Source: a virus. Taken from it: 64,000 nt of DNA. Under the pieces are notes generated by a model that saw nothing but the letters and a program-made list of their open reading frames with translations, did no database searches and was not told where the DNA came from. Below, piece by piece: positions 1 through 64,000 of the stretch. Location: positions 1-64,000 of the IMG/VR virus record IMGVR_UViG_3300007609_000013; one strand, given 5' to 3'. A program made the translations under genes and the position numbers. Every line of letters starts with the position of its first letter. Positions within the stretch are counted from its first letter, which is position 1.

Positions 1-1130
1 AACAAGTATCGTTGTCCTTGTGTCAAGCTTGGCAGACCTGTTCCAGGACCGCTTTTTTTAGGATCAACTATTCTGTCAACAGCCGGCAGGGTATTGCTTG
101 GTATTGTATCTGAGTCAACATTGAACAGCAAAACATAAGGATCAGTAGGATGATAGCTCACAGTGCCAACAACATAATTGCCATTTTCCTGCTCTAGTCT
201 AACTTGACTTATGCCATTTTCTAGTTTGCCATATTGATCAATTAATCCACCCCAGCGTAGATCTTTACCGCCTTTTTGCGGTTCACCAATTTCATCATTT
301 TTAGGACTGACTCTTTCGTACACACTCAACAATTTTAATTGATTGCCTACTAGCATAACACCATAATTCATAGGAGTAAAATATCTACGTGTTCCTAACA
401 GTAGCGCATTGTCACTGATGCTGTTGGAAATTTCTCCATCTTCTTCCCAAATGCTAGTGATGATTTTTTGTATAACACCTAACTTTTTAACTTTAGCAGG
501 TAAACTCATCCAAATTGGACTAGTAAAGTTAATAGTAGACAGATCGATTGTATCTTCGGTTCCGACTGGAACAGTTCTGCTGCTCCAGGTTACACTTTCT
601 AGATCAACTGTGGTCAAGCTAGTCCAATCTAGATAATTATCTGTGGTTTGTAGCTCTAAGCTAGGATTAAACAGTGCTAATATTTGTTCTAATAATTGTA
701 ATTTTTGATCAGTGTTGCTGGTCCATATGTCAACAGTTATGCCAATTTTGTACGGCACAGGCATATGTCTTTCTACAGTAACAGCATTTGCTTGTTTGTT
801 GGTGTAAGCCCCAATAGTATCGTCGTATGTGCGTTGTCTAACACTAAACTTGTCCACAAAATTGGGCTCTTGCATTCTGTCTCTGTCGTAGTTTAATTCG
901 CCAATGTACACGCTGATTTGTGGAGTAGGTATCATTTTGTTTTCTGAATTGTCTTGCAATATGGTTAACCCTTGTCTGCTGGCATCGCCATACTTTACAG
1001 GCACACGCACCAGTGTGGAATTTCCATTTCTATCATTCATTTCAACGTTAAAATTGCTAAACATTCTTATAAACTGCAATAGATATCTGCGTATTTGTTT
1101 GTCATAAAAATATGTATCTGAAATTGCCAT
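1..1130 (-). CDS. gp15: Proximal tail sheath stabiliser gp15 (3' end cut by window)
   Basis: Reading the minus strand from the ATG at 1130 gives an open frame to the window edge. It starts MAISDTYFYDKQIRRYL, followed by a conserved FSNFNVEM stretch. T4 gp15 opens in the same way (YFYNSSFRRY, FSNIQIKR), and the later block PYKIGITVDIW...LEQILALFNP matches its PIKMIYELSIF...VEQILPYFQP. In T4, gp15 forms the ring that terminates the tail and holds the contracted sheath. Its ATG overlaps the stop of gp14 (ATGA), so the two are probably translationally coupled. At over 376 residues it is longer than T4 gp15 (about 270). Confidence 0.82.
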   Translation of the reverse strand, partial: MAISDTYFYDKQIRRYLLQFIRMFSNFNVEMNDRNGNSTLVRVPVKYGDASRQGLTILQDNSENKMIPTPQISVYIGELNYDRDRMQEPNFVDKFSVRQRTYDDTIGAYTNKQANAVTVERHMPVPYKIGITVDIWTSNTDQKLQLLEQILALFNPSLELQTTDNYLDWTSLTTVDLESVTWSSRTVPVGTEDTIDLSTINFTSPIWMSLPAKVKKLGVIQKIITSIWEEDGEISNSISDNALLLGTRRYFTPMNYGVMLVGNQLKLLSVYERVSPKNDEIGEPQKGGKDLRWGGLIDQYGKLENGISQVRLEQENGNYVVGTVSYHPTDPYVLLFNVDSDTIPSNTLPAVDRIVDPKKSGPGTGLPSLTQGQRYL

Positions 1131-2308
1131 CAATCATCTGCCTCTGGTCTAAATAAATCACTGAGTCCTTGTTTACTGTCTATTTGTGTACCATCTTGCA
1201 ATTCCACAGTGTTGTCGTTGCTGATAAAACTTTCTTTTTGTGTTTGATTGTTTTCATCGCCTCGAGTGATGTTTGTTTGCACATTGTCTTCGATTCTCGA
1301 CCATCTACTGCCGTTGTATCTAAACAACCTGTTGGGCATATAATCCAATCTTAACACATAGTCTCCTTCCAGTGCATCCTGCGGAAAACTCACAGCCGCT
1401 GTAACCAGCAATCCATTTGGTGGTTTCCCGTCGCCTACTAGATGACCTTGGTAATCTGCTCTAGGTGTTTCGAGTGCTTCACTAGCATCTAATAAATTGG
1501 TACTGGCCTTGTTGTCAGTGTCGTCTGCTGTCTTTCCAAACGGATCAGCAGGGGATCCATCTTCGCGTGTGCCTACAATATAAAAAGGAGATGTGTCATA
1601 TCCACTGGTGGGTGTTTCGTGTTCTGCTTGTTGTATGATAGCATCGTTGATCTCTAGAGTTTGTTTGTAGGTACTGAGCAAATCCTTTAATCCACCGTTG
1701 TCATCCGAAGGATCGTTGCTATCCAAACTTTGATCAAAAATATCTTTGTACTCTTGTGCATCCACCAGTGGTGTACATTTTACACGCCACAGATGTGGAT
1801 ACCACGTAGGAGAAAAACCTTCTGCAGCTCTACTACCTTCCTGCACAACATAATATCTTTTGAGTGCGCCATCTAATGTTTCGTCTAAGCCAAAAAAGTC
1901 TTTCAAGTGTGGCAATTCTAACACATCGCCACTCATCAACTTTCTTCCTAAGCGTTCAACCATAGTGTTGAGATGAAAAGTAATAAACAGTGTATCCCCA
2001 CTGAGAAACAAACCAAATTGACTTAGATCAAAATCTATGTCTTGTACGTTGTAAATGCCTCGCATTACATAGAGATCACGTTCGTAAACTCGATCTCTGT
2101 TTTCCAAAAATAGCAAATCTTGAATATTTTTTTCGCTAAGAGTGTCATACACTGGTTGTGTAGCATCACCTGTTTGGTCGCTGGTGGATCCAAGATATTT
2201 GTGTACAACTATGTCAGTTCCGCCAACAGTGAACATTTCATATATTCTATTGTCGTGGAATTTGTAGTCGTTAGCTCGTTCTGGCTTGTAAAGTGATAAG
2301 CGAGGCAT
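1130..2308 (-). CDS. gp14: Neck protein gp14
   Basis: A 392-residue protein starting MPRLSLYKPERANDYKF, a start typical of gp14 neck proteins of marine T4-like phages. The middle part (LLFLENRDRVYERDLY, then SQFGLFLSGDTLFITF) resembles the gp14 core. In T4, gp14 sits with gp13 at the head-tail junction and closes the DNA-filled head. The gene lies between a TATAAATA late promoter and gp15, whose start it overlaps. gp13 lies on the opposite strand 1.3 kb away, so the usual gp13-gp14 adjacency is broken by a strand switch. Confidence 0.8.
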   Translation of the reverse strand: MPRLSLYKPERANDYKFHDNRIYEMFTVGGTDIVVHKYLGSTSDQTGDATQPVYDTLSEKNIQDLLFLENRDRVYERDLYVMRGIYNVQDIDFDLSQFGLFLSGDTLFITFHLNTMVERLGRKLMSGDVLELPHLKDFFGLDETLDGALKRYYVVQEGSRAAEGFSPTWYPHLWRVKCTPLVDAQEYKDIFDQSLDSNDPSDDNGGLKDLLSTYKQTLEINDAIIQQAEHETPTSGYDTSPFYIVGTREDGSPADPFGKTADDTDNKASTNLLDASEALETPRADYQGHLVGDGKPPNGLLVTAAVSFPQDALEGDYVLRLDYMPNRLFRYNGSRWSRIEDNVQTNITRGDENNQTQKESFISNDNTVELQDGTQIDSKQGLSDLFRPEADD

Positions 2309-2340
2309 GATTGATTCTTTGTTTATCCTGTGTTATAATG

Positions 2341-2348
2341 TATTTATA
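2341..2348 (-). promoter_or_regulatory. T4-type late promoter for gp14-gp15
   Basis: The minus strand reads exactly TATAAATA, the T4 late promoter -10 element, 32 bases before the gp14 ATG. This leaves room for a normal leader. Confidence 0.7.
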
Positions 2349-2407
2349 GCAAAAAAAAATGTAAAATATACTACCTGGGATAAAATAGCTGTAAGAGGAA
2401 AAGGAAT

Positions 2408-3562
2408 ATGGGAATGGCAAAAACCAAAGGCACAAACAATATCGACAATCCGTTTGACGGAAAAATTGATTGGAAAAATTCTCACAATTTAGACTATGCA
2501 GAATACAGTCGCAGGCTTTCGCAGTGGCTTAACTATCACGCATACAAGTACAACAGCAAAGATCTCAAAAAAGATATTGTTAAATGGATGAATCAAAATG
2601 GATATTCGTCAGAACAAACAAACGTCTTTTCTGCCAACGGTGACAGCTACCTAAGTGTAACAATGGGCAGTATTGCAAAAATGCTCACAGCTGGTGGTCC
2701 GGACAGCCATCCAGATTTTGTAAACGACCGCAGTCACAGTGAGTGGTTGCACAAACAGATCGAGCCTTGCTTGGCTAATACCAACATACAACAAGAACAG
2801 CCCAAGAATACAAATGTCGTAGATATTCAAACTAGAATGCGACAGCAGTGTTACACATATGTCGAACCCATTGAACAAATGCTCGATCAACTAGCAAATA
2901 ATCCCAGCAAGTTTGACATTGATGCTTTTACACCAGTAACTGTACTACAGGATGCAAACATAAGTCAGGCACACGCAAGAATTATAAAAAGTTTTTACGA
3001 GCCAGAAGCACAGGACTTCTTAGAGCTAGCACAAGGCTCTACAGACAACGAATTAAAGGAAGCATACAGTCACTTAAAGAAAACTGATATACGTCGCTTT
3101 GCAGACGTTTACACCAAGCTGTTGGAAGCGTGCGACACACTAATAGCAACTGCCAAAGCCAAAAGTGCTCCTAGAAAACGCAAACCTACTCCCCCGAGTA
3201 AGATTGTTGCTAAACTAAAATACAAAAAAGAAGATCAAGATCTTAAAATCAAAAGTGTCAATCCCACAGAAGTTGTTGGTGCTAAAGAAGTGTGGGTATA
3301 CAACACAAAAACTCGCAAACTAGGGCGTTATGTTGCTGACGAGTTTGTAGGCGAGCTCAGTGTAAAAGGCACAACCATTGTAGGATTTACTCCTACCAGT
3401 AGCGTGCAAAAAACATTGAGAAAACCTGCAGATCAACTCAAAGAGTTTATGCGGGCTAGCAAACCTAACACTCGTAAATTTTTAGACACCGTTAAAACTG
3501 TAGACATCAAACTAACCGGTCGAATCAATCCAGAAACCTTGTTGTTGAAAGTAATCAAATAA
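2408..3562 (+). CDS. Conserved hypothetical, probable structural or assembly protein
   Basis: A 384-residue protein that I cannot assign to a named family. The first half is Gln/Asn-rich and helical. A basic linker (SAPRKRKPTPP) lies near residue 260, followed by a small compact-looking domain that includes KEVWVYNTKTRKLGRY. No signal peptide or membrane segment is visible. The start at 2408 follows AGAGGAAAAGG; a second in-frame ATG lies two codons on. It runs toward gp13 and divergently from gp14, so a role in virion assembly is the simplest inference from context. Confidence 0.72.
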   Translation: MGMAKTKGTNNIDNPFDGKIDWKNSHNLDYAEYSRRLSQWLNYHAYKYNSKDLKKDIVKWMNQNGYSSEQTNVFSANGDSYLSVTMGSIAKMLTAGGPDSHPDFVNDRSHSEWLHKQIEPCLANTNIQQEQPKNTNVVDIQTRMRQQCYTYVEPIEQMLDQLANNPSKFDIDAFTPVTVLQDANISQAHARIIKSFYEPEAQDFLELAQGSTDNELKEAYSHLKKTDIRRFADVYTKLLEACDTLIATAKAKSAPRKRKPTPPSKIVAKLKYKKEDQDLKIKSVNPTEVVGAKEVWVYNTKTRKLGRYVADEFVGELSVKGTTIVGFTPTSSVQKTLRKPADQLKEFMRASKPNTRKFLDTVKTVDIKLTGRINPETLLLKVIK

Positions 3563-3569
3563 AATAAAT
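3563..3569 (+). promoter_or_regulatory. Late promoter for gp13
   Basis: ATAAATA followed by C lies 20 bases before the gp13 ATG. It matches the late element pattern seen throughout the window. Confidence 0.5.
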
Positions 3570-3589
3570 ACTAAAACAAGGTAAAAATT

Positions 3590-4348
3590 ATGTCCACAGA
3601 TTTAACCACTCTAAAGCAACAAGTGTTTGACTACGTTTATCTTCGCTTGGGTGGCGATATGGTTGACGTTGAACTTGATCCTAGTCATTATGACATCGCA
3701 CTTCAAAGAGCATTTGATGTTTATAGACAGCGTGCTAGCAACAGCGTAGAAGAAAGTTATGCTTTCTTAGAAATAGTCAAAGACCAAAACGAGTACACCT
3801 TGGACTCAAATATTGTGGATGTAAAAAGTGTACTTAGAAGAACCATTGGCAGCACACAAGGAAATTCAGCCAACCAATTTGAACCGTTTGAAGCTGGATA
3901 TCTCAATCACTATATGCTGAAAAGCGGAAGAGTTGGAGGTCTTGCAACCTATGATTTGTATGCAGGATACCAAGAACTGAGTGCACGGTTGTTTGGTGGT
4001 TTTATGCAGTTTCACTGGAACAAAGTAAACAAAAAGTTAACTTTGATAAGACACACTGAAGCCAGTGGCGAAGTGATGATGCTACACGTTTACAACTATA
4101 AACCTGATCAGATTATTTTACAGGATCCGCAAACAAAACCTTGGATGTATGATTATACACTTGCACAATGCAAATATATGCTAGGCGAAGCACGAAGCAA
4201 GTTTGCCACTATTGCAGGACCACAAGGTGGAACCACACTAAACGGTGATACATTAAAAGCAGAAGCACAAGCCGAAATGGACAAGTTAGAGCAGGATATA
4301 CTCAATTATGTTGATGGTAGTAATCCTATGAGCTTTATTATTGGTTAA
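3590..4348 (+). CDS. gp13: Neck protein gp13
   Basis: A 252-residue protein beginning MSTDLTTLKQQVFDYVYLRL, followed by a GDMVDVELDP segment and repeated aromatic-rich blocks. This is the pattern of gp13 neck proteins in marine T4-like phages (T4 gp13 has 309 residues). gp13 joins gp14 to complete the neck after packaging. The C-terminus (EAQAEMDKLEQDILNY) is helical. The stop overlaps the stop of the opposing DUF3310 gene by four bases. Confidence 0.8.
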   Translation: MSTDLTTLKQQVFDYVYLRLGGDMVDVELDPSHYDIALQRAFDVYRQRASNSVEESYAFLEIVKDQNEYTLDSNIVDVKSVLRRTIGSTQGNSANQFEPFEAGYLNHYMLKSGRVGGLATYDLYAGYQELSARLFGGFMQFHWNKVNKKLTLIRHTEASGEVMMLHVYNYKPDQIILQDPQTKPWMYDYTLAQCKYMLGEARSKFATIAGPQGGTTLNGDTLKAEAQAEMDKLEQDILNYVDGSNPMSFIIG

Positions 4349-4617
4349 CCACGTTGTTCGCGATCGTGCACATACAACTCAATAAGTGCATAATGTAAAA
4401 CTTTCAATAAATCTTTGCGATTATATCCGTCTTTTTTGCCATATCGTTGTGCATATTTCATAACATTGCCAATACAAAACCCGTCGCCGTGGCCTGCGTC
4501 GATGATAAATTCTGTTGCTTGAAACTTATTTAAACTGTAATGTTCGCCGTAGGTGGCATCAACATACTCCTGAAATTCTTTGATCAGCTCGTCTTCGTTG
4601 TACTTGTAATCTGGCAT
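4345..4617 (-). CDS. DUF3310 family small protein
   Basis: A 90-residue protein with the DUF3310 pattern: NKFQATEFI near residue 31, then FCIGNVMKYAQRYGKKDG and DLLKVLHYAL. Family members are common in phages and include proteins annotated as nucleotide-kinase-related, but catalysis is not evident here. An AAGGAG ribosome site sits before the ATG and a sigma-70-type promoter lies upstream, so it is probably expressed early although it lies among late structural genes. Confidence 0.75.
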   Translation of the reverse strand: MPDYKYNEDELIKEFQEYVDATYGEHYSLNKFQATEFIIDAGHGDGFCIGNVMKYAQRYGKKDGYNRKDLLKVLHYALIELYVHDREQRG

Positions 4618-4642
4618 AGATTGTACTCCTTGTTAAACAACG

Positions 4643-4671
4643 ATTTTAACATATGTAATGAAAACTGTCAA
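4643..4671 (-). promoter_or_regulatory. Early sigma-70 promoter for the DUF3310 gene
   Basis: The minus strand has TTGACA at 4671-4666, a 17-bp spacer containing ACATATGT, and TAAAAT at 4648-4643. Confidence 0.65.
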
Positions 4672-4677
4672 TATCAA

Positions 4678-5028
4678 TCAGTCGGCGACCAGGTCAGATT
4701 TGCTCCAGCCTACTCCGCTGATTTTAAGTTCTATAAAACAGTTTTGGCAAACTGTTTTCAAGTTTCTCCAGTCTGTGTTGTTGAGATTGCCATCCACAAA
4801 ATGCACCGTAAGCTGTTGGGAAAACGTTGCTATAAATCCACATTTTTCACAATGGTTCAACTGTTGATACCCAGCTGATTGCCATCTAGGAATTTCTATG
4901 GGTTTTTTTCTGTTGGCTTTTCTTGCACAACTGTCACAGGTTTTTCTATAATATACCTTTTCGCCTTTGCGGTAATTCACTGCACAGGGTTTTTTGCTAC
5001 ATTTTGGACAAATTGGTCTATCTTGCAT
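4678..5028 (-). CDS. HNH-like zinc-binding protein
   Basis: A 116-residue protein from the ATG at 5028. Residues upstream of that ATG look non-coding. Four Cys pairs (CPKC, CDSC, CEKC, CQNC) frame a block reading LTVHFVDGNLNNTDW then NLKTVCQNC. That block is the HxDGNxxNxxxxNLxxxCxxC shape of phage HNH-type nucleases. The first half of a canonical HNH motif is weak, so it could be a nuclease or only a zinc-binding protein. It lies in the gap between the DUF3310 gene and gp18, on the opposite strand to gp18. Confidence 0.65.
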   Translation of the reverse strand: MQDRPICPKCSKKPCAVNYRKGEKVYYRKTCDSCARKANRKKPIEIPRWQSAGYQQLNHCEKCGFIATFSQQLTVHFVDGNLNNTDWRNLKTVCQNCFIELKISGVGWSKSDLVAD

Positions 5029-5054
5029 AATAATTGAACCTTTATAGGTACCTT

Positions 5055-5061
5055 TATTTAT
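5055..5061 (-). promoter_or_regulatory. Possible late promoter for the HNH-like gene
   Basis: The minus strand reads CATAAATA about 27 bases before the ATG at 5028. Confidence 0.4.
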
Positions 5062-5093
5062 GAGCCAAAACACCACCATTTTAGGTTTATCAA

Positions 5094-5100
5094 CTAAATA
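5094..5100 (+). promoter_or_regulatory. Late promoter for gp18
   Basis: CTAAATA followed by TT lies 37 bases before the gp18 ATG. The leader carries an AAGAGG ribosome site. Confidence 0.6.
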
Positions 5101-5137
5101 TTACTAACAAAACTTTTTATTAAGAGGATTCTGACAA

Positions 5138-8100
5138 ATGGCATTAGTATCACCAGGTGTAGAAATTACAGTAGTAGATGAAAGCAATTATGTACCAGCC
5201 GCGGCTGGTAGTGTACCGATGCTTCTTGTTGCTACAGCTGCTAACAAATCAAGCGGCACAGGTTCAGGACTAGCACAAGGTACCCTAGCATCAGCAGTGG
5301 GCAACACATATCTTGTGAGTAGTCAAAGAGAGTTGGCTGAGGTTTTTGGAAACCCACTGTTCTACAGTGACACCACTGGCAACAGCTTACCAGGTTATGA
5401 GCTCAACGAGTACGGACTACAAGCTGCATATAGTGTGCTTGGCGTTCTAAACCGTGCGTATGTAGTGAGAGCAGACATTGATCTAAGTCAGTTGGTAGGC
5501 ACAGGAGTTCGACCAACAGGAAACGTAGACAATGGCACAGCGTGGCTTGATACAGCCAACACTGACTGGGGTATCTTTGAATGGAACAAAACCACAGGTT
5601 TGTTTAGTTTGGTTAGTCCTACAGTGATCATCAGCACTGATGATTTAGACAGCGGATTGCCTAAAGCCAGCATTGGCACAGTAGGCAGTTATGCAGTGGT
5701 TGCAACCAACACAGCCAATCCAGTTTATTATAAAAACAGCAACAACAACTGGGTACTAGTAGGCAGCGAAGATTGGAAAACCAGTTGGCCAGTTGTAGCA
5801 GGTTCAGAATCCAACCCATCTATAACAGCAGGTGATACATTAATCATCAACGGTACAACCATAACAGCTAGTGGAACAACTGTAGCGTCACTGGCTAGTG
5901 ATGTCAACACAGCCGCAATCACAGGAATCACAGCAGGTGTTACTGATAATAAACTGCAACTGTTTGCAGACAGTACTGCATCAACAGATGGCAGCACCAC
6001 TGATGGTGGATTGAGCATACAAAATGGTTTGGTTGGCACGATATTGGCAGACTTAGGAATCACAACTGGAACATATTACACACCATCTGTACAGCAGAGC
6101 AAACACACCAGTGTACCTGAGTGGAAAAACACAGACAACACGCCTCGTCCAACTGGCAGTGTGTGGGTTAAAACTACAACACCAAACACAGGTGCTGACT
6201 TTACACTTAGAGTGTATGACGAAAATGCAGACAGCTTTGTGCTAACAGCAGCTCCATTGTACGAAAACGATCGAACAGCAAACAAGAACTTAGATGCAAC
6301 CGGCGGTGGTAGAAACATTGCAGCAGGCAGCTACTATGTACAATTTGACACCAGTGAGAACGACACAGTAACATACAAGTTGTTTGTAAGAACAGCAAGC
6401 GGCGCAACAACTGTTTCAGGAACCAACACTTCACCTAGTTTTACAGCAGGTGAAACATTCACTATTCAAGCAAGTCAGATCAACAGCACTGAACTAACCA
6501 CTGCAACCACAGTTACACTCAGCGGAACAACAGCCAACGACGTAGTAGCAGATATACTAAGTGCAAATGTTGCTAATGTTACTGCTAGAATCACAGCTGC
6601 TGGCGCAGTTGAAATTGAACACACAGCTGGCGGTGTATTGGTATTAAAAGAAACCAACGGAAATCCACTGTCAGACGCAGGCATTGCTGATACTTTGACC
6701 AATGTACGAGCAGGCAACGACAGTGACTTGATCTGCAGCAACTGGATTCCTGCAACATACACAGCAGGCACAACTCGCCCAGGCACAGATCCAGCCGATG
6801 GTACATATTGGTACTACAGCGTTGCTGATGAATTTGATATTATGATACACGACGGGTCAAACTGGAAAGGCTATAGAACAGTCAGCAGTGATGCAAGAGG
6901 GTACGACCTCACAGCAACCAACAGTGCAGGACCAATAGTGAGTGCTAGTGAGCCAGAACAACAAGATGACGAAACTCCACTGGTTGTAGGAGATCTTTGG
7001 ATCAATACCAGTGATTTGGAAAATTTCCCAAGAATATATCGTTACGAAACCACAGCAGACGGCAACGAATGGGTACAGATTGATGTCAGTGACAGCGATA
7101 CTGAAAATGGTATTTTGTTCAGTGATGCACGTTGGGGAACCAGCGGGGATGTTGATCCTATAACCGACGAAGTGCCAAGCATCAGTGATCTAAGCGAAAG
7201 CAACTATTTAGATCTAGATGCTCCGGATGCAGACTTGTATCCAAGAGGTACTCTACTGTGGAACACAAGAAGAAGCGGTTTTGGTGTTAAAGTTTTCCGT
7301 AGAAGATACTTTAACGCAGATGATTTTGCAGGCACATTACCAAGTCAAACTAGCACTTGGGTATCACAACTTACAACACAAGCCAATGGTGCTCCTGCAC
7401 TAGGCCGCAAGAGTGTGAGACAGATTGTGGTTGCGGCTATGAAGAGTGCAATTGATACAAACAGCGATATTCGTGAAGAACAAAGAGAATTTAATCTAAT
7501 TGCCGCACCTGGATATCCGGAGTTGATGAGCAATATGGTTGCACTAAACAACGAACGCAGAAACACTGCATTTGTAGTAGGTGATTCGCCAATGAGATTG
7601 GCACCAGATGATATAGAAAACTGGGCATTAAACAGCAACAATGCTATTGTAGACAGCGAAGACGGCTTAGTAAGTGCTGATAACTACTTGGGTGTATTCT
7701 ACCCAAGTGGTACAACCAACAGCCTCACAGGACAAACCATCCAAGTACCGCCAAGTCATATGATGTTGCGTACGATTGCACGAAGTGATAATGCAAGCTT
7801 TCCTTGGTTAGCGCCAGCTGGCAACAGACGAGGTACTATTGACAATGCCAACAGCATTGGTTATATTGACAGCGACACAGGAAGATTTGTTAGTATCGGA
7901 GTCACCGAAGGTATCAGGGATACATTGTACCAAAATGCCATCAATCCAATTACATTCTTCCCAGGTGTTGGCTTGTTGAACTATGGTAACAAAACTCGCG
8001 TCACTACACCAAGTGCACTAGACCGAATCAATGTCGCAAGATTGATCAACTACATTAGATCGCAACTGGACAAAATTGCCAAAGCATTTATCTTCGAACC

Positions 8101-8362
8101 AAATGATAAACTCACACGTGATGAACTCAAAGGTGCGGTAGAAGGTTTCTTCAACGACCTAGTAGCTAAACGTGGTGTGTATGACTATTTGGTAGTGTGT
8201 GATGAGAGCAACAACACTCCAACACGCATCGACAGAAATGAATTGTATATGGATATTGCTATTGAGCCTGTGAAGAGTGTGGAGTTTGTGTACATTCCGA
8301 TTAGAATCAAGAACACTGGTGAATTAGAAGCAGGCAATACAGCAAGTTCTAGCGATGTGTAA
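5138..8362 (+). CDS. gp18: Tail sheath protein gp18
   Basis: A 1074-residue contractile tail sheath protein. The N-terminus (MALVSPGVEITVVDES) and the C-terminal third (the regions around SHMMLRTIARSDNA, FPWLAPAGNRRG and PNDKLTRDELKG) match gp18, which polymerises around the tube and contracts on infection. T4 gp18 has 659 residues. The excess is a Thr/Ala/Ser/Gly-rich central block at about residues 200-650, with repeated beta-strand-like units such as TAGDTLIINGTT and TAGETFTIQASQ. This is probably a surface-exposed insertion. A hairpin terminator lies just after the stop. Confidence 0.93.
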   Translation: MALVSPGVEITVVDESNYVPAAAGSVPMLLVATAANKSSGTGSGLAQGTLASAVGNTYLVSSQRELAEVFGNPLFYSDTTGNSLPGYELNEYGLQAAYSVLGVLNRAYVVRADIDLSQLVGTGVRPTGNVDNGTAWLDTANTDWGIFEWNKTTGLFSLVSPTVIISTDDLDSGLPKASIGTVGSYAVVATNTANPVYYKNSNNNWVLVGSEDWKTSWPVVAGSESNPSITAGDTLIINGTTITASGTTVASLASDVNTAAITGITAGVTDNKLQLFADSTASTDGSTTDGGLSIQNGLVGTILADLGITTGTYYTPSVQQSKHTSVPEWKNTDNTPRPTGSVWVKTTTPNTGADFTLRVYDENADSFVLTAAPLYENDRTANKNLDATGGGRNIAAGSYYVQFDTSENDTVTYKLFVRTASGATTVSGTNTSPSFTAGETFTIQASQINSTELTTATTVTLSGTTANDVVADILSANVANVTARITAAGAVEIEHTAGGVLVLKETNGNPLSDAGIADTLTNVRAGNDSDLICSNWIPATYTAGTTRPGTDPADGTYWYYSVADEFDIMIHDGSNWKGYRTVSSDARGYDLTATNSAGPIVSASEPEQQDDETPLVVGDLWINTSDLENFPRIYRYETTADGNEWVQIDVSDSDTENGILFSDARWGTSGDVDPITDEVPSISDLSESNYLDLDAPDADLYPRGTLLWNTRRSGFGVKVFRRRYFNADDFAGTLPSQTSTWVSQLTTQANGAPALGRKSVRQIVVAAMKSAIDTNSDIREEQREFNLIAAPGYPELMSNMVALNNERRNTAFVVGDSPMRLAPDDIENWALNSNNAIVDSEDGLVSADNYLGVFYPSGTTNSLTGQTIQVPPSHMMLRTIARSDNASFPWLAPAGNRRGTIDNANSIGYIDSDTGRFVSIGVTEGIRDTLYQNAINPITFFPGVGLLNYGNKTRVTTPSALDRINVARLINYIRSQLDKIAKAFIFEPNDKLTRDELKGAVEGFFNDLVAKRGVYDYLVVCDESNNTPTRIDRNELYMDIAIEPVKSVEFVYIPIRIKNTGELEAGNTASSSDV

Positions 8363-8370
8363 GAACACAC

Positions 8371-8394
8371 AAAGAGGGGATCGATCCCCTCTTT
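8371..8394 (+). terminator. Hairpin between gp18 and gp19
   Basis: A perfect 24-bp palindrome built on GAGGGGATC/GATCCCCTC, nine bases after the gp18 stop. It has only a short T tract, so it may terminate transcription or protect mRNA ends. gp19 has its own late promoter just downstream. Confidence 0.7.
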
Positions 8395-8401
8395 GAATAA
8401 G

Positions 8402-8408
8402 ATAAATA
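8402..8408 (+). promoter_or_regulatory. Late promoter for gp19
   Basis: ATAAATA lies 22 bases before the gp19 ATG, followed by a TAGGAGC ribosome site. Confidence 0.55.
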
Positions 8409-8430
8409 AATTTATATTAGGAGCAAATAA

Positions 8431-9063
8431 ATGGCAGTTTCATCATTAAACAAATTTACAGTTCCACTAGCTAGTGACCAATCTGCATCTGGCCAGGGAC
8501 TGTTGATGCCAAAACTCAAATATCGCTTTAGGGTGTTATTTGAAAACTTTGGTGTAAGCACACCAAGAAGCGAAATGACCAAACAAGTGATTGATATCGC
8601 TCGTCCTAACGTGACATTTGAAGAAATGCCAGTTGACGTGTACAACTCTAAAGTTTACCTATTAGGCAAGCACACCTGGGATCCAATCACAGTAAACCTA
8701 CGTGATGATATGAATGGATCTGTAAGCCAATTGGTAGGCGAACAATTGCAGAAGCAATTTGACTTTATGGAACAAAGCAGTGCAAGTTCAGGTATTGACT
8801 ACAAGTTTATCACCAAATTCGAAGTACTAGACGGTGGCAACGGAGCAAACGAACCTACAGTACTAGAAACTTGGGAAATGTATGGTTGTTTTCTCACAGG
8901 AGCAAACTACAACGATCTCAATTATGCCAGCAACGAGCCAGCAACTATATCGTTGAACATAAGATTTGATAATGCTGTACAAACACCTGAAAACAGTGGT
9001 GTAGGCAGCACTATTGCAAGAACACTTGGTACTAATACAACCGGCGTAAGCACAGGCTCATAA
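8431..9063 (+). CDS. gp19: Tail tube protein gp19
   Basis: A 210-residue tail tube subunit. The segments KLKYRFRVLFENFG, the block around DIARPNVTFEEM and the tract at VYLLGKHTWDPITV fit the gp19 beta-barrel family, whose hexamers stack to form the DNA conduit inside the sheath. T4 gp19 has 163 residues. It directly follows gp18, as in most T4-like genomes, and is followed by a second tube-like gene after a short gap. Confidence 0.88.
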   Translation: MAVSSLNKFTVPLASDQSASGQGLLMPKLKYRFRVLFENFGVSTPRSEMTKQVIDIARPNVTFEEMPVDVYNSKVYLLGKHTWDPITVNLRDDMNGSVSQLVGEQLQKQFDFMEQSSASSGIDYKFITKFEVLDGGNGANEPTVLETWEMYGCFLTGANYNDLNYASNEPATISLNIRFDNAVQTPENSGVGSTIARTLGTNTTGVSTGS

Positions 9064-9073
9064 GGAGTAGCCA

Positions 9074-10168
9074 GTGGCTAGTTTTTTAAACAATTTTTTA
9101 AAAGCGCTGGCCGCTGGCGACAATGTTCGTGACTACGAACACGCCAGTAGGGTTTTCCGAGACAACGGATATGACCTTGCTCCTAAATCACAACACCTTT
9201 ATTATGTACTGTTTGAATTCAACGAAGGTGTAAGACAGTTTACAGACTTTATGGCAGACCAAACTAGAACCTATGAAATTGGGGTACTAGTTAATCAGAT
9301 ACAATTGCCCGGGTTTTCGGTAAATCTTGCAGAAAAAAATCAATACGGCAAGCACACTTATACCCAAACACGAATCAATTATAATCCAGTAGAAATAACA
9401 TTTCACGATGATATGGCCAACACTATAACTGAGTTTTGGTCAAACTACTACAAATACTATTATGCAGATGGAACCGATCGCCAGTCAACTGCAAATGAAA
9501 ATCCCTACAAATATTCACCAGACTTCAACACTAATGCCTATGGCTATAAAGGATACACACCCACTGGAGAGAGCTCGCAGAACTTTCTCAAAAGTGTAAA
9601 AATCTACAGTTTGCACAAAAAAGAATTCACAGAATACACTCTTGTAAAACCTATGATTGAAAATATGACACACGGTACACACGCCAGTGCTGGCAATACA
9701 CTGATGGAGCACACTATGAGTTTGCGTTACCAAAGCGTACTGTATGGCAAAGGACAAGTAGCACAAGGCACACCTGCAGGATTTACCTTGCGGTATGACA
9801 ACAAACCAAGTGCAATCAGCACTGGTACAACCAGCATACTAGGTCAAGGCGGTCTTGTAGGAACAGCAAGTGGCATAATTGGCGATCTAGGCAACGGAAA
9901 TATATTGGCTGCAGGTGTAAAAGCACTGCAAGGACAGAACGCATTCGAAGGTGTAGACATTGGTAGAGTGATTGCAGAGGAGGGTGTGGGTTTATTGTCA
10001 GACACCATTAGAAATGCAGATCTCGGCACTAGTACCAACAACAAAGAAATTTCAGTGCCGAGACTGTTGTCCGGCATTACAGGGTCTAGCACCAACACCA
10101 CTGTTTCAAACGATGCATCAGCAACTGCTACTAACAACACAGTAAACATCAACGGACAAGATTTGTAA
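9074..10168 (+). CDS. Second tail-tube-like structural protein
   Basis: A 364-residue protein whose first 230 residues share the tube-protein layout: HLYYVLFEFN, then VNQIQLPGFSVN, KHTYTQTRINYNPVEITF and a late MENT-like block. The last 130 residues are Gly/Ser/Asn-rich and look flexible. It starts at GTG with AAGGAG six bases upstream, which decides the start. Paired tube-like genes after gp18 also occur in other marine T4-like phages. It may be a tube terminator or a gp54/gp48-like baseplate-tube linker. Confidence 0.75.
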   Translation: MASFLNNFLKALAAGDNVRDYEHASRVFRDNGYDLAPKSQHLYYVLFEFNEGVRQFTDFMADQTRTYEIGVLVNQIQLPGFSVNLAEKNQYGKHTYTQTRINYNPVEITFHDDMANTITEFWSNYYKYYYADGTDRQSTANENPYKYSPDFNTNAYGYKGYTPTGESSQNFLKSVKIYSLHKKEFTEYTLVKPMIENMTHGTHASAGNTLMEHTMSLRYQSVLYGKGQVAQGTPAGFTLRYDNKPSAISTGTTSILGQGGLVGTASGIIGDLGNGNILAAGVKALQGQNAFEGVDIGRVIAEEGVGLLSDTIRNADLGTSTNNKEISVPRLLSGITGSSTNTTVSNDASATATNNTVNINGQDL

Positions 10169-10545
10169 TGAGCACACAAAATACAAACCTGCCTGTAAAT
10201 CAAAACCTTTCCAGTGCCGAACAACGTACACTTGTTTTTTTCAACGGATACTTTGATGAAGAAATTACAGTAGACAGTAGTGTACACGACACTGTGTACA
10301 GTTTTTTCTTGAGACAGACAAGTGATCCACAGAGTGCAAACGCTTTTACGCACAGCTTGATCACAATAAGCAATCAACTAAATGTAAACCCTACAGACTT
10401 ACTAGATCAATTCAACGGAGCAGGGATTACCGTAGATAGATTTATGGCAGCTTTAATCAATGACACTAGAAGAAACACCAGCTTGATCGGACTCAAGCAA
10501 TCCACTGTTGCTAGTCCTGTTGTAGCGAGAAATATCTTACCATAA
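10168..10545 (+). CDS. Conserved hypothetical structural-region protein
   Basis: A 125-residue acidic protein that I do not recognise. It has an N-terminal disordered stretch, an aromatic core (LVFFNGYFDEEI) and a helical second half. The ATG overlaps the stop of the preceding tube-like gene (TAATG), so the two are coupled. Its position between tail tube and gp4 genes suggests a virion or assembly role. Confidence 0.7.
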   Translation: MSTQNTNLPVNQNLSSAEQRTLVFFNGYFDEEITVDSSVHDTVYSFFLRQTSDPQSANAFTHSLITISNQLNVNPTDLLDQFNGAGITVDRFMAALINDTRRNTSLIGLKQSTVASPVVARNILP

Positions 10546-10552
10546 GTATGTT

Positions 10553-10993
10553 ATGGCTAGAAAATTTGCACAGGGTAAGTTTTATCCTAAAAACCCAAAC
10601 AAATATGTAGGCAAAAAAAATCCAACCTATCGCAGCAGTTGGGAGTGGGCTTTTATGAACTTTTGCGACAACAATCCAGCAGTGCTTCAATGGGCAAGTG
10701 AATCTGTAAGCATACCCTATAAAAATCCATTTGATGGAAGAAACACTATCTATGTTCCAGATTTTTTTATAGTATACACTGATCGCAACGGTGCTAAAAA
10801 CGCAGAGCTTATAGAAATCAAACCAAAAAAACAAACCACACTGGAAGCAGCAGGACGCAGCAAAAAAGATCAAGCCAGTGCAATTCTCAACGCAGCAAAA
10901 TGGCAGGCTGCCAATGCGTATGCTCGACAAAATAGAATTAAATTTAGAGTGGTAACAGAAGAAGAACTATTTCATCAAGGCGGAAAAAAATGA
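10553..10993 (+). CDS. gp4: Head completion protein gp4 (nuclease-like)
   Basis: A 146-residue head completion protein. It has the gp4 signature: YPKNPNKYVG at 11-20, YRSSWEWAF at 26-34, VPDFF at 68-72 and EIKPKK at 88-93. The RSSWE, PD and ExK positions form a PD-(D/E)xK-like nuclease arrangement. In T4, gp4 is needed to finish packaged heads so that tails can join. The last codons overlap the following SGNH gene. Confidence 0.9.
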   Translation: MARKFAQGKFYPKNPNKYVGKKNPTYRSSWEWAFMNFCDNNPAVLQWASESVSIPYKNPFDGRNTIYVPDFFIVYTDRNGAKNAELIEIKPKKQTTLEAAGRSKKDQASAILNAAKWQAANAYARQNRIKFRVVTEEELFHQGGKK

Positions 10994-11658
10994 GACTTGT
11001 AGTGTTTGGCGACAGTCATCCAGCTGGCAGTGAAATTGATCAGCAGTACAGTTTGCAGTGTTATGACAAAAGTTTTGCCAAAAAGCTAGCCAATCAATTG
11101 GATTTGGATTATGAAAATTACAGCATCGCAGGAGCAAGCAACTGTTACATTGCAACACAAACCTACAAATATCTCAGCACAGCTGACTCAGATATATTCT
11201 TACTAATCAGTTGGGGAGCTGCCAGAAGAGCAACTGTGTATGACTACGACAGCCGAGATTTCTTGCACATAAACGAATATGATGCAGATGCAGACTATTT
11301 GTCCAAAAAACAAAAGAGTATGATCAAAAGTTTTTATCAATATCAATACCCAGACGCAGAAGAAGAATGGAAAATATTAGGACATATCGTAGGATTGTAC
11401 AATTACTTGACAAACCAAGATTATAATTTTTTAATGATGGATTCAACTCAAGCATTTGCACACTGGCATCAAGGTTATTTCAAAATGAATAATTATTTTG
11501 ATCTACACAATCCACACACATACTGGCACCAATATGAACAATGGCGAACGCAAGAGATATATAACACTGATAGATGGGCAAAGCATGCTCCGGAACAATG
11601 GCATAGCGTGTGGGCTGATAAATTGTTTCATCACGTAAAAGAGTACAAATTATTATGA
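10990..11658 (+). CDS. SGNH-hydrolase-like protein 1
   Basis: A 222-residue protein opening MRLVVFGDSHPAGSE. FGDSH is the block I nucleophile motif of SGNH/GDSL esterases and acyltransferases. NYSIAGASN near residue 36 fits block II, and a Trp/His-rich C-terminus (EQWHSVWADK) could supply block V. The Asn of block III is not clear (LLISWGAAR). It overlaps gp4 and gp16 at its ends, so it is embedded in the head/packaging operon. The substrate is unknown. It is one of eight such genes in the window. Confidence 0.72.
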   Translation: MRLVVFGDSHPAGSEIDQQYSLQCYDKSFAKKLANQLDLDYENYSIAGASNCYIATQTYKYLSTADSDIFLLISWGAARRATVYDYDSRDFLHINEYDADADYLSKKQKSMIKSFYQYQYPDAEEEWKILGHIVGLYNYLTNQDYNFLMMDSTQAFAHWHQGYFKMNNYFDLHNPHTYWHQYEQWRTQEIYNTDRWAKHAPEQWHSVWADKLFHHVKEYKLL

Positions 11659-12152
11659 CCAAAAAACTAGAAGAAATCTTCAACATATCCACTGACAGCA
11701 ACGACACTGATCAAGAAAAAAACACTCAGTCGTCCTTGCCGTTTGACAGCACTGAAAAAATGCAAGAGGTTGCAAACACTGTGGAAAAAGTAGATCGTGC
11801 TCTGCCTATGGTAAAAGATCTAGAAGCAAACGACAAGGAAATGGACGATTTGGCACAGGATGCCAAAGAAAGTTTTGAAACTCTCATGGATCTAGGTATG
11901 AATGTTGATCCACGGTTCAGCGGAAAATTATTTGAAGTTGCAGGACAAATGCTAGGGCATGCAGTGTCTGCTAAAAATGCAAAAATTGACAAGAAATTAA
12001 AAATGGTCGAGCTACAATTAAAACAAGCAAGACTTGAACAGATGGAAAAACGTCATGCCGACGACCGCGGAGAAATCGAAGGTGAAGGCATGGTTGTTGA
12101 TCGCAACGAGTTGCTGAAACAATTGCTAGAACAAAACAAAGACAATGAATAA
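11655..12152 (+). CDS. gp16: Small terminase subunit gp16
   Basis: A 165-residue acidic, helical protein, the same length as T4 gp16. The central helices DPRFSGKLFEVAGQMLGH and KMVELQLKQARLEQ match the gp16 oligomerisation core. In T4 the small terminase regulates gp17 and binds DNA to start packaging. Its ATG overlaps the upstream SGNH gene and its stop overlaps the next SGNH gene, so two SGNH genes flank it on either side. gp17 is 6 kb further on, not adjacent. Confidence 0.78.
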   Translation: MTKKLEEIFNISTDSNDTDQEKNTQSSLPFDSTEKMQEVANTVEKVDRALPMVKDLEANDKEMDDLAQDAKESFETLMDLGMNVDPRFSGKLFEVAGQMLGHAVSAKNAKIDKKLKMVELQLKQARLEQMEKRHADDRGEIEGEGMVVDRNELLKQLLEQNKDNE

Positions 12153-12925
12153 TGGATATACTCGAATTATGCAAAAATAAAAAAACGTTGTTGCTTACCA
12201 TAGGAGATAGTTGGACTTTTGGTGATAGTATGCTCGGCGAAAAAGAACACTATCTTAAAAGCCCAGCAGGTCAGCACCATAGGAAAAAACATCTATGGGG
12301 AAGACATCTTTCAGATCGGTTGGACTACGATTGGTTAAACATTGCCGAACCAGGAATTAGCAACAAGGTTATGGTAGACTACTTAGATTATTTTAAAAAT
12401 ACAAAAAAATATCATAGATACAAACATATATTTGCAGTGATTGTGCTCACAGAAACAGGCAGAGAATTAGAGCAACTAGATTGGAAAAACCATAGACAAG
12501 AACTGCAAACGTCAGAACAAAAAATCTACAATGCTATAAAAAAACACACCGACGAAAAGATGTCATTCACAGTGGCAAGAAATTTTACAGTGAACTACAA
12601 AAGAACACAGGTGCCACGCAATATAAAATTTGTAGAAAAAAACTGGCAAAGCGTATTGCTGGAATCTCAATGCATTCGGCTAGTTGATGTAAGAGGTCCT
12701 GCAAGTGGAGTAGCCTTATGGATCTATGAGAATTACAATCCAAGCGTTGTAAAAAACCCAGCATACAAAAAATTTGTAATAGACACAGTAGATTCAGCAC
12801 AGCCTCTATGGGATGCAATGGACGCTAGCAAACTTAATTATTCAAGAGCAACCAGACACCCAACTGAACAGGGCCACAGAATTTGGGCTGATTATTTGTA
12901 TGATAATTATTTTCAAAACAACTAA
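12152..12925 (+). CDS. SGNH-hydrolase-like protein 2
   Basis: A 257-residue protein with block I TIGDSWTFGDS at 17-27, a block II-like NIAEPGISNK near residue 62, and a C-terminal RHPTEQGHRIWADYL near 236-250 that supplies the catalytic His region. The fold is therefore a probable serine esterase or acyltransferase. It starts at an ATG overlapping the gp16 stop (TAATG). Long basic insertions lie between blocks. Substrate and location are unknown. Confidence 0.72.
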   Translation: MDILELCKNKKTLLLTIGDSWTFGDSMLGEKEHYLKSPAGQHHRKKHLWGRHLSDRLDYDWLNIAEPGISNKVMVDYLDYFKNTKKYHRYKHIFAVIVLTETGRELEQLDWKNHRQELQTSEQKIYNAIKKHTDEKMSFTVARNFTVNYKRTQVPRNIKFVEKNWQSVLLESQCIRLVDVRGPASGVALWIYENYNPSVVKNPAYKKFVIDTVDSAQPLWDAMDASKLNYSRATRHPTEQGHRIWADYLYDNYFQNN

Positions 12926-12928
12926 ATA
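12922..12928 (+). promoter_or_regulatory. Late promoter for the internal-protein genes
   Basis: CTAAATA followed by TACT lies 26 bases before the ATG at 12955. Confidence 0.55.
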
Positions 12929-12954
12929 TACTTAATAAATTATAGGATTTGCCA

Positions 12955-13527
12955 ATGAAATCGTTTAAACATTATCTCACAGAGAGTGTTAAAGAATACA
13001 ATTATAGATTGAAGTTTGCTGATTTGCCAGAAGAGTTTGACTTTGGCAAACTAGAAACAGCACTTGAAAAGTTTAGTTTGGTAAGTGTTGCCAAGCCTAA
13101 AAAGACTCCTATCCAAGAGCACCCAGCAGACTTTCAAACTCTACAAAATGCAGAGGTACACATCATTGATGCTACCGTGGCATACCCGGTATCCAGCGTA
13201 GAGCTTCACAATTATCTTCATACTGCACTTGGTGTTGCTCCAAGTCATCTTGTGGTAATCAACAAAGATCATCCAGAAGAAATTGCCAGAGAACAGCAAG
13301 TGGAAGCCGAAGACGAAGAATACGAAACAGCACTGGGCAACGATTATCCAGACGATGGTATTAAATCACAGGAATATTTCGGCGATGAATACAATGCAAA
13401 TCTTATCAAAGAACTAACTTCTAACAAAGAACTAGTTCAAGCCGAAGGTGGGAAAACTCCTGCCGCAACTACACTGGCCGATGAGCCACAAGGTACAGAC
13501 AGCCCGATCAGCGGAGGAGAAAAATAA
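12955..13527 (+). CDS. Putative capsid-targeted internal or core protein
   Basis: A 190-residue acidic protein starting MKSFKHYLTESVKEYNYR. T4 internal proteins begin with a similar capsid targeting sequence (MKTYQEFIAEA), which the gp21 protease cuts after a hydrophobic-X-Glu site; here LTE would serve. The TTG at 12949 gives only two more residues; the ATG at 12955 follows TATAGGA better. The rest is a compact acidic domain with a C-terminal disordered tail. Its neighbours are packaging genes, consistent with a head core role. The assignment is by motif and context only. Confidence 0.65.
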   Translation: MKSFKHYLTESVKEYNYRLKFADLPEEFDFGKLETALEKFSLVSVAKPKKTPIQEHPADFQTLQNAEVHIIDATVAYPVSSVELHNYLHTALGVAPSHLVVINKDHPEEIAREQQVEAEDEEYETALGNDYPDDGIKSQEYFGDEYNANLIKELTSNKELVQAEGGKTPAATTLADEPQGTDSPISGGEK

Positions 13528-14663
13528 TGCAACTAATAGACGTACTAAACAAACTAAGAGCAATTGAAAATCCAACACAAGAAGTAAAGGAAGCAATTGC
13601 ACAAGCAGAAAGCATGACCAACGAAGCAATGATGATGGTTTGCAAGGACTGCGGAGACAAGATGGGACATCCTACAACAGATTGTCCACATGATTGTCAC
13701 GATCCAAAAGGCAAGCACTGGATTATGTCTGACGTTCAAGAAGACGAAGACGTTGTAGTAGACATGCCTGTGATGGTTGAGCCAGAAGCAGAACTAGAGC
13801 CAGAGATTGAGTTGGAAGTTGAACCAGACCGTCAAGACAGGAATGAAGCTGTTGATATGGCCCACGGTCAACTTGAATTTATCAAGTATGCTGCCAAAGA
13901 AATTGAAGACTACCTGATGCGTGGCATGCCATTGCCAGAATGGATGCAAAACAAGTTGAGTCGCATGCATGCTAACATAATGAATTTGCATGCTTATATC
14001 GAAGGCGAAGAAGGCAAGGCTGGGTTAAATGAAAGCGAAGAATTTGCAGAAGCTGCAGGAGAATTTGCTGAACCATTTTATGCACTACAAGATGAGTTTG
14101 CTGGTGGCGAAGCATCAGGTGCACACAAAGAGTTGATTGATAATTTGATCATGTACATGAGTGGTGATGATGTTAAAGACTTTGTTGCAGACTTCCGTAG
14201 ACACTATGATATGAATTCAGTTGAGGAATCAGACTTAGACGATCTACGCACACTTGCTGGCATGGAAGATCTTGAAGAATATGCTAACACGCCAGATGGA
14301 TACAGTGAAGATCCGCAATATGGTGATGCAGAAGAACAAGTCAACGGACAAGCTGGCGGTATCAACGGACAAAAAACACAATACAACAAAGCCAATGCTG
14401 GCGACAATGCCATGGCAGTTGAGTCGATCAAAGAGCGACTATGGGCTGCACTGCAAGAAGAAAAAGAAGAAACAGCCGAAGGTCGTGGCAGAGGTCGTGG
14501 CAAAAAGAAAACTGACGAAGACGAAGAAGTGGCTGCCGAAGGCCGTGGCAGAGGCAAAGACAAAGTAATGGCCGGTCGTGGCAGAGGCAAAGACAAAGTA
14601 ATGGCCGGTCGTGGCAGAGGCAAAGACAAAGTAATGGCGAGTCGTGGTAGAGGAAAAAATTAA
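13527..14663 (+). CDS. Putative head-internal protein with repetitive basic C-terminal tail
   Basis: A 378-residue protein in clear segments. Residues 38-60 hold a Cys/His zinc-like cluster (CKDCGDK, CPHDCHD). A strongly acidic linker follows. Next is a helical block with EIEDYLMRGMPLPEWMQ. Last is a basic tail after residue 315 made of Gly-Arg-Gly-Arg-Gly-Lys units, three of them a perfect 11-residue repeat. The tail resembles DNA-binding basic tails of packaged proteins. The start overlaps the stop of the capsid-targeted gene. No enzyme motif is seen. Confidence 0.68.
   Translation: MQLIDVLNKLRAIENPTQEVKEAIAQAESMTNEAMMMVCKDCGDKMGHPTTDCPHDCHDPKGKHWIMSDVQEDEDVVVDMPVMVEPEAELEPEIELEVEPDRQDRNEAVDMAHGQLEFIKYAAKEIEDYLMRGMPLPEWMQNKLSRMHANIMNLHAYIEGEEGKAGLNESEEFAEAAGEFAEPFYALQDEFAGGEASGAHKELIDNLIMYMSGDDVKDFVADFRRHYDMNSVEESDLDDLRTLAGMEDLEEYANTPDGYSEDPQYGDAEEQVNGQAGGINGQKTQYNKANAGDNAMAVESIKERLWAALQEEKEETAEGRGRGRGKKKTDEDEEVAAEGRGRGKDKVMAGRGRGKDKVMAGRGRGKDKVMASRGRGKN
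14541..14658 (+). repeat. 33-bp tandem repeat, 3.6 copies
   Basis: Three copies of a 33-bp unit (14541-14573, 14574-14606, 14607-14639) and a partial fourth encode the GRGRGKDKVMA tail units. Copies differ at only one or two bases, so the array is recent and probably varies in copy number. Confidence 0.92.
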
Positions 14664-15009
14664 TTGGTCAGCGTACTTTGATCATATAAAACCTGTGTGC
14701 CCTTGGAGCACATCTGCTTGGAACAAAGGCGAGATCAAAATTACCAATTGGTCTGGCACAGTCGAAGACTTGGAAAACAACCAAGCCATTGTGTATGTTG
14801 TAGCAGGCGCCAATCGTAGACAACTTAAAAAGTTGTGTAAAAAGGTAGACAAGGATCTACGCTACGATTGGCTGTGGAGTGAGCCTTCGCACGGACCATA
14901 TGCTAGTCCCGTGCCAGTGCTGATTCAACAAGACAGCAGACATTTGTTTGAAGCAAGATACAAAGTAGGATACTACGACAACATAATCAAGGAACAGTTA
15001 AATGATTAA
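14644..15009 (+). CDS. Hypothetical protein
   Basis: A 121-residue protein starting with GTG inside the end of the repeat-tailed gene. The first residues encoded by the repeat frame may be incidental and no alternative ATG is near. It contains CPWSTSAWNKGEIKI and a basic helix (ANRRQLKKLCKKVDKDLRYDW). I do not recognise a family. It overlaps the next gene by eight bases. Confidence 0.65.
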   Translation: MVEEKINWSAYFDHIKPVCPWSTSAWNKGEIKITNWSGTVEDLENNQAIVYVVAGANRRQLKKLCKKVDKDLRYDWLWSEPSHGPYASPVPVLIQQDSRHLFEARYKVGYYDNIIKEQLND

Positions 15010-15295
15010 AAAAATCATCAAAGCAGTAAAAAATATTTTTATACCACACCCGTCGGGTTTGCCAGTGATGAACTCTCCTGACATAAATTTTAAAAAACTC
15101 AACGAAGTGAGTGTGAACAAAAAAGAACCAACCATCAAATACACACCCGAAAAAATCAAAAAGCCCACTAGAAAAAGTTTAGAGGCTATGGACAAAAAAG
15201 CCATAGACGAATTGGCAAAAACACACGGCGTTAAACTAGATCGCCGAAAGAAAAAATCTACAATGATAGATGAATTATTAGAAGGATTAAAATGA
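15002..15295 (+). CDS. Small basic protein with SAP/HeH-like C-terminal domain
   Basis: A 97-residue basic protein. The C-terminal 40 residues (SLEAMDKKAIDELAKTHGV then LDRRKKKSTMIDELLEGL) have the shape of the small SAP/HeH helix-extended-helix DNA-binding domains common in phage proteins. The N-terminal half is Lys/Pro-rich. It overlaps its neighbours on both sides. Confidence 0.68.
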   Translation: MIKKIIKAVKNIFIPHPSGLPVMNSPDINFKKLNEVSVNKKEPTIKYTPEKIKKPTRKSLEAMDKKAIDELAKTHGVKLDRRKKKSTMIDELLEGLK

Positions 15296-15465
15296 TGACA
15301 AAATGGATACTAGCAAGATTCAAAGAACGCACCAGCTGGGACGGAGTGGCTCTGATTGCTGCAGGCATAGCATTTTTGTTTATTAAACCAATTGCAAGCT
15401 TAGTAGCATACGCTGCTATTCTTTATGGTGCATACACACTTTGGAAAAAAGAAGACAAAGAATGA
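15292..15465 (+). CDS. Small two-helix membrane protein
   Basis: A 57-residue open frame that is too short for many gene callers. The sequence MMTKWILARFKERTSWDG is followed by two hydrophobic stretches (VALIAAGIAFLFI and IASLVAYAAILYGAY) and a charged KKEDKE end. It has two predicted membrane helices. The ATG overlaps the upstream stop (ATGATGA) and its own stop overlaps the downstream ATG, which supports translation. A holin-like role is possible but not shown. Confidence 0.66.
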   Translation: MMTKWILARFKERTSWDGVALIAAGIAFLFIKPIASLVAYAAILYGAYTLWKKEDKE

Positions 15466-15674
15466 ACATCAAGGACTTGAAGGTTCTAGCAGGAATATCT
15501 AATCGTGCAACTTTGAGTCCTTATTCAGTTGACGCTGATGAAAATATCAGTTATACTGCAAAAGAAAAATCAGACTATCAAAAAAAGCACAAAGTAAAGC
15601 CAGGCACAGATGAATGGTTTAGACTTTGGTTTGCAAGACCTCAACTCACAGGCGAAAAACCTTTCGACAAATAA
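15462..15674 (+). CDS. Hypothetical small protein
   Basis: A 70-residue protein from the ATG at 15462, which overlaps the stop of the membrane protein. An upstream TTG would give seven extra residues and is less likely. It has an N-terminal MNIKDLKVLAGIS helix like those of capsid-targeted or internal proteins, and a C-terminal KPGTDEWFRLWFARP segment. The family is unknown. Confidence 0.6.
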   Translation: MNIKDLKVLAGISNRATLSPYSVDADENISYTAKEKSDYQKKHKVKPGTDEWFRLWFARPQLTGEKPFDK

Positions 15675-15676
15675 CA

Positions 15677-16048
15677 ATGATGGATATTTATAATAGAGTG
15701 CCCAACACGCAGGATGGTACTTTTACGTTTATGTGCGACCCTGCACAACAAGATCTCATGGATCGAATAGTAGAGGCTATCAAAACTGTTTACGATCCAG
15801 AAATTCCAATTGATGTACTAACATTGGGACTAATATACAGTGTTGAAATTGAGAACGCCCGCTGTAGCGTGCTTATGTCGCTTACAAGCCCCATGTGTCC
15901 AGTGGCAGGCGAGCTACCTATCTGGGTAGAAGACGCTGTAAAAACAGTAGACGGTGTTGACTCGTGTGATGCGGAAATAACATTTGAACCAATGTTCACT
16001 CCAGAACTAATGAGCGATGAAGCAAAACTAGTCACAGGCATGTATTGA
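15677..16048 (+). CDS. DUF59/MIP18 (PaaD/SufT-like) protein
   Basis: A 123-residue protein from ATG 15677; the frame is open further upstream but the first ATG fits the junction. It has the DUF59 features: YDPEIPIDVLTLGLIY at about 35-50, a central MSLTSPMCPVAGELP with the conserved Cys, and a GVDSCDAEITFEP strand. Cellular members act in Fe-S cluster assembly or maturation, or in phenylacetate degradation. Phage copies are known as auxiliary genes in marine T4-like phages. The target in the host is unknown. It overlaps the next SGNH gene. Confidence 0.82.
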   Translation: MMDIYNRVPNTQDGTFTFMCDPAQQDLMDRIVEAIKTVYDPEIPIDVLTLGLIYSVEIENARCSVLMSLTSPMCPVAGELPIWVEDAVKTVDGVDSCDAEITFEPMFTPELMSDEAKLVTGMY

Positions 16049-16815
16049 TGGAAATACTACCAGCTTCTCGTAATTTTGCAAACGGTACTTTTGATTTCTA
16101 TCCCAGCGATACTAAAAAGTTGTTCGAAACTAACAAGAAAAATTTCGGACCTAGCTGGGAGTTTTACAACAAGCCAATATTTTATGTGTGCAATGAATTT
16201 GGTTTCAGAGAGCAGAAGCTAAACACTATAGATTGGACTAACAGCACAGTGTGTTTTGGTTGTAGTCATACTTTTGGTATAGGTGTTCCGGATAACGAGA
16301 CCTGGGTAAGAAAATTACAAAAAAAGACCAGCACACCTTGTGTAAACTTGGGCATACCGGGCGGAAGTTTTGAAGCTATTTTCCACAACATAGTATGGCT
16401 AAACTATCATAATATAACGCCAAAAAATTTAATTGTACAAATTCCTGACCCGAGTCGTAATTATTATGTAGAAACCGAAATCGATCATCCTGCGTTTTGT
16501 CATATTATTCCAGAGCTACACGGAGTAATCTCTCAAAAAAACATGCAATACTACACAGATGTTCATCTAGCACACAAATTAGAACTAATGAAAACAACCA
16601 TCGATCTATTGTGCCCGGACATGGATGTGGTGTACTTTTTTCTTGGTTGCCCTAGTGCTGCAAAAAGTTTTTCTCTAAAACGACCTGTTTATTTCGATCA
16701 AAAACAGTATCCGAATATACATTGGGCTAGAGATCGTTCGCACTTTGGCAGTACAGTATCCGATGCAATTGTAGAGTTGGTGTGCCAGCTGTCAAGCAAT
16801 CTTGGCAGAGTTTAG
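16048..16815 (+). CDS. SGNH-hydrolase-like protein 3
   Basis: A 255-residue protein whose ATG overlaps the DUF59 stop. Block I reads CFGCSHTFGIGV near residue 70, preceded by a YVCNEFGFRE segment. Block II is NLGIPGGSF, and the Asp/His block is ARDRSHFGS near the C-terminus. The nucleophile is in a Gly-Cys-Ser context rather than Gly-Asp-Ser, shared with copies 4 and 8. It ends convergently with the HNH gene, overlapping it by 24 bases. Confidence 0.75.
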   Translation: MEILPASRNFANGTFDFYPSDTKKLFETNKKNFGPSWEFYNKPIFYVCNEFGFREQKLNTIDWTNSTVCFGCSHTFGIGVPDNETWVRKLQKKTSTPCVNLGIPGGSFEAIFHNIVWLNYHNITPKNLIVQIPDPSRNYYVETEIDHPAFCHIIPELHGVISQKNMQYYTDVHLAHKLELMKTTIDLLCPDMDVVYFFLGCPSAAKSFSLKRPVYFDQKQYPNIHWARDRSHFGSTVSDAIVELVCQLSSNLGRV

Positions 16816-17313
16816 ATATTGTCCCCAGCTGTGATGCTGTAGATGAATTTTGTTTTTCTTTTTCCTGGCTAATTCCCAGTAAGTAGGAGTATAAGGTTGA
16901 TTAATAGGCTTGATCAATCGCGATCCTTTGATGCTGTTGCAACTTTTACAACTAGCTACACAGTTTTCCCAATCTGTACCCCCTCCTAGACTGCGTGGAA
17001 TAACATGATCAACAGTTAGTTCACTTTGTGAAAAAAGTTCTCCACAATACTGACAATTGAATGTGTCTCTCAAAAATAGATTGTTTCTGCTGAATTTGGC
17101 TTCTTGAGGAATGCCATAGTATTTGTGAGTAACGCACACTGCTGGCATTTCCAGTGTGGTGCTAGGTGAATGAATCAGTTTGTCTTCGTAGGTGTGCAAA
17201 ACATGAACACGATTGAGCCAGTGTAGTTTTACGGCCTGCTGCCACGCTACTACACTGAGGGGTACAAAACTAATTGGCCGGTAATCAGCATTCAAAATTA
17301 GTGTATTGCTCAT
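16792..17313 (-). CDS. HNH endonuclease
   Basis: A 173-residue HNH endonuclease. The core CQYCGELFSQSELTVDHVIP then RSLGGGTDWENCVASCKSCN has the two zinc CxxC pairs and the His-Asn residues of the beta-beta-alpha-metal fold. The N-terminus (LILNADYRPISFVPLS) is the domain typical of McrA-like phage HNH proteins. It sits alone on the minus strand inside the late region, between two SGNH genes, as a mobile endonuclease or packaging-associated HNH might. Confidence 0.88.
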   Translation of the reverse strand: MSNTLILNADYRPISFVPLSVVAWQQAVKLHWLNRVHVLHTYEDKLIHSPSTTLEMPAVCVTHKYYGIPQEAKFSRNNLFLRDTFNCQYCGELFSQSELTVDHVIPRSLGGGTDWENCVASCKSCNSIKGSRLIKPINQPYTPTYWELARKKKNKIHLQHHSWGQYLNSAKIA

Positions 17314-17315
17314 GT

Positions 17316-17327
17316 TATAAATATTTA
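17316..17327. promoter_or_regulatory. Palindromic late-type element between divergent genes
   Basis: ATAAATATTTAT reads as a late element on both strands. On the minus strand the ATAAATA ends eight bases before the HNH ATG at 17313. On the plus strand it lies about 35 bases before the SGNH ATG at 17357. Confidence 0.5.
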
Positions 17328-17356
17328 TCTGGCATTAATTTTCAATTGGGAAAACT

Positions 17357-18088
17357 ATGGATTTATTAAAATCAACCAGCGACATTCGTTATGGTTATTA
17401 TAACACTAAGTGGCAAGGCACCGACCAAAGACACCTGTTTGATAAAAATTCTAAAAAACAATCTCATGATTGGAAATATGCAAAGTCCGAAGTAAACTAT
17501 ACATTAAACAAACACGGCTACAGATGTCCAGATTTTAACATAGTGGATTGGTCAAACAGTGTGGTTTGGCTAGGATGCAGCATAACGTTTGGCACAGGTG
17601 TTGATGACTCAGAAACTGTGACAGAATATTTTTCTCAACTGTGCAACATGCCAGTGATAAACCTTGGCCAACAAGGAGTTGGCATAGACTATATTGTGGA
17701 CAATCTTAATAGATTGTCCATTGCAGGTGTTAAGCCAAAACACATTGTTGTACAGTTTCCTCATACCAGCAGAACACTGCGTTTTAGAAGCTCAGAAAAA
17801 TTTGAAAATCTCAGTGTGCACAGTCCTTTTGACGACTTTCAAAAATACTTTTTTTTCTACAACTATCACCAAACTGGATACAGTACAATGTTCAAAAGAA
17901 TGATTGATGTGGCATATCCAGCTGCTATTTGTTATACCACACATGATTACGTAGCAGATGCACTGGGTGTACGCAGTCTTTCTACAGAGTCTGTGTGTGC
18001 AGGAGATCAAGCTAGAGATTTGGCGCATCCAGGTGCAGAATATCATCAGGCAGTTGCACAAGAGATCTATCGCACACACTTTGCATAA
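17357..18088 (+). CDS. SGNH-hydrolase-like protein 4
   Basis: A 243-residue protein. The HGYRCPDFNI segment precedes block I (WLGCSITFGTGVDD), block II is INLGQQGVG, and HPGAEYHQ near the C-terminus gives the Asp/His block. It resembles SGNH copy 3 in domain order and in the Gly-Cys-Ser nucleophile context, so the two are probably paralogues. It is followed by the Usg-like gene. Confidence 0.76.
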   Translation: MDLLKSTSDIRYGYYNTKWQGTDQRHLFDKNSKKQSHDWKYAKSEVNYTLNKHGYRCPDFNIVDWSNSVVWLGCSITFGTGVDDSETVTEYFSQLCNMPVINLGQQGVGIDYIVDNLNRLSIAGVKPKHIVVQFPHTSRTLRFRSSEKFENLSVHSPFDDFQKYFFFYNYHQTGYSTMFKRMIDVAYPAAICYTTHDYVADALGVRSLSTESVCAGDQARDLAHPGAEYHQAVAQEIYRTHFA

Positions 18089-18091
18089 ATA
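18085..18091 (+). promoter_or_regulatory. Late-type element five bases before the usg-like ATG
   Basis: ATAAATA, then five T, then ATG at 18097. If used as a promoter the mRNA would be leaderless. Confidence 0.45.
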
Positions 18092-18096
18092 TTTTT

Positions 18097-18339
18097 ATGC
18101 AACCTCAATGGCGATTAACCACCATTCAGGTATACTACTACTTGCCTGATGTTGAACTAGACCTTACTAACTTGTTTTTGTGGCAAGCAATGGATCGCTA
18201 TCCCTACTTTCCAAGAATGCATCGTTTTGTAGATCATTGGCAGGAAAAAATCGAAGCTCGGTTGGACAGAGTGTATATACAACACACAGATCCGTTTGAT
18301 CACAAATGCTATAGGAATGTTTTGTTAATCAATGAGTAA
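18097..18339 (+). CDS. usg: Usg family protein
   Basis: An 80-residue protein that follows the Usg family pattern closely: LTTIQVYYYLPD, then FLWQAMDRYPYFPRMHRFVD, HWQEKIE and a short C-terminal strand. Usg is a small alphaproteobacterial protein of unknown function often encoded next to tryptophan genes. The match covers nearly the full length. It overlaps the terminase gene by eight bases (ATGAGTAA), so it is co-expressed with gp17. The ATG lies five bases after an ATAAATA element with no ribosome site. Confidence 0.82.
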   Translation: MQPQWRLTTIQVYYYLPDVELDLTNLFLWQAMDRYPYFPRMHRFVDHWQEKIEARLDRVYIQHTDPFDHKCYRNVLLINE

Positions 18340-19909
18340 AAGCTTAGATGGAGTGCTGGTAAAAAAGGCCTACAAGCCTCAGCAGTACACACAACATCAA
18401 TTGCTGGAATTTGCTAGATGTGCAGACCGAGATACAGGCCCGCACTATTTTCTCGAACACTATTTTTACATACAGCATCCTACTCGTGGCCAAATGTTGT
18501 ACAAGCCTTTTGAATATCAAGTGGGCCTAGTAGACAACTATCACAACTATAGATTTAGTATAAATTTACTCAGTAGACAGATGGGCAAAACCACCACAGC
18601 CGCAGGCTATTTGTTGTGGTATGCTATGTTTGTGCCCGACAGTACCATACTGATTGCAGCTCACAAATACAGTGGCGCACAAGAGATCATGCAGCGGGTG
18701 AGATATGCTTATGAACTCATGCCTGATCACATTCGCGCAGGTGTAACCAGCTACAACAAAGGCAGCATAGAATTTGAAAATGGCAGTCGTATTGTGGCAC
18801 AAGCCACTACAGAAAACACCGGACGTGGTATGAGCATAAGCTTGTTGTACTGTGATGAGTTTGCGTTTGTGCGCAATACAATAGCCCGAGAATTTTGGAC
18901 AGCCATCAGCCCTACACTGGCTACAGGTGGTAAGGCTATCATAACCAGCACACCTAACAGTGATGAAGATCAATTTTGGGAACTGTGGTTGGGTGCAAAC
19001 AAAAATCTAGACGAGCACGGCAACGAAACCGAGCTGGGCGTCAACGGCTTTAGAGCATACCGTGCTCTGTGGCATCAACACCCAGACAGAAACGATGAGT
19101 GGGCAGCAGAAGAACGTGGACGCATCGGCGAAGAACGCTTTCGTAGAGAAATGGAGTGCGAGCCGATCATCTTTGATGAAACACTCATAGCTGCAACCAC
19201 ACTCATACAGCTAGAACCCTCACAGCCAGTGCACATCACCGAAGGCAATGTGAGATGGTTTGACACGCCCAAAAAAGATCGACAGTATCTGGTGGCACTG
19301 GATCCAAGTTTGGGCACCGGAGGAGACAACGCTGCCATACAGGTGTACGAAATGGGCGGTGCCAACGGCTTACAACAGATAGCAGAGTGGTACCACAACC
19401 GCACACCCATTCGCGGACAGATCGGCACCATGGTGAAAATCAATCGCTATATATTAGATCACATCAACAATCCCACAGCCATATGGTACAGCATAGAAAA
19501 CAACAGCTTGGGCGAAGCCGGCTTGGTGGTGATCGAAGACATCGGCGAAGAAAACATTCCCGGTATGTTTGTGAGTGAGCCAATCCGCAAAGGACATGTG
19601 CGCAAGTTTCGCAGAGGCTTTAACACCACGCACAGAAGCAAGCTAACAGCGTGTAGCAAGCTCAAAAGCTGGATCGAGACCAAACGTATGCATGTGTGTT
19701 CAAAAGCACTAATAACCGAGCTTAAAGCATTCATACAAAGCAGCAACAGTTTTTCAGCCAAGCCTGGCGAGCACGACGACCTAGTGATGAGTACAGTGCT
19801 GGCAGTGAGAATGGCTATGCAGATTCAACAGTATGATGCAGACCTAGACAGTCAGTTCAAAGACGACATCGACGACTATGTAGAACCCATGCCATTTGCT
19901 ATTCTTTGA
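18332..19909 (+). CDS. gp17: Large terminase subunit gp17
   Basis: A 525-residue packaging ATPase-nuclease. Walker A is SRQMGKTT at 81-88 and Walker B is LLYCDEFAF at 171-179. A coupling-type STPNS motif follows at about 205. The nuclease half has LDPSLGTGG, an IENNS block and a late EHDDLV, which fit an RNase H-like metal site. It pumps DNA into the prohead with gp16 and cuts concatemers. No intein or insertion is seen. Its last bases overlap the radical SAM gene on the opposite strand. Confidence 0.95.
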   Translation: MSKSLDGVLVKKAYKPQQYTQHQLLEFARCADRDTGPHYFLEHYFYIQHPTRGQMLYKPFEYQVGLVDNYHNYRFSINLLSRQMGKTTTAAGYLLWYAMFVPDSTILIAAHKYSGAQEIMQRVRYAYELMPDHIRAGVTSYNKGSIEFENGSRIVAQATTENTGRGMSISLLYCDEFAFVRNTIAREFWTAISPTLATGGKAIITSTPNSDEDQFWELWLGANKNLDEHGNETELGVNGFRAYRALWHQHPDRNDEWAAEERGRIGEERFRREMECEPIIFDETLIAATTLIQLEPSQPVHITEGNVRWFDTPKKDRQYLVALDPSLGTGGDNAAIQVYEMGGANGLQQIAEWYHNRTPIRGQIGTMVKINRYILDHINNPTAIWYSIENNSLGEAGLVVIEDIGEENIPGMFVSEPIRKGHVRKFRRGFNTTHRSKLTACSKLKSWIETKRMHVCSKALITELKAFIQSSNSFSAKPGEHDDLVMSTVLAVRMAMQIQQYDADLDSQFKDDIDDYVEPMPFAIL

Positions 19910-20975
19910 GGTTGATTTTTATTCGGTGGTGGTTTCTCACCTGTGATGTAGACTCCACGCTCTGATCTTTCCACACACCACAGGTGTTTTCGCATCTGCT
20001 GCATCTACCTTTGTCAACACTGGATTGTTGCCAACTGTGTTCCAACTGTTGAAACCATTTTATACTTTTGGCCAGCCCGTGGCGCAGTGCATTGTTTCTC
20101 CGAATAAACTTTCTCAGCTGAACAGTTTCTGGATTGTAAACTGAGTAGTCCGGATTGGCAAATGCAGTAAAACAACAGGGATACACAAAGCCCCTGCTGT
20201 CCACATATATGCTGTTGATGTGACTGCAATCTATGCTATCAGCTGGACGACGGGATGCGGGCATGTGTTTCCCTGTGTCGGTTTGGTCATAGGCCAGGAT
20301 CCTGCTGACACGGGCATAATCCGTGTCACCTTGCCAATCTCCAATGGTGTGTGAGAGGTTGCCGTCTTTGTCAAATGCTATGCCTACACTGCGCCCGTGA
20401 TTTTCCATGGAGAACAAGGAAAAGCCCCAAGCATCGGCCAGCTGTTGAGCCTGAGCTGCTTGATGCTGGTTGTGATCAAACACTATGAACTTCCACTGTG
20501 CATCTCCTCCTGCAGCTATGAAAGCACCAAAATTTCTCTGCAGCACCTGCCAGTCCACATCCTGCCGATAGAGATGATTGGTGTCTTCCAAGCCGTCTAT
20601 GCTGAATCTCACAGTCAAGTTGGGCACAGCAGCCAACTGTTGCCACCATGTCTCGCTTCTAGCGCCACCATTGGTGGTTACTTCCAGCTTCAACTGTGGG
20701 TTGGCCTCAGCAAAGTACCACAGTATGTCCGCCAGCTGAGGATTCATAATAGGATCGCCAAAGTTGCCTTCGCAGAGGAATAACTCTAGCTCGCTGATAA
20801 ACTCTGCGGAGAATATTTGTTTGACCTCTGCCAATGACAGATGATGCTGAACCACTCTAGGATCTGCCACACCGTGATCATTTCTAGGACAGATAGGACA
20901 TCTGGCATTGCAGTAGCTGGTGGGTTCTAGATGCACTCTGCGTATTTCTGCACCGCTGCTGAAACTGGTTTTCAT
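19899..20975 (-). CDS. Radical SAM protein with SPASM-like C-terminus
   Basis: A 358-residue protein from the ATG at 20975. The radical SAM motif is CNARCPIC near residue 21, followed by an FCEGNFGDP block that would contact SAM. The C-terminus has extra Cys (YPCCF, CSRCENTC) typical of SPASM domains holding auxiliary Fe-S clusters. Such enzymes modify peptides or sugars; the substrate is unknown. The ATG follows CTAAATA plus five bases. The 33 codons upstream of this ATG look non-coding. Base composition is visibly higher in GC than in the terminase. Confidence 0.82.
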   Translation of the reverse strand: MKTSFSSGAEIRRVHLEPTSYCNARCPICPRNDHGVADPRVVQHHLSLAEVKQIFSAEFISELELFLCEGNFGDPIMNPQLADILWYFAEANPQLKLEVTTNGGARSETWWQQLAAVPNLTVRFSIDGLEDTNHLYRQDVDWQVLQRNFGAFIAAGGDAQWKFIVFDHNQHQAAQAQQLADAWGFSLFSMENHGRSVGIAFDKDGNLSHTIGDWQGDTDYARVSRILAYDQTDTGKHMPASRRPADSIDCSHINSIYVDSRGFVYPCCFTAFANPDYSVYNPETVQLRKFIRRNNALRHGLAKSIKWFQQLEHSWQQSSVDKGRCSRCENTCGVWKDQSVESTSQVRNHHRIKINLKE

Positions 20976-20980
20976 GCATC

Positions 20981-20987
20981 TATTTAG
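20981..20987 (-). promoter_or_regulatory. Late-type element five bases before the radical SAM ATG
   Basis: The minus strand reads CTAAATA, GATGC, ATG. Confidence 0.45.
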
Positions 20988-21307
20988 CGCAATCTGCGGC
21001 TTGCGCGCCCATGCCACCTCAACGAGCGAAGCGAGCTTGCGATTCACGCAAAAAATTTCGCACCACAGCAACACTAGTAGTGATCAACACACAGTCACCC
21101 TCCAGGTTGTACACCACATACTGCCAAGTGTTCAATCGCACCAAACTTCGTCTAACTTGCATGCAGTTATTTACACACGAGTGCTCAGGCCCGGGCCCAG
21201 GCCACTCAAACGAGCGAAGCGAGCTTGCGGCGCAAAAACAATTTTTGCACTTTTCTCACTCACAGTCAGCTGCACACCAGTAAATACAACACCAGCCAAG
21301 GACACTG
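20988..21307 (+). other. Intergenic stretch with direct repeats
   Basis: No convincing gene in about 320 bases. It is GC-rich, with two copies of a 21-bp direct repeat and a GGCCCGGGCC palindrome at about 21188-21197. TAAATACAACACC occurs shortly before the next gene. Confidence 0.6.
21021..21229 (+). repeat. 21-bp direct repeat pair
   Basis: An identical 21-mer containing CGAGCGAAGCGAGCTTGCG occurs at 21021-21041 and 21209-21229. Both copies are preceded by CTCAA and followed by A-rich tracts, so the similarity extends imperfectly beyond the core. Confidence 0.85.
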
Positions 21308-21562
21308 ATGAGCAGTCGCAGCATACTATTCCCGGTTAACAAAAAGCATGATCGCATGGTGCGTGAGTTCTGCAGACGCAACACTTTCGCACGACTGTTG
21401 CAGTGGAGCAGTCGCCACGGAACACTACTGTGTGTTCACAACACCGACCGTAGACGTGGCATAGTGATCAGCTTTGAAAACGAGCGCACACTCACCGCAT
21501 TTGCCGTCAGTTGGCATCACACAGAAAGCTGGTTGCAGTGGGAACTCAGCAGCTATGAATAG
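21308..21562 (+). CDS. Hypothetical small basic protein (tandem paralogue A)
   Basis: An 84-residue Arg/Trp-rich protein of unknown family. It has the pattern LLQWSSRHGT, LCVHN, a basic turn and SWHHTESWLQW. The next gene repeats the pattern. A weak ribosome site lies upstream (CAAGGACACTG). Confidence 0.55.
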   Translation: MSSRSILFPVNKKHDRMVREFCRRNTFARLLQWSSRHGTLLCVHNTDRRRGIVISFENERTLTAFAVSWHHTESWLQWELSSYE

Positions 21563-21827
21563 CCACACACCTGTGATAGTGTTCACTGGCATCAGTGGCA
21601 GCAATCATCACACAGTAAACTGGAGTAGAATGAATGTGTTAGAACATGTGTTGGCATGGGCTGGTCACCACCGCACTAGAATATGTGTGCATGCCAACCG
21701 CAACAGTGTGCTGCACATACAACACTTGGACAGTGCACACTGGCTGTTGTGGCAGCTCACATGGAATCCTCAACAGCAACCTAGACTAGGCTACAGCACA
21801 ATGAATACCACAGTGCATTCACCTTAG
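21555..21827 (+). CDS. Hypothetical small protein (tandem paralogue B)
   Basis: A 90-residue protein from ATG 21555, which overlaps the upstream stop. The pattern VLAWAGHHRT, ICVHA, then LLWQLTW parallels the preceding gene, so the pair probably arose by duplication. The longer frame upstream of 21555 lies within the first gene and is not needed. Function is unknown. Confidence 0.52.
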   Translation: MNSHTPVIVFTGISGSNHHTVNWSRMNVLEHVLAWAGHHRTRICVHANRNSVLHIQHLDSAHWLLWQLTWNPQQQPRLGYSTMNTTVHSP

Positions 21828-22165
21828 CCGGCCGAGGCAGTACAGCCCCCCCTATAGTGCAGCCAAAAAAAAATTGTGTGCGCAGAATCAGCAAACCCAA
21901 AAACACCACCCCCAGGAGCTTTTTGCACCCTAGGATATACACTGTGGAGATCTATGCTAGATCTAGTAGCGCACTTCGTTTGCTACTGGTGTGAGAGTTT
22001 TCTGTGAGGTGGAATTTCCCATGGGGTCATGGGGCCAATAGTGTGACCAGAAAAATTCTTGCGTCGGTTTGTCAAAGGGGGCAGTTTTTTCACCCCCACC
22101 ACTTTTATACCCCTGACGTTTTTTTTCTCACCGAAAAAAATATTTTTCTCAATGAAATCAAAAGG
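21828..22165. other. Intergenic stretch with homopolymer runs
   Basis: No gene supported in about 340 bases. It has C-rich and T-rich tracts and a short GGGGG/CCCCC inverted repeat at about 22075-22097, then T and A runs around 22118-22140. On the minus strand these lie downstream of the micro-gene operon and could act as its terminator. Confidence 0.5.
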
Positions 22166-22363
22166 TTATGCACAGTTGGACAATTGTGCACGTTTGGCTA
22201 GTGTGCATGCACGGTCCATGCTGTTCAAGCAGGCTTGCATAGCACGCACAGTGGTCACATACTCATGATGCAACTGTTCCAACTGTGCTTGTTGCTCTGC
22301 TGTGTATGCACCTGCGGCTGTGCCTTCTGTGAGCAAGTCTGTGAAGTCTTTGAATGTATTCAT
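22166..22363 (-). CDS. Hypothetical small protein with CTS-like start
   Basis: A 65-residue protein starting MNTFKDFTDLLTEG, which resembles capsid-targeting N-termini, then an Ala/Gln-rich helix. The ATG overlaps the stop of the upstream micro-gene (ATGA). It is the last gene of a minus-strand operon of four overlapping genes. Confidence 0.58.
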   Translation of the reverse strand: MNTFKDFTDLLTEGTAAGAYTAEQQAQLEQLHHEYVTTVRAMQACLNSMDRACTLAKRAQLSNCA

Positions 22364-22446
22364 CGCATCAACAGTGTGCTCACTGCCTCACAGAAGAATG
22401 CTACAGCAATCACAGTCACAAACCCTAGTGCCGCTACAGTTTCCAT
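22360..22446 (-). CDS. 28-residue membrane micropeptide
   Basis: A short frame: METVAALGFVTVIAVAFF, then CEAVSTLLMR. It is almost entirely one hydrophobic helix. Its ATG overlaps the upstream stop (TAATG) and its TGA overlaps the downstream ATG, which argues for real translation. Function is unknown. Confidence 0.55.
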   Translation of the reverse strand: METVAALGFVTVIAVAFFCEAVSTLLMR

Positions 22447-22754
22447 TATGCCGCCTCCTCTACTGTTAGCATGCTGGCTGGCACACGATAGGTGGTGTTG
22501 AACATGCCGTTGCTGACGCCGCCCAACACTTCCACTGTCTTGCGATTCTTTTTGACTACTCGGCCAACCACCCGGGTACCGTTTCGTGCAGTAAAGCTTA
22601 CCACATCACCTTTGACAATCTTGCGAATGTTTGCTCGGCTCAGTTGCCGTTCCTTGTTGCGAATTGCATCGTAGATGTCACGCAGTTCATCCATGGTCTC
22701 TAATGCGTAGATGGCTGTGACGGCATCTGCTGTGCGTGTGAATGATGTGCTCAT
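22446..22754 (-). CDS. Small KOW/SH3-like protein
   Basis: A 102-residue protein. A helical N-terminal half (LETMDELRDIYDAIRNKERQ) is followed by a small beta-barrel-like domain, KGDVVSFTARNGTRVVGRVV then KKNRKTVEV, in the KOW/SH3-like style of small phage nucleic-acid-binding proteins. GTAGGAG precedes the ATG, which overlaps the upstream stop. It was probably made early. Confidence 0.68.
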   Translation of the reverse strand: MSTSFTRTADAVTAIYALETMDELRDIYDAIRNKERQLSRANIRKIVKGDVVSFTARNGTRVVGRVVKKNRKTVEVLGGVSNGMFNTTYRVPASMLTVEEAA

Positions 22755-22969
22755 GCATATACTCCTACTGCAAGTGGAAGTTCTTCAATGCTAACATTGC
22801 CTCGGAGTGGTTGGATGTATTCCAGTGGACAGGTGTGTACTTCCTCTGGTGCGTAACGATCCGAGAAGTACACAACACCGTTGTCATCAACTCGATCCAC
22901 AATACCATACACTGTGGGGAACTGTGCACCCCAGTGGCCGTAAATCTTGTCGCCTGGTTTGATCTGCAT
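22751..22969 (-). CDS. Small KOW/SH3-like protein, first gene of early operon
   Basis: A 72-residue protein from ATG 22969 with the ribosome site AGAGGAAATCAAT. It reads MQIKPGDKIYGHWGA then GIVDRVDDNGVVYFSD, an SH3-like barrel. The longer frame upstream of 22969 crosses the promoter and is not coding. Function is unknown. Confidence 0.68.
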   Translation of the reverse strand: MQIKPGDKIYGHWGAQFPTVYGIVDRVDDNGVVYFSDRYAPEEVHTCPLEYIQPLRGNVSIEELPLAVGVYA

Positions 22970-23001
22970 ATTGATTTCCTCTATGACTAACCTACACACT
23001 A

Positions 23002-23029
23002 ATAATAACATGTGTAGGCCAGTTGTCAA
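23002..23029 (-). promoter_or_regulatory. Early sigma-70 promoter for the small-gene operon
   Basis: The minus strand has TTGACA at 23029-23024, a 16-bp spacer ending ACACATGT, and TATTAT at 23007-23002. Confidence 0.72.
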
Positions 23030-23070
23030 CCTCGGAATCCGTTTTTTTTGAAATTTATGGGCCGGAGGGC

Positions 23071-23186
23071 TGTGGATAAGTCTGTGGATTGAGGCATTTA
23101 ACATAATAGCGGTTATGCGCGGACTGTGGATTGTTTGGTCGGGGTTTGTGCACAGGTTATCCACAGCTTTTGCACACTAGTGTGCA
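23071..23186. other. Candidate replication origin: DnaA-box-like cluster
   Basis: Two exact TTATCCACA boxes face each other (minus strand at 23071-23079, plus strand at 23157-23165). Two near-matches TGTGGATT lie at 23083 and 23125. A perfect 16-bp palindrome TGCACACTAGTGTGCA is at 23171-23186. A further TTATGCACA is at 22166. No gene is supported here. It separates the early operon promoter from the tRNA cluster. Binding by host DnaA is inference. Confidence 0.45.
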
Positions 23187-23192
23187 CAGTGG

Positions 23193-23265
23193 CTGCCTGA
23201 GCAGGACTCGAACCTGCGACCAAAAGATTAACAGTCTTCTGCTCTACCTGCTGAGCTATCAGGCA
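23193..23265 (-). tRNA. tRNA-Asn(GUU)
   Basis: A full cloverleaf reads on the minus strand: 7-bp acceptor TGCCTGA/TCAGGCA, anticodon loop in GACTGTTAATC, T-arm GGTTCGA. A G discriminator and an encoded CCA (23190-23192) follow. Confidence 0.93.
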
Positions 23266-23309
23266 AGGTTGGTGCCCGGGGGCACTTATAATATAGTGCA
23301 AAATAATGG

Positions 23310-23383
23310 TGCCGCTGGAGGGAGTCGAACCCCCAACCTTCTGGACCTAAACCAGACGCCTCTGCCAATTGGGCCACAGCGGC
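23310..23383 (-). tRNA. tRNA with UAG anticodon (Leu CUA), short variable arm
   Basis: Acceptor GCCGCTG/CAGCGGC, anticodon stem TCTGG/CCAGA with loop TTTAGGT giving anticodon UAG, T-arm GGGGGTTCGACTCCCTC, A discriminator and encoded CCA (23307-23309). Leucine tRNAs normally have a long variable arm; here it is about five bases. Confidence 0.85.
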
Positions 23384-23384
23384 A

Positions 23385-23501
23385 TTACTTTGCTATTGCT
23401 CTATAGTATCTATCTCTGCACTGATGATAAGTTAAATTTAACTCTTTAGCAGCACCTCTGATACCATATTGCTCAACACATTTTGCTACCAAATCCACCA
23501 C
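23385..23501 (-). CDS. Short helix-turn-helix ORF or gene fragment between tRNAs
   Basis: The minus strand from a GTG at 23501 gives about 38 residues, including AKCVEQYGIRGAAKELNLTY and RDRYYRAIAK. The GAAKELNLTYHQCRDRYY part looks like a helix-turn-helix. The frame continues open into tRNA-Thr without an ATG. It may be a remnant of a larger gene or a very small DNA-binding protein. Confidence 0.42.
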   Translation of the reverse strand: MVDLVAKCVEQYGIRGAAKELNLTYHQCRDRYYRAIAK

Positions 23502-23515
23502 CCGGGCAAGAGTGG

Positions 23516-23588
23516 TGCTCGTTCACGGAGTCGAACCGCGGACCTACGCATTACAAGTGCGTTGCTCTACCAGCTGAGCTAAACGAGC
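23516..23588 (-). tRNA. tRNA-Thr(UGU)
   Basis: Acceptor GCTCGTT/AACGAGC, D-arm TAGCTCAGCTGGTAGAGC, anticodon loop CTTGTAA, T-arm GGTTCGA, A discriminator and encoded CCA (23513-23515). Confidence 0.95.
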
Positions 23589-23595
23589 ATGTATT

Positions 23596-24963
23596 TTAGG
23601 GTAACCCAATTTTTTTATAATCTACCCATGTAGATCTATCTTGTTCGATGTGTTGTTCTACATCTTTGTCGGACATTGGTTTACCAAGTTTTTGATTTTC
23701 ATCTATCCATGTGTTGTACATTTGCAAACATTCTTCGAAATTTTTTACTATATATTTTTTTTCTGCAAAAGTCTGTTTTTTAATAGGAATTGAAAATTGA
23801 AGTATTCCAAGTTTTACCATTTCGTCAACAGTGTCGTTTGCAATTTTATAATTATCATGATAGCTATCATTGAAGTCTTTATGCAAGTTATAAAATAGAT
23901 CTTCGCGCATCTTTTTATTCACAATTGTGACTTTTTGCGTTTGATTACTATATTTTTCCTGCATTTTATTATCAATTATTAACATTTGTTCTAGATAAAA
24001 CGTGATTTTATGAACATTTATACATTCTTGTTTGATCGATTCTGGTAGATTGATCCAATCATCTATCGAGTCCAATTGTGGCCAGTTTTCGTTTGCTACA
24101 GAATTATAATCTGTTACAAATTTTTCCCATGCTAAGTTGTATTGTTCCGAATAATCTAGATTTTCACTTTGAGTTTCTGCAGAAGCTGTTTCGATATATT
24201 GTTCTAATTTTTGTAAATCTTTGCGACTTTCCAAAGCAATGGTACCGATATCGCTGGAATAATAATGGCATTTATTGTAATCAGCAAAACTGATGTTGAA
24301 TTTGTCTTGCCAAGTGGTTTTTTCTTTGTCCGCAAAAAAAGGAAGGTTTAAAATAAATTGTTCTATATTTGGCATATGTTTTTCATACACATAATAGGAT
24401 GGTATATGAAATGTTGATTCTGCCCATTCTATATACTGTTTGTAGCTGTGTAAACTTTGCTTGACGCTCAAAGGGTCTATGGTTATTTGGTTTTTAAAGA
24501 TACTGTAAAATGTTCTAAGTTTTTCATCAGGTAAAAAAACATTTAGATTTTTTGTGATTTTGTTGATAGCCCAACTTAAAGAGTGTTCGAAAAGATTTTC
24601 TCGTTGACAACAAATGATATAATAGTTATCATTTAGATATTTATAAAACGATAATTGCTCTCCTATAGGATCTTTTCTAAAAAGAATGTTGTAATAAGGT
24701 AACTTTATGATTTTATAGTGATCAACACTTTCGAGTAATTCTTGAATTTCTCCCAGACTTTGCATATTGTTGTATTCACAATCATTGACACATCTAAGAA
24801 TTTCGCTGTTAAATTCAGGCGAATAATATTTTTCTAAACCTAATTCGACATGCCCGACATCAATCACTGGACGATCAAAGCTTTGAAATTGCATGTAAAC
24901 AGCAAGTGTTGTTTCTAAAAGTGTTCCTCCTACTGCATCAGGAGTAAGTAACAAAATGTTCAT
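23596..24963 (-). CDS. Putative sulfotransferase-like protein, AT-rich insert
   Basis: A 455-residue protein lying between tRNA-Thr and tRNA-Ser. It opens MNILLLTPDAVGGTLLETTL and contains YYIICCQRENLFEHSLSW, which resembles the Arg-rich PAPS-contacting strand-helix of marine phage sulfotransferase-like proteins. The second half is Asp/Asn/Lys-rich and unassigned. The gene is clearly more AT-rich than the genes around it, which points to separate acquisition. The sulfotransferase call is tentative. Confidence 0.5.
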   Translation of the reverse strand: MNILLLTPDAVGGTLLETTLAVYMQFQSFDRPVIDVGHVELGLEKYYSPEFNSEILRCVNDCEYNNMQSLGEIQELLESVDHYKIIKLPYYNILFRKDPIGEQLSFYKYLNDNYYIICCQRENLFEHSLSWAINKITKNLNVFLPDEKLRTFYSIFKNQITIDPLSVKQSLHSYKQYIEWAESTFHIPSYYVYEKHMPNIEQFILNLPFFADKEKTTWQDKFNISFADYNKCHYYSSDIGTIALESRKDLQKLEQYIETASAETQSENLDYSEQYNLAWEKFVTDYNSVANENWPQLDSIDDWINLPESIKQECINVHKITFYLEQMLIIDNKMQEKYSNQTQKVTIVNKKMREDLFYNLHKDFNDSYHDNYKIANDTVDEMVKLGILQFSIPIKKQTFAEKKYIVKNFEECLQMYNTWIDENQKLGKPMSDKDVEQHIEQDRSTWVDYKKIGLP

Positions 24964-25052
24964 CTAGTTTCTCATAATTTATCTGTGCGCACCCAAGTAG
25001 GAAATGAAATTCTCGTTTTTTGCTTGCGAGCAATCTCCCGGGGTGGTGCTGG

Positions 25053-25140
25053 CAGAAGCGGAGGGATTCGAACCCTCGGTAGGGTATTAGCCTACACTCC
25101 CTTAGCAGGGGAGCGCCTTCAGCCACTCAGCCACGCTTCT
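25053..25140 (-). tRNA. tRNA-Ser(GCU)
   Basis: An 88-base cloverleaf with a long variable arm, acceptor AGAAGCG/CGCTTCT, anticodon loop CTGCTAA, G discriminator and encoded CCA (25050-25052). Confidence 0.95.
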
Positions 25141-25187
25141 GTTGTAGTGTATTTACACAGTGAACTTCACTGCTTTCTCTAGATTGG

Positions 25188-25261
25188 CCTCGCCGGCTGG
25201 ACTCGAACCAGCAACCTACAGCTTAGAAGGCTGTTGCACTATCCGGTTGTGCTACGACGAG
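25188..25261 (-). tRNA. tRNA-Arg(UCU)
   Basis: Acceptor CTCGTCG/CGGCGAG with one G-U pair, anticodon loop CTTCTAA, T-arm GGTTCGAGTCC, G discriminator and encoded CCA (25185-25187). Confidence 0.94.
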
Positions 25262-25272
25262 AATTTGGTGTA

Positions 25273-26046
25273 CTACCTAGAATAGTATCGCTCCAACAAA
25301 AACTCAGCAAAGTCTTTGTGACCCGAGGGTCCCATGTGCCCAACCTTGTATGGTTTGTTGTTGACAACAGCTTCATGGTTGTCAACAGGTGCATGATTTC
25401 TCTGCAAGCACCATTCCAGAAACGAAAACTCAAATATATCCAGTATTCTTGAATTCTGTTTCATTTCCTCGTAAAAATTGGCCACAAAAGGTGCAGAAAA
25501 ATCAATGGTTTCTTGATACATAGGAGAAAAAATTATGTAATCAATGTTGTTGTTTTCGCACCAATTTGCAAATAATATTATTTTGGCCAAAAGATCAACA
25601 GTCTCAGCTTCAATATCATACCAATCAATGTAATTTCTGCAGAAGTTCCGGTATGCTTTGCCCTCATGAAGGTCAATTGATTTATTTCTGCGCTGATACC
25701 AGTTCTTTCCATCCAGTGGTTGAATACACACAAAGTCTCCGTCACTCAATGATTGCAAGTCCTCATGAGGAACCTGCCTCCATCTTGCTATGTCGTGTTG
25801 TGTGTGCCACAGTTCTGTTCTAAATATAAAACTTAGACTAACACAAGCTAAAATATTACTGTGCTTGTGTTTTAGCTCAAGTAAATCTCTTAGGCTGGTG
25901 CGGAATATTCTGCTGTTTGCAGACCCAAGCACTGCCCTATTGATCACGTGTGCGCCAAAAAAATCAGCAAGATGGTCAGCATACTTTTTGTAATTTCCGG
26001 ATCGGACATAGCTGTCCCCGTTGACGTAGATCAAATCATATGTCAT
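25273..26046 (-). CDS. SGNH-hydrolase-like protein 5
   Basis: A 257-residue protein lying between tRNA-Arg and tRNA-Met/Ile. Block I is YVNGDSYVRSG at 8-18, block II is RAVLGSANSR, and the His block is HMGPSGHKDFAEFL near the C-terminus. All three are well formed, so this is a good candidate for an active esterase or acyltransferase. The substrate is unknown. It ends 11 bases before the tRNA-Arg gene. Confidence 0.74.
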   Translation of the reverse strand: MTYDLIYVNGDSYVRSGNYKKYADHLADFFGAHVINRAVLGSANSRIFRTSLRDLLELKHKHSNILACVSLSFIFRTELWHTQHDIARWRQVPHEDLQSLSDGDFVCIQPLDGKNWYQRRNKSIDLHEGKAYRNFCRNYIDWYDIEAETVDLLAKIILFANWCENNNIDYIIFSPMYQETIDFSAPFVANFYEEMKQNSRILDIFEFSFLEWCLQRNHAPVDNHEAVVNNKPYKVGHMGPSGHKDFAEFLLERYYSR

Positions 26047-26065
26047 GCTGTTTCCTGTGTATTGG

Positions 26066-26139
26066 TGGACCCACCTGGACTCGAACCAGGGACCAATGAA
26101 TTATGAGTTCACTGCTCTAACCAACTGAGCTATAGGTCC
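26066..26139 (-). tRNA. tRNA with CAU anticodon (Met or Ile2)
   Basis: Acceptor GGACCTA/TGGGTCC, anticodon loop CTCATAA, T-arm GGTTCGAGTCC, A discriminator and encoded CCA (26063-26065). Elongator Met and lysidine-modified Ile(CAU) cannot be told apart by eye. Confidence 0.92.
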
Positions 26140-26148
26140 TACTCTGTT

Positions 26149-26176
26149 ATTATAACACACTGTGCACATGTGTCAA
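26149..26176 (-). promoter_or_regulatory. Strong sigma-70 promoter of the tRNA cluster
   Basis: The minus strand has TTGACA at 26176-26171, a 16-bp spacer beginning CATGTGCACA, and a perfect TATAAT at 26154-26149. Transcription would enter the first tRNA about 10 bases later. Confidence 0.8.
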
Positions 26177-26358
26177 CGGGCAGCATTGATCAATTCCACT
26201 GCCAAGCGATACTCCGCTGCATTGTCATCCTCGCGGTCGTTGTTGTAAACCAAGCGTGTGTCCGGCCTCCTACGATTCTGATATTCATAGGCTGCCTGTT
26301 TGTCGTCAGTGCTGAACACCACGCGATTGTCACAATCTACCAGCAAAAATCTCTGCAT
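26173..26358 (-). CDS. Hypothetical small early protein
   Basis: A 61-residue protein from ATG 26358, chosen because GAGGT lies eight bases upstream; two earlier in-frame ATGs lack a site. It reads MQRFLLVDCDNRVVFSTDD, then YEYQNRRRPDTRLVY and an Asp/Glu/Ala-rich helix. The family is unknown. Its 3' end overlaps the -35 region of the tRNA promoter. Confidence 0.62.
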   Translation of the reverse strand: MQRFLLVDCDNRVVFSTDDKQAAYEYQNRRRPDTRLVYNNDREDDNAAEYRLAVELINAAR

Positions 26359-26374
26359 GTTATACCTCATGATG

Positions 26375-26515
26375 TTATAAGTCACCGCTGAATGTGCTCC
26401 AGGTAATCTGCTTTTCATCTACTTTTATGCAGTTATACCCTTCGCGTTTAAATGCTGCCAGTGGAGGACAGTCTCGTCTGCCGCCTAGATCACTCTCCAG
26501 TGGCTGGATCACCAC
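26375..26515 (-). CDS. Small ORF in +1 frame after the KOW-like gene; possible frameshifted continuation
   Basis: This 46-codon frame (from GTG 26515: VVIQPLESDLGGRRDCPP, then FKREGYNCIKVDEKQITW) has no ATG or clear ribosome site. It looks like the natural continuation of the KOW-like gene that ends at 26490, one base out of frame. It is either a second gene started by reinitiation, a frameshift fusion, or the broken end of the upstream gene. Confidence 0.45.
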   Translation of the reverse strand: MVIQPLESDLGGRRDCPPLAAFKREGYNCIKVDEKQITWSTFSGDL

Positions 26516-26687
26516 TCGGCCGAGTGGTGAAATCCACCACCACACCAGGCAGGAGTCTACCATTGTGCACAGCCACCACGTGGTCACCTGGAGCTAGATC
26601 GGCGCCGAACACATCTTTTCTCCATCGATCCAGCACAGTAAAGTTTGTTAGGCCGAATTCGCCGCGTCTAGGCGTGTACTTTTTCAT
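26490..26687 (-). CDS. Small KOW/SH3-like protein, possibly truncated by frameshift
   Basis: A 65-residue protein, MKKYTPRRGEFGLTNFTVL, then APGDHVVAVHNGRLLPGVVV, a KOW/SH3-like barrel. The normal frame ends at 26490 with a low-quality tail (TRPSGDPATGE), while the +1 frame continues with a plausible barrel strand and helix. The switch point lies inside a perfect 20-bp palindrome at 26510-26529. The ATG overlaps the upstream stop. Confidence 0.55.
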   Translation of the reverse strand: MKKYTPRRGEFGLTNFTVLDRWRKDVFGADLAPGDHVVAVHNGRLLPGVVVDFTTRPSGDPATGE

Positions 26688-26779
26688 CGCGCCACTCTAG
26701 AATAAGCAATGTCACCTTGACGACCAGTCTTGCGATCATTGACCGGCCCGAACAAGCGAATCAACCTCAGTGTGTTCAT
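26684..26779 (-). CDS. 31-residue basic micro-ORF
   Basis: A short frame, MNTLRLIRLFGPVNDRKT then GRQGDIAYSRVAR. GGGGGT lies upstream and its TGA overlaps the next ATG, so it fits the overlapping gene string of this operon. Function is unknown. Confidence 0.5.
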   Translation of the reverse strand: MNTLRLIRLFGPVNDRKTGRQGDIAYSRVAR

Positions 26780-26780
26780 G

Positions 26781-27077
26781 TTATACCCCCATGGTCTCTG
26801 CAGCAGCCGAATATTCCACAGCAACCCGCTCCACTCGATCATCGTAGTCTAGGCTGGTTTCAAAAGGAATATACCCCGTGTCACCCTCACGTCCAAAGCC
26901 TGCACCATCCTGTTCAATCTGAATGGTGTATCCGTCAAACAACATGTAAGCACCTTCCGGATTTCGCACTGCACCTTTGGCAATCACTGTGCCTTGGATA
27001 TATGCGTCTCGGCGACCCATGAAGTCATATGCACGAATCGTGTCGCCAACAGCAGCCAAATTCTGATATTTCAACAT
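26781..27077 (-). CDS. Small beta-barrel phage protein
   Basis: A 98-residue acidic protein. LAAVGDTIRAYDFMGRRDAY begins an SH3/KOW-like fold that continues IQGTVIAKGAV and MLFDGYTIQIEQ. Proteins of this layout are common among small early genes of T4-like marine phages. A GGGAG ribosome site precedes the ATG and a sigma-70 promoter is 30 bases upstream. It heads a minus-strand operon ending before the tRNA cluster. Confidence 0.7.
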   Translation of the reverse strand: MLKYQNLAAVGDTIRAYDFMGRRDAYIQGTVIAKGAVRNPEGAYMLFDGYTIQIEQDGAGFGREGDTGYIPFETSLDYDDRVERVAVEYSAAAETMGV

Positions 27078-27106
27078 GTTGTAGTCTCCCTAACCTCTAT
27101 ACATGT

Positions 27107-27134
27107 AGTATACAGTGTTATAGCATAGAGTCAA
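27107..27134 (-). promoter_or_regulatory. Early sigma-70 promoter
   Basis: The minus strand has TTGACT at 27134-27129, a 16-bp spacer and TATACT at 27112-27107. ACATGT lies just downstream. Confidence 0.68.
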
Positions 27135-27363
27135 TCAGAAAACGCTGCAGCAGCAAAGTTAGAATTGTGTGCACAGTCAACAGGTTAGCACCAATATCTA
27201 GAATACTGTGAGGCGGTAGTGTGAAAAAGTGTGAAAATATCACAATATACCAGAATATACTGAGTTATATCTGGCATTGCCTATGAGGTTCCGGCGGATG
27301 GCATGCTCGTACGGTGACTATAATAGTGATTCAACCAGATCTGCTGCAGCAGCAACTTGACAG

Positions 27364-27609
27364 TTAGTAGTCAATGTCTGGATCCACTATGCCTTTGATG
27401 GTGAGAGCATGCTGAACACTGGTGATTTGTGCTTGAACAGCCGCTGTATAGCTTGCCACTTGACCGTTTACAGCTAAGCGTGCGGTTTCACGTGTTAAGA
27501 ATTCTGAGAAATATGCGTCTGCACGTGGATTACCGTAGAGCAGGTGATAACAGTGACGCAGCTTTGTCAACAGTGCTTTGTGTTGTGCGTAGTTTGTTGT
27601 TTTTTTCAT
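27364..27609 (-). CDS. Hypothetical small helical protein
   Basis: An 81-residue protein, MKKTTNYAQHKALLTKLRHC, then a long Ala/Thr/Gln-rich helix and an acidic end. No family is recognised. The ATG is preceded by GTAAATA plus five bases rather than by a ribosome site, the arrangement seen at several other genes. The roughly 230 bases downstream, to the promoter at 27134, hold no gene I can support. Confidence 0.58.
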   Translation of the reverse strand: MKKTTNYAQHKALLTKLRHCYHLLYGNPRADAYFSEFLTRETARLAVNGQVASYTAAVQAQITSVQHALTIKGIVDPDIDY

Positions 27610-27830
27610 TGGTGTATTTACTCGAGAACCATGGTTTTAATACCCCTACTCTTGTATCTTTGCTGTCTCTCTGCCACACAATTCAACACAATTCAACACT
27701 TTGACACACACTGTATTTTTTTATCGTACAGCATCACATGATGGGATTTTTTTGGTTGCTGTTGAGTGTGTTTTCATATATAGTATACAGAGACAGAGCA
27801 GTGTCTCTGCACAGGAGTTTTTCACAGCAC

Positions 27831-28419
27831 ATGCATATCAGTTGGCACACACATCCATGGACACACTGTGTGATTGATGAGGTTTTTGCACCCCATGAAC
27901 TCGCACAGGTGCGTGAGTTTGTGGCATCAGATCACAGTGGTACTTTGAATCCAGCTGCTGGCACATATGCTGCCACAGCTGATCTTCCTGCACACATTCA
28001 CAGTTTGTTCTCACAAAAAAAATCTAGAGATCTATCACAGTGTGTATGTGGATCTTTGGCGTCGCACACCCGCTCAACACTGGAGCAAACCCATGTCACT
28101 GCACCAGTGTGTGAATCACACAGATTTTGTGCTGGGACAACCTGGGTTTTCATATCCGGTGCACAACCATCATCCAGGCAAGCGATTGGTGTCAGTGGTG
28201 TATGCAGGATTCACTGGCGATGGCACAGTGTTGTGTGATCAGGATCACAGTGACGGCGTGCAGATTCCATGGCAGGAGAATCGTGCAGTGTGTTTTATTT
28301 CGCATGGCCACAGTTGGCACAGCTATCACAACTGCAGCGTCACGCCGCGGTTCACTGTAAATCTCATGTGGCAACAGGAGTATCCTGGGTTGCCACCCAT
28401 TCAACAGGAGTCATCATGA
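27831..28419 (+). pseudogene. 2OG-Fe(II)-oxygenase-like gene, frameshifted at an 8-A run
   Basis: Two frames join to give one plausible protein of about 195 residues. The first starts at ATG 27831 (AGGAG upstream) and reads HTHPWTHCVIDEVFAPHELA. The second carries YPVHNHHPGKRLVSVVYAG, SHGHSWHSYHN and RFTVNLMW, the His-rich core and C-terminal Arg strand of phage 2OG-oxygenase-like proteins. The switch falls in eight A at 28015-28022; one A fewer restores the frame. This could be a real mutation, transcriptional slippage or a sequencing error. The stop overlaps the next ATG, so the 3' end is intact. Confidence 0.6.
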
Positions 28420-28760
28420 GCACACATGACATCAACATAAATTTAAACATCTCTTTGACAGTGCACACAGATGGATCAGTGAGTGTGGCTGGTGTGAGCA
28501 CACAGGATCAGTCAGCGGTGGGCGCATCACCAGACTCTGCTGTAGGAGAGCCAGCTGAGCCACTGGGTGCAGATGAACTGCGTGAGTTGGCCGCGCCTTA
28601 TAAGAAGAGTTTTGTGATTTCGCGCAAAGAGTTGGAAGCTCTCACCAAAGACGAAATCATTGCACTAGGTCAAGGCATGCTGGGTGTTGACATCTACAAG
28701 CGACAGCACAAGGATGATATCATAGCTGAGTTTTGGAGAGAGTATCGTGCTAGAAACTAG
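28416..28760 (+). CDS. Hypothetical protein with SAP/HeH-like C-terminus
   Basis: A 114-residue protein from ATG 28416 with CAGGAG upstream, overlapping the oxygenase stop. The first 60 residues are Ser/Val/Ala-rich and probably disordered. The rest (KELEALTKDEIIALGQGM, then KRQHKDDIIAEFWREYRAR) resembles the small helical domains of the SAP/HeH type also seen at 15002. Its last 48 bases belong to a 56-bp sequence repeated 1 kb downstream. Confidence 0.65.
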   Translation: MSTHDININLNISLTVHTDGSVSVAGVSTQDQSAVGASPDSAVGEPAEPLGADELRELAAPYKKSFVISRKELEALTKDEIIALGQGMLGVDIYKRQHKDDIIAEFWREYRARN

Positions 28761-28767
28761 TGCATGG
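28712..28767 (+). repeat. 56-bp direct repeat, copy 1
   Basis: This copy matches 29752-29807 at 52 of 56 positions. It spans the end of the SAP-like gene and what would be the start codon region of an SGNH gene (GTGCTAGAAACTAGT). Confidence 0.9.
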
Positions 28768-28806
28768 TGCAGCACCGGTGCGTGTTTGGGTTCCAGCAGC
28801 TGAGCT

Positions 28807-29676
28807 ATGTCAAAACCTGTGCTTCCTTTTGTTGAAACCATGATCACGTATGCATGCAATCTCAGTTGTGCTGGCTGTACCAACTACAGCGACTACAACA
28901 TGAAAGGCAGTGTGCGTTGGGCAGAAGCAAAACAATGGCTGTTGGATTGGATTGAACGCATTGACATACCTGACTTTGGCATCATAGGAGGAGAACCCAC
29001 GCTCAACCCTGAATGCAAACAATGGATCTACGGTGTCCGGCAACTGTTGCCCAACAGTCAAATAAGATTTACAACCAACGCTGTAAACTTTCATCAAAAC
29101 TCACAAATACTAGACTGGTGTGTGGACATTGGCAACTGTGTACTGAAGTTTAGCCTGCACCAAGACTTGCCCTATGCCCAAGCTGCAGTTGAACACGTGT
29201 TTGGTGCATACCAGTGGAAGCCCATCACTGAATACGGTATAAATCGCTGGATAGGACCCAACAACACTCGTTTTCAGATCAACAGCCCAGCACAGTTTGT
29301 CAAAACCTATCGCGGCAATTTTGGCAATATCCGTCCGCATCACAGTTCGCCGGCTGCAGCTTTTGACATGTGTGTACAACAACAGTGTCCACTGCTGTAT
29401 CAAGGAAACATCTACAAGTGCAGCAGTATTGCGCTGTTGAATCGTGTGCTGGAGGAGTGGAATCAGCCCGTGACCAATGATTGGCAACCATACACGGATT
29501 ATCAAGGCATCTCACCTGCTAGTTCTCACCAGGAGATTTCCAAATTTATTCAAAACTTTGGCCGGCCTCACCGGATTTGCGCCATGTGTCCCAGCAAAAA
29601 AGACACAAACAGCATTATTGATCATAAATCAAATGTGATATCAAAAAAACAATGGGTTAAACTGCGCAATGTTTAA
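28807..29676 (+). CDS. Radical SAM protein
   Basis: A 289-residue protein with the radical SAM cluster CNLSCAGC at 17-24, then GIIGGEPTLNPE (the SAM-contacting GGEP motif) near residue 58. The C-terminal third holds four or more Cys (CVQQQCP, KCSS, CAMC) that may bind a further Fe-S cluster. The substrate is unknown. Together with the 29669 remnant it forms an insert flanked by 56-bp direct repeats. No clear ribosome site precedes ATG 28807. Confidence 0.83.
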   Translation: MSKPVLPFVETMITYACNLSCAGCTNYSDYNMKGSVRWAEAKQWLLDWIERIDIPDFGIIGGEPTLNPECKQWIYGVRQLLPNSQIRFTTNAVNFHQNSQILDWCVDIGNCVLKFSLHQDLPYAQAAVEHVFGAYQWKPITEYGINRWIGPNNTRFQINSPAQFVKTYRGNFGNIRPHHSSPAAAFDMCVQQQCPLLYQGNIYKCSSIALLNRVLEEWNQPVTNDWQPYTDYQGISPASSHQEISKFIQNFGRPHRICAMCPSKKDTNSIIDHKSNVISKKQWVKLRNV

Positions 29677-29800
29677 TTTGTACCTGGTGCAAACAGTGGA
29701 CAAGTACGGACCAAACAGTTTTTTACCCTTGGCCGTGAGTTATCAATGGTTGGATGATATCATAGCAGAGTTTTGGAAAGAGTATTGTGCTAGAAACTAG
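29669..29800 (+). CDS. Chimeric short ORF: enzyme N-terminus joined to SAP-like tail
   Basis: A 43-codon frame whose ATG overlaps the radical SAM stop. Residues 1-28 (MFNLYLVQTVDKYGPN, then FLPLAVSYQWL) look like the start of a B12-binding radical SAM type enzyme. Residues 29-43 (DDIIAEFWKEYCARN) are the duplicated end of the 28416 gene. It is therefore a recombination scar rather than a normal gene. Whether a peptide is made is unknown. Confidence 0.6.
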   Translation: MFNLYLVQTVDKYGPNSFLPLAVSYQWLDDIIAEFWKEYCARN

Positions 29801-29807
29801 TCCATGG
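29752..29807 (+). repeat. 56-bp direct repeat, copy 2
   Basis: The second copy of the 28712-28767 sequence, here leading directly into the intact SGNH gene that starts with GTG at 29787. Confidence 0.9.
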
Positions 29808-30626
29808 CCCGGCATCACCACCAAAGATCTCCACAATCACCCGGTGCCTCGGTTGCTTTTCCCACCAGGAACTAGTCAAGAAACCTATCCTAATAGCGCC
29901 ACCATACCAGTGTTTCGCAACAGTCTAGGATACAGAACTGCAGAGTTTGACAGTGTAGGAGAGCATGTGCTGTGCTTGGGAGACAGTCGCACCGAAGGCA
30001 TGGGTTTGTTGTCTAGCGAGCGCTGGAGCGATCTTGTGGGTCAGCAGTTAGAGTGTGATGTGGTCAATCTTGGTGTGCGTAGCATAAGCATGGACGCTAT
30101 ATATCTGCTTGCAGCTGCTTGGGTGCAACATCGCCAACCATTGGCTGTGGTAGTTCAGACACCTCCTATGGTAAGGCACAGTGTATGGCACGATGTAGCG
30201 GGCGTTCCGCGTGCACACTGGTGCAATCTACACAGTAATTCTCACAGAAACCAGCGTGACAAAAAATCCTTAAGTGCAGCATACATGAACTTAGCTGAAG
30301 CTAGTATATACAATTTTGAGCATGCATGGGTTATCAATTTGTTGGCTGTACAAAATCTCTGTGCTGCTAAACAAATACCTTATTTTGCCTGGAGCTTTGA
30401 CACTAAGGAAGATCAAAATACGCAAGTGTTTGACCTCTGTGAAATACTTGGCGCACAGGTGGAGCACAACCAATACAATGACAAAAACAACAGTTTGCCC
30501 ATAGGTCATCCAATGGCAAACGTTTGGCCCGAAAACCACCTAGCCGCGGATGATGCTCACAGTGATGCAGACTGCAATCAAAAGTGGGCACAGCGTGTAA
30601 TATTGCAACTGCCACAACTGCGCTAA
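29787..30626 (+). CDS. SGNH-hydrolase-like protein 6
   Basis: A 279-residue protein starting with GTG inside the duplicated junction. Block I is CLGDSRTEGMGL near residue 67, block II is NLGVRSISMD, and a C-terminal His-Asp cluster (LAADDAHSDADC) may supply the remaining triad residues. Its length and the FRNSLGYRTAE lead-in resemble SGNH copies 3 and 4. The substrate is unknown. Confidence 0.74.
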   Translation: MLETSPWPGITTKDLHNHPVPRLLFPPGTSQETYPNSATIPVFRNSLGYRTAEFDSVGEHVLCLGDSRTEGMGLLSSERWSDLVGQQLECDVVNLGVRSISMDAIYLLAAAWVQHRQPLAVVVQTPPMVRHSVWHDVAGVPRAHWCNLHSNSHRNQRDKKSLSAAYMNLAEASIYNFEHAWVINLLAVQNLCAAKQIPYFAWSFDTKEDQNTQVFDLCEILGAQVEHNQYNDKNNSLPIGHPMANVWPENHLAADDAHSDADCNQKWAQRVILQLPQLR

Positions 30627-30629
30627 ATA
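30623..30629 (+). promoter_or_regulatory. Late-type element five bases before ATG 30635
   Basis: CTAAATA, CAACT, ATG. It overlaps the end of the SGNH gene. Confidence 0.5.
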
Positions 30630-30634
30630 CAACT

Positions 30635-33283
30635 ATGAATATCAGCACAGATCTCTACAACAAATTAGTAGCACGTTTTCCTAGTCTAAGCATGGGCACA
30701 CAAACTGCCGAAAGCACTGCCGATCCTGAAGAAGCAAGATTGTTTACCTTTGAATACGTGGAACAAGATCATGAACTAGGCACAGTCACAGTCAGCTTGC
30801 TGGCACCTGGCACACTGGAAATCATCTACAGTCGAGGCATCACTGATGCTGTGAAAGACACAGACAACTGGTTTGATTTTTTGCACAGCATGCGAAGATT
30901 TAGTGTGCGCAACGCACTGGATTTTGAAGTACAGGACATCAGCAAGCCGGCACTTAGTCAACAAGATCTTGAAACTCGCAGTCAGCGAGCTACACCGCCA
31001 GTGGTAGGCGAAGGCCGCATGTGGGGCAGTAGAAAAACCTCATATCAAAAGTTGCCTGCTGTCAAACTGATTGTGAGACACACCTCACCAGTGGACACTG
31101 AACGCAGAGGCGCACGCAGCCGACGCATACATAAAATTTTTGCAGAAACTGCTGTAGGTGAAAGATTTTTGCTGCCAACCACCAGTGTGCCTGTGGCCAG
31201 AGTGTATGCCCAACACATTGCTGCAGGTGGCAAGCCCTGGGACAGCATAGCTGAACACATCACAAGATTGGCAGAACAACCACAGGGGCGTGCGCAGGTC
31301 AAGCGTGCCTGCACAGCACCTGGATACCAAGCTTTGATTGCTGCCATACAAGAGGAAAACAACAACATGGAATTACAACTCACAGAAGATCCAGCAGACG
31401 ACCTGCTGGTGGCCAGTGCAGACTATGCTCGACCAGCTGACATGCTGGCAGCAGTGATGGCACTGATTGCCAGAAGAAGCACCAACCCACAGGTGGTGGA
31501 GTTTGCACAAAACTATACCCAAGACACAGCTGGTGCGATTGATCTGGCTAGACAGTGGATTGCCAGTGTGCAGGAAGGTCAGTCAGTGGAAACCACACAG
31601 CCACCGGCACAAGATCCCTCTGGGGAGTTTGACCAGTGGACACACTGGGTCACAGAGAGTGCGGAAGCCGCAGGGGCACTGCAAAATCTTGCACTGGACA
31701 TGACAGGCGAAGATCAAGAAGACGTGGTGCGAATTGCACTGATGATCAAAGATGGTGCAGAGATTGAAGACATTCGCAGAGAAATATTGGATCTTGACAC
31801 TGCACCGCGTGAAGAGATTCTTCGCACCATTGATGACTTTGACAGTGACTTTTTAGCAATGTTGTTTCCTGTGGATCATGAAGAAAGCTACTACGCTGTG
31901 ATGCGTGAGAATCCTGCGGCACCGCGGGATCCAAGCAAAAGTGGTGGCAGTGGATATGATTTGTACCACAAAGATTTCTCAAGTGCGATGCAACACGCAT
32001 ACGACTATGCCAAGAACAAGTTGGGTGTTGACATTGACCCACAAGAGATTGATCACAAGGTTGCAAGTGGTCCTCGCAAACCATCCGCAGGCAAGACCAA
32101 CATCTATCGTTTGATGGACAAAGATGGTAAGAAAGCAGTCCAGATTCAAGTTGCTAATCTCGACGATAAGAAGTTTGAACTCAACATGTATAAAGAGTCT
32201 GTAGAAATGAATGAAGCAAAATCTAAGGAACAGCAGATTGCCGATTTAGAAAAGATGTTAGGTCGTATCAGTGGCAACACTGCTTCAGTGAGAATGAAGA
32301 AGTTTGCTCTTCAGAAAAAGATTGATAAGTTGAAGAACGAAGAAGTTGAACTGGACGATGACGAATTTCACAAGGGCATGCATGTCAAACTAGGCGGTGA
32401 TCCAGACAAGTTTGTTCCGCATAGAAATCGTCCAACCACAGGCGATCACGTAGAACTGAAAGTGCCCAAAAGATATCGTAAAGCACAGGATGTGATCATA
32501 AAGATGTTTGCAAAACTCACTGGTATTGATCCTAGTAAACTGGACGTAGATTACACAACAGGAAGTCGTACAGTAATGATCGACGGTGAAACACCTCATC
32601 CAAGCATACTAAGTGCTCTCAACGGTACACTGGACAAGCTGGACACAGGCGAAATAACAGGATTGTACGAAGCATTCACCACTGCTATTGCACTTGAACC
32701 TAGCTTGGGCGACGAATACAAAACAGCAGTTGACATCATCAGCAAGTATCGTCCGCAGGGTGTGACCGCAGAGCCTGAAAAAATGGATGATCACTATGAA
32801 ATTGTGGTTGATGGTCCTGCCAAAGCAATGCGTGAATTGGAACGTGAAATCCGAGCGGCTGGTGTGAGAATGCGAGCCACAGAAGATGCAGAAGCTGTGA
32901 TCAGCGATGTGGACGAGGACGACGAAATTGTGCTGGGTAACGTGGAAGTAGACGGTACACCAGTTGAAAAATTTGTGTTGTATCCTATGGGCGGTGGTGT
33001 AGATGCATTTGGCAAAACCTTCAACAGCATGGAAGACATGTTGAAGTATGCTGAACAACAGCACGGCGGAGTCGCTGAAGCTGTGGAAGACCTTGAAGAA
33101 GACAATGCATTCAACACAGCGGCAGCCGAAGCGGCACTGGCTGACAAAAAAGAGTTTGAATTCAACGGCAAAACATATCCTGTAAAAATGAGCAAGGAAG
33201 CTGCCCGCAAGTTGGTGGGTGAGAACTTGGATCATGATTCGGCACTTGATCACATAAAGCAATTAGCAGGCTTGTTGCGATGA
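30635..33283 (+). CDS. Large hypothetical, probable virion-internal protein
   Basis: An 882-residue acidic protein from ATG 30635, chosen over a frame extension that lies in the SGNH gene. An N-terminal domain (MNISTDLYNKLVARFPSLSM to about residue 240) is followed by helical acidic linkers, a Gly/Lys-rich middle (SGGSGYDLYHKDF), a coiled-coil-like stretch near 540-580, and alpha/beta blocks including KVPKRYRKAQDVIIKMFAKL. No enzyme motif is recognised. Its size and late-type start suggest a packaged or core protein. Base composition shifts from GC-richer to typical within the gene, near 32 kb. Confidence 0.72.
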   Translation: MNISTDLYNKLVARFPSLSMGTQTAESTADPEEARLFTFEYVEQDHELGTVTVSLLAPGTLEIIYSRGITDAVKDTDNWFDFLHSMRRFSVRNALDFEVQDISKPALSQQDLETRSQRATPPVVGEGRMWGSRKTSYQKLPAVKLIVRHTSPVDTERRGARSRRIHKIFAETAVGERFLLPTTSVPVARVYAQHIAAGGKPWDSIAEHITRLAEQPQGRAQVKRACTAPGYQALIAAIQEENNNMELQLTEDPADDLLVASADYARPADMLAAVMALIARRSTNPQVVEFAQNYTQDTAGAIDLARQWIASVQEGQSVETTQPPAQDPSGEFDQWTHWVTESAEAAGALQNLALDMTGEDQEDVVRIALMIKDGAEIEDIRREILDLDTAPREEILRTIDDFDSDFLAMLFPVDHEESYYAVMRENPAAPRDPSKSGGSGYDLYHKDFSSAMQHAYDYAKNKLGVDIDPQEIDHKVASGPRKPSAGKTNIYRLMDKDGKKAVQIQVANLDDKKFELNMYKESVEMNEAKSKEQQIADLEKMLGRISGNTASVRMKKFALQKKIDKLKNEEVELDDDEFHKGMHVKLGGDPDKFVPHRNRPTTGDHVELKVPKRYRKAQDVIIKMFAKLTGIDPSKLDVDYTTGSRTVMIDGETPHPSILSALNGTLDKLDTGEITGLYEAFTTAIALEPSLGDEYKTAVDIISKYRPQGVTAEPEKMDDHYEIVVDGPAKAMRELEREIRAAGVRMRATEDAEAVISDVDEDDEIVLGNVEVDGTPVEKFVLYPMGGGVDAFGKTFNSMEDMLKYAEQQHGGVAEAVEDLEEDNAFNTAAAEAALADKKEFEFNGKTYPVKMSKEAARKLVGENLDHDSALDHIKQLAGLLR

Positions 33284-33525
33284 CTACGATTGTGCTGGTG
33301 TTCCAGTTGCTGTACATGGATTGGACACCAGCATCCGAAGTCACTATCAGCCAACGAGCTTTTAACAGCAAAGAAGAATGTGCTGAATTCATCAATGGCC
33401 TTGTGGCAGATGGCACAGACACAGTATGGGTCGATGACAACTATGCCTTCGACTTTGTTACACCAGACAACATAAGATTTGTAGGCGGATGTTACACTCC
33501 GCAAGAATACATGCGTCTACCTTAG
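33280..33525 (+). CDS. Hypothetical small protein
   Basis: An 81-residue protein whose ATG overlaps the stop of the large gene. It has a hydrophobic start (TTIVLVFQLLYMDW), then RAFNSKEECAEFINGL, a layout seen in small phage proteins of unknown function. The hydrophobic start could be a beta strand rather than a signal peptide. Confidence 0.65.
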   Translation: MTTIVLVFQLLYMDWTPASEVTISQRAFNSKEECAEFINGLVADGTDTVWVDDNYAFDFVTPDNIRFVGGCYTPQEYMRLP

Positions 33526-33571
33526 AATTTGCCTTGGGACCGTTATAGCGAGGCAATGGGTGTGGTTAGCC

Positions 33572-33602
33572 CAGCAACAGCGATTCGCTACCGCTGTTGC
33601 TG
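33572..33602 (+). terminator. Hairpin ending the late gene block
   Basis: An 11-bp perfect stem (CAGCAACAGCG/CGCTGTTGCTG) with a 9-base loop lies between the late gene block and the gp32 promoter. It has no strong T tract. Confidence 0.65.
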
Positions 33603-33620
33603 AATTAACTAAAATAAAGG

Positions 33621-33649
33621 TTGACAAAAACCTATTTGATAAATATAAT
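33621..33649 (+). promoter_or_regulatory. Consensus sigma-70 promoter of the gp32 operon
   Basis: TTGACA at 33621-33626, a 17-bp spacer and TATAAT at 33644-33649: both hexamers match the bacterial consensus exactly. Confidence 0.9.
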
Positions 33650-33735
33650 AGTGTACGATGCAAAGTAAAAGCGTCGTATGCACTAGGCATACACAGGCAA
33701 AGAGCAAAAAATAGGCAATATTAGGAGGCACTATC
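33650..33735 (+). promoter_or_regulatory. Structured gp32 mRNA leader
   Basis: The roughly 80-base leader can form TACGATGC with GCGTCGTA, or a GTATGC/GCATAC hairpin that shares bases with it, followed by an unstructured A-rich stretch before AGGAGG. T4 gp32 represses its own translation through a folded leader followed by an A/U-rich region; the same logic could apply here. Regulation is inferred. Confidence 0.45.
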
Positions 33736-34743
33736 ATGGCATCATTAGCAGAAATACGAGCTCGTCTTCAGGCAAAAGAAGACAACGGGCGATCACAATC
33801 CACAGGCGGCGACAACGCCATTTACCCACACTGGAACATTCAAGAAGGCGAAAGCTGTACACTTCGTTTCTTACCAGACGGGGATCCAAACAACACTTTC
33901 TTTTGGGCAGAACGCCTAATGATCAAACTGCCATTCTCTGGCATCAAAGGCGAAATGGACAGTAAACCAGTTATTGTAAACGTACCCTGCGTTGAAATGT
34001 GGCAGGAAGCATGTCCAGTTTTGGCAGAAGTTCGCACTTGGTTCAAGGACAGTTCACTGGAAGACATGGGTCGCAAGTATTGGAAAAAACGCAGTTATGT
34101 ATTCCAAGGATTTGTACGTGAAAATCCATTGCAAGAAGATACACCTGCCAACCCAATTCGCAGATTCATCATTGGGCCACAACTGTTTGCACCAATCAAA
34201 GATGCACTGATGGACCCAGAGTTGGAAGAACTGCCCACCGATTATACCGCAGGACTTGACTTTGTGATCAAGAAAACTTCAAAAGGTGGTTATGCGGATT
34301 ACAGTACTTCAAAGTGGGCACGCAAGGAAACTGCATTAACCGAAGCTGAACAGGCTGCCATTGAGCAACACGGTCTTTACACACTAAACGACTTCTTGCC
34401 CAAAAAGCCCAGTGAAACAGAACTGCAAATCATCAAACAAATGTTTGAAGATTCAGTAGATGGTCAGCCATATGATCCAGACAAGTATGGTCAGTACTAT
34501 CGCCCAGCAGGCATGGCTGCTCCTGCAGGTGCTGTTGCCCCTACTCCGGCACCAACAAACCAGCCACAGTCAGCACCAATTCCGGAAGTCAAAGAAACAG
34601 CCGCTGTTGATTCGACACCACCGTTTGATGTTGATGAAAAACCAGCCGAAGCGTCGGCATCAGTTGAAACAGAAGCTAAACCGTCTGGCGATCGTGCACA
34701 AGATATCTTGGCAATGATTCGCAGTAGACAATCATCTTCCTAA
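33736..34743 (+). CDS. gp32: Single-stranded DNA-binding protein gp32
   Basis: A 335-residue gp32. The basic N-terminal cooperativity segment (MASLAEIRARLQAK) is followed by the OB-fold core with NIQEGESCTLRFLPDGD and a Cys/His region around PCVEMWQEACPV. The C-terminus is an acidic, Pro/Ala-rich tail of the kind that recruits UvsY, gp61 and gp59 in T4. It coats ssDNA in replication and recombination. It has its own strong promoter and an AGGAGG site, and uvsX follows. Confidence 0.93.
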   Translation: MASLAEIRARLQAKEDNGRSQSTGGDNAIYPHWNIQEGESCTLRFLPDGDPNNTFFWAERLMIKLPFSGIKGEMDSKPVIVNVPCVEMWQEACPVLAEVRTWFKDSSLEDMGRKYWKKRSYVFQGFVRENPLQEDTPANPIRRFIIGPQLFAPIKDALMDPELEELPTDYTAGLDFVIKKTSKGGYADYSTSKWARKETALTEAEQAAIEQHGLYTLNDFLPKKPSETELQIIKQMFEDSVDGQPYDPDKYGQYYRPAGMAAPAGAVAPTPAPTNQPQSAPIPEVKETAAVDSTPPFDVDEKPAEASASVETEAKPSGDRAQDILAMIRSRQSSS

Positions 34744-34815
34744 GATAAAACAAGGTCCTAACGGATATGAGCGAAGAGTCTATGCACCGCCTTGCTCATT
34801 TATTTGGAGCATTTA

Positions 34816-35892
34816 ATGGCAAAACCTTTTGACGTAAGTAAATTTAGAAAAGACATCACAAAAAGCATTGATGGTCTTAGTATCGGGTTCAATGACCCAA
34901 CTGATTGGATCTCAACAGGAAACTATGCATTAAACTATCTTGTATCAGGTGATTTCCATCGTGGTATTCCACTAGGCAAGGTTACTGTATTTGCAGGCGA
35001 GTCTGGATCAGGTAAAAGTTTTATGTGCAGTGGAAGTATTGTACGTCATGCACAGCAACAAGGCATCTATGTAGTGCTGATTGACAGCGAAAACGCACTA
35101 GACGAAAGTTGGTTACACGCATTAGGTGTCGACACCAGCGAAGAAAAACTGCTCAAACTCAGCATGGCAATGATTGACGATGTTGCCAAAACCATTTCTA
35201 CATTCATGAAAGACTACAAGACCATCGAAGAAGAAGAACGGCCTAAAGTGTTGTTTGTTGTCGATAGTCTTGGCATGTTAATGAGTCCAACAGAACTTAA
35301 CCAGTTTGAAGCAGGTGATATGAAAGGTGACATGGGCCGCAAAGCCAAAGCACTCAAAGCACTTGTTACCAACTGTGTTAACATGTTTGGAGCACACAAT
35401 GTTGGCATGGTGTGTACCAACCACACATATGCTAGCCAAGACATGTTTGATCCAGATGACAAAATTGCAGGTGGGCAAGGCTTTATCTATGCAAGCAGTA
35501 TTGTGGTTGCAATGAAGAAGTTAAAGCTAAAGGAAGATGCCGACGGCAACAAAGTAAGTCAAGTATTGGGCATACGATCCGGTTGCAAAGTGATGAAAAG
35601 TCGTTATGCTAAACCTTTTGAAAGTGTGCAGTTAAAAATCCCATACGAAACAGGACTTGATCCATATAGTGGTCTTTTGGAGTTGTTTGAAAAAGCAGGG
35701 CTAATTACAAAAGACGGCAACAAGCTCAAATACGTCAGCAAGTCAGGCAACGAAATCAAAGAATTTCGCAAGAATTGGACAGGCGAGTGTCTTGATGTAG
35801 TCATTGGTGATTTGCAAAGCAGCGGAAGTGTTGAACTAGAAGCCAAAGTTGACGTTGACGTCGACGTAGAAGAACAAGAGGCAGCTGAATAA
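34816..35892 (+). CDS. uvsX: UvsX recombinase
   Basis: A 358-residue RecA-family recombinase from ATG 34816; eight upstream codons in frame lack a better start. Walker A is GESGSGKS at 61-68 and Walker B is VLFVVD at 145-150. IAGGQGFIYAS near residue 215 fits loop L2. An acidic tail (DVDVDVEEQEAAE) ends the protein. It drives strand exchange for recombination-dependent replication with gp32 and UvsY, its neighbours here. Confidence 0.95.
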   Translation: MAKPFDVSKFRKDITKSIDGLSIGFNDPTDWISTGNYALNYLVSGDFHRGIPLGKVTVFAGESGSGKSFMCSGSIVRHAQQQGIYVVLIDSENALDESWLHALGVDTSEEKLLKLSMAMIDDVAKTISTFMKDYKTIEEEERPKVLFVVDSLGMLMSPTELNQFEAGDMKGDMGRKAKALKALVTNCVNMFGAHNVGMVCTNHTYASQDMFDPDDKIAGGQGFIYASSIVVAMKKLKLKEDADGNKVSQVLGIRSGCKVMKSRYAKPFESVQLKIPYETGLDPYSGLLELFEKAGLITKDGNKLKYVSKSGNEIKEFRKNWTGECLDVVIGDLQSSGSVELEAKVDVDVDVEEQEAAE

Positions 35893-36105
35893 ATGGAAAA
35901 AGAATTACTAGAAGCAATGTACAATGCGTTTGTAAAGTATGTGTCGGGTAAGGAAAAACAAGGATGCGTTGATCATGTGGTTGCAGACATCATTGATGCT
36001 GGCGCCGACGAAGAAACGTTGGTTTACTTGAGCAACGTGGACAGATATCTCAAGCAGTCAATATCCGAGCAAGCAGACATTGACACTTACCACGAGGATG
36101 AGTAA
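35893..36105 (+). CDS. Hypothetical small acidic protein
   Basis: A 70-residue helical acidic protein, MEKELLEAMYNAFVKYVSGK, directly after uvsX with no gap. No family is recognised. It is probably expressed with uvsX. Confidence 0.68.
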   Translation: MEKELLEAMYNAFVKYVSGKEKQGCVDHVVADIIDAGADEETLVYLSNVDRYLKQSISEQADIDTYHEDE

Positions 36106-36110
36106 ACACT

Positions 36111-36569
36111 GTGACATGGTATTCCAAGGTAACAGATGACCTAGGTGCGATTCCAAATTTTATTTTTTTCTATGAGCAAGAAATAGAACAAGCCAAGCGA
36201 GAATGTGCTGTAAAAGGCAACCTGGAAAAAAATATCTCGTCCTTGCCAGGAATCACAGAACACAGGTTTAATCAACTTCAAGAAATCGAAGCAGTGCTAA
36301 ACTTTCTCAACATACAGCTGAGAAAGATTCGACGCAAACACTTTCAAAAATATCTAGAAAACTATCAGCGTGCACTCAGCAGTAGAGATGCTGAAAAATA
36401 CGTAGACGGTGAAGACGAAGTGGTTGACTTTGAAACCATCATTAACGAAGTGGCACTGTTGAGAAACAAATGGTTGGGCATAATGAAAGGTCTTGAAGCA
36501 AAGCAGTGGCAAATGGGTCACATAACACGACTGAGAACAGCAGGAATGGAAGATGTCACTATTGGCTGA
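36111..36569 (+). CDS. uvsY: UvsY-like recombination mediator
   Basis: A 152-residue helical protein starting with GTG. Residues 60-152 (LNIQLRKIRRKHFQKYL, then NEVALLRNKWLGIMKGLEAK and GHITRLRTAGMEDVTIG) fit UvsY of marine T4-like phages. Its place after uvsX supports the call. UvsY loads UvsX onto gp32-coated DNA. T4 UvsY has 137 residues. Confidence 0.75.
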   Translation: MTWYSKVTDDLGAIPNFIFFYEQEIEQAKRECAVKGNLEKNISSLPGITEHRFNQLQEIEAVLNFLNIQLRKIRRKHFQKYLENYQRALSSRDAEKYVDGEDEVVDFETIINEVALLRNKWLGIMKGLEAKQWQMGHITRLRTAGMEDVTIG

Positions 36570-36822
36570 AATTGATCTTGAACAGCACTATAGAGAAATG
36601 ACAGGGTGTGTTAGATCGATCAACAGTGTATGGAAGCACATGAACGAAGGCGAGCAGGCTCATTGCAAAGAGTTGGCCAATGATTTGTATGATACTTGGG
36701 ATAAACTACAACACTGTTACTATACTCACGACGAAGATCAACTAGAATATGTGTATGCACTGTATTCCAGCATACTCAATGATTATCAAACATACGCAAC
36801 CTGGGCAACACTGAGAAAATAG
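36553..36822 (+). CDS. Hypothetical helical protein
   Basis: An 89-residue acidic helical protein (MSLLAEIDLEQHYREMTG, then a Tyr/Asp-rich second half) overlapping the end of uvsY by 17 bases. The family is unknown. Confidence 0.66.
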   Translation: MSLLAEIDLEQHYREMTGCVRSINSVWKHMNEGEQAHCKELANDLYDTWDKLQHCYYTHDEDQLEYVYALYSSILNDYQTYATWATLRK

Positions 36823-36823
36823 C

Positions 36824-37582
36824 ATGCTACCATCTTTTGAATCACACAACCAAAGTCATCAACACAGTCTAGCAACACTGGAAGTATTAGATGAATTCAC
36901 TAGTTTTATGGAGAGCATTGACACTGTGGTAGACATGGGCTGTGGCCATGGCAATGATGTTTTTTGGTGGGCCACCAGACGAGATCCAGAACCTCCACAT
37001 GTGCCGAGAAACTACAATGTTATCGGTGTTGATAAACAGATCAGTAGACAAAATCCTAATCTTGCCAACTGCTCAAATGTTGAAATCAAAGTAGCAGATT
37101 TTGAAACTGTGGATTTGCCAGCTGGCACTGTGGATGTGTTGTGGTGTCACAACAGTTTTCATTTTGCAAAAAATCCTCTAGCAACCCTGCAACACTGGAA
37201 CAGTCTTGTCAGCGATGGTGGATTTATCTATCTGTGTTTGCCATACACTGCGAACAGGCATTACAATCAATTTAGTGGCAAATCTCAGTCTCACAGTTTT
37301 TTCCACTACATGCCCAGCAACACTGTGTACATGCTAGCTTGTGCTGGTTTTGATCTCAGTGACAGCAGATTTGTAAAATTTGACGGTGATGTGTTTTTTC
37401 ACATCGCAGGATACAAAGATACCAGCGAAGTGGACTACAACTTGACCTGGTATGAACTTGCTGAAACCGGCAGACTGCCCAGTAGTTTGTGTAGTACTAT
37501 TCAACGCAAAGGTTATGTTGATGACTATGAGTTGGTAGGTGAGTGGTTCAATGGCAGTCGTTGTAGTTTCGACAAGCAGTAA
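36824..37582 (+). CDS. Class I SAM-dependent methyltransferase
   Basis: A 252-residue methyltransferase. Motif I is VVDMGCGHGNDVFWW at about 35-49, a motif II-like VIGVDK follows at about 67, and VLWCHNSFHFAKNP fits motif IV. The class is usually active on small molecules, sugars or lipids; the substrate is unknown. It directly follows the recombination genes and ends convergently with a glycosyltransferase-like gene, overlapping it by 58 bases. Confidence 0.85.
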   Translation: MLPSFESHNQSHQHSLATLEVLDEFTSFMESIDTVVDMGCGHGNDVFWWATRRDPEPPHVPRNYNVIGVDKQISRQNPNLANCSNVEIKVADFETVDLPAGTVDVLWCHNSFHFAKNPLATLQHWNSLVSDGGFIYLCLPYTANRHYNQFSGKSQSHSFFHYMPSNTVYMLACAGFDLSDSRFVKFDGDVFFHIAGYKDTSEVDYNLTWYELAETGRLPSSLCSTIQRKGYVDDYELVGEWFNGSRCSFDKQ

Positions 37583-38394
37583 TTTTCAATTCTTCTAAAA
37601 GGCACTCCTTTGGCTATTTCTTCCACAGTCCATTCTGTGTGAGCAATCTTCAACAGCCACTCCTGTCTGTTGGTGCAGTCTACTCCGTGATATAGAGAGT
37701 TTGAGCTAGACTCTACTGGGATACCTTTTAATAATGCTTGCAATCCTGTGTTACTGGTGTGGGTAATCAGCCTACGGCAGTCTGTGAGAAGTTCGTAAAA
37801 ATCAAAATCATCATATGTGCCTGGAATTTTTCGTGGGTAGCTGATTTCAACATTTTTGTCTTGTAAATCTGGTATAGGACATCGAGGATGAATTCTCACT
37901 ATGATTTTGTTGTTGTATTGTAGTCCAACTTGTTGTACAATTTTTTGTATCCACTCGCTCTGAGGTGGCATGTTCTTCCACAATTCACTACGATCATGTT
38001 GTCCGCATACGAGAATATGTCCGTGTGTGTTATCCTGCCAGTCTTCGAGTTTTACATTTAACTTGCTTGGACGGCCAATATCCAAAGGAAGATCCGTGCC
38101 GTAGTATCCTGTATTATCAATGTGATCCACTGCCACACGCCATGTGTGATTTCTTGCAAGAGCACCCACTTCTAGTATTATCACAGGTTTGCCTTGATTG
38201 ATATAATGTTGATATATTTCCTGAAACGGTGTCATTCTGCCGTGCCACAACACACTCCAAATCACTGCACAATCTGCGTGCAGGCTGTATTCCACAATCT
38301 CATGATGAGTATTTTGATGTATATAATCAACAAATGCATGGTAGACTGGTTTGCCAGCTATGCTAACACAATCAGGAAAAATACTAAATTTCAT
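37525..38394 (-). CDS. GT-B-like glycan transferase (related family member 1)
   Basis: A 289-residue protein from ATG 38394. The C-terminal half (IIVRIHPRCPIPDL, then ITHTSNTGLQALLKGIPV) has the layout of the nucleotide-binding half of GT-B capsule/Kdo/glycerophosphate transferases. GTAAATA plus four bases precedes the ATG. It is related in layout to the genes at 39226, 40016 and 40860. Donor and acceptor are unknown. Confidence 0.62.
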   Translation of the reverse strand: MKFSIFPDCVSIAGKPVYHAFVDYIHQNTHHEIVEYSLHADCAVIWSVLWHGRMTPFQEIYQHYINQGKPVIILEVGALARNHTWRVAVDHIDNTGYYGTDLPLDIGRPSKLNVKLEDWQDNTHGHILVCGQHDRSELWKNMPPQSEWIQKIVQQVGLQYNNKIIVRIHPRCPIPDLQDKNVEISYPRKIPGTYDDFDFYELLTDCRRLITHTSNTGLQALLKGIPVESSSNSLYHGVDCTNRQEWLLKIAHTEWTVEEIAKGVPFRRIENYCLSKLQRLPLNHSPTNS

Positions 38395-38407
38395 ATGGTA
38401 TTTACAG

Positions 38408-38414
38408 CTAAATA
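38408..38414 (+). promoter_or_regulatory. Late promoter of the glycan operon
   Basis: CTAAATA followed by TACT lies 30 bases before ATG 38445. The leader has AAAGG. Confidence 0.55.
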
Positions 38415-38444
38415 TACTATTATTAAAAAATTCAAAGGTGCAAA

Positions 38445-39236
38445 ATGTCAAATATAATAGCCGCAACCTGCTTTGGCCCTGATGGTTATCAGCAATATGG
38501 TCGTAGAATGCTGGAAAGCTTTCGGCAACACTGGCCAAAAAATGTTACACTGTACGCATATTTAGATGAGCCGATCACAGAAGATCAAAGTGTGTCTGCA
38601 GACAACATTGTGTATAAAATTCTGAATAATAGAGGGCTAGTGCATTTCAAAAACAAACATCTGCACAATCCTAGAGCAAGAGGACTTGCACCAGAACAAA
38701 TGAAAAACGGCAAGCAAAATTATGCGTGGGACGCTGTTCGCTTCGCTCACAAAGTGTTTGCATATGCCGAGGCAGCCACAACTACTGGGTGCGACATTGC
38801 TGTTTGGCTAGATGGGGATACTTTTACACACAGTTTGGTCACAGAACAAACCATTGAAAGTTGGTGCCCAAGTAATAAGTTTGCAGGATTCCTAGACAGA
38901 CCGTGGTTGTATACCGAAACCGGATTTCATATTTTTCGCATGAATCATCCAATTTCCAAACAGTTTGTGCAAAAATGGATTGATATGTACACACAAGAAA
39001 AAGTTTTTGATCTCAGTGGATACACAGACTGTCACACCTACGATCATGTGAGAAAACAATACGATCAGCGTTATTGGTACAATCTCAGTCCAGGGTTCGA
39101 ACATCCACACCCCTTTATAAATGGAGTGTTGGGCGAAGTAATGGATCACATGAAAGGGCCGAGAAAAAGCAAAGGATCTAGTCATAAAAAAGATCTAGTA
39201 GTAGAAAGAGATGGGTATTGGAACAATGTTACTTGA
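38445..39236 (+). CDS. GT-A-type glycosyltransferase
   Basis: A 263-residue protein. An N-terminal nucleotide-sugar-binding start (NIIAATCFGPDGYQQYG) is followed by IAVWLDGDTF near residue 122, whose DGD is a metal/nucleotide-binding DxD motif. The rest contains a TGFHIFRMNHP segment. It heads an operon of overlapping genes running to 45819. The substrate is unknown. Confidence 0.75.
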   Translation: MSNIIAATCFGPDGYQQYGRRMLESFRQHWPKNVTLYAYLDEPITEDQSVSADNIVYKILNNRGLVHFKNKHLHNPRARGLAPEQMKNGKQNYAWDAVRFAHKVFAYAEAATTTGCDIAVWLDGDTFTHSLVTEQTIESWCPSNKFAGFLDRPWLYTETGFHIFRMNHPISKQFVQKWIDMYTQEKVFDLSGYTDCHTYDHVRKQYDQRYWYNLSPGFEHPHPFINGVLGEVMDHMKGPRKSKGSSHKKDLVVERDGYWNNVT

Positions 39237-40041
39237 TCTTCATTGTCCGCCAAATCAAGACAGCAAAGCATATTTTATTTTTGATGCTATCAGCAACTGT
39301 TATGAGACTCGAAGAAAGAAAACACGAGTACTAGACAAAAATGCTGTACAGGTGTTTTGGGGTTTGGCAAACGGTAACAGTCAAGCAATTTATCATTGCG
39401 AAATGCAGAAAATACCATATATTTTTGTAGACATGCCCTACACTCACAGATGGACCAAGCATGATATTGATTGGAGTATGCAAAATGCACTATGGAGAAT
39501 TGTGCCTAACAACATACACATTACAAAATCACAAGAGTTTGACAATCAAAGATACAAAGACCTCAACATTCAAACAAAAGATTGGAACACACAAGGTTCA
39601 AAAATATTAATTTGTCCTAGCAGCTATGCACTAACAAGACACATTACTGGATTGAGTGACAGTCACTGGGCCGACAGCGTGGCTGCAAAATGCAGAGAAT
39701 TGTATCCAGACTTGATCACTATGATAAGATACAAACCACGTGCCAACGGCACCAGTGGTCCTGATGTAGAACCTATTGACTTTACAAATTGTTTTGCTAC
39801 CGTAACACTTGCAAGCATGGTTGGTGTAGAAGGCACTTTGCAAGGAATACCAAATCTAATTACTGCTAGCGGAGTAAGTCCTGCAGAAGATGTGAGCACT
39901 ATGTTGGGTGATCCATTGGTGTATCCTGCAAGACAACAATGGATCAACACGCTGGCAAACTATCAGTATAGTTTAGATGAAATAAAAAATAATAAGATAG
40001 GACATATAATAGAAAATGTTGTACGCATACATAACAGGTAA
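39226..40041 (+). CDS. GT-B-like glycan transferase (member 2)
   Basis: A 271-residue protein from ATG 39226 (TTGGAACA upstream; an ATG 15 bases earlier is also possible). The C-terminal half carries MVGVEGTLQGIPNLITAS, the same layout (Ser/Asn or Val-Glu, then AL/TL-x-GIP) as the neighbouring members. The substrate is unknown. Confidence 0.62.
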   Translation: MLLDLHCPPNQDSKAYFIFDAISNCYETRRKKTRVLDKNAVQVFWGLANGNSQAIYHCEMQKIPYIFVDMPYTHRWTKHDIDWSMQNALWRIVPNNIHITKSQEFDNQRYKDLNIQTKDWNTQGSKILICPSSYALTRHITGLSDSHWADSVAAKCRELYPDLITMIRYKPRANGTSGPDVEPIDFTNCFATVTLASMVGVEGTLQGIPNLITASGVSPAEDVSTMLGDPLVYPARQQWINTLANYQYSLDEIKNNKIGHIIENVVRIHNR

Positions 40042-40867
40042 GCCCACACAAGATCTTACCGTACAAAGTTTTGCAAGAGGGTGCGGCGCACAAGTTTTGC
40101 ATATCAAGCATTATGAACGCAACGGATTTAATCCCAAGTGTACAGGAGTGATTTTTGCTGGAATACTGCGTGGCAATGCCCAGTTATATCAGCATGCAAG
40201 AGCACAAGGAATTGACACTTATATGATAGATCACGCATACCTAGGTGGCGGCACATATGAACCTCCGTACTGGATGCGTATAACCAAAAACGGATTTGTT
40301 CAAAACAAAATTGTAGATGATATTGATCAAAAAAGATACAAAAGGTATTTTAAAAAAAATCTTCAGCCGTGGAACTTCAAAGACAAAAAGAAAATTTACA
40401 TATTACCCCCGACTCAAGCAGTACAATATGCCATAGGTGCACAGAAATGGTTGAGCAAAACCGTCAGCAGTCTCAAAACACAAACTGAAGACACTAGACT
40501 ACAGTTGGTAGTAAGTGAAAAACCAAATCAGCCTGTGGTAAATCAGCAAACTGGCAAAATCACAGGAAGAACTCCTAAAAAGAAAAAAGCAGAAAACTGG
40601 AATCAACTATTAGACGAAGCCTATTGTGTGGTTGCTTTCAACAGCAATCTTGCAATCACTGCACTAGAAAAAGGAGTTCCGGTGATAACAACAAAATTTT
40701 GCCCAGCATATCCTCTCAGCAACAATGTAAAAAGTATATTGGATCTACAGTGTTTTCATCGCCAGGAGTTGTTTGAAAGTCTAAGCATGGGACAGTTTAA
40801 CATATACGAAATGCGCAACGGCTATGCATACAAAATGTTACAACAAATGGATCAAGTGCATGAATAA
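40016..40867 (+). CDS. GT-B-like glycan transferase (member 3)
   Basis: A 283-residue basic protein. The N-terminus (MLYAYITGKPTQDL) differs from its neighbours, while the C-terminal segment YCVVAFNSNLAITALEKGVP and VITTKFCPAYPL matches their conserved block. It overlaps the flanking genes at both ends. Confidence 0.62.
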   Translation: MLYAYITGKPTQDLTVQSFARGCGAQVLHIKHYERNGFNPKCTGVIFAGILRGNAQLYQHARAQGIDTYMIDHAYLGGGTYEPPYWMRITKNGFVQNKIVDDIDQKRYKRYFKKNLQPWNFKDKKKIYILPPTQAVQYAIGAQKWLSKTVSSLKTQTEDTRLQLVVSEKPNQPVVNQQTGKITGRTPKKKKAENWNQLLDEAYCVVAFNSNLAITALEKGVPVITTKFCPAYPLSNNVKSILDLQCFHRQELFESLSMGQFNIYEMRNGYAYKMLQQMDQVHE

Positions 40868-41957
40868 AATAAAATTATTTGCTCCGATGAGTAGTAAGGC
40901 TGTTGCGGGCATGCAATCGTGGCTGGATAACAACTCACATGTGGTTGGCTTTGAAATGTACACATCTTCGAGAATAGCAAACAATATTATACAAAACGAT
41001 TGTTTTTTAACCCTAACCGAATGGCAATATTTTCTTGAATGTGACGCTGTGGTATTGTTTGGAACATGGGGTAGCACGCACCCAGACCGACAACTTACAC
41101 CTAATTCAACACTAGACCTATCTTGTGTAAAAAGACAAGCCTATTTGGAATACATCAACAGAAACATGGTGGATCTTTGCAAAAAGTATCATAAACCAAT
41201 CATTGTTATAGAAACTGCTACCTACAGCAGAACAAGGGCAAATCATCTAGATGAATGGCATCTCAAAGGTGTTAAGCCGAGGTATTATAGGATGGGCATA
41301 AATCACTGGACCTGGAGTAGAACCACATGGTGCGATGCATCCATGGACGAAGGCAACAGAGACCTAATTTTTTACAATAAGTTTGAAGAGTATGCAAAAA
41401 AACCTTTTCCTATAAACAGACGCAGATGGCGACACAATCTCAAAGGTGATGTATACATTGTTGCCGGCCTTGAGCATGATCCGACCAGCAACGAATCTAT
41501 AGATCGATGGATACAAAAAAGCATTAGAAAAATTCAACAGCATTCTACTAGAAAAATTATTGTGAGATCGCATCCGCTCAGCAGTCTTGACTATGAAGAA
41601 ATTCTCAAAGACTTTGATTCAAAAAAAGTAAGTTATATCCCCGAAGAAAAACAGCAGACTATCAAAGATGACAGCAAAAAAATGTATTGCGCTGTGGTAG
41701 ACAGCAGTACCAGCGTGTTTGAACTGTTAGATTTAGGAATTCCTGTTTTTTGTACTGAACACAGTTTTGCTGCACCTTTTGGCAACACTGATTTATCAAA
41801 AATCGAAAAGCCTGTTCTCAAAGACAAAAAATTCTACTCGCAATGGGTGCAACAAATGTGTTACACTGAGTTTTCTTTTGGTGAGTTCACAGAAGGGCAA
41901 ATTTTTAAATATATAAGAAAATTACTGGATAAGTATCACACAATAGGAATCAATTAA
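40860..41957 (+). CDS. GT-B-like glycan transferase (member 4)
   Basis: A 365-residue protein from ATG 40860, overlapping the upstream stop. IIVRSHPLSSLDYEE and VDSSTSVFELLDLGIPVF form the conserved C-terminal block of this family. The N-terminal domain (NKIKLFAPMSSKAVAGM) is distinct. It is the last transferase before the GDP-sugar genes. Confidence 0.64.
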   Translation: MNKIKLFAPMSSKAVAGMQSWLDNNSHVVGFEMYTSSRIANNIIQNDCFLTLTEWQYFLECDAVVLFGTWGSTHPDRQLTPNSTLDLSCVKRQAYLEYINRNMVDLCKKYHKPIIVIETATYSRTRANHLDEWHLKGVKPRYYRMGINHWTWSRTTWCDASMDEGNRDLIFYNKFEEYAKKPFPINRRRWRHNLKGDVYIVAGLEHDPTSNESIDRWIQKSIRKIQQHSTRKIIVRSHPLSSLDYEEILKDFDSKKVSYIPEEKQQTIKDDSKKMYCAVVDSSTSVFELLDLGIPVFCTEHSFAAPFGNTDLSKIEKPVLKDKKFYSQWVQQMCYTEFSFGEFTEGQIFKYIRKLLDKYHTIGIN

Positions 41958-43126
41958 TGTATAGTTTAGCACACGACACCTGGGATCAGCGCGAAGTTGA
42001 TGCTCTACAAAAAGTAATATCCAGCGGTAGGTATACCATGGGCCCACAAGTAAAAGAATTCGAGCAACAGTTTGCCAAATATGTGGGCTCAAAACATGCA
42101 ATTATGACCAACAGTGGTAGCAGTGCAAATCTGGTTGCACTCACGGCCTTGGTTCAAAATCCACGTTATGACTTATCGCCTGGTGATGAAGTGATTGTAC
42201 CTAGTGTAAGCTGGAGCACTACGTATTTTCCTGTGCATCAAAACGGGCTTGTGTTAAAATTTGTTGATGTAGACAGATCTTCACTTAATCTGAATATTGA
42301 TCTTGTAAAAAACGCCATCACAGAAAAAACCAAAGCAATTTTTGCTGTAAACCTATTAGGCAACAGTTGCGAATTGCAACTGCTCAAAAACATCTGTGAA
42401 CAACATAATCTGGTGTTAATTGAAGATAATTGCGAAAGTTTTGGCGCTATGCACGATGACAAATATTGTGGAACTTGGGGTGCTGCCGGTACTTTTAGTT
42501 TTTTCTTCAGTCATCACTTGCAAACAATGGAAGGAGGAATGGTAGTAACCAACGACAGCGATCTTGCAGATTATATGCGAAGTATTCGAGCTCACGGTTG
42601 GGTAAGAGACTTGTCTCCTCAAAATAGTTTGTATGAGCACACAGGCAACAGTTTTGAAGACAGTTTCCGGTTTGTTCTTCCAGGATATTGTGTTCGCCCA
42701 CTTGAAATGAGCGGCGCAGTTGGAAAAGTACAGTTGGAAAAATCCATAGAAATGTTGTCCCAGCGCAACGCTAACGCGATGGCGTATCACGAGCTGTTTG
42801 ACGACTTTGATGTAGTACAAACTCAAACGCCTACTATACCTGGACAGCACAGCTATTTTGGTTTTAGTCTTATACTACAAAATCAACTTGCTGGTCGCAG
42901 AGAGGAAGTTGTCGAACTATTCAAACATCACGGTATCGAGTGCCGTCCTATTGTGGCTGGCAACTTTGTGCGCAATCCTGTGATCAATAGACTCAATCAT
43001 ATTCGAGAAGATCAATATCCTGTTGCTGATGATATCCACGACAACGGATTCTTCTTGGGCAATGATAATCGTGTGCTGGTTGAAAGTTTATGCAAAGTAA
43101 AAGAACTATTAGAGAGTTTGGTATGA
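41957..43126 (+). CDS. colD: GDP-4-keto-6-deoxymannose 3-dehydratase (ColD-type)
   Basis: A 389-residue DegT/DnrJ-family PLP enzyme. It follows ColD closely in remembered pattern: FTMG-like YTMGPQVKEFEQQFAKY, DEVIVPSVSWSTTYFPV at 77-92, LIEDNCES at 154-161, and TFSFFFSHHLQTMEGGM at 179-195. Aminotransferases of this family have a Lys at the position of His187; ColD has His there and uses it to remove the C3 hydroxyl. So this is a dehydratase rather than an aminotransferase. It overlaps gmd (ATGA), which makes its substrate. Confidence 0.88.
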   Translation: MYSLAHDTWDQREVDALQKVISSGRYTMGPQVKEFEQQFAKYVGSKHAIMTNSGSSANLVALTALVQNPRYDLSPGDEVIVPSVSWSTTYFPVHQNGLVLKFVDVDRSSLNLNIDLVKNAITEKTKAIFAVNLLGNSCELQLLKNICEQHNLVLIEDNCESFGAMHDDKYCGTWGAAGTFSFFFSHHLQTMEGGMVVTNDSDLADYMRSIRAHGWVRDLSPQNSLYEHTGNSFEDSFRFVLPGYCVRPLEMSGAVGKVQLEKSIEMLSQRNANAMAYHELFDDFDVVQTQTPTIPGQHSYFGFSLILQNQLAGRREEVVELFKHHGIECRPIVAGNFVRNPVINRLNHIREDQYPVADDIHDNGFFLGNDNRVLVESLCKVKELLESLV

Positions 43127-44094
43127 CCACAGCAGTAATCACAGGATTTCCAGGACAAGATGCATGTTATCTTGCAGATTTTTTGCTGCAAAAAAATTAT
43201 ACTGTTGTAGGTGTAATCAAACGTTACAGTGTGCCTAATCTTTCTAACCTAGAATTTTTCAAACTTCAGCAACGTGGTCTAATATTAGAAACAGGTGATG
43301 TCACTGATGTTGGCAGTTTGTTTGATATTGTTGAGCAGTACCAGCCAGATGAGTTTTATAATCTTGCCGCACAGAGTTATGTAGGAGGCAGCTGGCGACT
43401 AGCACACACAACCACAGATGTAGATGCTATTGGTCCATTAAACTGCTTAGAAGCTGTTCGTAGAATTAAACCAGACTGTAGATTTTATCAAGCAGGCACC
43501 AGCGAAATGTTTGGCAACAGCCACAACAATGGATGGCAAAGAGAAAACACAAACATGATGCCACGCAGTCCTTATGGAGTTGCTAAACTCTATGGCTATC
43601 ACATCACACGAAACATGAGAGAAAGCTATGATATGTTTGCATGCAGTGGTGTTTTGTTTAATCATGAGTCGCCCATTAGAGGAATAGAGTTTGTGACTAG
43701 AAAAGTCACCGACGGAGTTGCACAGATTGTGACAGGCAAAGCAGATAATATTGAACTTGGCAATCTCGATGCAGAAAGAGATTGGGGCTTTGCCGGAGAC
43801 TTTGTGGAGGCTATGTGGATGATGTTGCAAGCTGAAACTCCAGTTGACTATGTGTGTGCCACCGGCGAAACACATTCAGTTCAAAAGTTATGCGAAACGG
43901 CTTTTGCCGCTGCAGGAATTAACAATTGGCAAAAGTATGTTGTGTCCACAGATAGATACAAACGTCCAGCAGAGCTGAATTATCTCAGAGGGGATAGCAC
44001 CAAACTAAGAGAAGAACTTGGCTGGCAACCCAGAGTAAATTTTGACACTCTTGTTGCTATGATGATAGAAGAAGACATTGCTAGGCACCAATGA
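43123..44094 (+). CDS. gmd: GDP-mannose 4,6-dehydratase
   Basis: A 323-residue SDR-family enzyme from ATG 43123. The NADP site is TGFPGQDACYLADFL (usual form GxxGQDGxYL). YQAGTSEMFGN and SPYGVAKLYGY provide the Thr and the YxxxK catalytic residues, and FNHESPIRG is the characteristic GMD block. It turns GDP-mannose into GDP-4-keto-6-deoxymannose, the ColD substrate. The frame upstream of 43123 belongs to colD. Confidence 0.92.
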   Translation: MTTAVITGFPGQDACYLADFLLQKNYTVVGVIKRYSVPNLSNLEFFKLQQRGLILETGDVTDVGSLFDIVEQYQPDEFYNLAAQSYVGGSWRLAHTTTDVDAIGPLNCLEAVRRIKPDCRFYQAGTSEMFGNSHNNGWQRENTNMMPRSPYGVAKLYGYHITRNMRESYDMFACSGVLFNHESPIRGIEFVTRKVTDGVAQIVTGKADNIELGNLDAERDWGFAGDFVEAMWMMLQAETPVDYVCATGETHSVQKLCETAFAAAGINNWQKYVVSTDRYKRPAELNYLRGDSTKLREELGWQPRVNFDTLVAMMIEEDIARHQ

Positions 44095-44630
44095 AAATTT
44101 ACATCACAGGACACACCAGCGGACTAGGGCTAGCATTGTACAAATGGCTACCGCTCAGCGGACACGAAGTTGCAGGACTTAGCAGAACAAATGGTTATGA
44201 TCTCAACAAGTTTTTGCCAGTGTATGATGATTTTGACGTTTACATAAACAATGCGTATGTAGGCTATCGACAGATTGATCTGTTGTATGCTCTCTTTGAA
44301 AAAAATCAACACAGAAAGTGCCAAATTGTCAACATTGGCAGTGTAAGCGCCGATGGTAATTATGATAGAGTAAACGAATATGCAGTACACAAAGCTGCTC
44401 TTGACAAAGCATGTATGCAATTGCAACTCATAGACAGCGAGTGCAAAGTAGTGCAGGTAAAACTAGGTAGAATGGATACACCTTTGGTTGCCGACAAAGT
44501 TAACATGCCAAAAATCAATCCAGAATTTGTAGCTCAGTATATTACTAGCAATGTAATTAATGTACCAAAAAACATTCTAGTGAAAAATCTTACTTTAGAC
44601 ATAATGCACAGTCGGAGACCAACACAATGA
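44091..44630 (+). CDS. Short-chain dehydrogenase/reductase, candidate last step
   Basis: A 179-residue SDR with TGHTSGLGLALYKWL (cofactor loop), a NIGSVSA Ser and YAVHKAAL (YxxxK). It is shorter than ColC-type epimerase/reductases (about 300 residues), so it may only reduce the 4-keto group, or act elsewhere. It overlaps gmd (ATGA) and the sulfotransferase, placing it in the sugar pathway. Confidence 0.8.
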   Translation: MKIYITGHTSGLGLALYKWLPLSGHEVAGLSRTNGYDLNKFLPVYDDFDVYINNAYVGYRQIDLLYALFEKNQHRKCQIVNIGSVSADGNYDRVNEYAVHKAALDKACMQLQLIDSECKVVQVKLGRMDTPLVADKVNMPKINPEFVAQYITSNVINVPKNILVKNLTLDIMHSRRPTQ

Positions 44631-45247
44631 CAAAAGCACTGAAAAAAGCATTTAATATAAGTCAATGGAACTCTTTAAAGTTAAACTATTGGGGTATACC
44701 CAAATGCGGAAATACCAGTGTTAAATATGCATTGTTAAAAACAATTAATAAAACACATCAAGATACCAGCGAAACACATCAATGGGTACATGGGCTTGAT
44801 CATGCAGAGTATATCAGCAGGGAAACAGCATTAAGCAATGGGTATAACAATTTTGCAACAATACGAAATCCATACGATCGTGTAAAAAGTTTATACAAAG
44901 ATTTTGGAATACGCAGGGCCGATATTAAAATCATGCCCGGTGTTGACAGTGGAAAACTACAGAATTTAGATTATTTTTTAAAACATTATATTCAGCAAAG
45001 CACCGATGCCAACAATATTCATCTTAGAAGTTTGTCTTATTTTTTAATAAAAGACAATAAACTTCTAATTGATAATGTTGTAGATATCAATCAAGTGGAT
45101 ATTTTCCTATCTAAATATAAAATTGATGTACCTACCTTAAATACCACTCAAGACATTGATATTGAATTCACAGATCAACAAAAGTATCTAATTTACACTA
45201 GATATCAACAAGATTTTGAAATATTTGGATACAACAAATGCTTCTAG
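44627..45247 (+). CDS. Sulfotransferase
   Basis: A 206-residue protein with the PAPS-binding loop YWGIPKCGNTS at 21-31 and the 3'-phosphate block ATIRNPYDRVKSLY at 77-90, as in carbohydrate sulfotransferases. The substrate is presumably a glycan made by this operon (inference). It overlaps both neighbours. It is more AT-rich than the genes before it. Confidence 0.82.
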   Translation: MTKALKKAFNISQWNSLKLNYWGIPKCGNTSVKYALLKTINKTHQDTSETHQWVHGLDHAEYISRETALSNGYNNFATIRNPYDRVKSLYKDFGIRRADIKIMPGVDSGKLQNLDYFLKHYIQQSTDANNIHLRSLSYFLIKDNKLLIDNVVDINQVDIFLSKYKIDVPTLNTTQDIDIEFTDQQKYLIYTRYQQDFEIFGYNKCF

Positions 45248-45819
45248 CAGATCAAACTCTTAAAATTTTACTCAACGAATATAATTTTAACACTGTACTA
45301 GATATAGGATGCGGTCCTGGAAAGCACAGCAATAGATTGCGTGCCGCTGGAAAAAATGTAACCAGCACTGATTTTACTGCAAGGTTTGAAGGGGTAGTAG
45401 AAGGAGACTATGCTAGTTTAAAATTTCAACCACACGACGCTATATGGTGTAGTCATGTGTTAGAGCATGTTTTAGACATTCAAAGTTTTCTTTCCAAGCT
45501 AATCAGAGAATGCAAAGAAGGTGGGCCTATTGCAATTACCGTACCACCGCTCAAGCATCAAATAGTAGGAGGGCATGTGAGTCTTTGGAATGCTGGACTG
45601 CTATTGTATAGGTTAGTATTAGCAGGGCTGGACTGTAGAGAAGCCAGAGTAGGATGTTATGGATATAATGTTAGCGTTATAGTTGAAAAGAAAATGATTC
45701 AACAAATGCCATCTATTAGAATGGGCGGTGGCGATATTGAATTATTATCAGATTATTTTCCAATACCAGTAAAACAAGGATTCAACGGCAAAGATATTAG
45801 TCATCGTTGGACTAACTAG
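45238..45819 (+). CDS. SAM-dependent methyltransferase
   Basis: A 193-residue methyltransferase. Motif I is VLDIGCGPGKHSN at 20-32, and AIWCSHVLEHVLD fits motif IV. It resembles O-antigen/sugar methyltransferases of the UbiE type. It is the last gene of the plus-strand operon and overlaps the opposing glycosyltransferase by eight bases. Confidence 0.83.
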   Translation: MLLADQTLKILLNEYNFNTVLDIGCGPGKHSNRLRAAGKNVTSTDFTARFEGVVEGDYASLKFQPHDAIWCSHVLEHVLDIQSFLSKLIRECKEGGPIAITVPPLKHQIVGGHVSLWNAGLLLYRLVLAGLDCREARVGCYGYNVSVIVEKKMIQQMPSIRMGGGDIELLSDYFPIPVKQGFNGKDISHRWTN

Positions 45820-46495
45820 TGTACATGTTAATTACTTCTTTTTTCCACACATCTGAATATTCGCAATCTCTCATGTGCTCGAACCACGGACCGCCTTCGG
45901 TGAGGTGCAGCATTTTTGGCTGTCCGTCGGCGGGCTCATGATAATGTCCGACCAACCAATTCCACTCGTGTGAAATTTCCCCTATCTCACTGTCTTTACA
46001 CCACTCGAATCTATGTAGATACTTGCCTGTTTGAACGTTGACATTTTCTTTGGTTAGATTTTTAACTACACTAGGATGAGCACAGTTCAACAACATCACA
46101 CTGCTCCAATTTTTCCGTGGATAAGGTAATTGTAATTGTCCGTCCATCTTGGTACCTTCAGGTGGATTGTAGTTGTGTTTTGCAACCATCACTGCATATT
46201 GATCATCTGCTTGGTCAAACAGGGTGTTTACATCTTCCAAGCATACCATATCGCAGTCAATGAACAATGCCCATCCTTTGTATCCGGCTAGATAAGGTAC
46301 TAGAAATCGTGTGAATGTAAATTCAGTGCTGGCAAGTTTGTCTGGCTCCCTAAAATAGTGGCCGTGCTTTCGCAAGTCTTGATGTTTGAGTGGTATAAGT
46401 TTAACAGGTTTGCTGGCTCGTCGTTGTATACTGTGTTCGCAGACCTGGTATGCAATGTCTTCTCGGCTGTCCCAGCCTATGTAAATTTTGTTCAT
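45812..46495 (-). CDS. GT8-like glycosyltransferase
   Basis: A 227-residue protein from ATG 46495. MNKIYIGWDSREDIAYQVCE starts the nucleotide-sugar fold and LFIDCDMVCL holds the DxD motif. SSVMLLNCAHP and the C-terminal HLTEGGPWFE fit family 8-type transferases of marine phages. ATAAATA plus five bases precedes the ATG. The acceptor is unknown. Confidence 0.8.
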   Translation of the reverse strand: MNKIYIGWDSREDIAYQVCEHSIQRRASKPVKLIPLKHQDLRKHGHYFREPDKLASTEFTFTRFLVPYLAGYKGWALFIDCDMVCLEDVNTLFDQADDQYAVMVAKHNYNPPEGTKMDGQLQLPYPRKNWSSVMLLNCAHPSVVKNLTKENVNVQTGKYLHRFEWCKDSEIGEISHEWNWLVGHYHEPADGQPKMLHLTEGGPWFEHMRDCEYSDVWKKEVINMYTS

Positions 46496-46500
46496 GCGAG

Positions 46501-46517
46501 TATTTATTGAGTAAATA
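46501..46517. promoter_or_regulatory. Divergent late-type elements
   Basis: The minus strand has ATAAATA (46507-46501) five bases before ATG 46495. The plus strand has GTAAATA (46511-46517) 17 bases before ATG 46535, with ACGAGAG between. Confidence 0.5.
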
Positions 46518-46534
46518 TACAACGAGAGCATTCT

Positions 46535-47272
46535 ATGACCACATACAAAACTATTTTTATTTCTGACATTCATCTAGGCACAAGAGGTTGTAAAGCAGAT
46601 TTGCTGTGCAAGTTTCTCAAAGAGCATACCTGTGAACAATTGTATCTAGTAGGCGACATCATCGACGGTTGGCGCATGAAAAAGAGTTGGTACTGGCCAC
46701 AAAGTCATACCAACGTTGTAAGACGCATCCTCACAGCAGCCAAGCGCGGCACAGAAGTACACTATGTGTTGGGCAACCACGACGAAGATCTGCGTAGATT
46801 CTTACCATTTGATATATCATTTGGCAGGATCGAAATCAGCAATCGCCGAGACTATATAGGTGTTGACGGAAAAAAGTATCTTGTGATACACGGAGATCAA
46901 TTTGATACGGTGATGACTAAACACAAGTGGATGATGTTTTTTGGTGATAATTTATACAACACTCTTATATGGACTAACACCAAACTTAACCATATTCGCG
47001 GATTGCTAGGCATGGACTATTGGAGTTTGAGCCAGTATCTCAAAAGCCGCACCAAACAAGCACTGAACTTTATCTACAAGTTTGAAGAACACTTGGCATT
47101 GTATTGTCATAAAAAGGGCTACAACGGCGTGATATGTGGACATATTCATACACCTTGTATTAAAGACATAAGTGGTATTGCATACATGAACGACGGCGAC
47201 TGGGTGGAAAGCTGTAGTGCTCTAGTAGAACATCATGATGGTACATGGGAATTAATAAGGTACACAAAATGA
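46535..47272 (+). CDS. LpxH-like metallophosphoesterase
   Basis: A 245-residue calcineurin-type phosphoesterase. Metal motifs are ISDIHLGTRG (DxH), LVGDIIDGWR (GDxxD), LGNHDEDLR (GNHD), IHGDQFD and CGHIHTPC (GHxH). The layout and FDISFGRIEI region fit UDP-2,3-diacylglucosamine pyrophosphatases, which act in lipid A synthesis. A phage copy could alter the host outer membrane or act on a sugar nucleotide. It overlaps the next gene. Confidence 0.85.
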   Translation: MTTYKTIFISDIHLGTRGCKADLLCKFLKEHTCEQLYLVGDIIDGWRMKKSWYWPQSHTNVVRRILTAAKRGTEVHYVLGNHDEDLRRFLPFDISFGRIEISNRRDYIGVDGKKYLVIHGDQFDTVMTKHKWMMFFGDNLYNTLIWTNTKLNHIRGLLGMDYWSLSQYLKSRTKQALNFIYKFEEHLALYCHKKGYNGVICGHIHTPCIKDISGIAYMNDGDWVESCSALVEHHDGTWELIRYTK

Positions 47273-48045
47273 AAATAATTCTAGTCTCTGGCGGATTTGA
47301 TCCGTTGCACAGTGGTCACATCAAATACTTTCAAGCCGCAAAAGCACTAGGGGACAGGCTAGTAGTCGGTGTAAACAGCGATGCATGGCTTGAAAGGAAA
47401 AAAGGCCGTGCGTTTATGCCCGTAAAAGAACGTGCAGAAATTATTCGAAATTTAAGATGTGTTGATGCAGTAGTTGCATTTGACAATGAATATGATGTAG
47501 ACGGAACTTGTAAACAGTTTGTAAAAGACAGTTGTCGAAACTACGAGGAAGACGAAGTAGTATTCGCTAACGGTGGTGATAGAACAGAAATCAACATCCC
47601 AGAAATGAATGTATCAGCAGAAAATTTAAGTTTTGAATTTGGCGTAGGCGGAGAAGACAAAGTCAACAGCAGTAGTTGGATACTGTCTAATTGGAAAGCA
47701 CCCAAGACAAAACGTCCGTGGGGGTACTACAGAGTGTTGCACGAAGACAGTGGTGTAAAAGTCAAAGAGCTTTCTGTAGAACCAGGCAAGCAACTGAGCA
47801 TGCAAAAACATTTTCATCGCAGTGAATATTGGCTAGTAAGTGAAGGCGAAGCAACCATTGAATATCAGCAAAATGCCAAATGGACTACCGAAATAGCCAC
47901 CAAAAAAAACAAGTTCGAAGATATCAAAATACCTGTGGGCACTTGGCATAGGCTGAGCAATCACACCGAACACCCTTTAAAAATTATAGAAATACAGTAT
48001 GGTGATATCTGCGAAGAATCGGATATAGTTAGACGCAATGATTAA
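47269..48045 (+). CDS. Nucleotidyltransferase-cupin fusion
   Basis: A 258-residue protein from ATG 47269. Residues 1-140 are a cytidylyl/adenylyltransferase of the RfaE2/TagD kind (SGGFDPLHSGHIKYF with the HxGH motif). Residues 150-258 form a cupin like the C-terminal domain of mannose-6-phosphate isomerase/GMP enzymes (RPWGYYRVLH, QLSMQKHFHRSEYWLVSEG, IEIQYGD). The fusion suggests sugar-1-phosphate activation with isomerase or epimerase activity, possibly mannose related. I know no such fusion as standard. Confidence 0.82.
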   Translation: MKIILVSGGFDPLHSGHIKYFQAAKALGDRLVVGVNSDAWLERKKGRAFMPVKERAEIIRNLRCVDAVVAFDNEYDVDGTCKQFVKDSCRNYEEDEVVFANGGDRTEINIPEMNVSAENLSFEFGVGGEDKVNSSSWILSNWKAPKTKRPWGYYRVLHEDSGVKVKELSVEPGKQLSMQKHFHRSEYWLVSEGEATIEYQQNAKWTTEIATKKNKFEDIKIPVGTWHRLSNHTEHPLKIIEIQYGDICEESDIVRRND

Positions 48046-48733
48046 TTTTGCTGTGGTGTGTGTTGGCAAGAAATACAGCACAGACTATGTGGTAAAAATG
48101 CGAAACATGATAGAAAGAAATTGCACTCTACCGCATCAATTTCACGTGTTTACAGATCAAGCATTTGCCTACAAAGATTGTGTGGTTCACCTTGTTCCAG
48201 AATTGCCAGTAGAAAAAACTGACCTTAAAGGCTGGTGGTATAAAATTTATCTATTCGATCAGCACAATGGTTTGTCAGGCAAGGTTTTTTATCTAGATCT
48301 AGACTGTGTTATTATCGACAACATAGATCATCTCATTGAAGCAGATGATGAATTCTACATCTGCCAAGATTTCAATCGACACAGAATACCTCATATTAAA
48401 TTGGTCAACAGCAGTGTAATGCAGTGGACTGTGAGTGCAAGCACACACAAAATCTGGCAACAATGGCAGGAAAGATCTAGTCTTTATGTAAAAAAACACA
48501 GAGGAGATCAAGATTATCTGGCCAATGAATGTCCATGGATCACATTTAAATTTAATAATGCACAATCAATAGTCAGCTACAAATGGGAAGTTTGCAACAA
48601 TCGCCACAACAAGTTAAGTGAACTAGAATATAATGCTCTGTATCAACCACAGCATTCTATTTTGGTTTTTCATGGTAAGCCTGATCCTCATGAAGTTAAT
48701 AGCGATGCAATAATAAAAAATGCATGGAGATAA
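48038..48733 (+). CDS. Glycosyltransferase (DxD type)
   Basis: A 231-residue protein. NFAVVCVGKKYSTDYVV starts the fold, GWWYKIYLF precedes VFYLDLDCVIID with the DLD motif, and the C-terminus has LVFHGKPDPHEV. This is a GT8-like layout frequent in phages. It overlaps the fusion gene by eight bases. Confidence 0.78.
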   Translation: MINFAVVCVGKKYSTDYVVKMRNMIERNCTLPHQFHVFTDQAFAYKDCVVHLVPELPVEKTDLKGWWYKIYLFDQHNGLSGKVFYLDLDCVIIDNIDHLIEADDEFYICQDFNRHRIPHIKLVNSSVMQWTVSASTHKIWQQWQERSSLYVKKHRGDQDYLANECPWITFKFNNAQSIVSYKWEVCNNRHNKLSELEYNALYQPQHSILVFHGKPDPHEVNSDAIIKNAWR

Positions 48734-48774
48734 AAATGAGATCAACGTTTTCAAAAATAGAACAGTTTAAAAAT

Positions 48775-49719
48775 CTATCTCTTTGTACCTACTAGCAATT
48801 GCAATTCTTGGTCTAATTTCTGCACAATAGTATTTGGCAAATCAAGTGCAGCCCGTTGATTGTACTCTGGGTAGGGATCTATAGGGTTGGGATTTAGTGC
48901 TAGGGCCAGCTGAAATCTTTCGTCATTTTCTGCTTTGTCAAATGCTGTGTCCAGGTAGTCCACATTGAATCCATAGTACTGTAGATGTTTACAATAATTT
49001 TTTTGACACAATGGAACCACGGCCTGTTTTGCCAAAAATGGCTGTATGGTTTTTTCTGTGATAAAACTATAAGGATCAAAATAACTGGTTTCAACTAGGT
49101 AGTTCGTGGATGCTTGTTGATAATTTTTCACAAGACTGATAAAGTTGTGTACATTAACATCTCTGTCCGTTGTTTGGCTGCACCAATAATTATTGTATTC
49201 TATTCCTGGGTACTTGGGTTCTATGCCCACTTGTTGTAAGCTAATATTGAGATTGGCAAAACCTTCCTTGATTAGGTAGTTGTATATTAAAATTCTATGA
49301 TGTCGCCGTTGCCGCATCAAGCACAATTTTTCGTCATTGGATCTATCTGGGTTTTCGAAATAATGCAAGTACAGGTGTTTGTTTTCTCTAAAAGCACATG
49401 CATTGCCGTGCAAAACATGATTATGGTAGATCATATTGAGATGTGGGTAAAATTCTGGCATTTTCCAGTGTGGCACATAAAAATAATATCTATGTATGTC
49501 TGGAATATTTTGTTGGTACCACTCTATTTCCAAGCATGTAGAATCTTTCCATGTGAGATTGTCTTGAAATACTATGTGTTTGGTTTTTTTATCTGCAGGA
49601 AATTTGTTTTCCAAAGGCCACATTTCCCTATCAAAAGGAAATCCTAGAGGAGCGAAATCAATGTAAATGTTCGTACCAAAATATTTTTCAATAATTTGTT
49701 GTGTGTGTTCGTTGTGCAT
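48775..49719 (-). CDS. Fucosyltransferase-like (GT10-type) protein
   Basis: A 314-residue protein from ATG 49719. The conserved part is YFDPYSFITEKTIQPFLAK and a following CKHLQYYGF, which resembles the donor-binding TEK region of alpha-fucosyltransferase-type enzymes and of marine phage transferases. This is of interest because the operon makes GDP-6-deoxy/dideoxy sugars, the donor type such enzymes use. A perfect TATAAATA lies seven bases before the ATG. Confidence 0.62.
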   Translation of the reverse strand: MHNEHTQQIIEKYFGTNIYIDFAPLGFPFDREMWPLENKFPADKKTKHIVFQDNLTWKDSTCLEIEWYQQNIPDIHRYYFYVPHWKMPEFYPHLNMIYHNHVLHGNACAFRENKHLYLHYFENPDRSNDEKLCLMRQRRHHRILIYNYLIKEGFANLNISLQQVGIEPKYPGIEYNNYWCSQTTDRDVNVHNFISLVKNYQQASTNYLVETSYFDPYSFITEKTIQPFLAKQAVVPLCQKNYCKHLQYYGFNVDYLDTAFDKAENDERFQLALALNPNPIDPYPEYNQRAALDLPNTIVQKLDQELQLLVGTKR

Positions 49720-49721
49720 CG

Positions 49722-49734
49722 GTAAATATTTATA
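49722..49734. promoter_or_regulatory. Overlapping divergent late-type elements
   Basis: GTAAATA (49722-49728) is followed by five bases and ATG 49734 on the plus strand. TATAAATA (49734-49727) is followed by seven bases and ATG 49719 on the minus strand. Both starts are close enough for leaderless mRNAs. Confidence 0.5.
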
Positions 49735-49997
49735 TGGAAGACCATGGCAAGATTCAACAAACCAAAGACGCTCTCTACGATCTAGTAGATTTGCACGGCG
49801 CATACAGTGTCGAAACCATCGATCAAATTCTAGAAAATGTCATGCAAGGCAGTGATTTAGAAACTGCCACAGACACACTCACAATGGCAATAAGTTGCTA
49901 TATGTACCATCAGCGAACCGGAACTCAAACAGATCTTGACAAGTCCTTGTTGTTTCTCCGCGAGTTAGAAAACAAAATTTCACAAAACATACATTGA
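49734..49997 (+). CDS. Hypothetical small helical protein
   Basis: An 87-residue acidic helical protein (MEDHGKIQQTKDALYDLVDL, then TDTLTMAISCYMYHQRTG). The frame upstream of 49734 is not needed. No family is recognised. It is followed by an early promoter. Confidence 0.6.
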   Translation: MEDHGKIQQTKDALYDLVDLHGAYSVETIDQILENVMQGSDLETATDTLTMAISCYMYHQRTGTQTDLDKSLLFLRELENKISQNIH

Positions 49998-50001
49998 CCG
50001 G

Positions 50002-50029
50002 TTGACCTTTGCTGCACATGTGCTATACT
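50002..50029 (+). promoter_or_regulatory. Early sigma-70 promoter
   Basis: TTGACC at 50002-50007, a 16-bp spacer containing CACATGTGC and TATACT at 50024-50029. Confidence 0.72.
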
Positions 50030-50062
50030 TAGTTTGTAGGGTAAAGCAAAGAGGAAACAATC

Positions 50063-50422
50063 ATGTCGAATTCAGTAGAAACAATGTTAGTGCAGTCTGC
50101 GCATGAAAAAGCACTTCAAGCTGCTCGTAATACTGCCCAAGCGTTTGCAGACAAACACTTTGGCGGTGGCGACGGTGGTGCTTGTGGGTTTGGCTGGGTT
50201 GAAGTTTACGGTGTCAAAGGCAATACACGTCTTGGCAAAGCATTAAAAGCTGTGGGCTTTGATAAAAGTTACACAGGCAATCTTCAACTTTGGAATGGTC
50301 GTAACGGCTGGTATTTTGGGCAAAGTGTTGATGCCGCAGAAGCTGGTGCACGAGCTTATGCAGATGTATTCAAGTCGGAACTTGGACTTGAAAAAGTGTA
50401 TCCAGGTTCACGGTTAGACTAG
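50063..50422 (+). CDS. Conserved phage protein of unknown function
   Basis: A 119-residue protein. The block FGGGDGGACGFGWVEVY, then KGNTRLGKAL and a C-terminal DAAEAGARAYADVF, is a pattern I recognise as widespread in marine and T4-like phages without known function. AGAGGAAACAATC precedes the ATG. It is first in a run of small early genes. Confidence 0.75.
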   Translation: MSNSVETMLVQSAHEKALQAARNTAQAFADKHFGGGDGGACGFGWVEVYGVKGNTRLGKALKAVGFDKSYTGNLQLWNGRNGWYFGQSVDAAEAGARAYADVFKSELGLEKVYPGSRLD

Positions 50423-50430
50423 GATTTGTT

Positions 50431-50640
50431 ATGTTTCAATTGGGTGATCAAATAGTGTTTGACCAAAACGGTAAACAGGTGCAAGGAATGGTGCTTCGCA
50501 CTATCAGTTGGGAAGATGATGAAATATTCTATCTTGTACAATTGCCCAACGGTGACAGAGTGAGCATTCCTGTAAACGAACAAACTAAACCAGCAGGGGA
50601 CGACAATGTCTGCTATCCAGGCAGTGACTGCCAAGTCTAA
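50431..50640 (+). CDS. Small SH3-like protein
   Basis: A 69-residue protein, MFQLGDQIVFDQNGKQVQGM, then VRTI and FYLVQLPNGDRVSIPV: an SH3/KOW-like barrel. It overlaps the next gene. It is comparable in size and design to the KOW-like genes at 22.4-27 kb. Confidence 0.68.
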   Translation: MFQLGDQIVFDQNGKQVQGMVLRTISWEDDEIFYLVQLPNGDRVSIPVNEQTKPAGDDNVCYPGSDCQV

Positions 50641-50794
50641 ACTAGACGAAGTGATCTATGAAAATTTTGTTAAATATCACGTGGAAAATCGTGTGTTTAG
50701 CTATCGCGAGTATCGCAATATGGTTCTACAAGATCCAGACCACGTGAAAGATCTTGAGCGCACTATTGCCAAAGGAAAACTAGAAAATGTTTGA
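50606..50794 (+). CDS. Hypothetical small protein
   Basis: A 62-residue protein in the overlapping string of early genes (MSAIQAVTAKSKLDEVIYE, then KYHVENRVFSYREYRNMV). A ribosome site CAGGGGA lies upstream. The family is unknown. Confidence 0.62.
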   Translation: MSAIQAVTAKSKLDEVIYENFVKYHVENRVFSYREYRNMVLQDPDHVKDLERTIAKGKLENV

Positions 50795-50963
50795 ATTGTA
50801 TGCACTATTTTTTGTTATTCTTGCAGCCAACACATACTTTGTGTATCGCAGTGCTTTCACTCAAGGTTATGTAGCAGGAGTGCTGGACGCAGATCAAGTG
50901 CAAGAAGAAATTGAAAAAGTTTTTGCAAAAAATTTGCAAAAAGAACTTGACAAAGACAGCTAA
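50787..50963 (+). CDS. Small membrane-anchored protein
   Basis: A 58-residue frame overlapping the preceding stop. MFELYALFFVILAANTYFVY is one membrane helix, followed by a charged coil (VQEEIEKVFAKNLQKEL). It is short but fits the overlapping gene string. Function is unknown. Confidence 0.62.
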   Translation: MFELYALFFVILAANTYFVYRSAFTQGYVAGVLDADQVQEEIEKVFAKNLQKELDKDS

Positions 50964-50974
50964 TCTGTTACTAT
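50947..50974 (+). promoter_or_regulatory. Early sigma-70 promoter for the AAA ATPase
   Basis: TTGACA at 50947-50952, a 16-bp spacer and TACTAT at 50969-50974. It overlaps the end of the membrane protein gene. Confidence 0.65.
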
Positions 50975-51007
50975 ATGTGTGTAGGTTAACAAAGAGGAAC
51001 ACACAAA

Positions 51008-51802
51008 ATGGGCAAAGTCACAGCACTGCCAGTTTGCGATGAAACTCGCAAAAAAGAAATTGCCGAGCGTTTTGACATTTTACACGAAATGACTCGTGCA
51101 ACCATTGAAGGCAACATTCGTGCAATGATCGTAACGGGTCCGCCGGGTGTAGGTAAAAGTTTTGGTATTACCGAAGAGCTTGAAAAAATGAATTTGTTTC
51201 GAGACATTGGCGGACAAAAAGCTCGATACCAAGTGGTAAAAGGTGCAATGACAGCACTAGGACTTTATTGCAAGCTGTATGAGTTTGCAGACAAAGGCAA
51301 TATTCTAGTGTTTGATGATTGCGACAGTATTTTGCAAGACGAGCTGAGTCTAAATATTCTAAAAGCGGCACTGGACAGCGGCAAAAAGCGTAGAATTTTT
51401 TGGAACACAGACAGTCGTAAACTGGACAATGACGGTATTCCTAACAGTTTCGACTTTCACGGCAGTGTGATATTTGTAACAAACATCAAGTTTGAAAATA
51501 TCCGCAGTAAAAAAATGCGAGATCATTTGGAAGCACTGGAATCTCGTTGTCACTATTTGGATCTAACACTGGATACACAGCGAGACAAGTTTTTGAGAAT
51601 TGAGCAAATTGCAGAAACAGGCGCTTTATTTAGAGATTATAAGTTCGATGACGAAGGCGAAGAAGTGCTGGAGTTTATGAAAACAAACAAAGACCGTTTG
51701 CGAGAAATCAGTTTGCGAATGGCAGTGAAAATTGCGGATTTGCGTAAAAGCACACCGCGTTGGAAGGAAACTGCACAGGTCACATGTATGCGTAGAGGGT
51801 GA
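51008..51802 (+). CDS. AAA-type ATPase
   Basis: A 264-residue ATPase. Walker A is GPPGVGKS at 44-51 and Walker B is ILVFDDCD at 98-105. A sensor-like VIFVTNIKFENI follows at about 155, then an Arg-rich segment. It resembles phage AAA proteins of unknown role encoded near replication genes, perhaps DNA- or protein-remodelling. AAAGAGGAACAC precedes the ATG. A structured region and a strong terminator follow the stop. Confidence 0.88.
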   Translation: MGKVTALPVCDETRKKEIAERFDILHEMTRATIEGNIRAMIVTGPPGVGKSFGITEELEKMNLFRDIGGQKARYQVVKGAMTALGLYCKLYEFADKGNILVFDDCDSILQDELSLNILKAALDSGKKRRIFWNTDSRKLDNDGIPNSFDFHGSVIFVTNIKFENIRSKKMRDHLEALESRCHYLDLTLDTQRDKFLRIEQIAETGALFRDYKFDDEGEEVLEFMKTNKDRLREISLRMAVKIADLRKSTPRWKETAQVTCMRRG

Positions 51803-51887
51803 CACTAGTGGTTAGAGGGGAAACACCAGTTGAAACTGCCCCGACTTGCTCCTCTAACCTAACCTACACCCTCAACTAGAGTCGGGC
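51796..51887 (+). ncRNA. Structured intergenic RNA candidate
   Basis: Several complementary segments lie in about 90 bases: GGTTAGAGG (51810-51818) with CCTCTAACC (51851-51859), CCCGACT near 51840 with AGTCGGG near 51880, and GAGGGTG with CACCCTC. They could form a long hairpin or alternative folds. No reading frame spans it. It may be a small RNA or an extended 3' UTR. Confidence 0.4.
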
Positions 51888-51892
51888 GTTTC

Positions 51893-51918
51893 ACAGGGCA
51901 CCTTCGGGTGCCCTGTTC
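51893..51918 (+). terminator. Rho-independent-type terminator
   Basis: The stem CAGGGCACC/GGTGCCCTG with a TTCG tetraloop is followed by TTCTT. It ends the early operon before the UvsW region. Confidence 0.85.
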
Positions 51919-51932
51919 TTATTGAGTAGAGT

Positions 51933-52937
51933 ATGTACGTAGAAGATTACATAGATTTATTAGCAGGAAAGATTGCTTGCGAGCACTGCAACAACTATGA
52001 TATTGTAAAACTTGCAAAATACGATTATAGCCCTGTGAGAAATATTTCTCGAATTGTAGAATCTGACAGAGGACTGTCAGATCGCCAACGAGAACTTGCA
52101 ATAAAAATTGTGCATACCTATCGTCGTCAATTTGCCAAACACGGTTACGACTGTGAGCACGTTGTTGAAAATCCCAAATGGAGAAGTCCACTAAGAACAG
52201 TTGATAGAACCAAGCTGGTTTGTATCAAGGACCACAGGTTGACAGTTAAATTTCCATTTGAACCCACAATGGTAGACCATTTTAGAAATCTACAGAGATA
52301 TAGTTCAGAAAAATATCCTTGGATAGGCGAAATTGAGTGGAACAAAACTGAAAAACACTGGACTTTTTGTTTGACAGAACACAATATGCTGGGAATTTAC
52401 AACCTAACAAAAAATAAAAATTTTGAATATTGTAATAATTTTAACACTATCATAACTAAAATTTTAAAGGTCAAAAAAAGCAAAAACGCTTACCAAATAA
52501 TCTGTGACATTGTGGATGGAAAAATCAAAATACACAATGCCAGTGAAAGTCTGCAACAGTCATTTGATGCACAAGTCACAGGAGACTTGTTGCTGGATAT
52601 CGGGCTTGCCAAACGCTTAGGAGTAAACAAGTATAGTTTGTCTGTGTTAAGATATCTCCGCAAGAAAAATCCTTTGCTGGTAAAACTGGTGGCAAAAAGA
52701 GTTCTGTGGTTTAAAAAATCCAGTTCGTTGCATGAAATAAGTGCACTGGCAGACGATATAGGACTGTTGCCCATGGGGAATCACACACACTATGATCCTC
52801 CAAAATCTGTTTTTTTCAAAGAAACAATCTACGGATTGAAATCAAAATATCTTGAACAAAGGGTATCACTTGTGTTATACTGTACTCAATATGCGCCATG
52901 GGGTATTGAAGACGCATATTACTTGGAAGGTTATTAA
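51933..52937 (+). CDS. Hypothetical protein upstream of uvsW
   Basis: A 334-residue protein that I cannot place. It has an N-terminal Cys pair (KIACEHCNNYD), a Tyr/Arg-rich middle, and a C-terminal helical half. It overlaps the uvsW start by one base and may act with it. Only a weak ribosome site precedes it. An internal promoter for uvsW may lie near its end (TTGAAC at 52852, TATACT at 52876, 18-bp spacer). Confidence 0.7.
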   Translation: MYVEDYIDLLAGKIACEHCNNYDIVKLAKYDYSPVRNISRIVESDRGLSDRQRELAIKIVHTYRRQFAKHGYDCEHVVENPKWRSPLRTVDRTKLVCIKDHRLTVKFPFEPTMVDHFRNLQRYSSEKYPWIGEIEWNKTEKHWTFCLTEHNMLGIYNLTKNKNFEYCNNFNTIITKILKVKKSKNAYQIICDIVDGKIKIHNASESLQQSFDAQVTGDLLLDIGLAKRLGVNKYSLSVLRYLRKKNPLLVKLVAKRVLWFKKSSSLHEISALADDIGLLPMGNHTHYDPPKSVFFKETIYGLKSKYLEQRVSLVLYCTQYAPWGIEDAYYLEGY

Positions 52938-53962
52938 TGGCTACGGCAAAAATTATTGTCAAAGACGAAGTAAACTGTAAGATCGAAGGTCTCGATCTCA
53001 TGGATCGCAAAAAACTTGTGCAGAAGTTCAAGTATGAAGTTCCATATGCAAGACATTTGCCTGCTGTAAAGTTGGGTAGGTGGGACGGAAAAATAGCATT
53101 TTTTCAAATGGGCGGAAGCACATACATCAATCTATTGCCGGATATTTTGCCTTACTTGGACCAAGCTGGATATGATATTGAGCTAGAAGATTACAGAGAA
53201 TACAAAACAGATTTTGAGTTTGAAAAAATCACCGAGCACAGTTACAATGATAGAGTATGGCCGCCAAAGCATCCAGCAGAAGGCCAGCCTATTACACTGA
53301 GAGACTATCAAGTGGATGTGGTTAATAAATTTTTGCAAAATCCACAGAGTCTACAGGAAGTGTCAACAGGTGCCGGAAAAACCATTATGACTGCTGTGCT
53401 CAGCGACCAGTGCGAAAAGTATGGCAGAACAATTGTGATTGTGCCCAACAAGGATCTTGTGAGCCAAACAGAAGCTGATTACAAAAACATGGGACTGGAC
53501 GTTGGAGTGTTCTATGGAAGCAAAAAAGAGTTTGGCAAAACACACACAATCTGCACATGGCAAAGTTTAAACAGTTTGCTTAAAAAGACCAAAAACCAAG
53601 AAGCTCCTATCACAATTGGAGAGTTCTTAGAGGACGTGGTAGCAGTCATAGTGGATGAATGTTTTGATGGAGATACTCTTATTACTACGACTCGAGGCAA
53701 AACGCCTATTAAAAATTTGAAAGTAGGCGATAAAATAATAAATCTCTGCGAAAAAACAAAACAATATAAAGAAGATACCGTTGCCAAAGTTCATAAAAAT
53801 CTAACACACAGCGAAAGTGAAAAGATGTTAGAATTGGAATTTGACAACGGTATAAAAACTCAAGTCACTGCTAATCACAAATTTCTAACAAACAAAGGAT
53901 GGATTAGAGCAGACGAATTAACAGATAATTTAGAAATTATTGACATAAATACATACGGCTAA
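52937..53962 (+). CDS. uvsW: UvsW helicase N-part fused to split intein N-half
   Basis: A 341-residue protein. Residues 1-241 are the N-terminal part of UvsW: the substrate-binding domain (to about residue 100), Q-motif LRDYQVDVV, motif I STGAGKT at 143-149, a TIVIVPNKDLV block, and VVAVIVDE at 234-241. Residue 242 is the Cys of an intein N-half, and the frame stops 100 residues into it. So the helicase is cut exactly between Glu and Cys of the DECH box (motif II). The partner half is encoded at 54871. UvsW unwinds recombination intermediates in T4. Confidence 0.9.
   Translation: MATAKIIVKDEVNCKIEGLDLMDRKKLVQKFKYEVPYARHLPAVKLGRWDGKIAFFQMGGSTYINLLPDILPYLDQAGYDIELEDYREYKTDFEFEKITEHSYNDRVWPPKHPAEGQPITLRDYQVDVVNKFLQNPQSLQEVSTGAGKTIMTAVLSDQCEKYGRTIVIVPNKDLVSQTEADYKNMGLDVGVFYGSKKEFGKTHTICTWQSLNSLLKKTKNQEAPITIGEFLEDVVAVIVDECFDGDTLITTTRGKTPIKNLKVGDKIINLCEKTKQYKEDTVAKVHKNLTHSESEKMLELEFDNGIKTQVTANHKFLTNKGWIRADELTDNLEIIDINTYG
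53660..53959 (+). other. Split intein N-terminal half (100 residues)
   Basis: It begins CFDGDTLITTTRGKTPIKNL (block A) and holds TQVTANHKFLTNKGW (block B with TxxH). The frame ends shortly after, with no C-terminal blocks. This fits the N-half of a naturally split intein. Confidence 0.88.
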
Positions 53963-53975
53963 AGGAGATGTATTT

Positions 53976-54884
53976 ATGGCAAAGCAGTTCGATACGGAAC
54001 GATTTAATAGAATTTTGAGAGAACACAACCAACAACTTCGCGCAGAAAAAATAACTGGTAAGCAAGTTGTTTTATCAAATGGGCTTGTTTTAGATTTGAA
54101 AAAAGAAGTTGATCGTTGTAAAAAAAGAGTTTTGTCAGGACACGATATTTGGAAAAATAATTTCGATCAATTATATTCACTTGATCAACACAAAAGAATT
54201 TCTACAGAAGCAGAATGTAAAAGTTTAATATCAAAAATTGGAGGTATAAACTGTCAAAGAAAGCATGGCGAAAAAGTAAAGTTCAATTTGAATACCGGTA
54301 TTCCGTGGAATAAAGGAACCAAAGGAAATTACCCTTATTCTCATCAACATTCTAAACAGACCAAGGAAAAAATAAGTAATGCCAATCTTGGACAAAAAAA
54401 CGGAATGTTTGGCAAGAAACTCTCTGCAGAACAAAAAGCAGAAAAAAGTAAAAAAATGAAAGAATTAATTTTGTCAGGTAAATTTACTCCTAACTCCAAC
54501 AACAGAAACACTCATTGGGAATCTTTTTATAATAACAAAAAATATAGAAGTTCTTGGGAAGCATTGTATCAGTATTTGGACAATCAGGCAGAATACGAAA
54601 CGCTCAGAATTCCTTATATTTTTGACAATCAAAATTATGTTTACATTGTAGATTTTGTAAACCATGAAACTAAAACAGTAGTTGAAGTAAAACCACAAGA
54701 ACTTATTAATGACAAAAAAACACAGGCAAAAATATCTGCCGCAAAAAAATGGTGCAACGATAACGGATACGTATTTGTGTTAGCAGATAAGAATTATTTT
54801 ATTTCTCGTCCAATACCTAAGGATTTAACAGGGTTTGATATTAAAACTCAAAATAAAATTAGGAAAATTTATGAAATTGGTTAA
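53976..54884 (+). CDS. Homing endonuclease between the uvsW halves
   Basis: A 302-residue protein with a strong AAAGGAG site. A NUMOD3-like DNA-binding repeat region lies at about 108-150 (GIPWNKGTKG, SNANLGQKNGMFG). The C-terminal domain has YRSSWEALYQY at 190-200, VDF with Asp226, and VVEVKP with E237-K239, a PD-(D/E)xK-type arrangement also seen in gp4. Homing endonucleases sit between split-intein halves in known fractured genes. It overlaps the downstream uvsW half by 14 bases. It is AT-rich. Confidence 0.85.
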   Translation: MAKQFDTERFNRILREHNQQLRAEKITGKQVVLSNGLVLDLKKEVDRCKKRVLSGHDIWKNNFDQLYSLDQHKRISTEAECKSLISKIGGINCQRKHGEKVKFNLNTGIPWNKGTKGNYPYSHQHSKQTKEKISNANLGQKNGMFGKKLSAEQKAEKSKKMKELILSGKFTPNSNNRNTHWESFYNNKKYRSSWEALYQYLDNQAEYETLRIPYIFDNQNYVYIVDFVNHETKTVVEVKPQELINDKKTQAKISAAKKWCNDNGYVFVLADKNYFISRPIPKDLTGFDIKTQNKIRKIYEIG

Positions 54885-54975
54885 CAAAAAAGAAATTGAA
54901 AAACCACAAGAAACATATAATTTGCACATAGAACAGGATCATAATTACATTGCAAATGATGCTGTAGTATCAAAT
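54871..54975 (+). other. Split intein C-terminal half (35 residues)
   Basis: It starts MKLVNKKEIEKPQETYNLHI and ends QDHNYIANDAVVSN before the extein Cys at 54976. The terminal Asn and +1 Cys are present. The residue before Asn is Ser rather than the usual His. Confidence 0.87.
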
Positions 54976-55713
54976 TGCCACCAAGCCAAAGCAGATGCTC
55001 TAAAAACACTGCTCACAGGTGTGATGTCGCACATACCCATTAGATGGGGACTCACTGGCACAGTACCAAAGGAAGACTTTGAATTTGTGGGCATTAAAGT
55101 TTCTCTTGGAGATGTGATCAATCGTGTTGCAGCCAGCGATCTGCAAAGCAAAGGCGTGCTGGCAAACTGTCATGTTAATATTGTGCAAATGATTGATCAT
55201 GCCGAGTATCGCGATTATCAAAGTGAACAAAAATACTTGCTCACAGATGATGCCAGATTGGACTACATCAGCACACTTGTACAGGAAGTGAGAAACACAG
55301 GCAATACACTTATATTGGTAGACAGAATCAGCTCGGGCCAGGCACTGGTAGATAAAATACCAGGCGCGGTGTTTATATCTGGCGAAGTAAAAAGCGAACA
55401 ACGCAAAGAACACTATGATGAAATTGCAGACACACAGGACAAAGTGATTGTTGCCACATACGGAGTCGCTGCTGTTGGCATTAATATACCTCGCATCTTT
55501 AATCTTGTGCTTATTGAACCAGGCAAGAGTTTTGTTCGAGTGATTCAAAGCATAGGCAGAGGCGTAAGAAAAGCCAAGGACAAAGACTTTGTACAGATAT
55601 GGGATATCACCAGTACTTGCAAGTTTGCCAAGCGACATTTGACCAAACGAAAACAGTTTTACAAAGAAGCGAACTATCCATTTGCAATTGAAAAGGTAGA
55701 TTGGAAACTATGA
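54871..55713 (+). CDS. uvsW: Split intein C-half fused to UvsW helicase C-part
   Basis: A 280-residue protein from ATG 54871 with TTAGGA upstream; the frame upstream of this ATG lies in the endonuclease. Residues 1-35 are the intein C-half. Residues 36-280 are the rest of UvsW, starting CHQAKADALKTLLTGV, then GLTGTVPKEDFE (motif III SAT-like region), an IEPGKSFVRVIQSIGRGVRK motif VI and a basic C-terminus. Spliced, the two exteins give about 486 residues with an intact DECH box; T4 UvsW has 500-590. Confidence 0.9.
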   Translation: MKLVNKKEIEKPQETYNLHIEQDHNYIANDAVVSNCHQAKADALKTLLTGVMSHIPIRWGLTGTVPKEDFEFVGIKVSLGDVINRVAASDLQSKGVLANCHVNIVQMIDHAEYRDYQSEQKYLLTDDARLDYISTLVQEVRNTGNTLILVDRISSGQALVDKIPGAVFISGEVKSEQRKEHYDEIADTQDKVIVATYGVAAVGINIPRIFNLVLIEPGKSFVRVIQSIGRGVRKAKDKDFVQIWDITSTCKFAKRHLTKRKQFYKEANYPFAIEKVDWKL

Positions 55714-56366
55714 CGAAACCAACATTGTTAATTTCTGGGGATAGCTATATGGCTCTTCATAAAGACGGAATAGGCACACCAGAAAGTGTAGAGAAAGATA
55801 ATCAAATTCATTGGTCTAGACATTTAGATCCTTATTTTGAAATCCAAAATGTAGCAAAGGCAGGAAGTTCAAACACTTCAATTGTGTATAGGCTGGTAGA
55901 GGCAATTAAAAAACAAAAACCAGACTACATTCTAATAGGATTCACTGATTATGCTAGACTAGAGTACAATAAATATGAGACTAATTGTCATCCTAGCATA
56001 CAGAAAGATAAATCTGCATACAATGCCTGGAAACAGTATATCAAATATGCAGACGATGATTACATGCGATATAAAAGTATGGCGATTATCGAATATGCGG
56101 TTACCTTAGCAAGATCAATTGCTCCAACATGTTTTGCTCTTAACCTGTTAAACCCATCGGACAGCGACTGGTCATTTTACAACAAACACCAGTTTATGAT
56201 TAATTTTGAGAAAGAATCTTTGCCGGTGAATTTAAGTGATTATCCAGAAATTAGTTTAAACGACCCTAATTGGAAAAGTTTTCATGTGGTCGACCCAAAG
56301 GTTCACGAAAAATTTGCTGAAACTATCCTAGACGAATTCAACATTTGCAAATCAGACAAGGTATAA
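55710..56366 (+). CDS. SGNH-hydrolase-like protein 7
   Basis: A 218-residue protein from ATG 55710, which overlaps the uvsW stop (ATGA). Block I is LISGDSYMALH at 7-17, block II is NVAKAGSSNTS, and VVDPKVHEKFAE near the C-terminus gives the Asp-His pair. It sits between the UvsW and gp62 regions, again a single SGNH gene among core genes. Confidence 0.72.
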   Translation: MTKPTLLISGDSYMALHKDGIGTPESVEKDNQIHWSRHLDPYFEIQNVAKAGSSNTSIVYRLVEAIKKQKPDYILIGFTDYARLEYNKYETNCHPSIQKDKSAYNAWKQYIKYADDDYMRYKSMAIIEYAVTLARSIAPTCFALNLLNPSDSDWSFYNKHQFMINFEKESLPVNLSDYPEISLNDPNWKSFHVVDPKVHEKFAETILDEFNICKSDKV

Positions 56367-56370
56367 CAAA

Positions 56371-56871
56371 ATGAAAATATTAACACTTGAACATGGCATT
56401 TATGAATTAGATCAGATACCCGACGAAGTAGATGATCTAAGATTTGCTATCCTAGACAACAGCAATCCAAAAGAACCCGACTACTATTTTGTGCCTATGA
56501 TATTTTTAGAATCATTTAGTGCACCTGCTTTGGTATTGCAAATTGGCAACAAACAAGTTAAAATGCCAGTTGACTGGAAAATTGTTATCGGCGAAGAGGA
56601 TCACGGAGACCTAGAAGTTATGCCGTTGACCAGTATCAATGACAGAGATTTCAAAGCATTTGAATTCAATCCGTTGGGTGCATATTCTCCTACATACTTG
56701 CCAATTGATCTGATTGATGTTTACACTGAAGTGAAGTGGTATTTTCCCAAACTAAAAAGCGGACAAATTTTGTGTGTGCCACTGACTGATGATGCAAATT
56801 CACCTTGTGTGTATTTTGTAAAAGAAATCACCAAGACCAGCGAAGTTATTGACATCACAAAGGCTTGGTAA
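56371..56871 (+). CDS. Conserved hypothetical protein of T4-like phages
   Basis: A 166-residue acidic protein, MKILTLEHGIYELDQIPDEV, then DDLRFAILDNSNP, a central beta-rich part and VKWYFPKLKSGQILCVPL. I recall the same protein near the clamp loader genes of other marine T4-like phages, without known function. It overlaps gp62 (TAATG). Confidence 0.7.
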   Translation: MKILTLEHGIYELDQIPDEVDDLRFAILDNSNPKEPDYYFVPMIFLESFSAPALVLQIGNKQVKMPVDWKIVIGEEDHGDLEVMPLTSINDRDFKAFEFNPLGAYSPTYLPIDLIDVYTEVKWYFPKLKSGQILCVPLTDDANSPCVYFVKEITKTSEVIDITKAW

Positions 56872-57341
56872 TGTCAGATAAGATTCCGTTGAACGCTGTA
56901 CTGCAAGCACTGGACCTCAAAGACAGAGAATTTTTTGATCTATTGTCGGATCAGCAGAAAAAGAGTGTAGCACCTTTTTTGCTCAACAGATATATGAGCA
57001 GTGTGCAAGGAGCAACTGAGCTGCAAGAATACTACCTGCTGGCAGAAAATCAACGTGTGAACACAAACTTTTTTGACTACAGCAAACACCCTAAACTACA
57101 ATGGTTGTTGTTGACCACAGTGAGTCCCGGGCTGGGTTCGCACAGACATGATTGGATTGCTCCCAAACGCAAAAGCAAAGACCCGAATGCAAAAAAACTA
57201 AAGTTTTTCGAAACAGTATATCCTGGCATGGAGGACACTGATCTACAACTGCTAGCAGAACTGCACACCAAAGATGAAATTGAATCTATTGCACAAGATC
57301 TCGGATGGGATAAAAAAGAGATAAAAAGTATTTTCAAATGA
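56871..57341 (+). CDS. gp62: Clamp loader small subunit, gp62-like
   Basis: A 156-residue protein from ATG 56871. PLNAVLQALDLKDREFFD, then VAPFLLNRYMSSVQGATE and a Lys-rich segment, ending QDLGWDKKEIKSIFK. This is the gp62 layout of marine T4-like phages. gp62 works with gp44 to load the gp45 sliding clamp; gp44 and gp45 are outside the window. Identification is moderate because gp62 is poorly conserved. Confidence 0.65.
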   Translation: MSDKIPLNAVLQALDLKDREFFDLLSDQQKKSVAPFLLNRYMSSVQGATELQEYYLLAENQRVNTNFFDYSKHPKLQWLLLTTVSPGLGSHRHDWIAPKRKSKDPNAKKLKFFETVYPGMEDTDLQLLAELHTKDEIESIAQDLGWDKKEIKSIFK

Positions 57342-58063
57342 TTCCAACAAATGTTTTACAACAGGCTCGTGAGTTGAACAAAAGTCAAACCAAAGACTAT
57401 GAATGCAAGTATTGCAGCAAGAAATTTGCCAAAGAGTCCACACTGTTGTCGCACATGTGCGAGAAAAAAAGACGCTGGCTACAAGAAAAAGAAATTGGTG
57501 TGCAATTGGCTCTGCAAGCGTTTGTGCGCTTTTATGAATTAACCAGCACCGGTGCTACTAAGACCTACGCAGACTTTGTACAAAGCCCGTACTACAACGC
57601 TTTTGTAAAGTTTGGTCGTTATGCCCATCATTTGAGAGCAGTGAATTATCGGCATTTTGTTGACTATCTTTTGAAGAAGCAGATCAAGCTGGATCATTGG
57701 TGTAGAGATCAGCATTACGAAGACTATCTGCAGGATTACCTAAGAAAAGAACATGTGCAGGATGCACTAGAACGCAGTATCAAAACAATGACAGAGTGGT
57801 CCGAAGAAACAGGTGCTGAGTTTAATCATTATTTTTTGTATGCCAGCAGCAATCGAGTGGTGCGCGACATAACCAATGGCAGAATCAGTCCTTGGTGTGT
57901 GTACAACACCAACAGCGGCATTGACTTTTTGGACAAATGCACAGCGGAGCAGATCAACCTTATGTTTTCCATCATAGATCCTGACTTCTGGCAAAAACAC
58001 TTTGCCAAGCATTTGGATGATGTAGATTTTGTAAAAGCTGTGCTCAAGGAAGCAGGCATATGA
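57338..58063 (+). CDS. Zinc-finger-containing conserved protein
   Basis: A 241-residue protein. A C2H2/C2HC-like finger lies near the N-terminus (YECKYCSKKFAKESTLLSHM, followed by a Cys). The remaining 180 residues are helical and aromatic-rich (FVRFYELTSTGATKTYADF). The family is unknown to me, but the position in the replication region suggests DNA binding. It overlaps both neighbours. Confidence 0.72.
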   Translation: MIPTNVLQQARELNKSQTKDYECKYCSKKFAKESTLLSHMCEKKRRWLQEKEIGVQLALQAFVRFYELTSTGATKTYADFVQSPYYNAFVKFGRYAHHLRAVNYRHFVDYLLKKQIKLDHWCRDQHYEDYLQDYLRKEHVQDALERSIKTMTEWSEETGAEFNHYFLYASSNRVVRDITNGRISPWCVYNTNSGIDFLDKCTAEQINLMFSIIDPDFWQKHFAKHLDDVDFVKAVLKEAGI

Positions 58064-58629
58064 GCAACTTACCTGATGTAGACATTGATGTAGCAGATAG
58101 AACTAAATTGCTGAAATTGTTCAGCAGATGGACCAATGCTAGACTAGAAGACAATTCCAAACACAACACAGGAGTGTATTTTACTGACATTCCATACGAT
58201 GCACTAGCTGATTGTGCAACTCTTGATCATAAAACTGCTGAGCGTCTGGGCTATTTTAAACTAGACATACTAAATGTAAGTGTGTACCAATTGGTAGAAA
58301 ACCATGCGCATATGCAACAGATGTTGGACAAAGAACCACCATGGCAAAAACTGTGGACAGATGCTGAGTATACCAAACAAATTATACACATCGGCAGTTA
58401 CTATGATCTACTGAAGCAAATGAAACCCGACTCGGTAGAAAGAATGGCAATGTTTTTGGCGGTGATTCGTCCTAGCAAACGACATCTAGTTGGCAAAGAT
58501 TGGAAAATAGTAGCAGAAGATATTTGGAACAAGCCTGCGGATGGCGAGTACTATTTTAAAAAGTCACACAGTGTAGGATATGCACACCTAGTTAAACTGC
58601 ACATGAATTTACTTGACTCGTTTGACTAG
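58060..58629 (+). CDS. DnaE-like mini-protein
   Basis: A 189-residue protein that matches pieces of bacterial DNA polymerase III alpha. LPDVDIDVADRTKLL resembles PDIDIDF, LGYFKLDILNV resembles the following palm-like region, and YYFKKSHSVGYAHLVK resembles the NKSHAAAYAL block. It has no PHP domain and is a fraction of DnaE length. I recall similar short proteins in other marine phages, so it is not a random truncation. Activity is unknown. Confidence 0.68.
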   Translation: MSNLPDVDIDVADRTKLLKLFSRWTNARLEDNSKHNTGVYFTDIPYDALADCATLDHKTAERLGYFKLDILNVSVYQLVENHAHMQQMLDKEPPWQKLWTDAEYTKQIIHIGSYYDLLKQMKPDSVERMAMFLAVIRPSKRHLVGKDWKIVAEDIWNKPADGEYYFKKSHSVGYAHLVKLHMNLLDSFD

Positions 58630-58983
58630 TTGAATACTGCGTCTTTTTATTCTTTTTTCTGTGATATTATTTAGATTTACCACATGTCCTGCAAGTATTT
58701 CGACATCCTTGTTGTTGAAAGTACGAAGTGTATGCTTGAATATGTTCCAATCCTGTTTGAGAAACACATTTATAGGAATCAATCTATTGGATTCCCACCA
58801 CCATTGATCAGCAAGGTTTAAAAATACCTGTTTTTGTTCAGTGGACTTGCAAAAATTGATATCATACAGACTGGTAAATTGACTATCCTGATTTTGTATC
58901 ACACCGACATATTCCATGTCGTTGTACTTCAACACAGAAAGAAAAGGATATTGTTCAAAAAGCTCATTGTAAGTGTTTAACAT
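58609..58983 (-). CDS. Hypothetical protein
   Basis: A 124-residue protein (MLNTYNELFEQYPFLSVLKY, then QWWWESNRLIPINVFL and a basic end). It is alone on the minus strand between the DnaE-like gene and a structural gene. I do not recognise a family. Its 3' end overlaps the DnaE-like gene by 21 bases. Confidence 0.65.
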   Translation of the reverse strand: MLNTYNELFEQYPFLSVLKYNDMEYVGVIQNQDSQFTSLYDINFCKSTEQKQVFLNLADQWWWESNRLIPINVFLKQDWNIFKHTLRTFNNKDVEILAGHVVNLNNITEKRIKRRSIQLVKRVK

Positions 58984-58986
58984 TAT

Positions 58987-58994
58987 TATAAATA
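58987..58994 (+). promoter_or_regulatory. Late promoter TATAAATA
   Basis: An exact TATAAATA lies 20 bases before ATG 59015. The downstream ACTGAGAG can serve as a ribosome site. Confidence 0.65.
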
Positions 58995-59014
58995 TTACTG
59001 AGAGTATTTAACCT

Positions 59015-59773
59015 ATGCAAGCAGTACCAGTTTATTTATATGACAACAACTTAACAGTGCTCTACAGTGATGTTACAGTTCCCAACAGAGGTGACAAAGT
59101 GTACCAACGAGATTTAAAAGCATACAAGGGTGTCGACAACACCATAAAACTACAGGTCAAAAACAACGACCAAAAAAAAGTTGACATGAGCAACAGAACC
59201 GTGCAATTTAATGTGGTCGATCGAGCAAATCGTGTTAATTACATCACCAAGACAGCAGAAAATGTAAATGCAACCAACGGGCTGTTTAGTGTTACTCTCA
59301 GTGAAAATGATCTGTTAGATCTAGAAGGCCAGTGGTATAATTACAGCATCACTGTGTTGAATGCAGACAACACCAAAAATGTTGCATACACTGACGATGC
59401 GTTTGAAGCCAAAGGCAATATCCAAGTGATCGATGCTGTGTACCCAGACTTTGTAGACAGTGCACAGTTGGAGTTGTTACAAGGCACAGAATACACTCCT
59501 GCGGTGGATGCAAACGCAGACCTAAACAAAAACACAGCACTACACACTGCACAGGTGCAATTTTCCAGTGTATTTACTGGCACAATCACAGCACAGGCCA
59601 GTATGAGTACTAGTATTAGCCAAGACAACAATGAATTTTTTGATGTTGCAAGTGTTGACTATATCAATCAGGCATCTACAGATTACTTTACTTTTGCAGG
59701 CGTGTATGCACAGGTGAGATTTAGAGTGCAAACCACTAGTGGATCCGTTGAAAATATTCTCTATAGAAGTTGA
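59015..59773 (+). CDS. Virion structural protein, Ig/baseplate-like
   Basis: A 252-residue beta-rich protein of the kind found in baseplates and fibres: DLKAYKGVDNTIKLQVKNND then RTVQFNVVDRANRVNY. These resemble the N-terminal beta-sandwich of phage baseplate proteins that begin KGD/KxxD-LxV. The C-terminal domain is another beta-sandwich. It is a late gene within the replication region, with its own late promoter. Confidence 0.7.
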   Translation: MQAVPVYLYDNNLTVLYSDVTVPNRGDKVYQRDLKAYKGVDNTIKLQVKNNDQKKVDMSNRTVQFNVVDRANRVNYITKTAENVNATNGLFSVTLSENDLLDLEGQWYNYSITVLNADNTKNVAYTDDAFEAKGNIQVIDAVYPDFVDSAQLELLQGTEYTPAVDANADLNKNTALHTAQVQFSSVFTGTITAQASMSTSISQDNNEFFDVASVDYINQASTDYFTFAGVYAQVRFRVQTTSGSVENILYRS

Positions 59774-59798
59774 TTATTACAGTTTAATCTGTTATACT
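59770..59798 (+). promoter_or_regulatory. Early sigma-70 promoter for primase
   Basis: TTGATT at 59770-59775, a 17-bp spacer and TATACT at 59793-59798. Confidence 0.62.
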
Positions 59799-59805
59799 AC
59801 ACCTT

Positions 59806-60798
59806 ATGAATCCTGTGCAACAGACACTATTAAGCTTGCTTCCAGGCAAACAACGAAAAACTCCTAGCGGTTGGATCAGTTTCAATGCACCCTGTTGTGT
59901 ACACAATGGAGAAAGCACAGATACCCGCAGCCGCGGCGGAGTAATTGTAAACACCAACAACATAAGTTATCATTGTTTTAATTGTAATTACAAAACAGGC
60001 TGGCAACCAGGTTGGCATCTCAGCTATAAATTTCGCAAATTGCTCTCATGGTTAGGAGCTGATGACAACGAAATCAAACGTTTGGTGCTGGAAGCTATTC
60101 GTGTCAAAGACGAAACTGAACAGATTGGATTTGAAACTGAACAATTTGATCCAGATTTTGAAACCATAGATTTGCCCGATAGTGTGTCGTTGGTGTTGGA
60201 CAGCCATGCTTCTGGGTACGACTATCCTGCAGACATGGTGGATTGTAATAATTATCTATATCAAAGAAAGTTACCACCGCATAAATTTTATTGGACGCCG
60301 GAAACAACCAATCGATTCAATAGACGTGTGCTGTTGCCTTTTGTGTACAACGGTCAAAGTGTAGGCTACACAGCCAGAATCATTGACCCCGATACCAAAC
60401 CTAAATACTATACCAGAAGTCAGCCTGGGTTTGTGTATAACATTGACGCACAATCACCAGACAGAAAGTTTGTGCTAGTAACCGAAGGACCTTTTGATGC
60501 ATTATGTGTTGACGGAGTTGCAACATTGGGCAACGAGATCAGCGAACAACAGGTTGACATGATTGACAAACTTGGCAAAGAAGTCGTGCTGGTGCCCGAT
60601 AGGGATGGGTCCGGCAAGCGTATGATAGAACAAGCTGTGGACTTTGGGTGGAGTGTGAGTTTTCCTGAGTGGCATGACACCTGCAAAGACGTTAACGAAG
60701 CGGTGATTAAGTATGGAAAATTGTTTGTGTTTTGCAGTATTATAAGTAGCATTGAAGCAAACAAAGTCAAGATAAAGGTAAAAGCTAACAAATTATGA
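59806..60798 (+). CDS. gp61: DNA primase (gp61-like)
   Basis: A 330-residue primase. The zinc-ribbon uses Cys30, His33, Cys57 and Cys60 (CCVHN and YHCFNC). The Toprim domain shows VTEGPFDAL at 225-233 and PDRDGSG at 264-270, the acidic metal-binding residues. It makes RNA primers with the gp41 helicase, encoded just after the next gene. The C-terminal 25 residues look like a basic extension. The ATG lies only seven bases after the -10 box. Confidence 0.88.
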   Translation: MNPVQQTLLSLLPGKQRKTPSGWISFNAPCCVHNGESTDTRSRGGVIVNTNNISYHCFNCNYKTGWQPGWHLSYKFRKLLSWLGADDNEIKRLVLEAIRVKDETEQIGFETEQFDPDFETIDLPDSVSLVLDSHASGYDYPADMVDCNNYLYQRKLPPHKFYWTPETTNRFNRRVLLPFVYNGQSVGYTARIIDPDTKPKYYTRSQPGFVYNIDAQSPDRKFVLVTEGPFDALCVDGVATLGNEISEQQVDMIDKLGKEVVLVPDRDGSGKRMIEQAVDFGWSVSFPEWHDTCKDVNEAVIKYGKLFVFCSIISSIEANKVKIKVKANKL

Positions 60799-61547
60799 AT
60801 ATTATTTTTAATGGTTGCAGTTGGACTTACGGCGAAGGTTTCTTAGAAAATGATAGGAAAAAATACGTTTACCCATATCTTGTTGAAGATTTTTACAATT
60901 GCCAAATAGAGAATATAGCAATAGGCGGAAGTAGTAATTGTTTAATATTCCAGCGAACAGCCAATCATATGTACGAAAATCAAAATAATATTTACGTTGT
61001 GCAATGGTCTATTTTAAATAGAATATGGTTGTATCCAGATGCGGACCTGAGAATTAATACCAACATGGATAAAAATAGCATAGACTCGATATCTCAGCGA
61101 ATGGGCATGTCAAAAAAGAAATTAGGAGAATTTTGTGATGTATTACGTATAATCAACGGTGATTATCATAATTTGCAATTACTTGTTACATATTGCACAG
61201 CACTTGCACATATTGCTAAATCAACTCACAATAAAATAATTTTTGTAGATGGATTGATTGATTTGCCTAACGACTTATTACACAGGTGTAATCAGCTGTC
61301 AGATTTGTCAGATTTTACAAAAGATGTTATTCGGTTTGATCATCGACCTGATGGGGAATTATGGGATTTATACAAAAAACTCTATGAATCTTTTCAAACA
61401 TTAGACACAACTCTGTGGGCAAATTTATGCAATTCCTTCCAGCAAGTTAGAGTTGACACTGGTCCGTTAGGACATCATCCGGGTATTAGAAGTCATGAAA
61501 ATTTTTTTAATCAGGTCAAAGGAAAAATAAGCGAACTGTATGAATAA
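60795..61547 (+). CDS. SGNH-hydrolase-like protein 8
   Basis: A 250-residue protein lying between primase and gp41 helicase, overlapping both. Block I is FNGCSWTYGEGF at 5-16, block II is NIAIGGSSN, and the C-terminus carries LGHHPGIRSH as the His block. The nucleophile is in a Gly-Cys-Ser context, as in copies 3 and 4. It is AT-rich compared with the genes on both sides, consistent with a recent insertion. Confidence 0.74.
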   Translation: MNIIFNGCSWTYGEGFLENDRKKYVYPYLVEDFYNCQIENIAIGGSSNCLIFQRTANHMYENQNNIYVVQWSILNRIWLYPDADLRINTNMDKNSIDSISQRMGMSKKKLGEFCDVLRIINGDYHNLQLLVTYCTALAHIAKSTHNKIIFVDGLIDLPNDLLHRCNQLSDLSDFTKDVIRFDHRPDGELWDLYKKLYESFQTLDTTLWANLCNSFQQVRVDTGPLGHHPGIRSHENFFNQVKGKISELYE

Positions 61548-62961
61548 AGAATATAGCGTTGATTTGCAAAAATTGTTTTTAGAGATTATGATTCATGATC
61601 CACAGAGCTTTGTGCGTGTTCGCAACATCTACAATGTAGAAAACTTTGACAGGAGCTTGCGAGCGTCTGCACAATTTATATTAGATCATGCCGACAATCA
61701 CAGCACTATGCCTAGTTTGCAACAGATCAACGCAACCACTGGCAGCAAACTACAACCTGTTGAACAGTTAGACGAAGGGCAGTTAGATTGGTTCCTAGAA
61801 GAGTTTGAAGGATTTACTAAACGTGCAGAGCTAGAACGCGCCATCCTTAAAAGCGCAGACTTGTTAGAAGAAGGCAACTATGATCCAGTAGAGAAAATGA
61901 TCAAAGACGCTGTGCAAATTAGTCTGCAGAAAGATTTAGGTACAGAATACTTTGAAGATCCCAAAGCTAGATTGTTACGCATCAAGGATAATAATGGCCA
62001 GCAAAGCACAGGTTGGCCTGCATTAGACAAGAAGTTGTATGGTGGTTTTAACAGAGGTGAACTACAGGTATTTGCAGGCGGATCCGGATCTGGAAAAAGT
62101 TTGTTTATGCAGAACTTGGCTGTAAACTGGGTTACCACAAGTTTGCACGGTGTGTATCTTACACTAGAACTTTCGGAAGAACTGTGTGCAATGCGCATAG
62201 ACAGTATGATCACCGATATGCCCAGCAGAGACATCTTAAAAAGCGTAGATGATGTAGAAATCAAAGTAAAAATGGCCGGCAAAAAAGCTGGTAAATTATA
62301 CTTGAAATACATGAGTGCCCAAAGCACCATCAATGATGTAAGAGCATACATCAAAGAATTGCATATTCAAACCGGAGTTAAGCCTGACTTTTTGTGTGTA
62401 GATTACTTAGATTTGTTGATGCCCAGCACAGTCAAAGTAGCACCAACTGATCAGTTTATCAAAGACAAGTATGTTGCAGAAGAATTGAGAAATCTAGCCA
62501 AAGAGCTGGATTTGATGTTAGTGACTGCTTCGCAGTTGAATCGTAGTGCTGTCGAAGAAGTAGAACTTGATCATTCGCACATTGCAGGTGGTATCTCTAA
62601 GATCAATACAGCAGACAATGTATTCGCTATCTACACTAGTCGTGCTATGCGAGAGCGCGGCAGATATCAGCTACAGTTGATTAAAACGCGAAGTAGTAGT
62701 GGAGTTGGCAGCAAAGTAGACTTGGAGTTCGACATTGACAGCTTGCGTATCAAAGACTTAGCCGAAGACGAAGAATACTCAGAGTTTAAAAAACGCAGCA
62801 GTACAATCTATGATAAAATCAAAGCAACCAGCAGTGTATCCACTGGTGAAACCAGCAGCGGATCTTTAGAAGTTGATGAGCCTGGAAAGATATCCGCTGA
62901 TGTTAAAAGCAGCAAACTCAAAGGTATGCTAGCCAACCTAAAAACCAATCAGCAAGATTAA
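61540..62961 (+). CDS. gp41: Replicative helicase gp41
   Basis: A 473-residue DnaB-family helicase. An N-terminal helical domain (to about residue 130) is followed by a RecA-like core with Walker A GGSGSGKS at 180-187, a TLELSEELCAMR block, Walker B DFLCVDYLDLL and an Arg-finger-type HIAGGISKI region. The acidic tail ends GMLANLKTNQQD. It unwinds DNA at the fork and binds gp61 primase. No intein is present here, although gp41 is a known split-intein site in other phages. Confidence 0.94.
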   Translation: MNKEYSVDLQKLFLEIMIHDPQSFVRVRNIYNVENFDRSLRASAQFILDHADNHSTMPSLQQINATTGSKLQPVEQLDEGQLDWFLEEFEGFTKRAELERAILKSADLLEEGNYDPVEKMIKDAVQISLQKDLGTEYFEDPKARLLRIKDNNGQQSTGWPALDKKLYGGFNRGELQVFAGGSGSGKSLFMQNLAVNWVTTSLHGVYLTLELSEELCAMRIDSMITDMPSRDILKSVDDVEIKVKMAGKKAGKLYLKYMSAQSTINDVRAYIKELHIQTGVKPDFLCVDYLDLLMPSTVKVAPTDQFIKDKYVAEELRNLAKELDLMLVTASQLNRSAVEEVELDHSHIAGGISKINTADNVFAIYTSRAMRERGRYQLQLIKTRSSSGVGSKVDLEFDIDSLRIKDLAEDEEYSEFKKRSSTIYDKIKATSSVSTGETSSGSLEVDEPGKISADVKSSKLKGMLANLKTNQQD

Positions 62962-63007
62962 CACCAGCATTCCAAATGACAGCATGTGCGGAGTAGACTA
63001 ACATCTA

Positions 63008-63014
63008 CTAAATA
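63008..63014 (+). promoter_or_regulatory. Late promoter
   Basis: CTAAATA followed by CACT lies 27 bases before the GTG start at 63042, with AAGGACC in between. Confidence 0.5.
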
Positions 63015-63041
63015 CACTGTATACAATTTAAGGACCTTTCT

Positions 63042-63290
63042 GTGAAACGACAAACCCGATCTATACTACAAGAACTAGAAACTATTGCTGTAAGCAAGGA
63101 TCGCCAGCACATAGTAGAAAGCAGAGGGCAACACATAATTGAAAGTGCTGTAAACTTGATCAATACCATACGCGAAACCTACGATGAAGAAACAGCCGCA
63201 GAACTAGAGCGCAGACTGATCAACAGTATCAAAGCACAAGATCCTAAAAAATTCCAAAGGAGCATTCGCAAAGCCAATGAGAATCGTTGA
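63042..63290 (+). CDS. Conserved hypothetical small protein
   Basis: An 82-residue helical basic protein starting with GTG: KRQTRSILQELETIAVSKDR, then HIIESAVNLINTIRETYDE and KKFQRSIRKANENR. The same pattern occurs in other marine T4-like phages with unknown function. AAGGACC precedes the start. It overlaps the next gene. Confidence 0.7.
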   Translation: MKRQTRSILQELETIAVSKDRQHIVESRGQHIIESAVNLINTIRETYDEETAAELERRLINSIKAQDPKKFQRSIRKANENR

Positions 63291-64000
63291 AGTAAACATA
63301 GGCAAAAGCATTGCACAACTCAAAGGTAGATTTGCAGGCGCCCAAGAACTAAAACAAAAAGCCAAAACCAAAAAAGAATTGGCCAAAAAGTTTGTGCCGT
63401 TAAGAAACAAAGCATTGAGTGCATGGTACGAATATCAGGCCAAGATTCTCACCACTCGTAGCTTAAATGATGCTGACGTAACCAAGCAAGAAAAACAACA
63501 GATGTACAAGCAGTGGGCCAAGGGCATGTTTCCTAAAACCTACACAGGCAAAGTGCCAAACTTGTTTACAACCAAGTCTACACAGGCGTTTGTAGGCAAA
63601 GAAGTGGAAGAGTTTCTCAAAACCAAAATGCCCAAAACCAACGAAAGTGTTATTCGAGAAGACAAAAACCTACATCTTGAGCACGCTGAAGATTTGATCT
63701 TTGATCAAGGCTACGATGGTGCAGTCAAGGCACTAAAGTATATAGATGCTGTGGTAGATGTGCTGGAGCAAGGACAAGGCAAAAGCAAACTCACAGTAAA
63801 GTGGGACGGTGCACCTGCGGTGTTTGCAGGCATTGACCCAGACGATGGCAAGTTTTTTGTAGGCACCAAAGGTGTGTTCAACAAAAAAGAACCAAAAATG
63901 GTCAAGAGCAAACAAGATTTAGAACAGTACGGTGACGGCTTGGCTAAAAAACTAGGTGTTGCATTCGAACAGTTGAAAGATCTTGGCATAGGCAATGTAC
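63277..64000 (+). CDS. DUF6267-like protein (cut by window end)
   Basis: The first 241 residues of a protein open at the window edge. The N-terminal 150 residues are basic and helical. From residue 158 the recognisable part begins: AEDLIFDQGYDGAVKALKY, then LTVKWDGAPAVFAGID with Lys175, and FFVGTKGVFNKKEP. That is the layout of DUF6267 proteins of T4-like phages. The KWDG resembles the KxDG nucleotidyl-transfer motif of ligases, so a ligase-like fold is possible. The C-terminus is missing. Confidence 0.72.
   Translation, partial: MRIVEVNIGKSIAQLKGRFAGAQELKQKAKTKKELAKKFVPLRNKALSAWYEYQAKILTTRSLNDADVTKQEKQQMYKQWAKGMFPKTYTGKVPNLFTTKSTQAFVGKEVEEFLKTKMPKTNESVIREDKNLHLEHAEDLIFDQGYDGAVKALKYIDAVVDVLEQGQGKSKLTVKWDGAPAVFAGIDPDDGKFFVGTKGVFNKKEPKMVKSKQDLEQYGDGLAKKLGVAFEQLKDLGIGNV

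Follow-up and report, generated by a model that had tools for sequence, protein, structure and literature searches.

A predicted mobile split-intein cassette with an endonuclease gene in motif II of uvsW of a T4-like phage

Structure of the interrupted uvsW locus

In the viral DNA stretch of 64,000 nt analyzed here (further, the window; IMG/VR record IMGVR_UViG_3300007609_000013), uvsW, the recombination helicase gene of a T4-like phage, is interrupted inside motif II, the break separating Glu from Cys in the DE/CH box (positions 52937–55713). In the 5' to 3' order, UvsW residues 1–241 with the intein N-half are followed by a nuclease gene, and then by the intein C-half with the rest of UvsW (Table 1). 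The first frame, confirmed by the open reading frame check, spans 52937–53962 and encodes 341 aa; the second starts with ATG at 54871, the extein being resumed at 54976 with CHQAKAD. A sequence-only reading had proposed a uvsW frame ending in an intein N-half after VIVDE with the Cys codon at 53660, a 35-residue C-half at 54871 preceding CHQAKAD, a free-standing endonuclease gene between the halves, and a spliced product of about 486 residues. All of these coordinates hold upon re-checking, the product length computed from the frames is 241 + 245 = 486 aa, the intervening gene is a 302-aa frame with its own start and nuclease domain profiles, and the fractured-gene arrangement as a whole is supported by profile, alignment, and comparative evidence. 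The endonuclease gene and the C-half gene share 14 nt, from the ATG of the latter to the stop of the former, and hence are likely translationally coupled.

Table 1. Features of the interrupted uvsW locus (window coordinates)
Feature	Position	Strand	Basis
UvsW N-extein, residues 1–241, ResIII/DEAD domain up to motif II (...VIVDE)	52937..53659	+	Pfam ResIII 55.5 bits; phrog_16 columns 253–385; 2oca match
Intein N-half, 100 aa: Cys1, block B T-A-N-H; stop 53960–53962	53660..53959	+	TIGR01445 above cut-off
Probable ribosome binding site AGGAG, 8 nt ahead of the endonuclease ATG	53963..53967	+	Sequence reading
Free-standing endonuclease gene, 302 aa, putative homing endonuclease	53976..54884	+	ORF; NUMOD3 and TnsA-like nuclease domains
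NUMOD3 DNA-binding motif, residues 123–154	54342..54437	+	PF07460 33.4 bits, cut-off 20.4
PD-(D/E)XK TnsA-like catalytic domain, residues 208–269	54597..54782	+	PF08722 36.8 bits, cut-off 26.5
Probable ribosome binding site AGGA for the C-half gene	54861..54864	+	Sequence reading
Intein C-half, 35 aa, ending VVSN (Asn before Cys+1)	54871..54975	+	TIGR01443 above cut-off; C-halves of relatives in the same place
UvsW C-extein, 245 aa, from CHQAKAD (Cys+1); helicase C domain, motifs III–VI	54976..55713	+	Pfam Helicase_C 34.8 bits; phrog_16 columns 385–613
Whole 1316-bp mobile cassette: intein-N, endonuclease, intein-C	53660..54975	+	Same-length cassettes of relatives identical despite ~75% uvsW flanks

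The exteins align contiguously to T4 UvsW and to intact phage UvsW proteins. The match of the joined 486-aa protein to the T4 UvsW structure 2oca (E 2e-26, residues 29–475) runs through the junction and both RecA-like domains, the two DECH boxes being aligned, and on the phrog_16 profile the two parts meet gap-free at column 385. Both comparisons agree on the UvsW identity and place the break at DE/CH, inside ATPase motif II, as had been read from the sequence. The junction is spanned unbroken in 79 out of 80 intact relatives, the best ones being approximately 70–74% identical over 485 aa; the match to UvsW_N (PF21241) is sub-threshold (19.6 vs 25.3 bits).

Intein halves and the endonuclease

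Both intein halves score above the curated cut-offs of the NCBIfam models, the N-half with intein_Nterm (TIGR01445; 34.5 bits, cut-off 24.5), and the C-half with intein_Cterm (TIGR01443; 24.6 bits, cut-off 15.6). All residues characteristic of class 1 inteins are present, that is, Cys1, the block B T-x-x-H, the C-terminal Asn, and Cys+1; the penultimate intein residue is Ser instead of the usual His, a known variation. Cys1, T70, N72, and H73 of the N-half are invariant across 23 aligned sequences, while the splicing residues (Cys1, T-x-N-H, the terminal Asn, and Cys+1) do not change in 26 distinct copies from several UvsW lineages. The fold of a cis homologue (contig L040) resembles the Ssp DnaB, gp41-1, and NrdJ-1 inteins (Foldseek E 1.9e-8 to 3e-6, in a run made without the S16 and PM2 sequences), and the sequence profile of the intein matches the same solved structures. 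Both the intein and the nuclease are under purifying selection, dN/dS being mostly ~0.05–0.25 where informative. A scan of the window revealed no further inteins of this uvsW intein family.

Invariance of the splicing residues bears on the possibility, in our opinion very improbable, that the UvsW pieces assemble non-covalently, with the intein halves acting only as a dimerization clamp and splicing being unneeded, as in the split NrdA of Aeh1. Intein-less phage enzymes broken by homing endonucleases can indeed function as split subunits (Aeh1 NrdA, phage 25 gp43; PMC2988022), but here these residues are conserved under purifying selection in all 26 copies, the break lies inside motif II, and in relatives L036–L042 the halves are re-fused to a cis intein that must splice to produce a continuous UvsW. 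Without splicing, neither half would be expected to be active as a helicase.

The 302-aa protein comprises NUMOD3 and a TnsA-like PD-(D/E)XK domain, both above the Pfam cut-offs, the PF08722 match being accompanied by conserved D and E-x-K residues; a group I intron endonuclease model gives a sub-threshold match. E195, E208, D226, and E237 are invariant in 18 nuclease sequences and K239 is sometimes replaced by Arg, making E195, D226, and E237-x-K/R candidate active-site residues. The fold matches are weak overall, none with Foldseek E < 0.001: for the solved TnsA (1f1z), the probability is 0.89 at E 0.17, and the sequence profile has no match in PDB. The phage also encodes a gp4-like head-closure nuclease, to which the catalytic domain is similar (31% identity, E 5e-10). 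Members of the family of the 302-aa protein separate the two parts of broken terL genes in other T4-like phages. A Vsr-like (EDxHD) homing endonuclease was considered and rejected, as no Vsr family is present among the Pfam/NCBIfam matches and the fold match to I-Bth0305I is weak (E 0.25).

Distribution, mobility, and the box at the insertion site

The same arrangement at the same site is observed in 47 IMG/VR contigs from many samples and in the isolates Salmonella phages S16 and STP4-a and Proteus phage PM2, where it went unremarked in the annotation; relatives have C-halves in the same place, 94–51% identical. The 47 contigs result from the intein search; an endonuclease-only search yielded one contig, probably because of variability of the exact peptide patterns. 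An assembly artefact or a decaying pseudogene, conceivable for a window that is a single uncultured viral contig, is ruled out for practical purposes by this recurrence in contigs and isolate genomes, as well as by open reading frames with low dN/dS, and its probability is close to nil.

The nuclease of the same family occupies the same place in 37 of the 47 contigs, and in S16 and PM2. It is absent from carriers L016–L018, L034, L036–L040, and L042, hence it is dispensable for splicing. Among the relatives we see the endonuclease present, deleted, or reduced to a remnant, and the halves re-fused in cis. Certain relatives, such as L027 and L040, have a further break of uvsW in Walker A, also with a split intein, which is VidaL-like.

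The cassettes of L027 and L032 are identical in 1316 out of 1316 positions, while their uvsW flanks are 78% identical upstream and 72–86% downstream; the cassettes of L021 and L022 have eight mismatches, with flanks 74–79% identical. As L027 and L032 have identical cassettes within uvsW flanks of only ~75% identity, the cassette moves as one unit. Synonymous divergence in such cassettes is 0.00–0.17, compared to 1.4–2.3 or saturation in the exteins; the intein and extein trees are in conflict (AU p 2.8e-5, 1e-67, and 1.5e-38); and between the window and S16/PM2 the intein is 61% identical, the exteins, ~25%. Both empty sites in close relatives and transfer between diverged alleles, the marks of a homing element, are observed. 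In these comparisons, the whole interruption, including the endonuclease gene, has the behavior of one mobile parasite passing between phages.

The movement itself may proceed via cleavage of the empty allele by this nuclease, whose target, judging by its position, would be intein-free uvsW near motif II. An unlikely alternative is that the endonuclease is just carried along or serves a different function, movement of the cassette being due to ordinary homologous recombination or a different nuclease. Similarity of the catalytic domain to the head-closure nuclease, the weak fold match, and nuclease-less carriers that look recently invaded (L016) would fit it; against it stand persistence of the same nuclease family at this place and in broken terL genes, NUMOD3, which is a DNA-binding motif of homing endonucleases, invariance of the candidate catalytic residues, and identical blocks with short conversion tracts, which are a homing signature.

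The sequence-only reading held that splicing rebuilds a DECH box. The joined exteins do place DECH on the DECH of T4, but the implied native DECH is not typical of the intein-free clade, as in 75 out of 80 nearest intein-free relatives the box is DEVH; so, Cys+1 is not simply a native residue restored. In a matched pair, 99% identical for 2.1 kb downstream, the occupied allele (L016) reads GTGGATGAA followed by TGCCAC, and the empty DEVH allele (L129), GTTGACGAA followed by GTACAT; here the invasion seems to have replaced Val by the Cys required for splicing, the direction Val to Cys being the probable one. In the window's own lineage, near intein-free relatives have both Val and Cys at +1, so that here Cys+1 may, but need not, have come with the cassette. 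About a dozen intein-free DECH relatives rule out that all close intein-free relatives lack Cys+1. Since such relatives exist, Cys is enriched with the intein without being confined to it; among independent tree pairs, five are for the association, none against, and three show no difference (sign test p 0.06).

Predicted mechanism and comparison with known systems

Taken together, these data make it highly probable that a mobile split-intein cassette resides in motif II of uvsW, with trans-splicing to a 486-aa UvsW and homing via the 302-aa nuclease. The two UvsW pieces would be translated separately; association of the intein halves into a Hint fold would be followed by trans-splicing along the class 1 pathway, with Cys1 acting first, Cys+1 next, and Asn cyclizing last, to yield UvsW with a continuous DECH box. 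In mixed infections, the nuclease may cut intein-free uvsW at or near motif II, and repair from the carrier would copy intein-N, endonuclease, and intein-C as one block. The co-converted flank would be very short and bring the Cys+1 codon, and therefore DEVH alleles would be open to invasion. With somewhat less assurance, we favor a broader scheme, in which the 1.3-kb cassette homes into the ATPase motif and installs its own nucleophile (DEVH to DECH), and in some relatives Walker A holds a further split intein, VidaL-like and unrelated to the first, which makes UvsW the product of three polypeptides joined via two orthogonal split inteins, one per ATP-binding motif.

One site offers an unusually complete natural series for movement, decay, and reversion of split inteins: empty, occupied with the endonuclease, endonuclease deleted, remnant, and re-fused in cis. 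A broken-gene cassette is seen moving whole, the intein probably bringing its own +1 nucleophile. The matched empty and occupied alleles suit a homing assay, about two dozen natural split inteins are supplied for testing, and cultured S16-type phages can be used for testing the mechanism.

The cassette belongs to the known "fractured gene" type, its site being seemingly undescribed. Phage fractured genes, with a split intein and a free-standing endonuclease between the halves, were reportedly described by Dassa et al. in 2009 for eight enzyme types, with endonucleases said to be of a Vsr-like family. The window shares with them a conserved enzyme gene, the split intein, and the intervening endonuclease gene in a phage, but the gene is uvsW at DE/CH, and the nuclease combines NUMOD3 with a TnsA/gp4-like PD-(D/E)XK domain. 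In the literature searched we found no description of an intein at the uvsW DE/CH site, but uvsW may be among these eight enzyme types.

Close counterparts are uvsW genes of the Salmonella phages S16, STP4-a, and SEA1 and of Proteus phage PM2, with the same site and gene order, intein family (61%), and nuclease family (40%); their UvsW is of the T4 type, ~25% identical to that of the window, with the box DECHLATGK, and their annotation lists a hypothetical protein and two helicase genes without naming an intein. Upstream of uvsW, S16 encodes another homing endonuclease separately. In Pseudomonas phage MIJ3 a split intein likewise divides a replication gene, and an endonuclease gene lies between the parts, but the divided gene encodes PolB, the intein starts with Ser, and the nuclease is HNH (PMC6892783). 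The gp41-1, NrdJ-1, and Ssp/Npu DnaB inteins, the nearest solved relatives by profile and fold, share the Hint fold and class 1 residues, but come from other host genes and sites, the DnaB inteins being cis. T4 SegE is a homing endonuclease adjoining uvsW (PMC2988022); unlike the window nuclease, it is GIY-YIG, intergenic, and has no intein. Finally, for haloarchaeal MCM-d inteins invasion is sometimes possible only if a +1 residue that does not support splicing is co-converted, from Pro to Ser (PMC10643990); in uvsW the change would be Val to Cys, and the MCM-d intein, in contrast, is archaeal and contiguous, with its own nuclease domain.

Structure of the interrupted uvsW locus

The virus record, 74 kb in total and of which the window is a part, represents a T4-like myovirus; the window also encodes a tail sheath, the terminase large subunit, SSB, UvsX, a gp4-like head-closure nuclease, primase and a DnaB-type helicase. 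Its uvsW is distributed over three successive ORFs. Translational coupling of the second and third is likely, because the two frames share 14 nt, from the C-half start codon to the nuclease stop, and AGGA precedes that start codon.

The split intein proposed in the sequence-only reading is confirmed, both halves exceeding the NCBIfam curated cut-offs. A profile of 23 N-halves retrieves, among solved structures, the Ssp/Npu DnaB, Spl DnaX, NrdJ-1, gp41-1 and one DnaE intein, and the predicted structure of a cis homologue from contig L040 is a Hint domain (pLDDT 75), with the DnaB, gp41-1 and NrdJ-1 inteins among its best fold matches. The assignment of the exteins to a contiguous UvsW also holds, as they align with no break at the junction both on phrog_16 and on T4 UvsW, and the gene between the halves, considered an endonuclease in the same reading, indeed encodes NUMOD3 and TnsA-like PD-(D/E)XK domains, both above Pfam cut-offs, while giving weak matches to solved structures. 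The catalytic part of this nuclease is 31% identical (E 5e-10) to the gp4-like nuclease of the same phage, hinting at a possible common origin of the two. ORFs weakly similar (25-31%) to the 334-aa ORF preceding uvsW are observed near uvsW in some relatives.

Coordinates of the studied features (L-numbers denote related contigs; the slash in DE/CH marks the insertion point)
Feature	Coordinates	Strand	Remarks
uvsW locus	window 52937-55713	+	three ORFs
ORF 1 of the locus		+	UvsW 1-241 and 100-aa intein N-half
ORF 2 of the locus		+	302-aa nuclease, preceded by its own AGGAG
ORF 3 of the locus		+	35-aa intein C-half and UvsW 242-486
334-aa ORF	window 51933-52937		immediately 5' of uvsW, terminates on its ATG; family match sought, none confident
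gp4-like nuclease	window 10553-10990		
Split inteins, nuclease deleted	L016:376-884; L018:1754-2201		
Inteins fused (probably re-fused) in cis	L036:812-1234; L040:4001-4423		
Doubly broken uvsW	L027:1538-5945; L040:1672-5158		also L007, L013 and others
Triply interrupted distant uvsW	L046:1527-6284		LAGLIDADG-type cis intein near Walker A; DE/CH cassette; GIY-YIG-like ORF splitting the C-extein
uvsW of Prevotella phage Lak-B4	L058:4001-6512		
terL of Yersinia phage TG1	L140:1929-4778		two pieces

Mobility and decay of the cassette

The same intein is found at the same DE/CH site in 47 IMG/VR contigs (L002-L048), and 79 of 80 intact relatives are uninterrupted across it, the 80th being a truncated contig. 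Carriers and non-carriers are intermixed on the extein tree (13 changes), and the intein and extein trees conflict: the intein data reject L004+L021 and L011+L022, sister pairs by their exteins, as clades (AU p 2.8e-5 and 1e-67, respectively), and the extein data reject the intein group of the window (AU p 1.5e-38), these values being indicative, as the tested groups were picked after the trees were seen. The 1316-bp cassettes of L027 and L032 have no mismatches, compared to 78% identity of the upstream and 72-86% of the downstream uvsW flanks; those of L021 and L022 have 8 mismatches in 1316 bp, with flanks 74-79% identical. Synonymous divergence in such cassettes ranges from near zero to 0.17, versus approximately 1.4 or more in the adjoining exteins. 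The apparent mobile unit is intein-N, nuclease and intein-C, moving with very short co-conversion, since identity decays over roughly 30 nt on the upstream side and over a few nt on the downstream side. Predicted class 1 trans-splicing would very probably restore a continuous motif II; that the cassette is a homing element is very probable, and the encoded nuclease is likely the putative homing enzyme for the DE/CH site.

The nuclease is present in 37 of the 47 carriers. Four (L016, L017, L018, L034) remain split and lack it: L016 and L017 retain its first 26 codons and a tail, and in L018 and L034 the intein-N frame reads into its last codons. Loss from the split state is, as read from these sequences, directly shown, because remnants persist in L016 and L018. 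In six more (L036-L040, L042) the halves are fused in a single frame, with the C-half ATG replaced; fused forms are interspersed with split ones on both trees, with support too low to fix the direction. The low dN/dS of both intein and nuclease (mostly approximately 0.05-0.25 in comparisons with informative synonymous change) indicates that both are under selection.

The +1 residue

All 26 distinct carriers have Cys at +1, the first residue of the C-extein, compared to Val in 75, Thr in three, Ala in one and Cys in one of the 80 nearest intein-free relatives; more intein-free relatives with Cys were found beyond these 80. Among independent tree pairs on well-supported branches, five favor the association of Cys with the intein, none oppose it, and three show no difference (p 0.06). 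The cleanest occupied/empty comparison is L016 with L129, which are 99% identical over 2.1 kb starting just downstream of the Cys codon, their differences clustering at the site: GTGGATGAA/TGCCAC in L016 (also present in the window) and GTTGACGAA/GTACAT in L129. The simplest reading, drawn from this pair and not from the window lineage, is that the cassette would have supplied its own nucleophile codon. Archaeal MCM-d inteins provide a precedent for co-conversion of a non-splicing +1 residue (PMC10643990).

Further breaks and relation to known systems

Walker A is intact in the UvsW of the window, and ten relatives have an additional uvsW break there (GAGK/T); in six further ones the C-part alone of the Walker A intein was detected. 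This intein is atypically split (N-part about 28 aa, C-part 135 aa), and its C-part matches VidaL (E 2.2e-8) and gp41-1. L027 and L040 contain a different nuclease between its parts, the uvsW of L027 comprising five ORFs (three UvsW pieces and two nucleases) with two split inteins, and in L007 the first UvsW piece continues in-frame into its nuclease.

Among cultured phages, the uvsW fracture is present in Salmonella S16, STP4-a and SEA1 and Proteus PM2, where the annotation gives two helicases separated by a hypothetical gene. The element has evidently crossed phage groups, because the S16 and PM2 inteins are approximately 61% identical to that of the window, but the helicases only approximately 25%. 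A more distant version of the fracture occurs in the Lak megaphage Lak-B4; its C-half contains an in-frame TAG, which would fit the recoding of TAG in Lak phages.

No UvsW intein is described in the papers examined from a literature search on inteins and UvsW, whose reach ended short of the founding "fractured genes" work. Fractured genes with split inteins are a known kind of arrangement; what appears undescribed within the literature searched is the affected gene, the type of nuclease and the comparative series. In the broken terL of phage TG1, a related TnsA-like nuclease of the same family as that of the window lies between the halves. Spare residues are present at this break, and an atypically split intein is suggested there. 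The presence of a related nuclease between the terL halves fits a nuclease family specialized in such cassettes.
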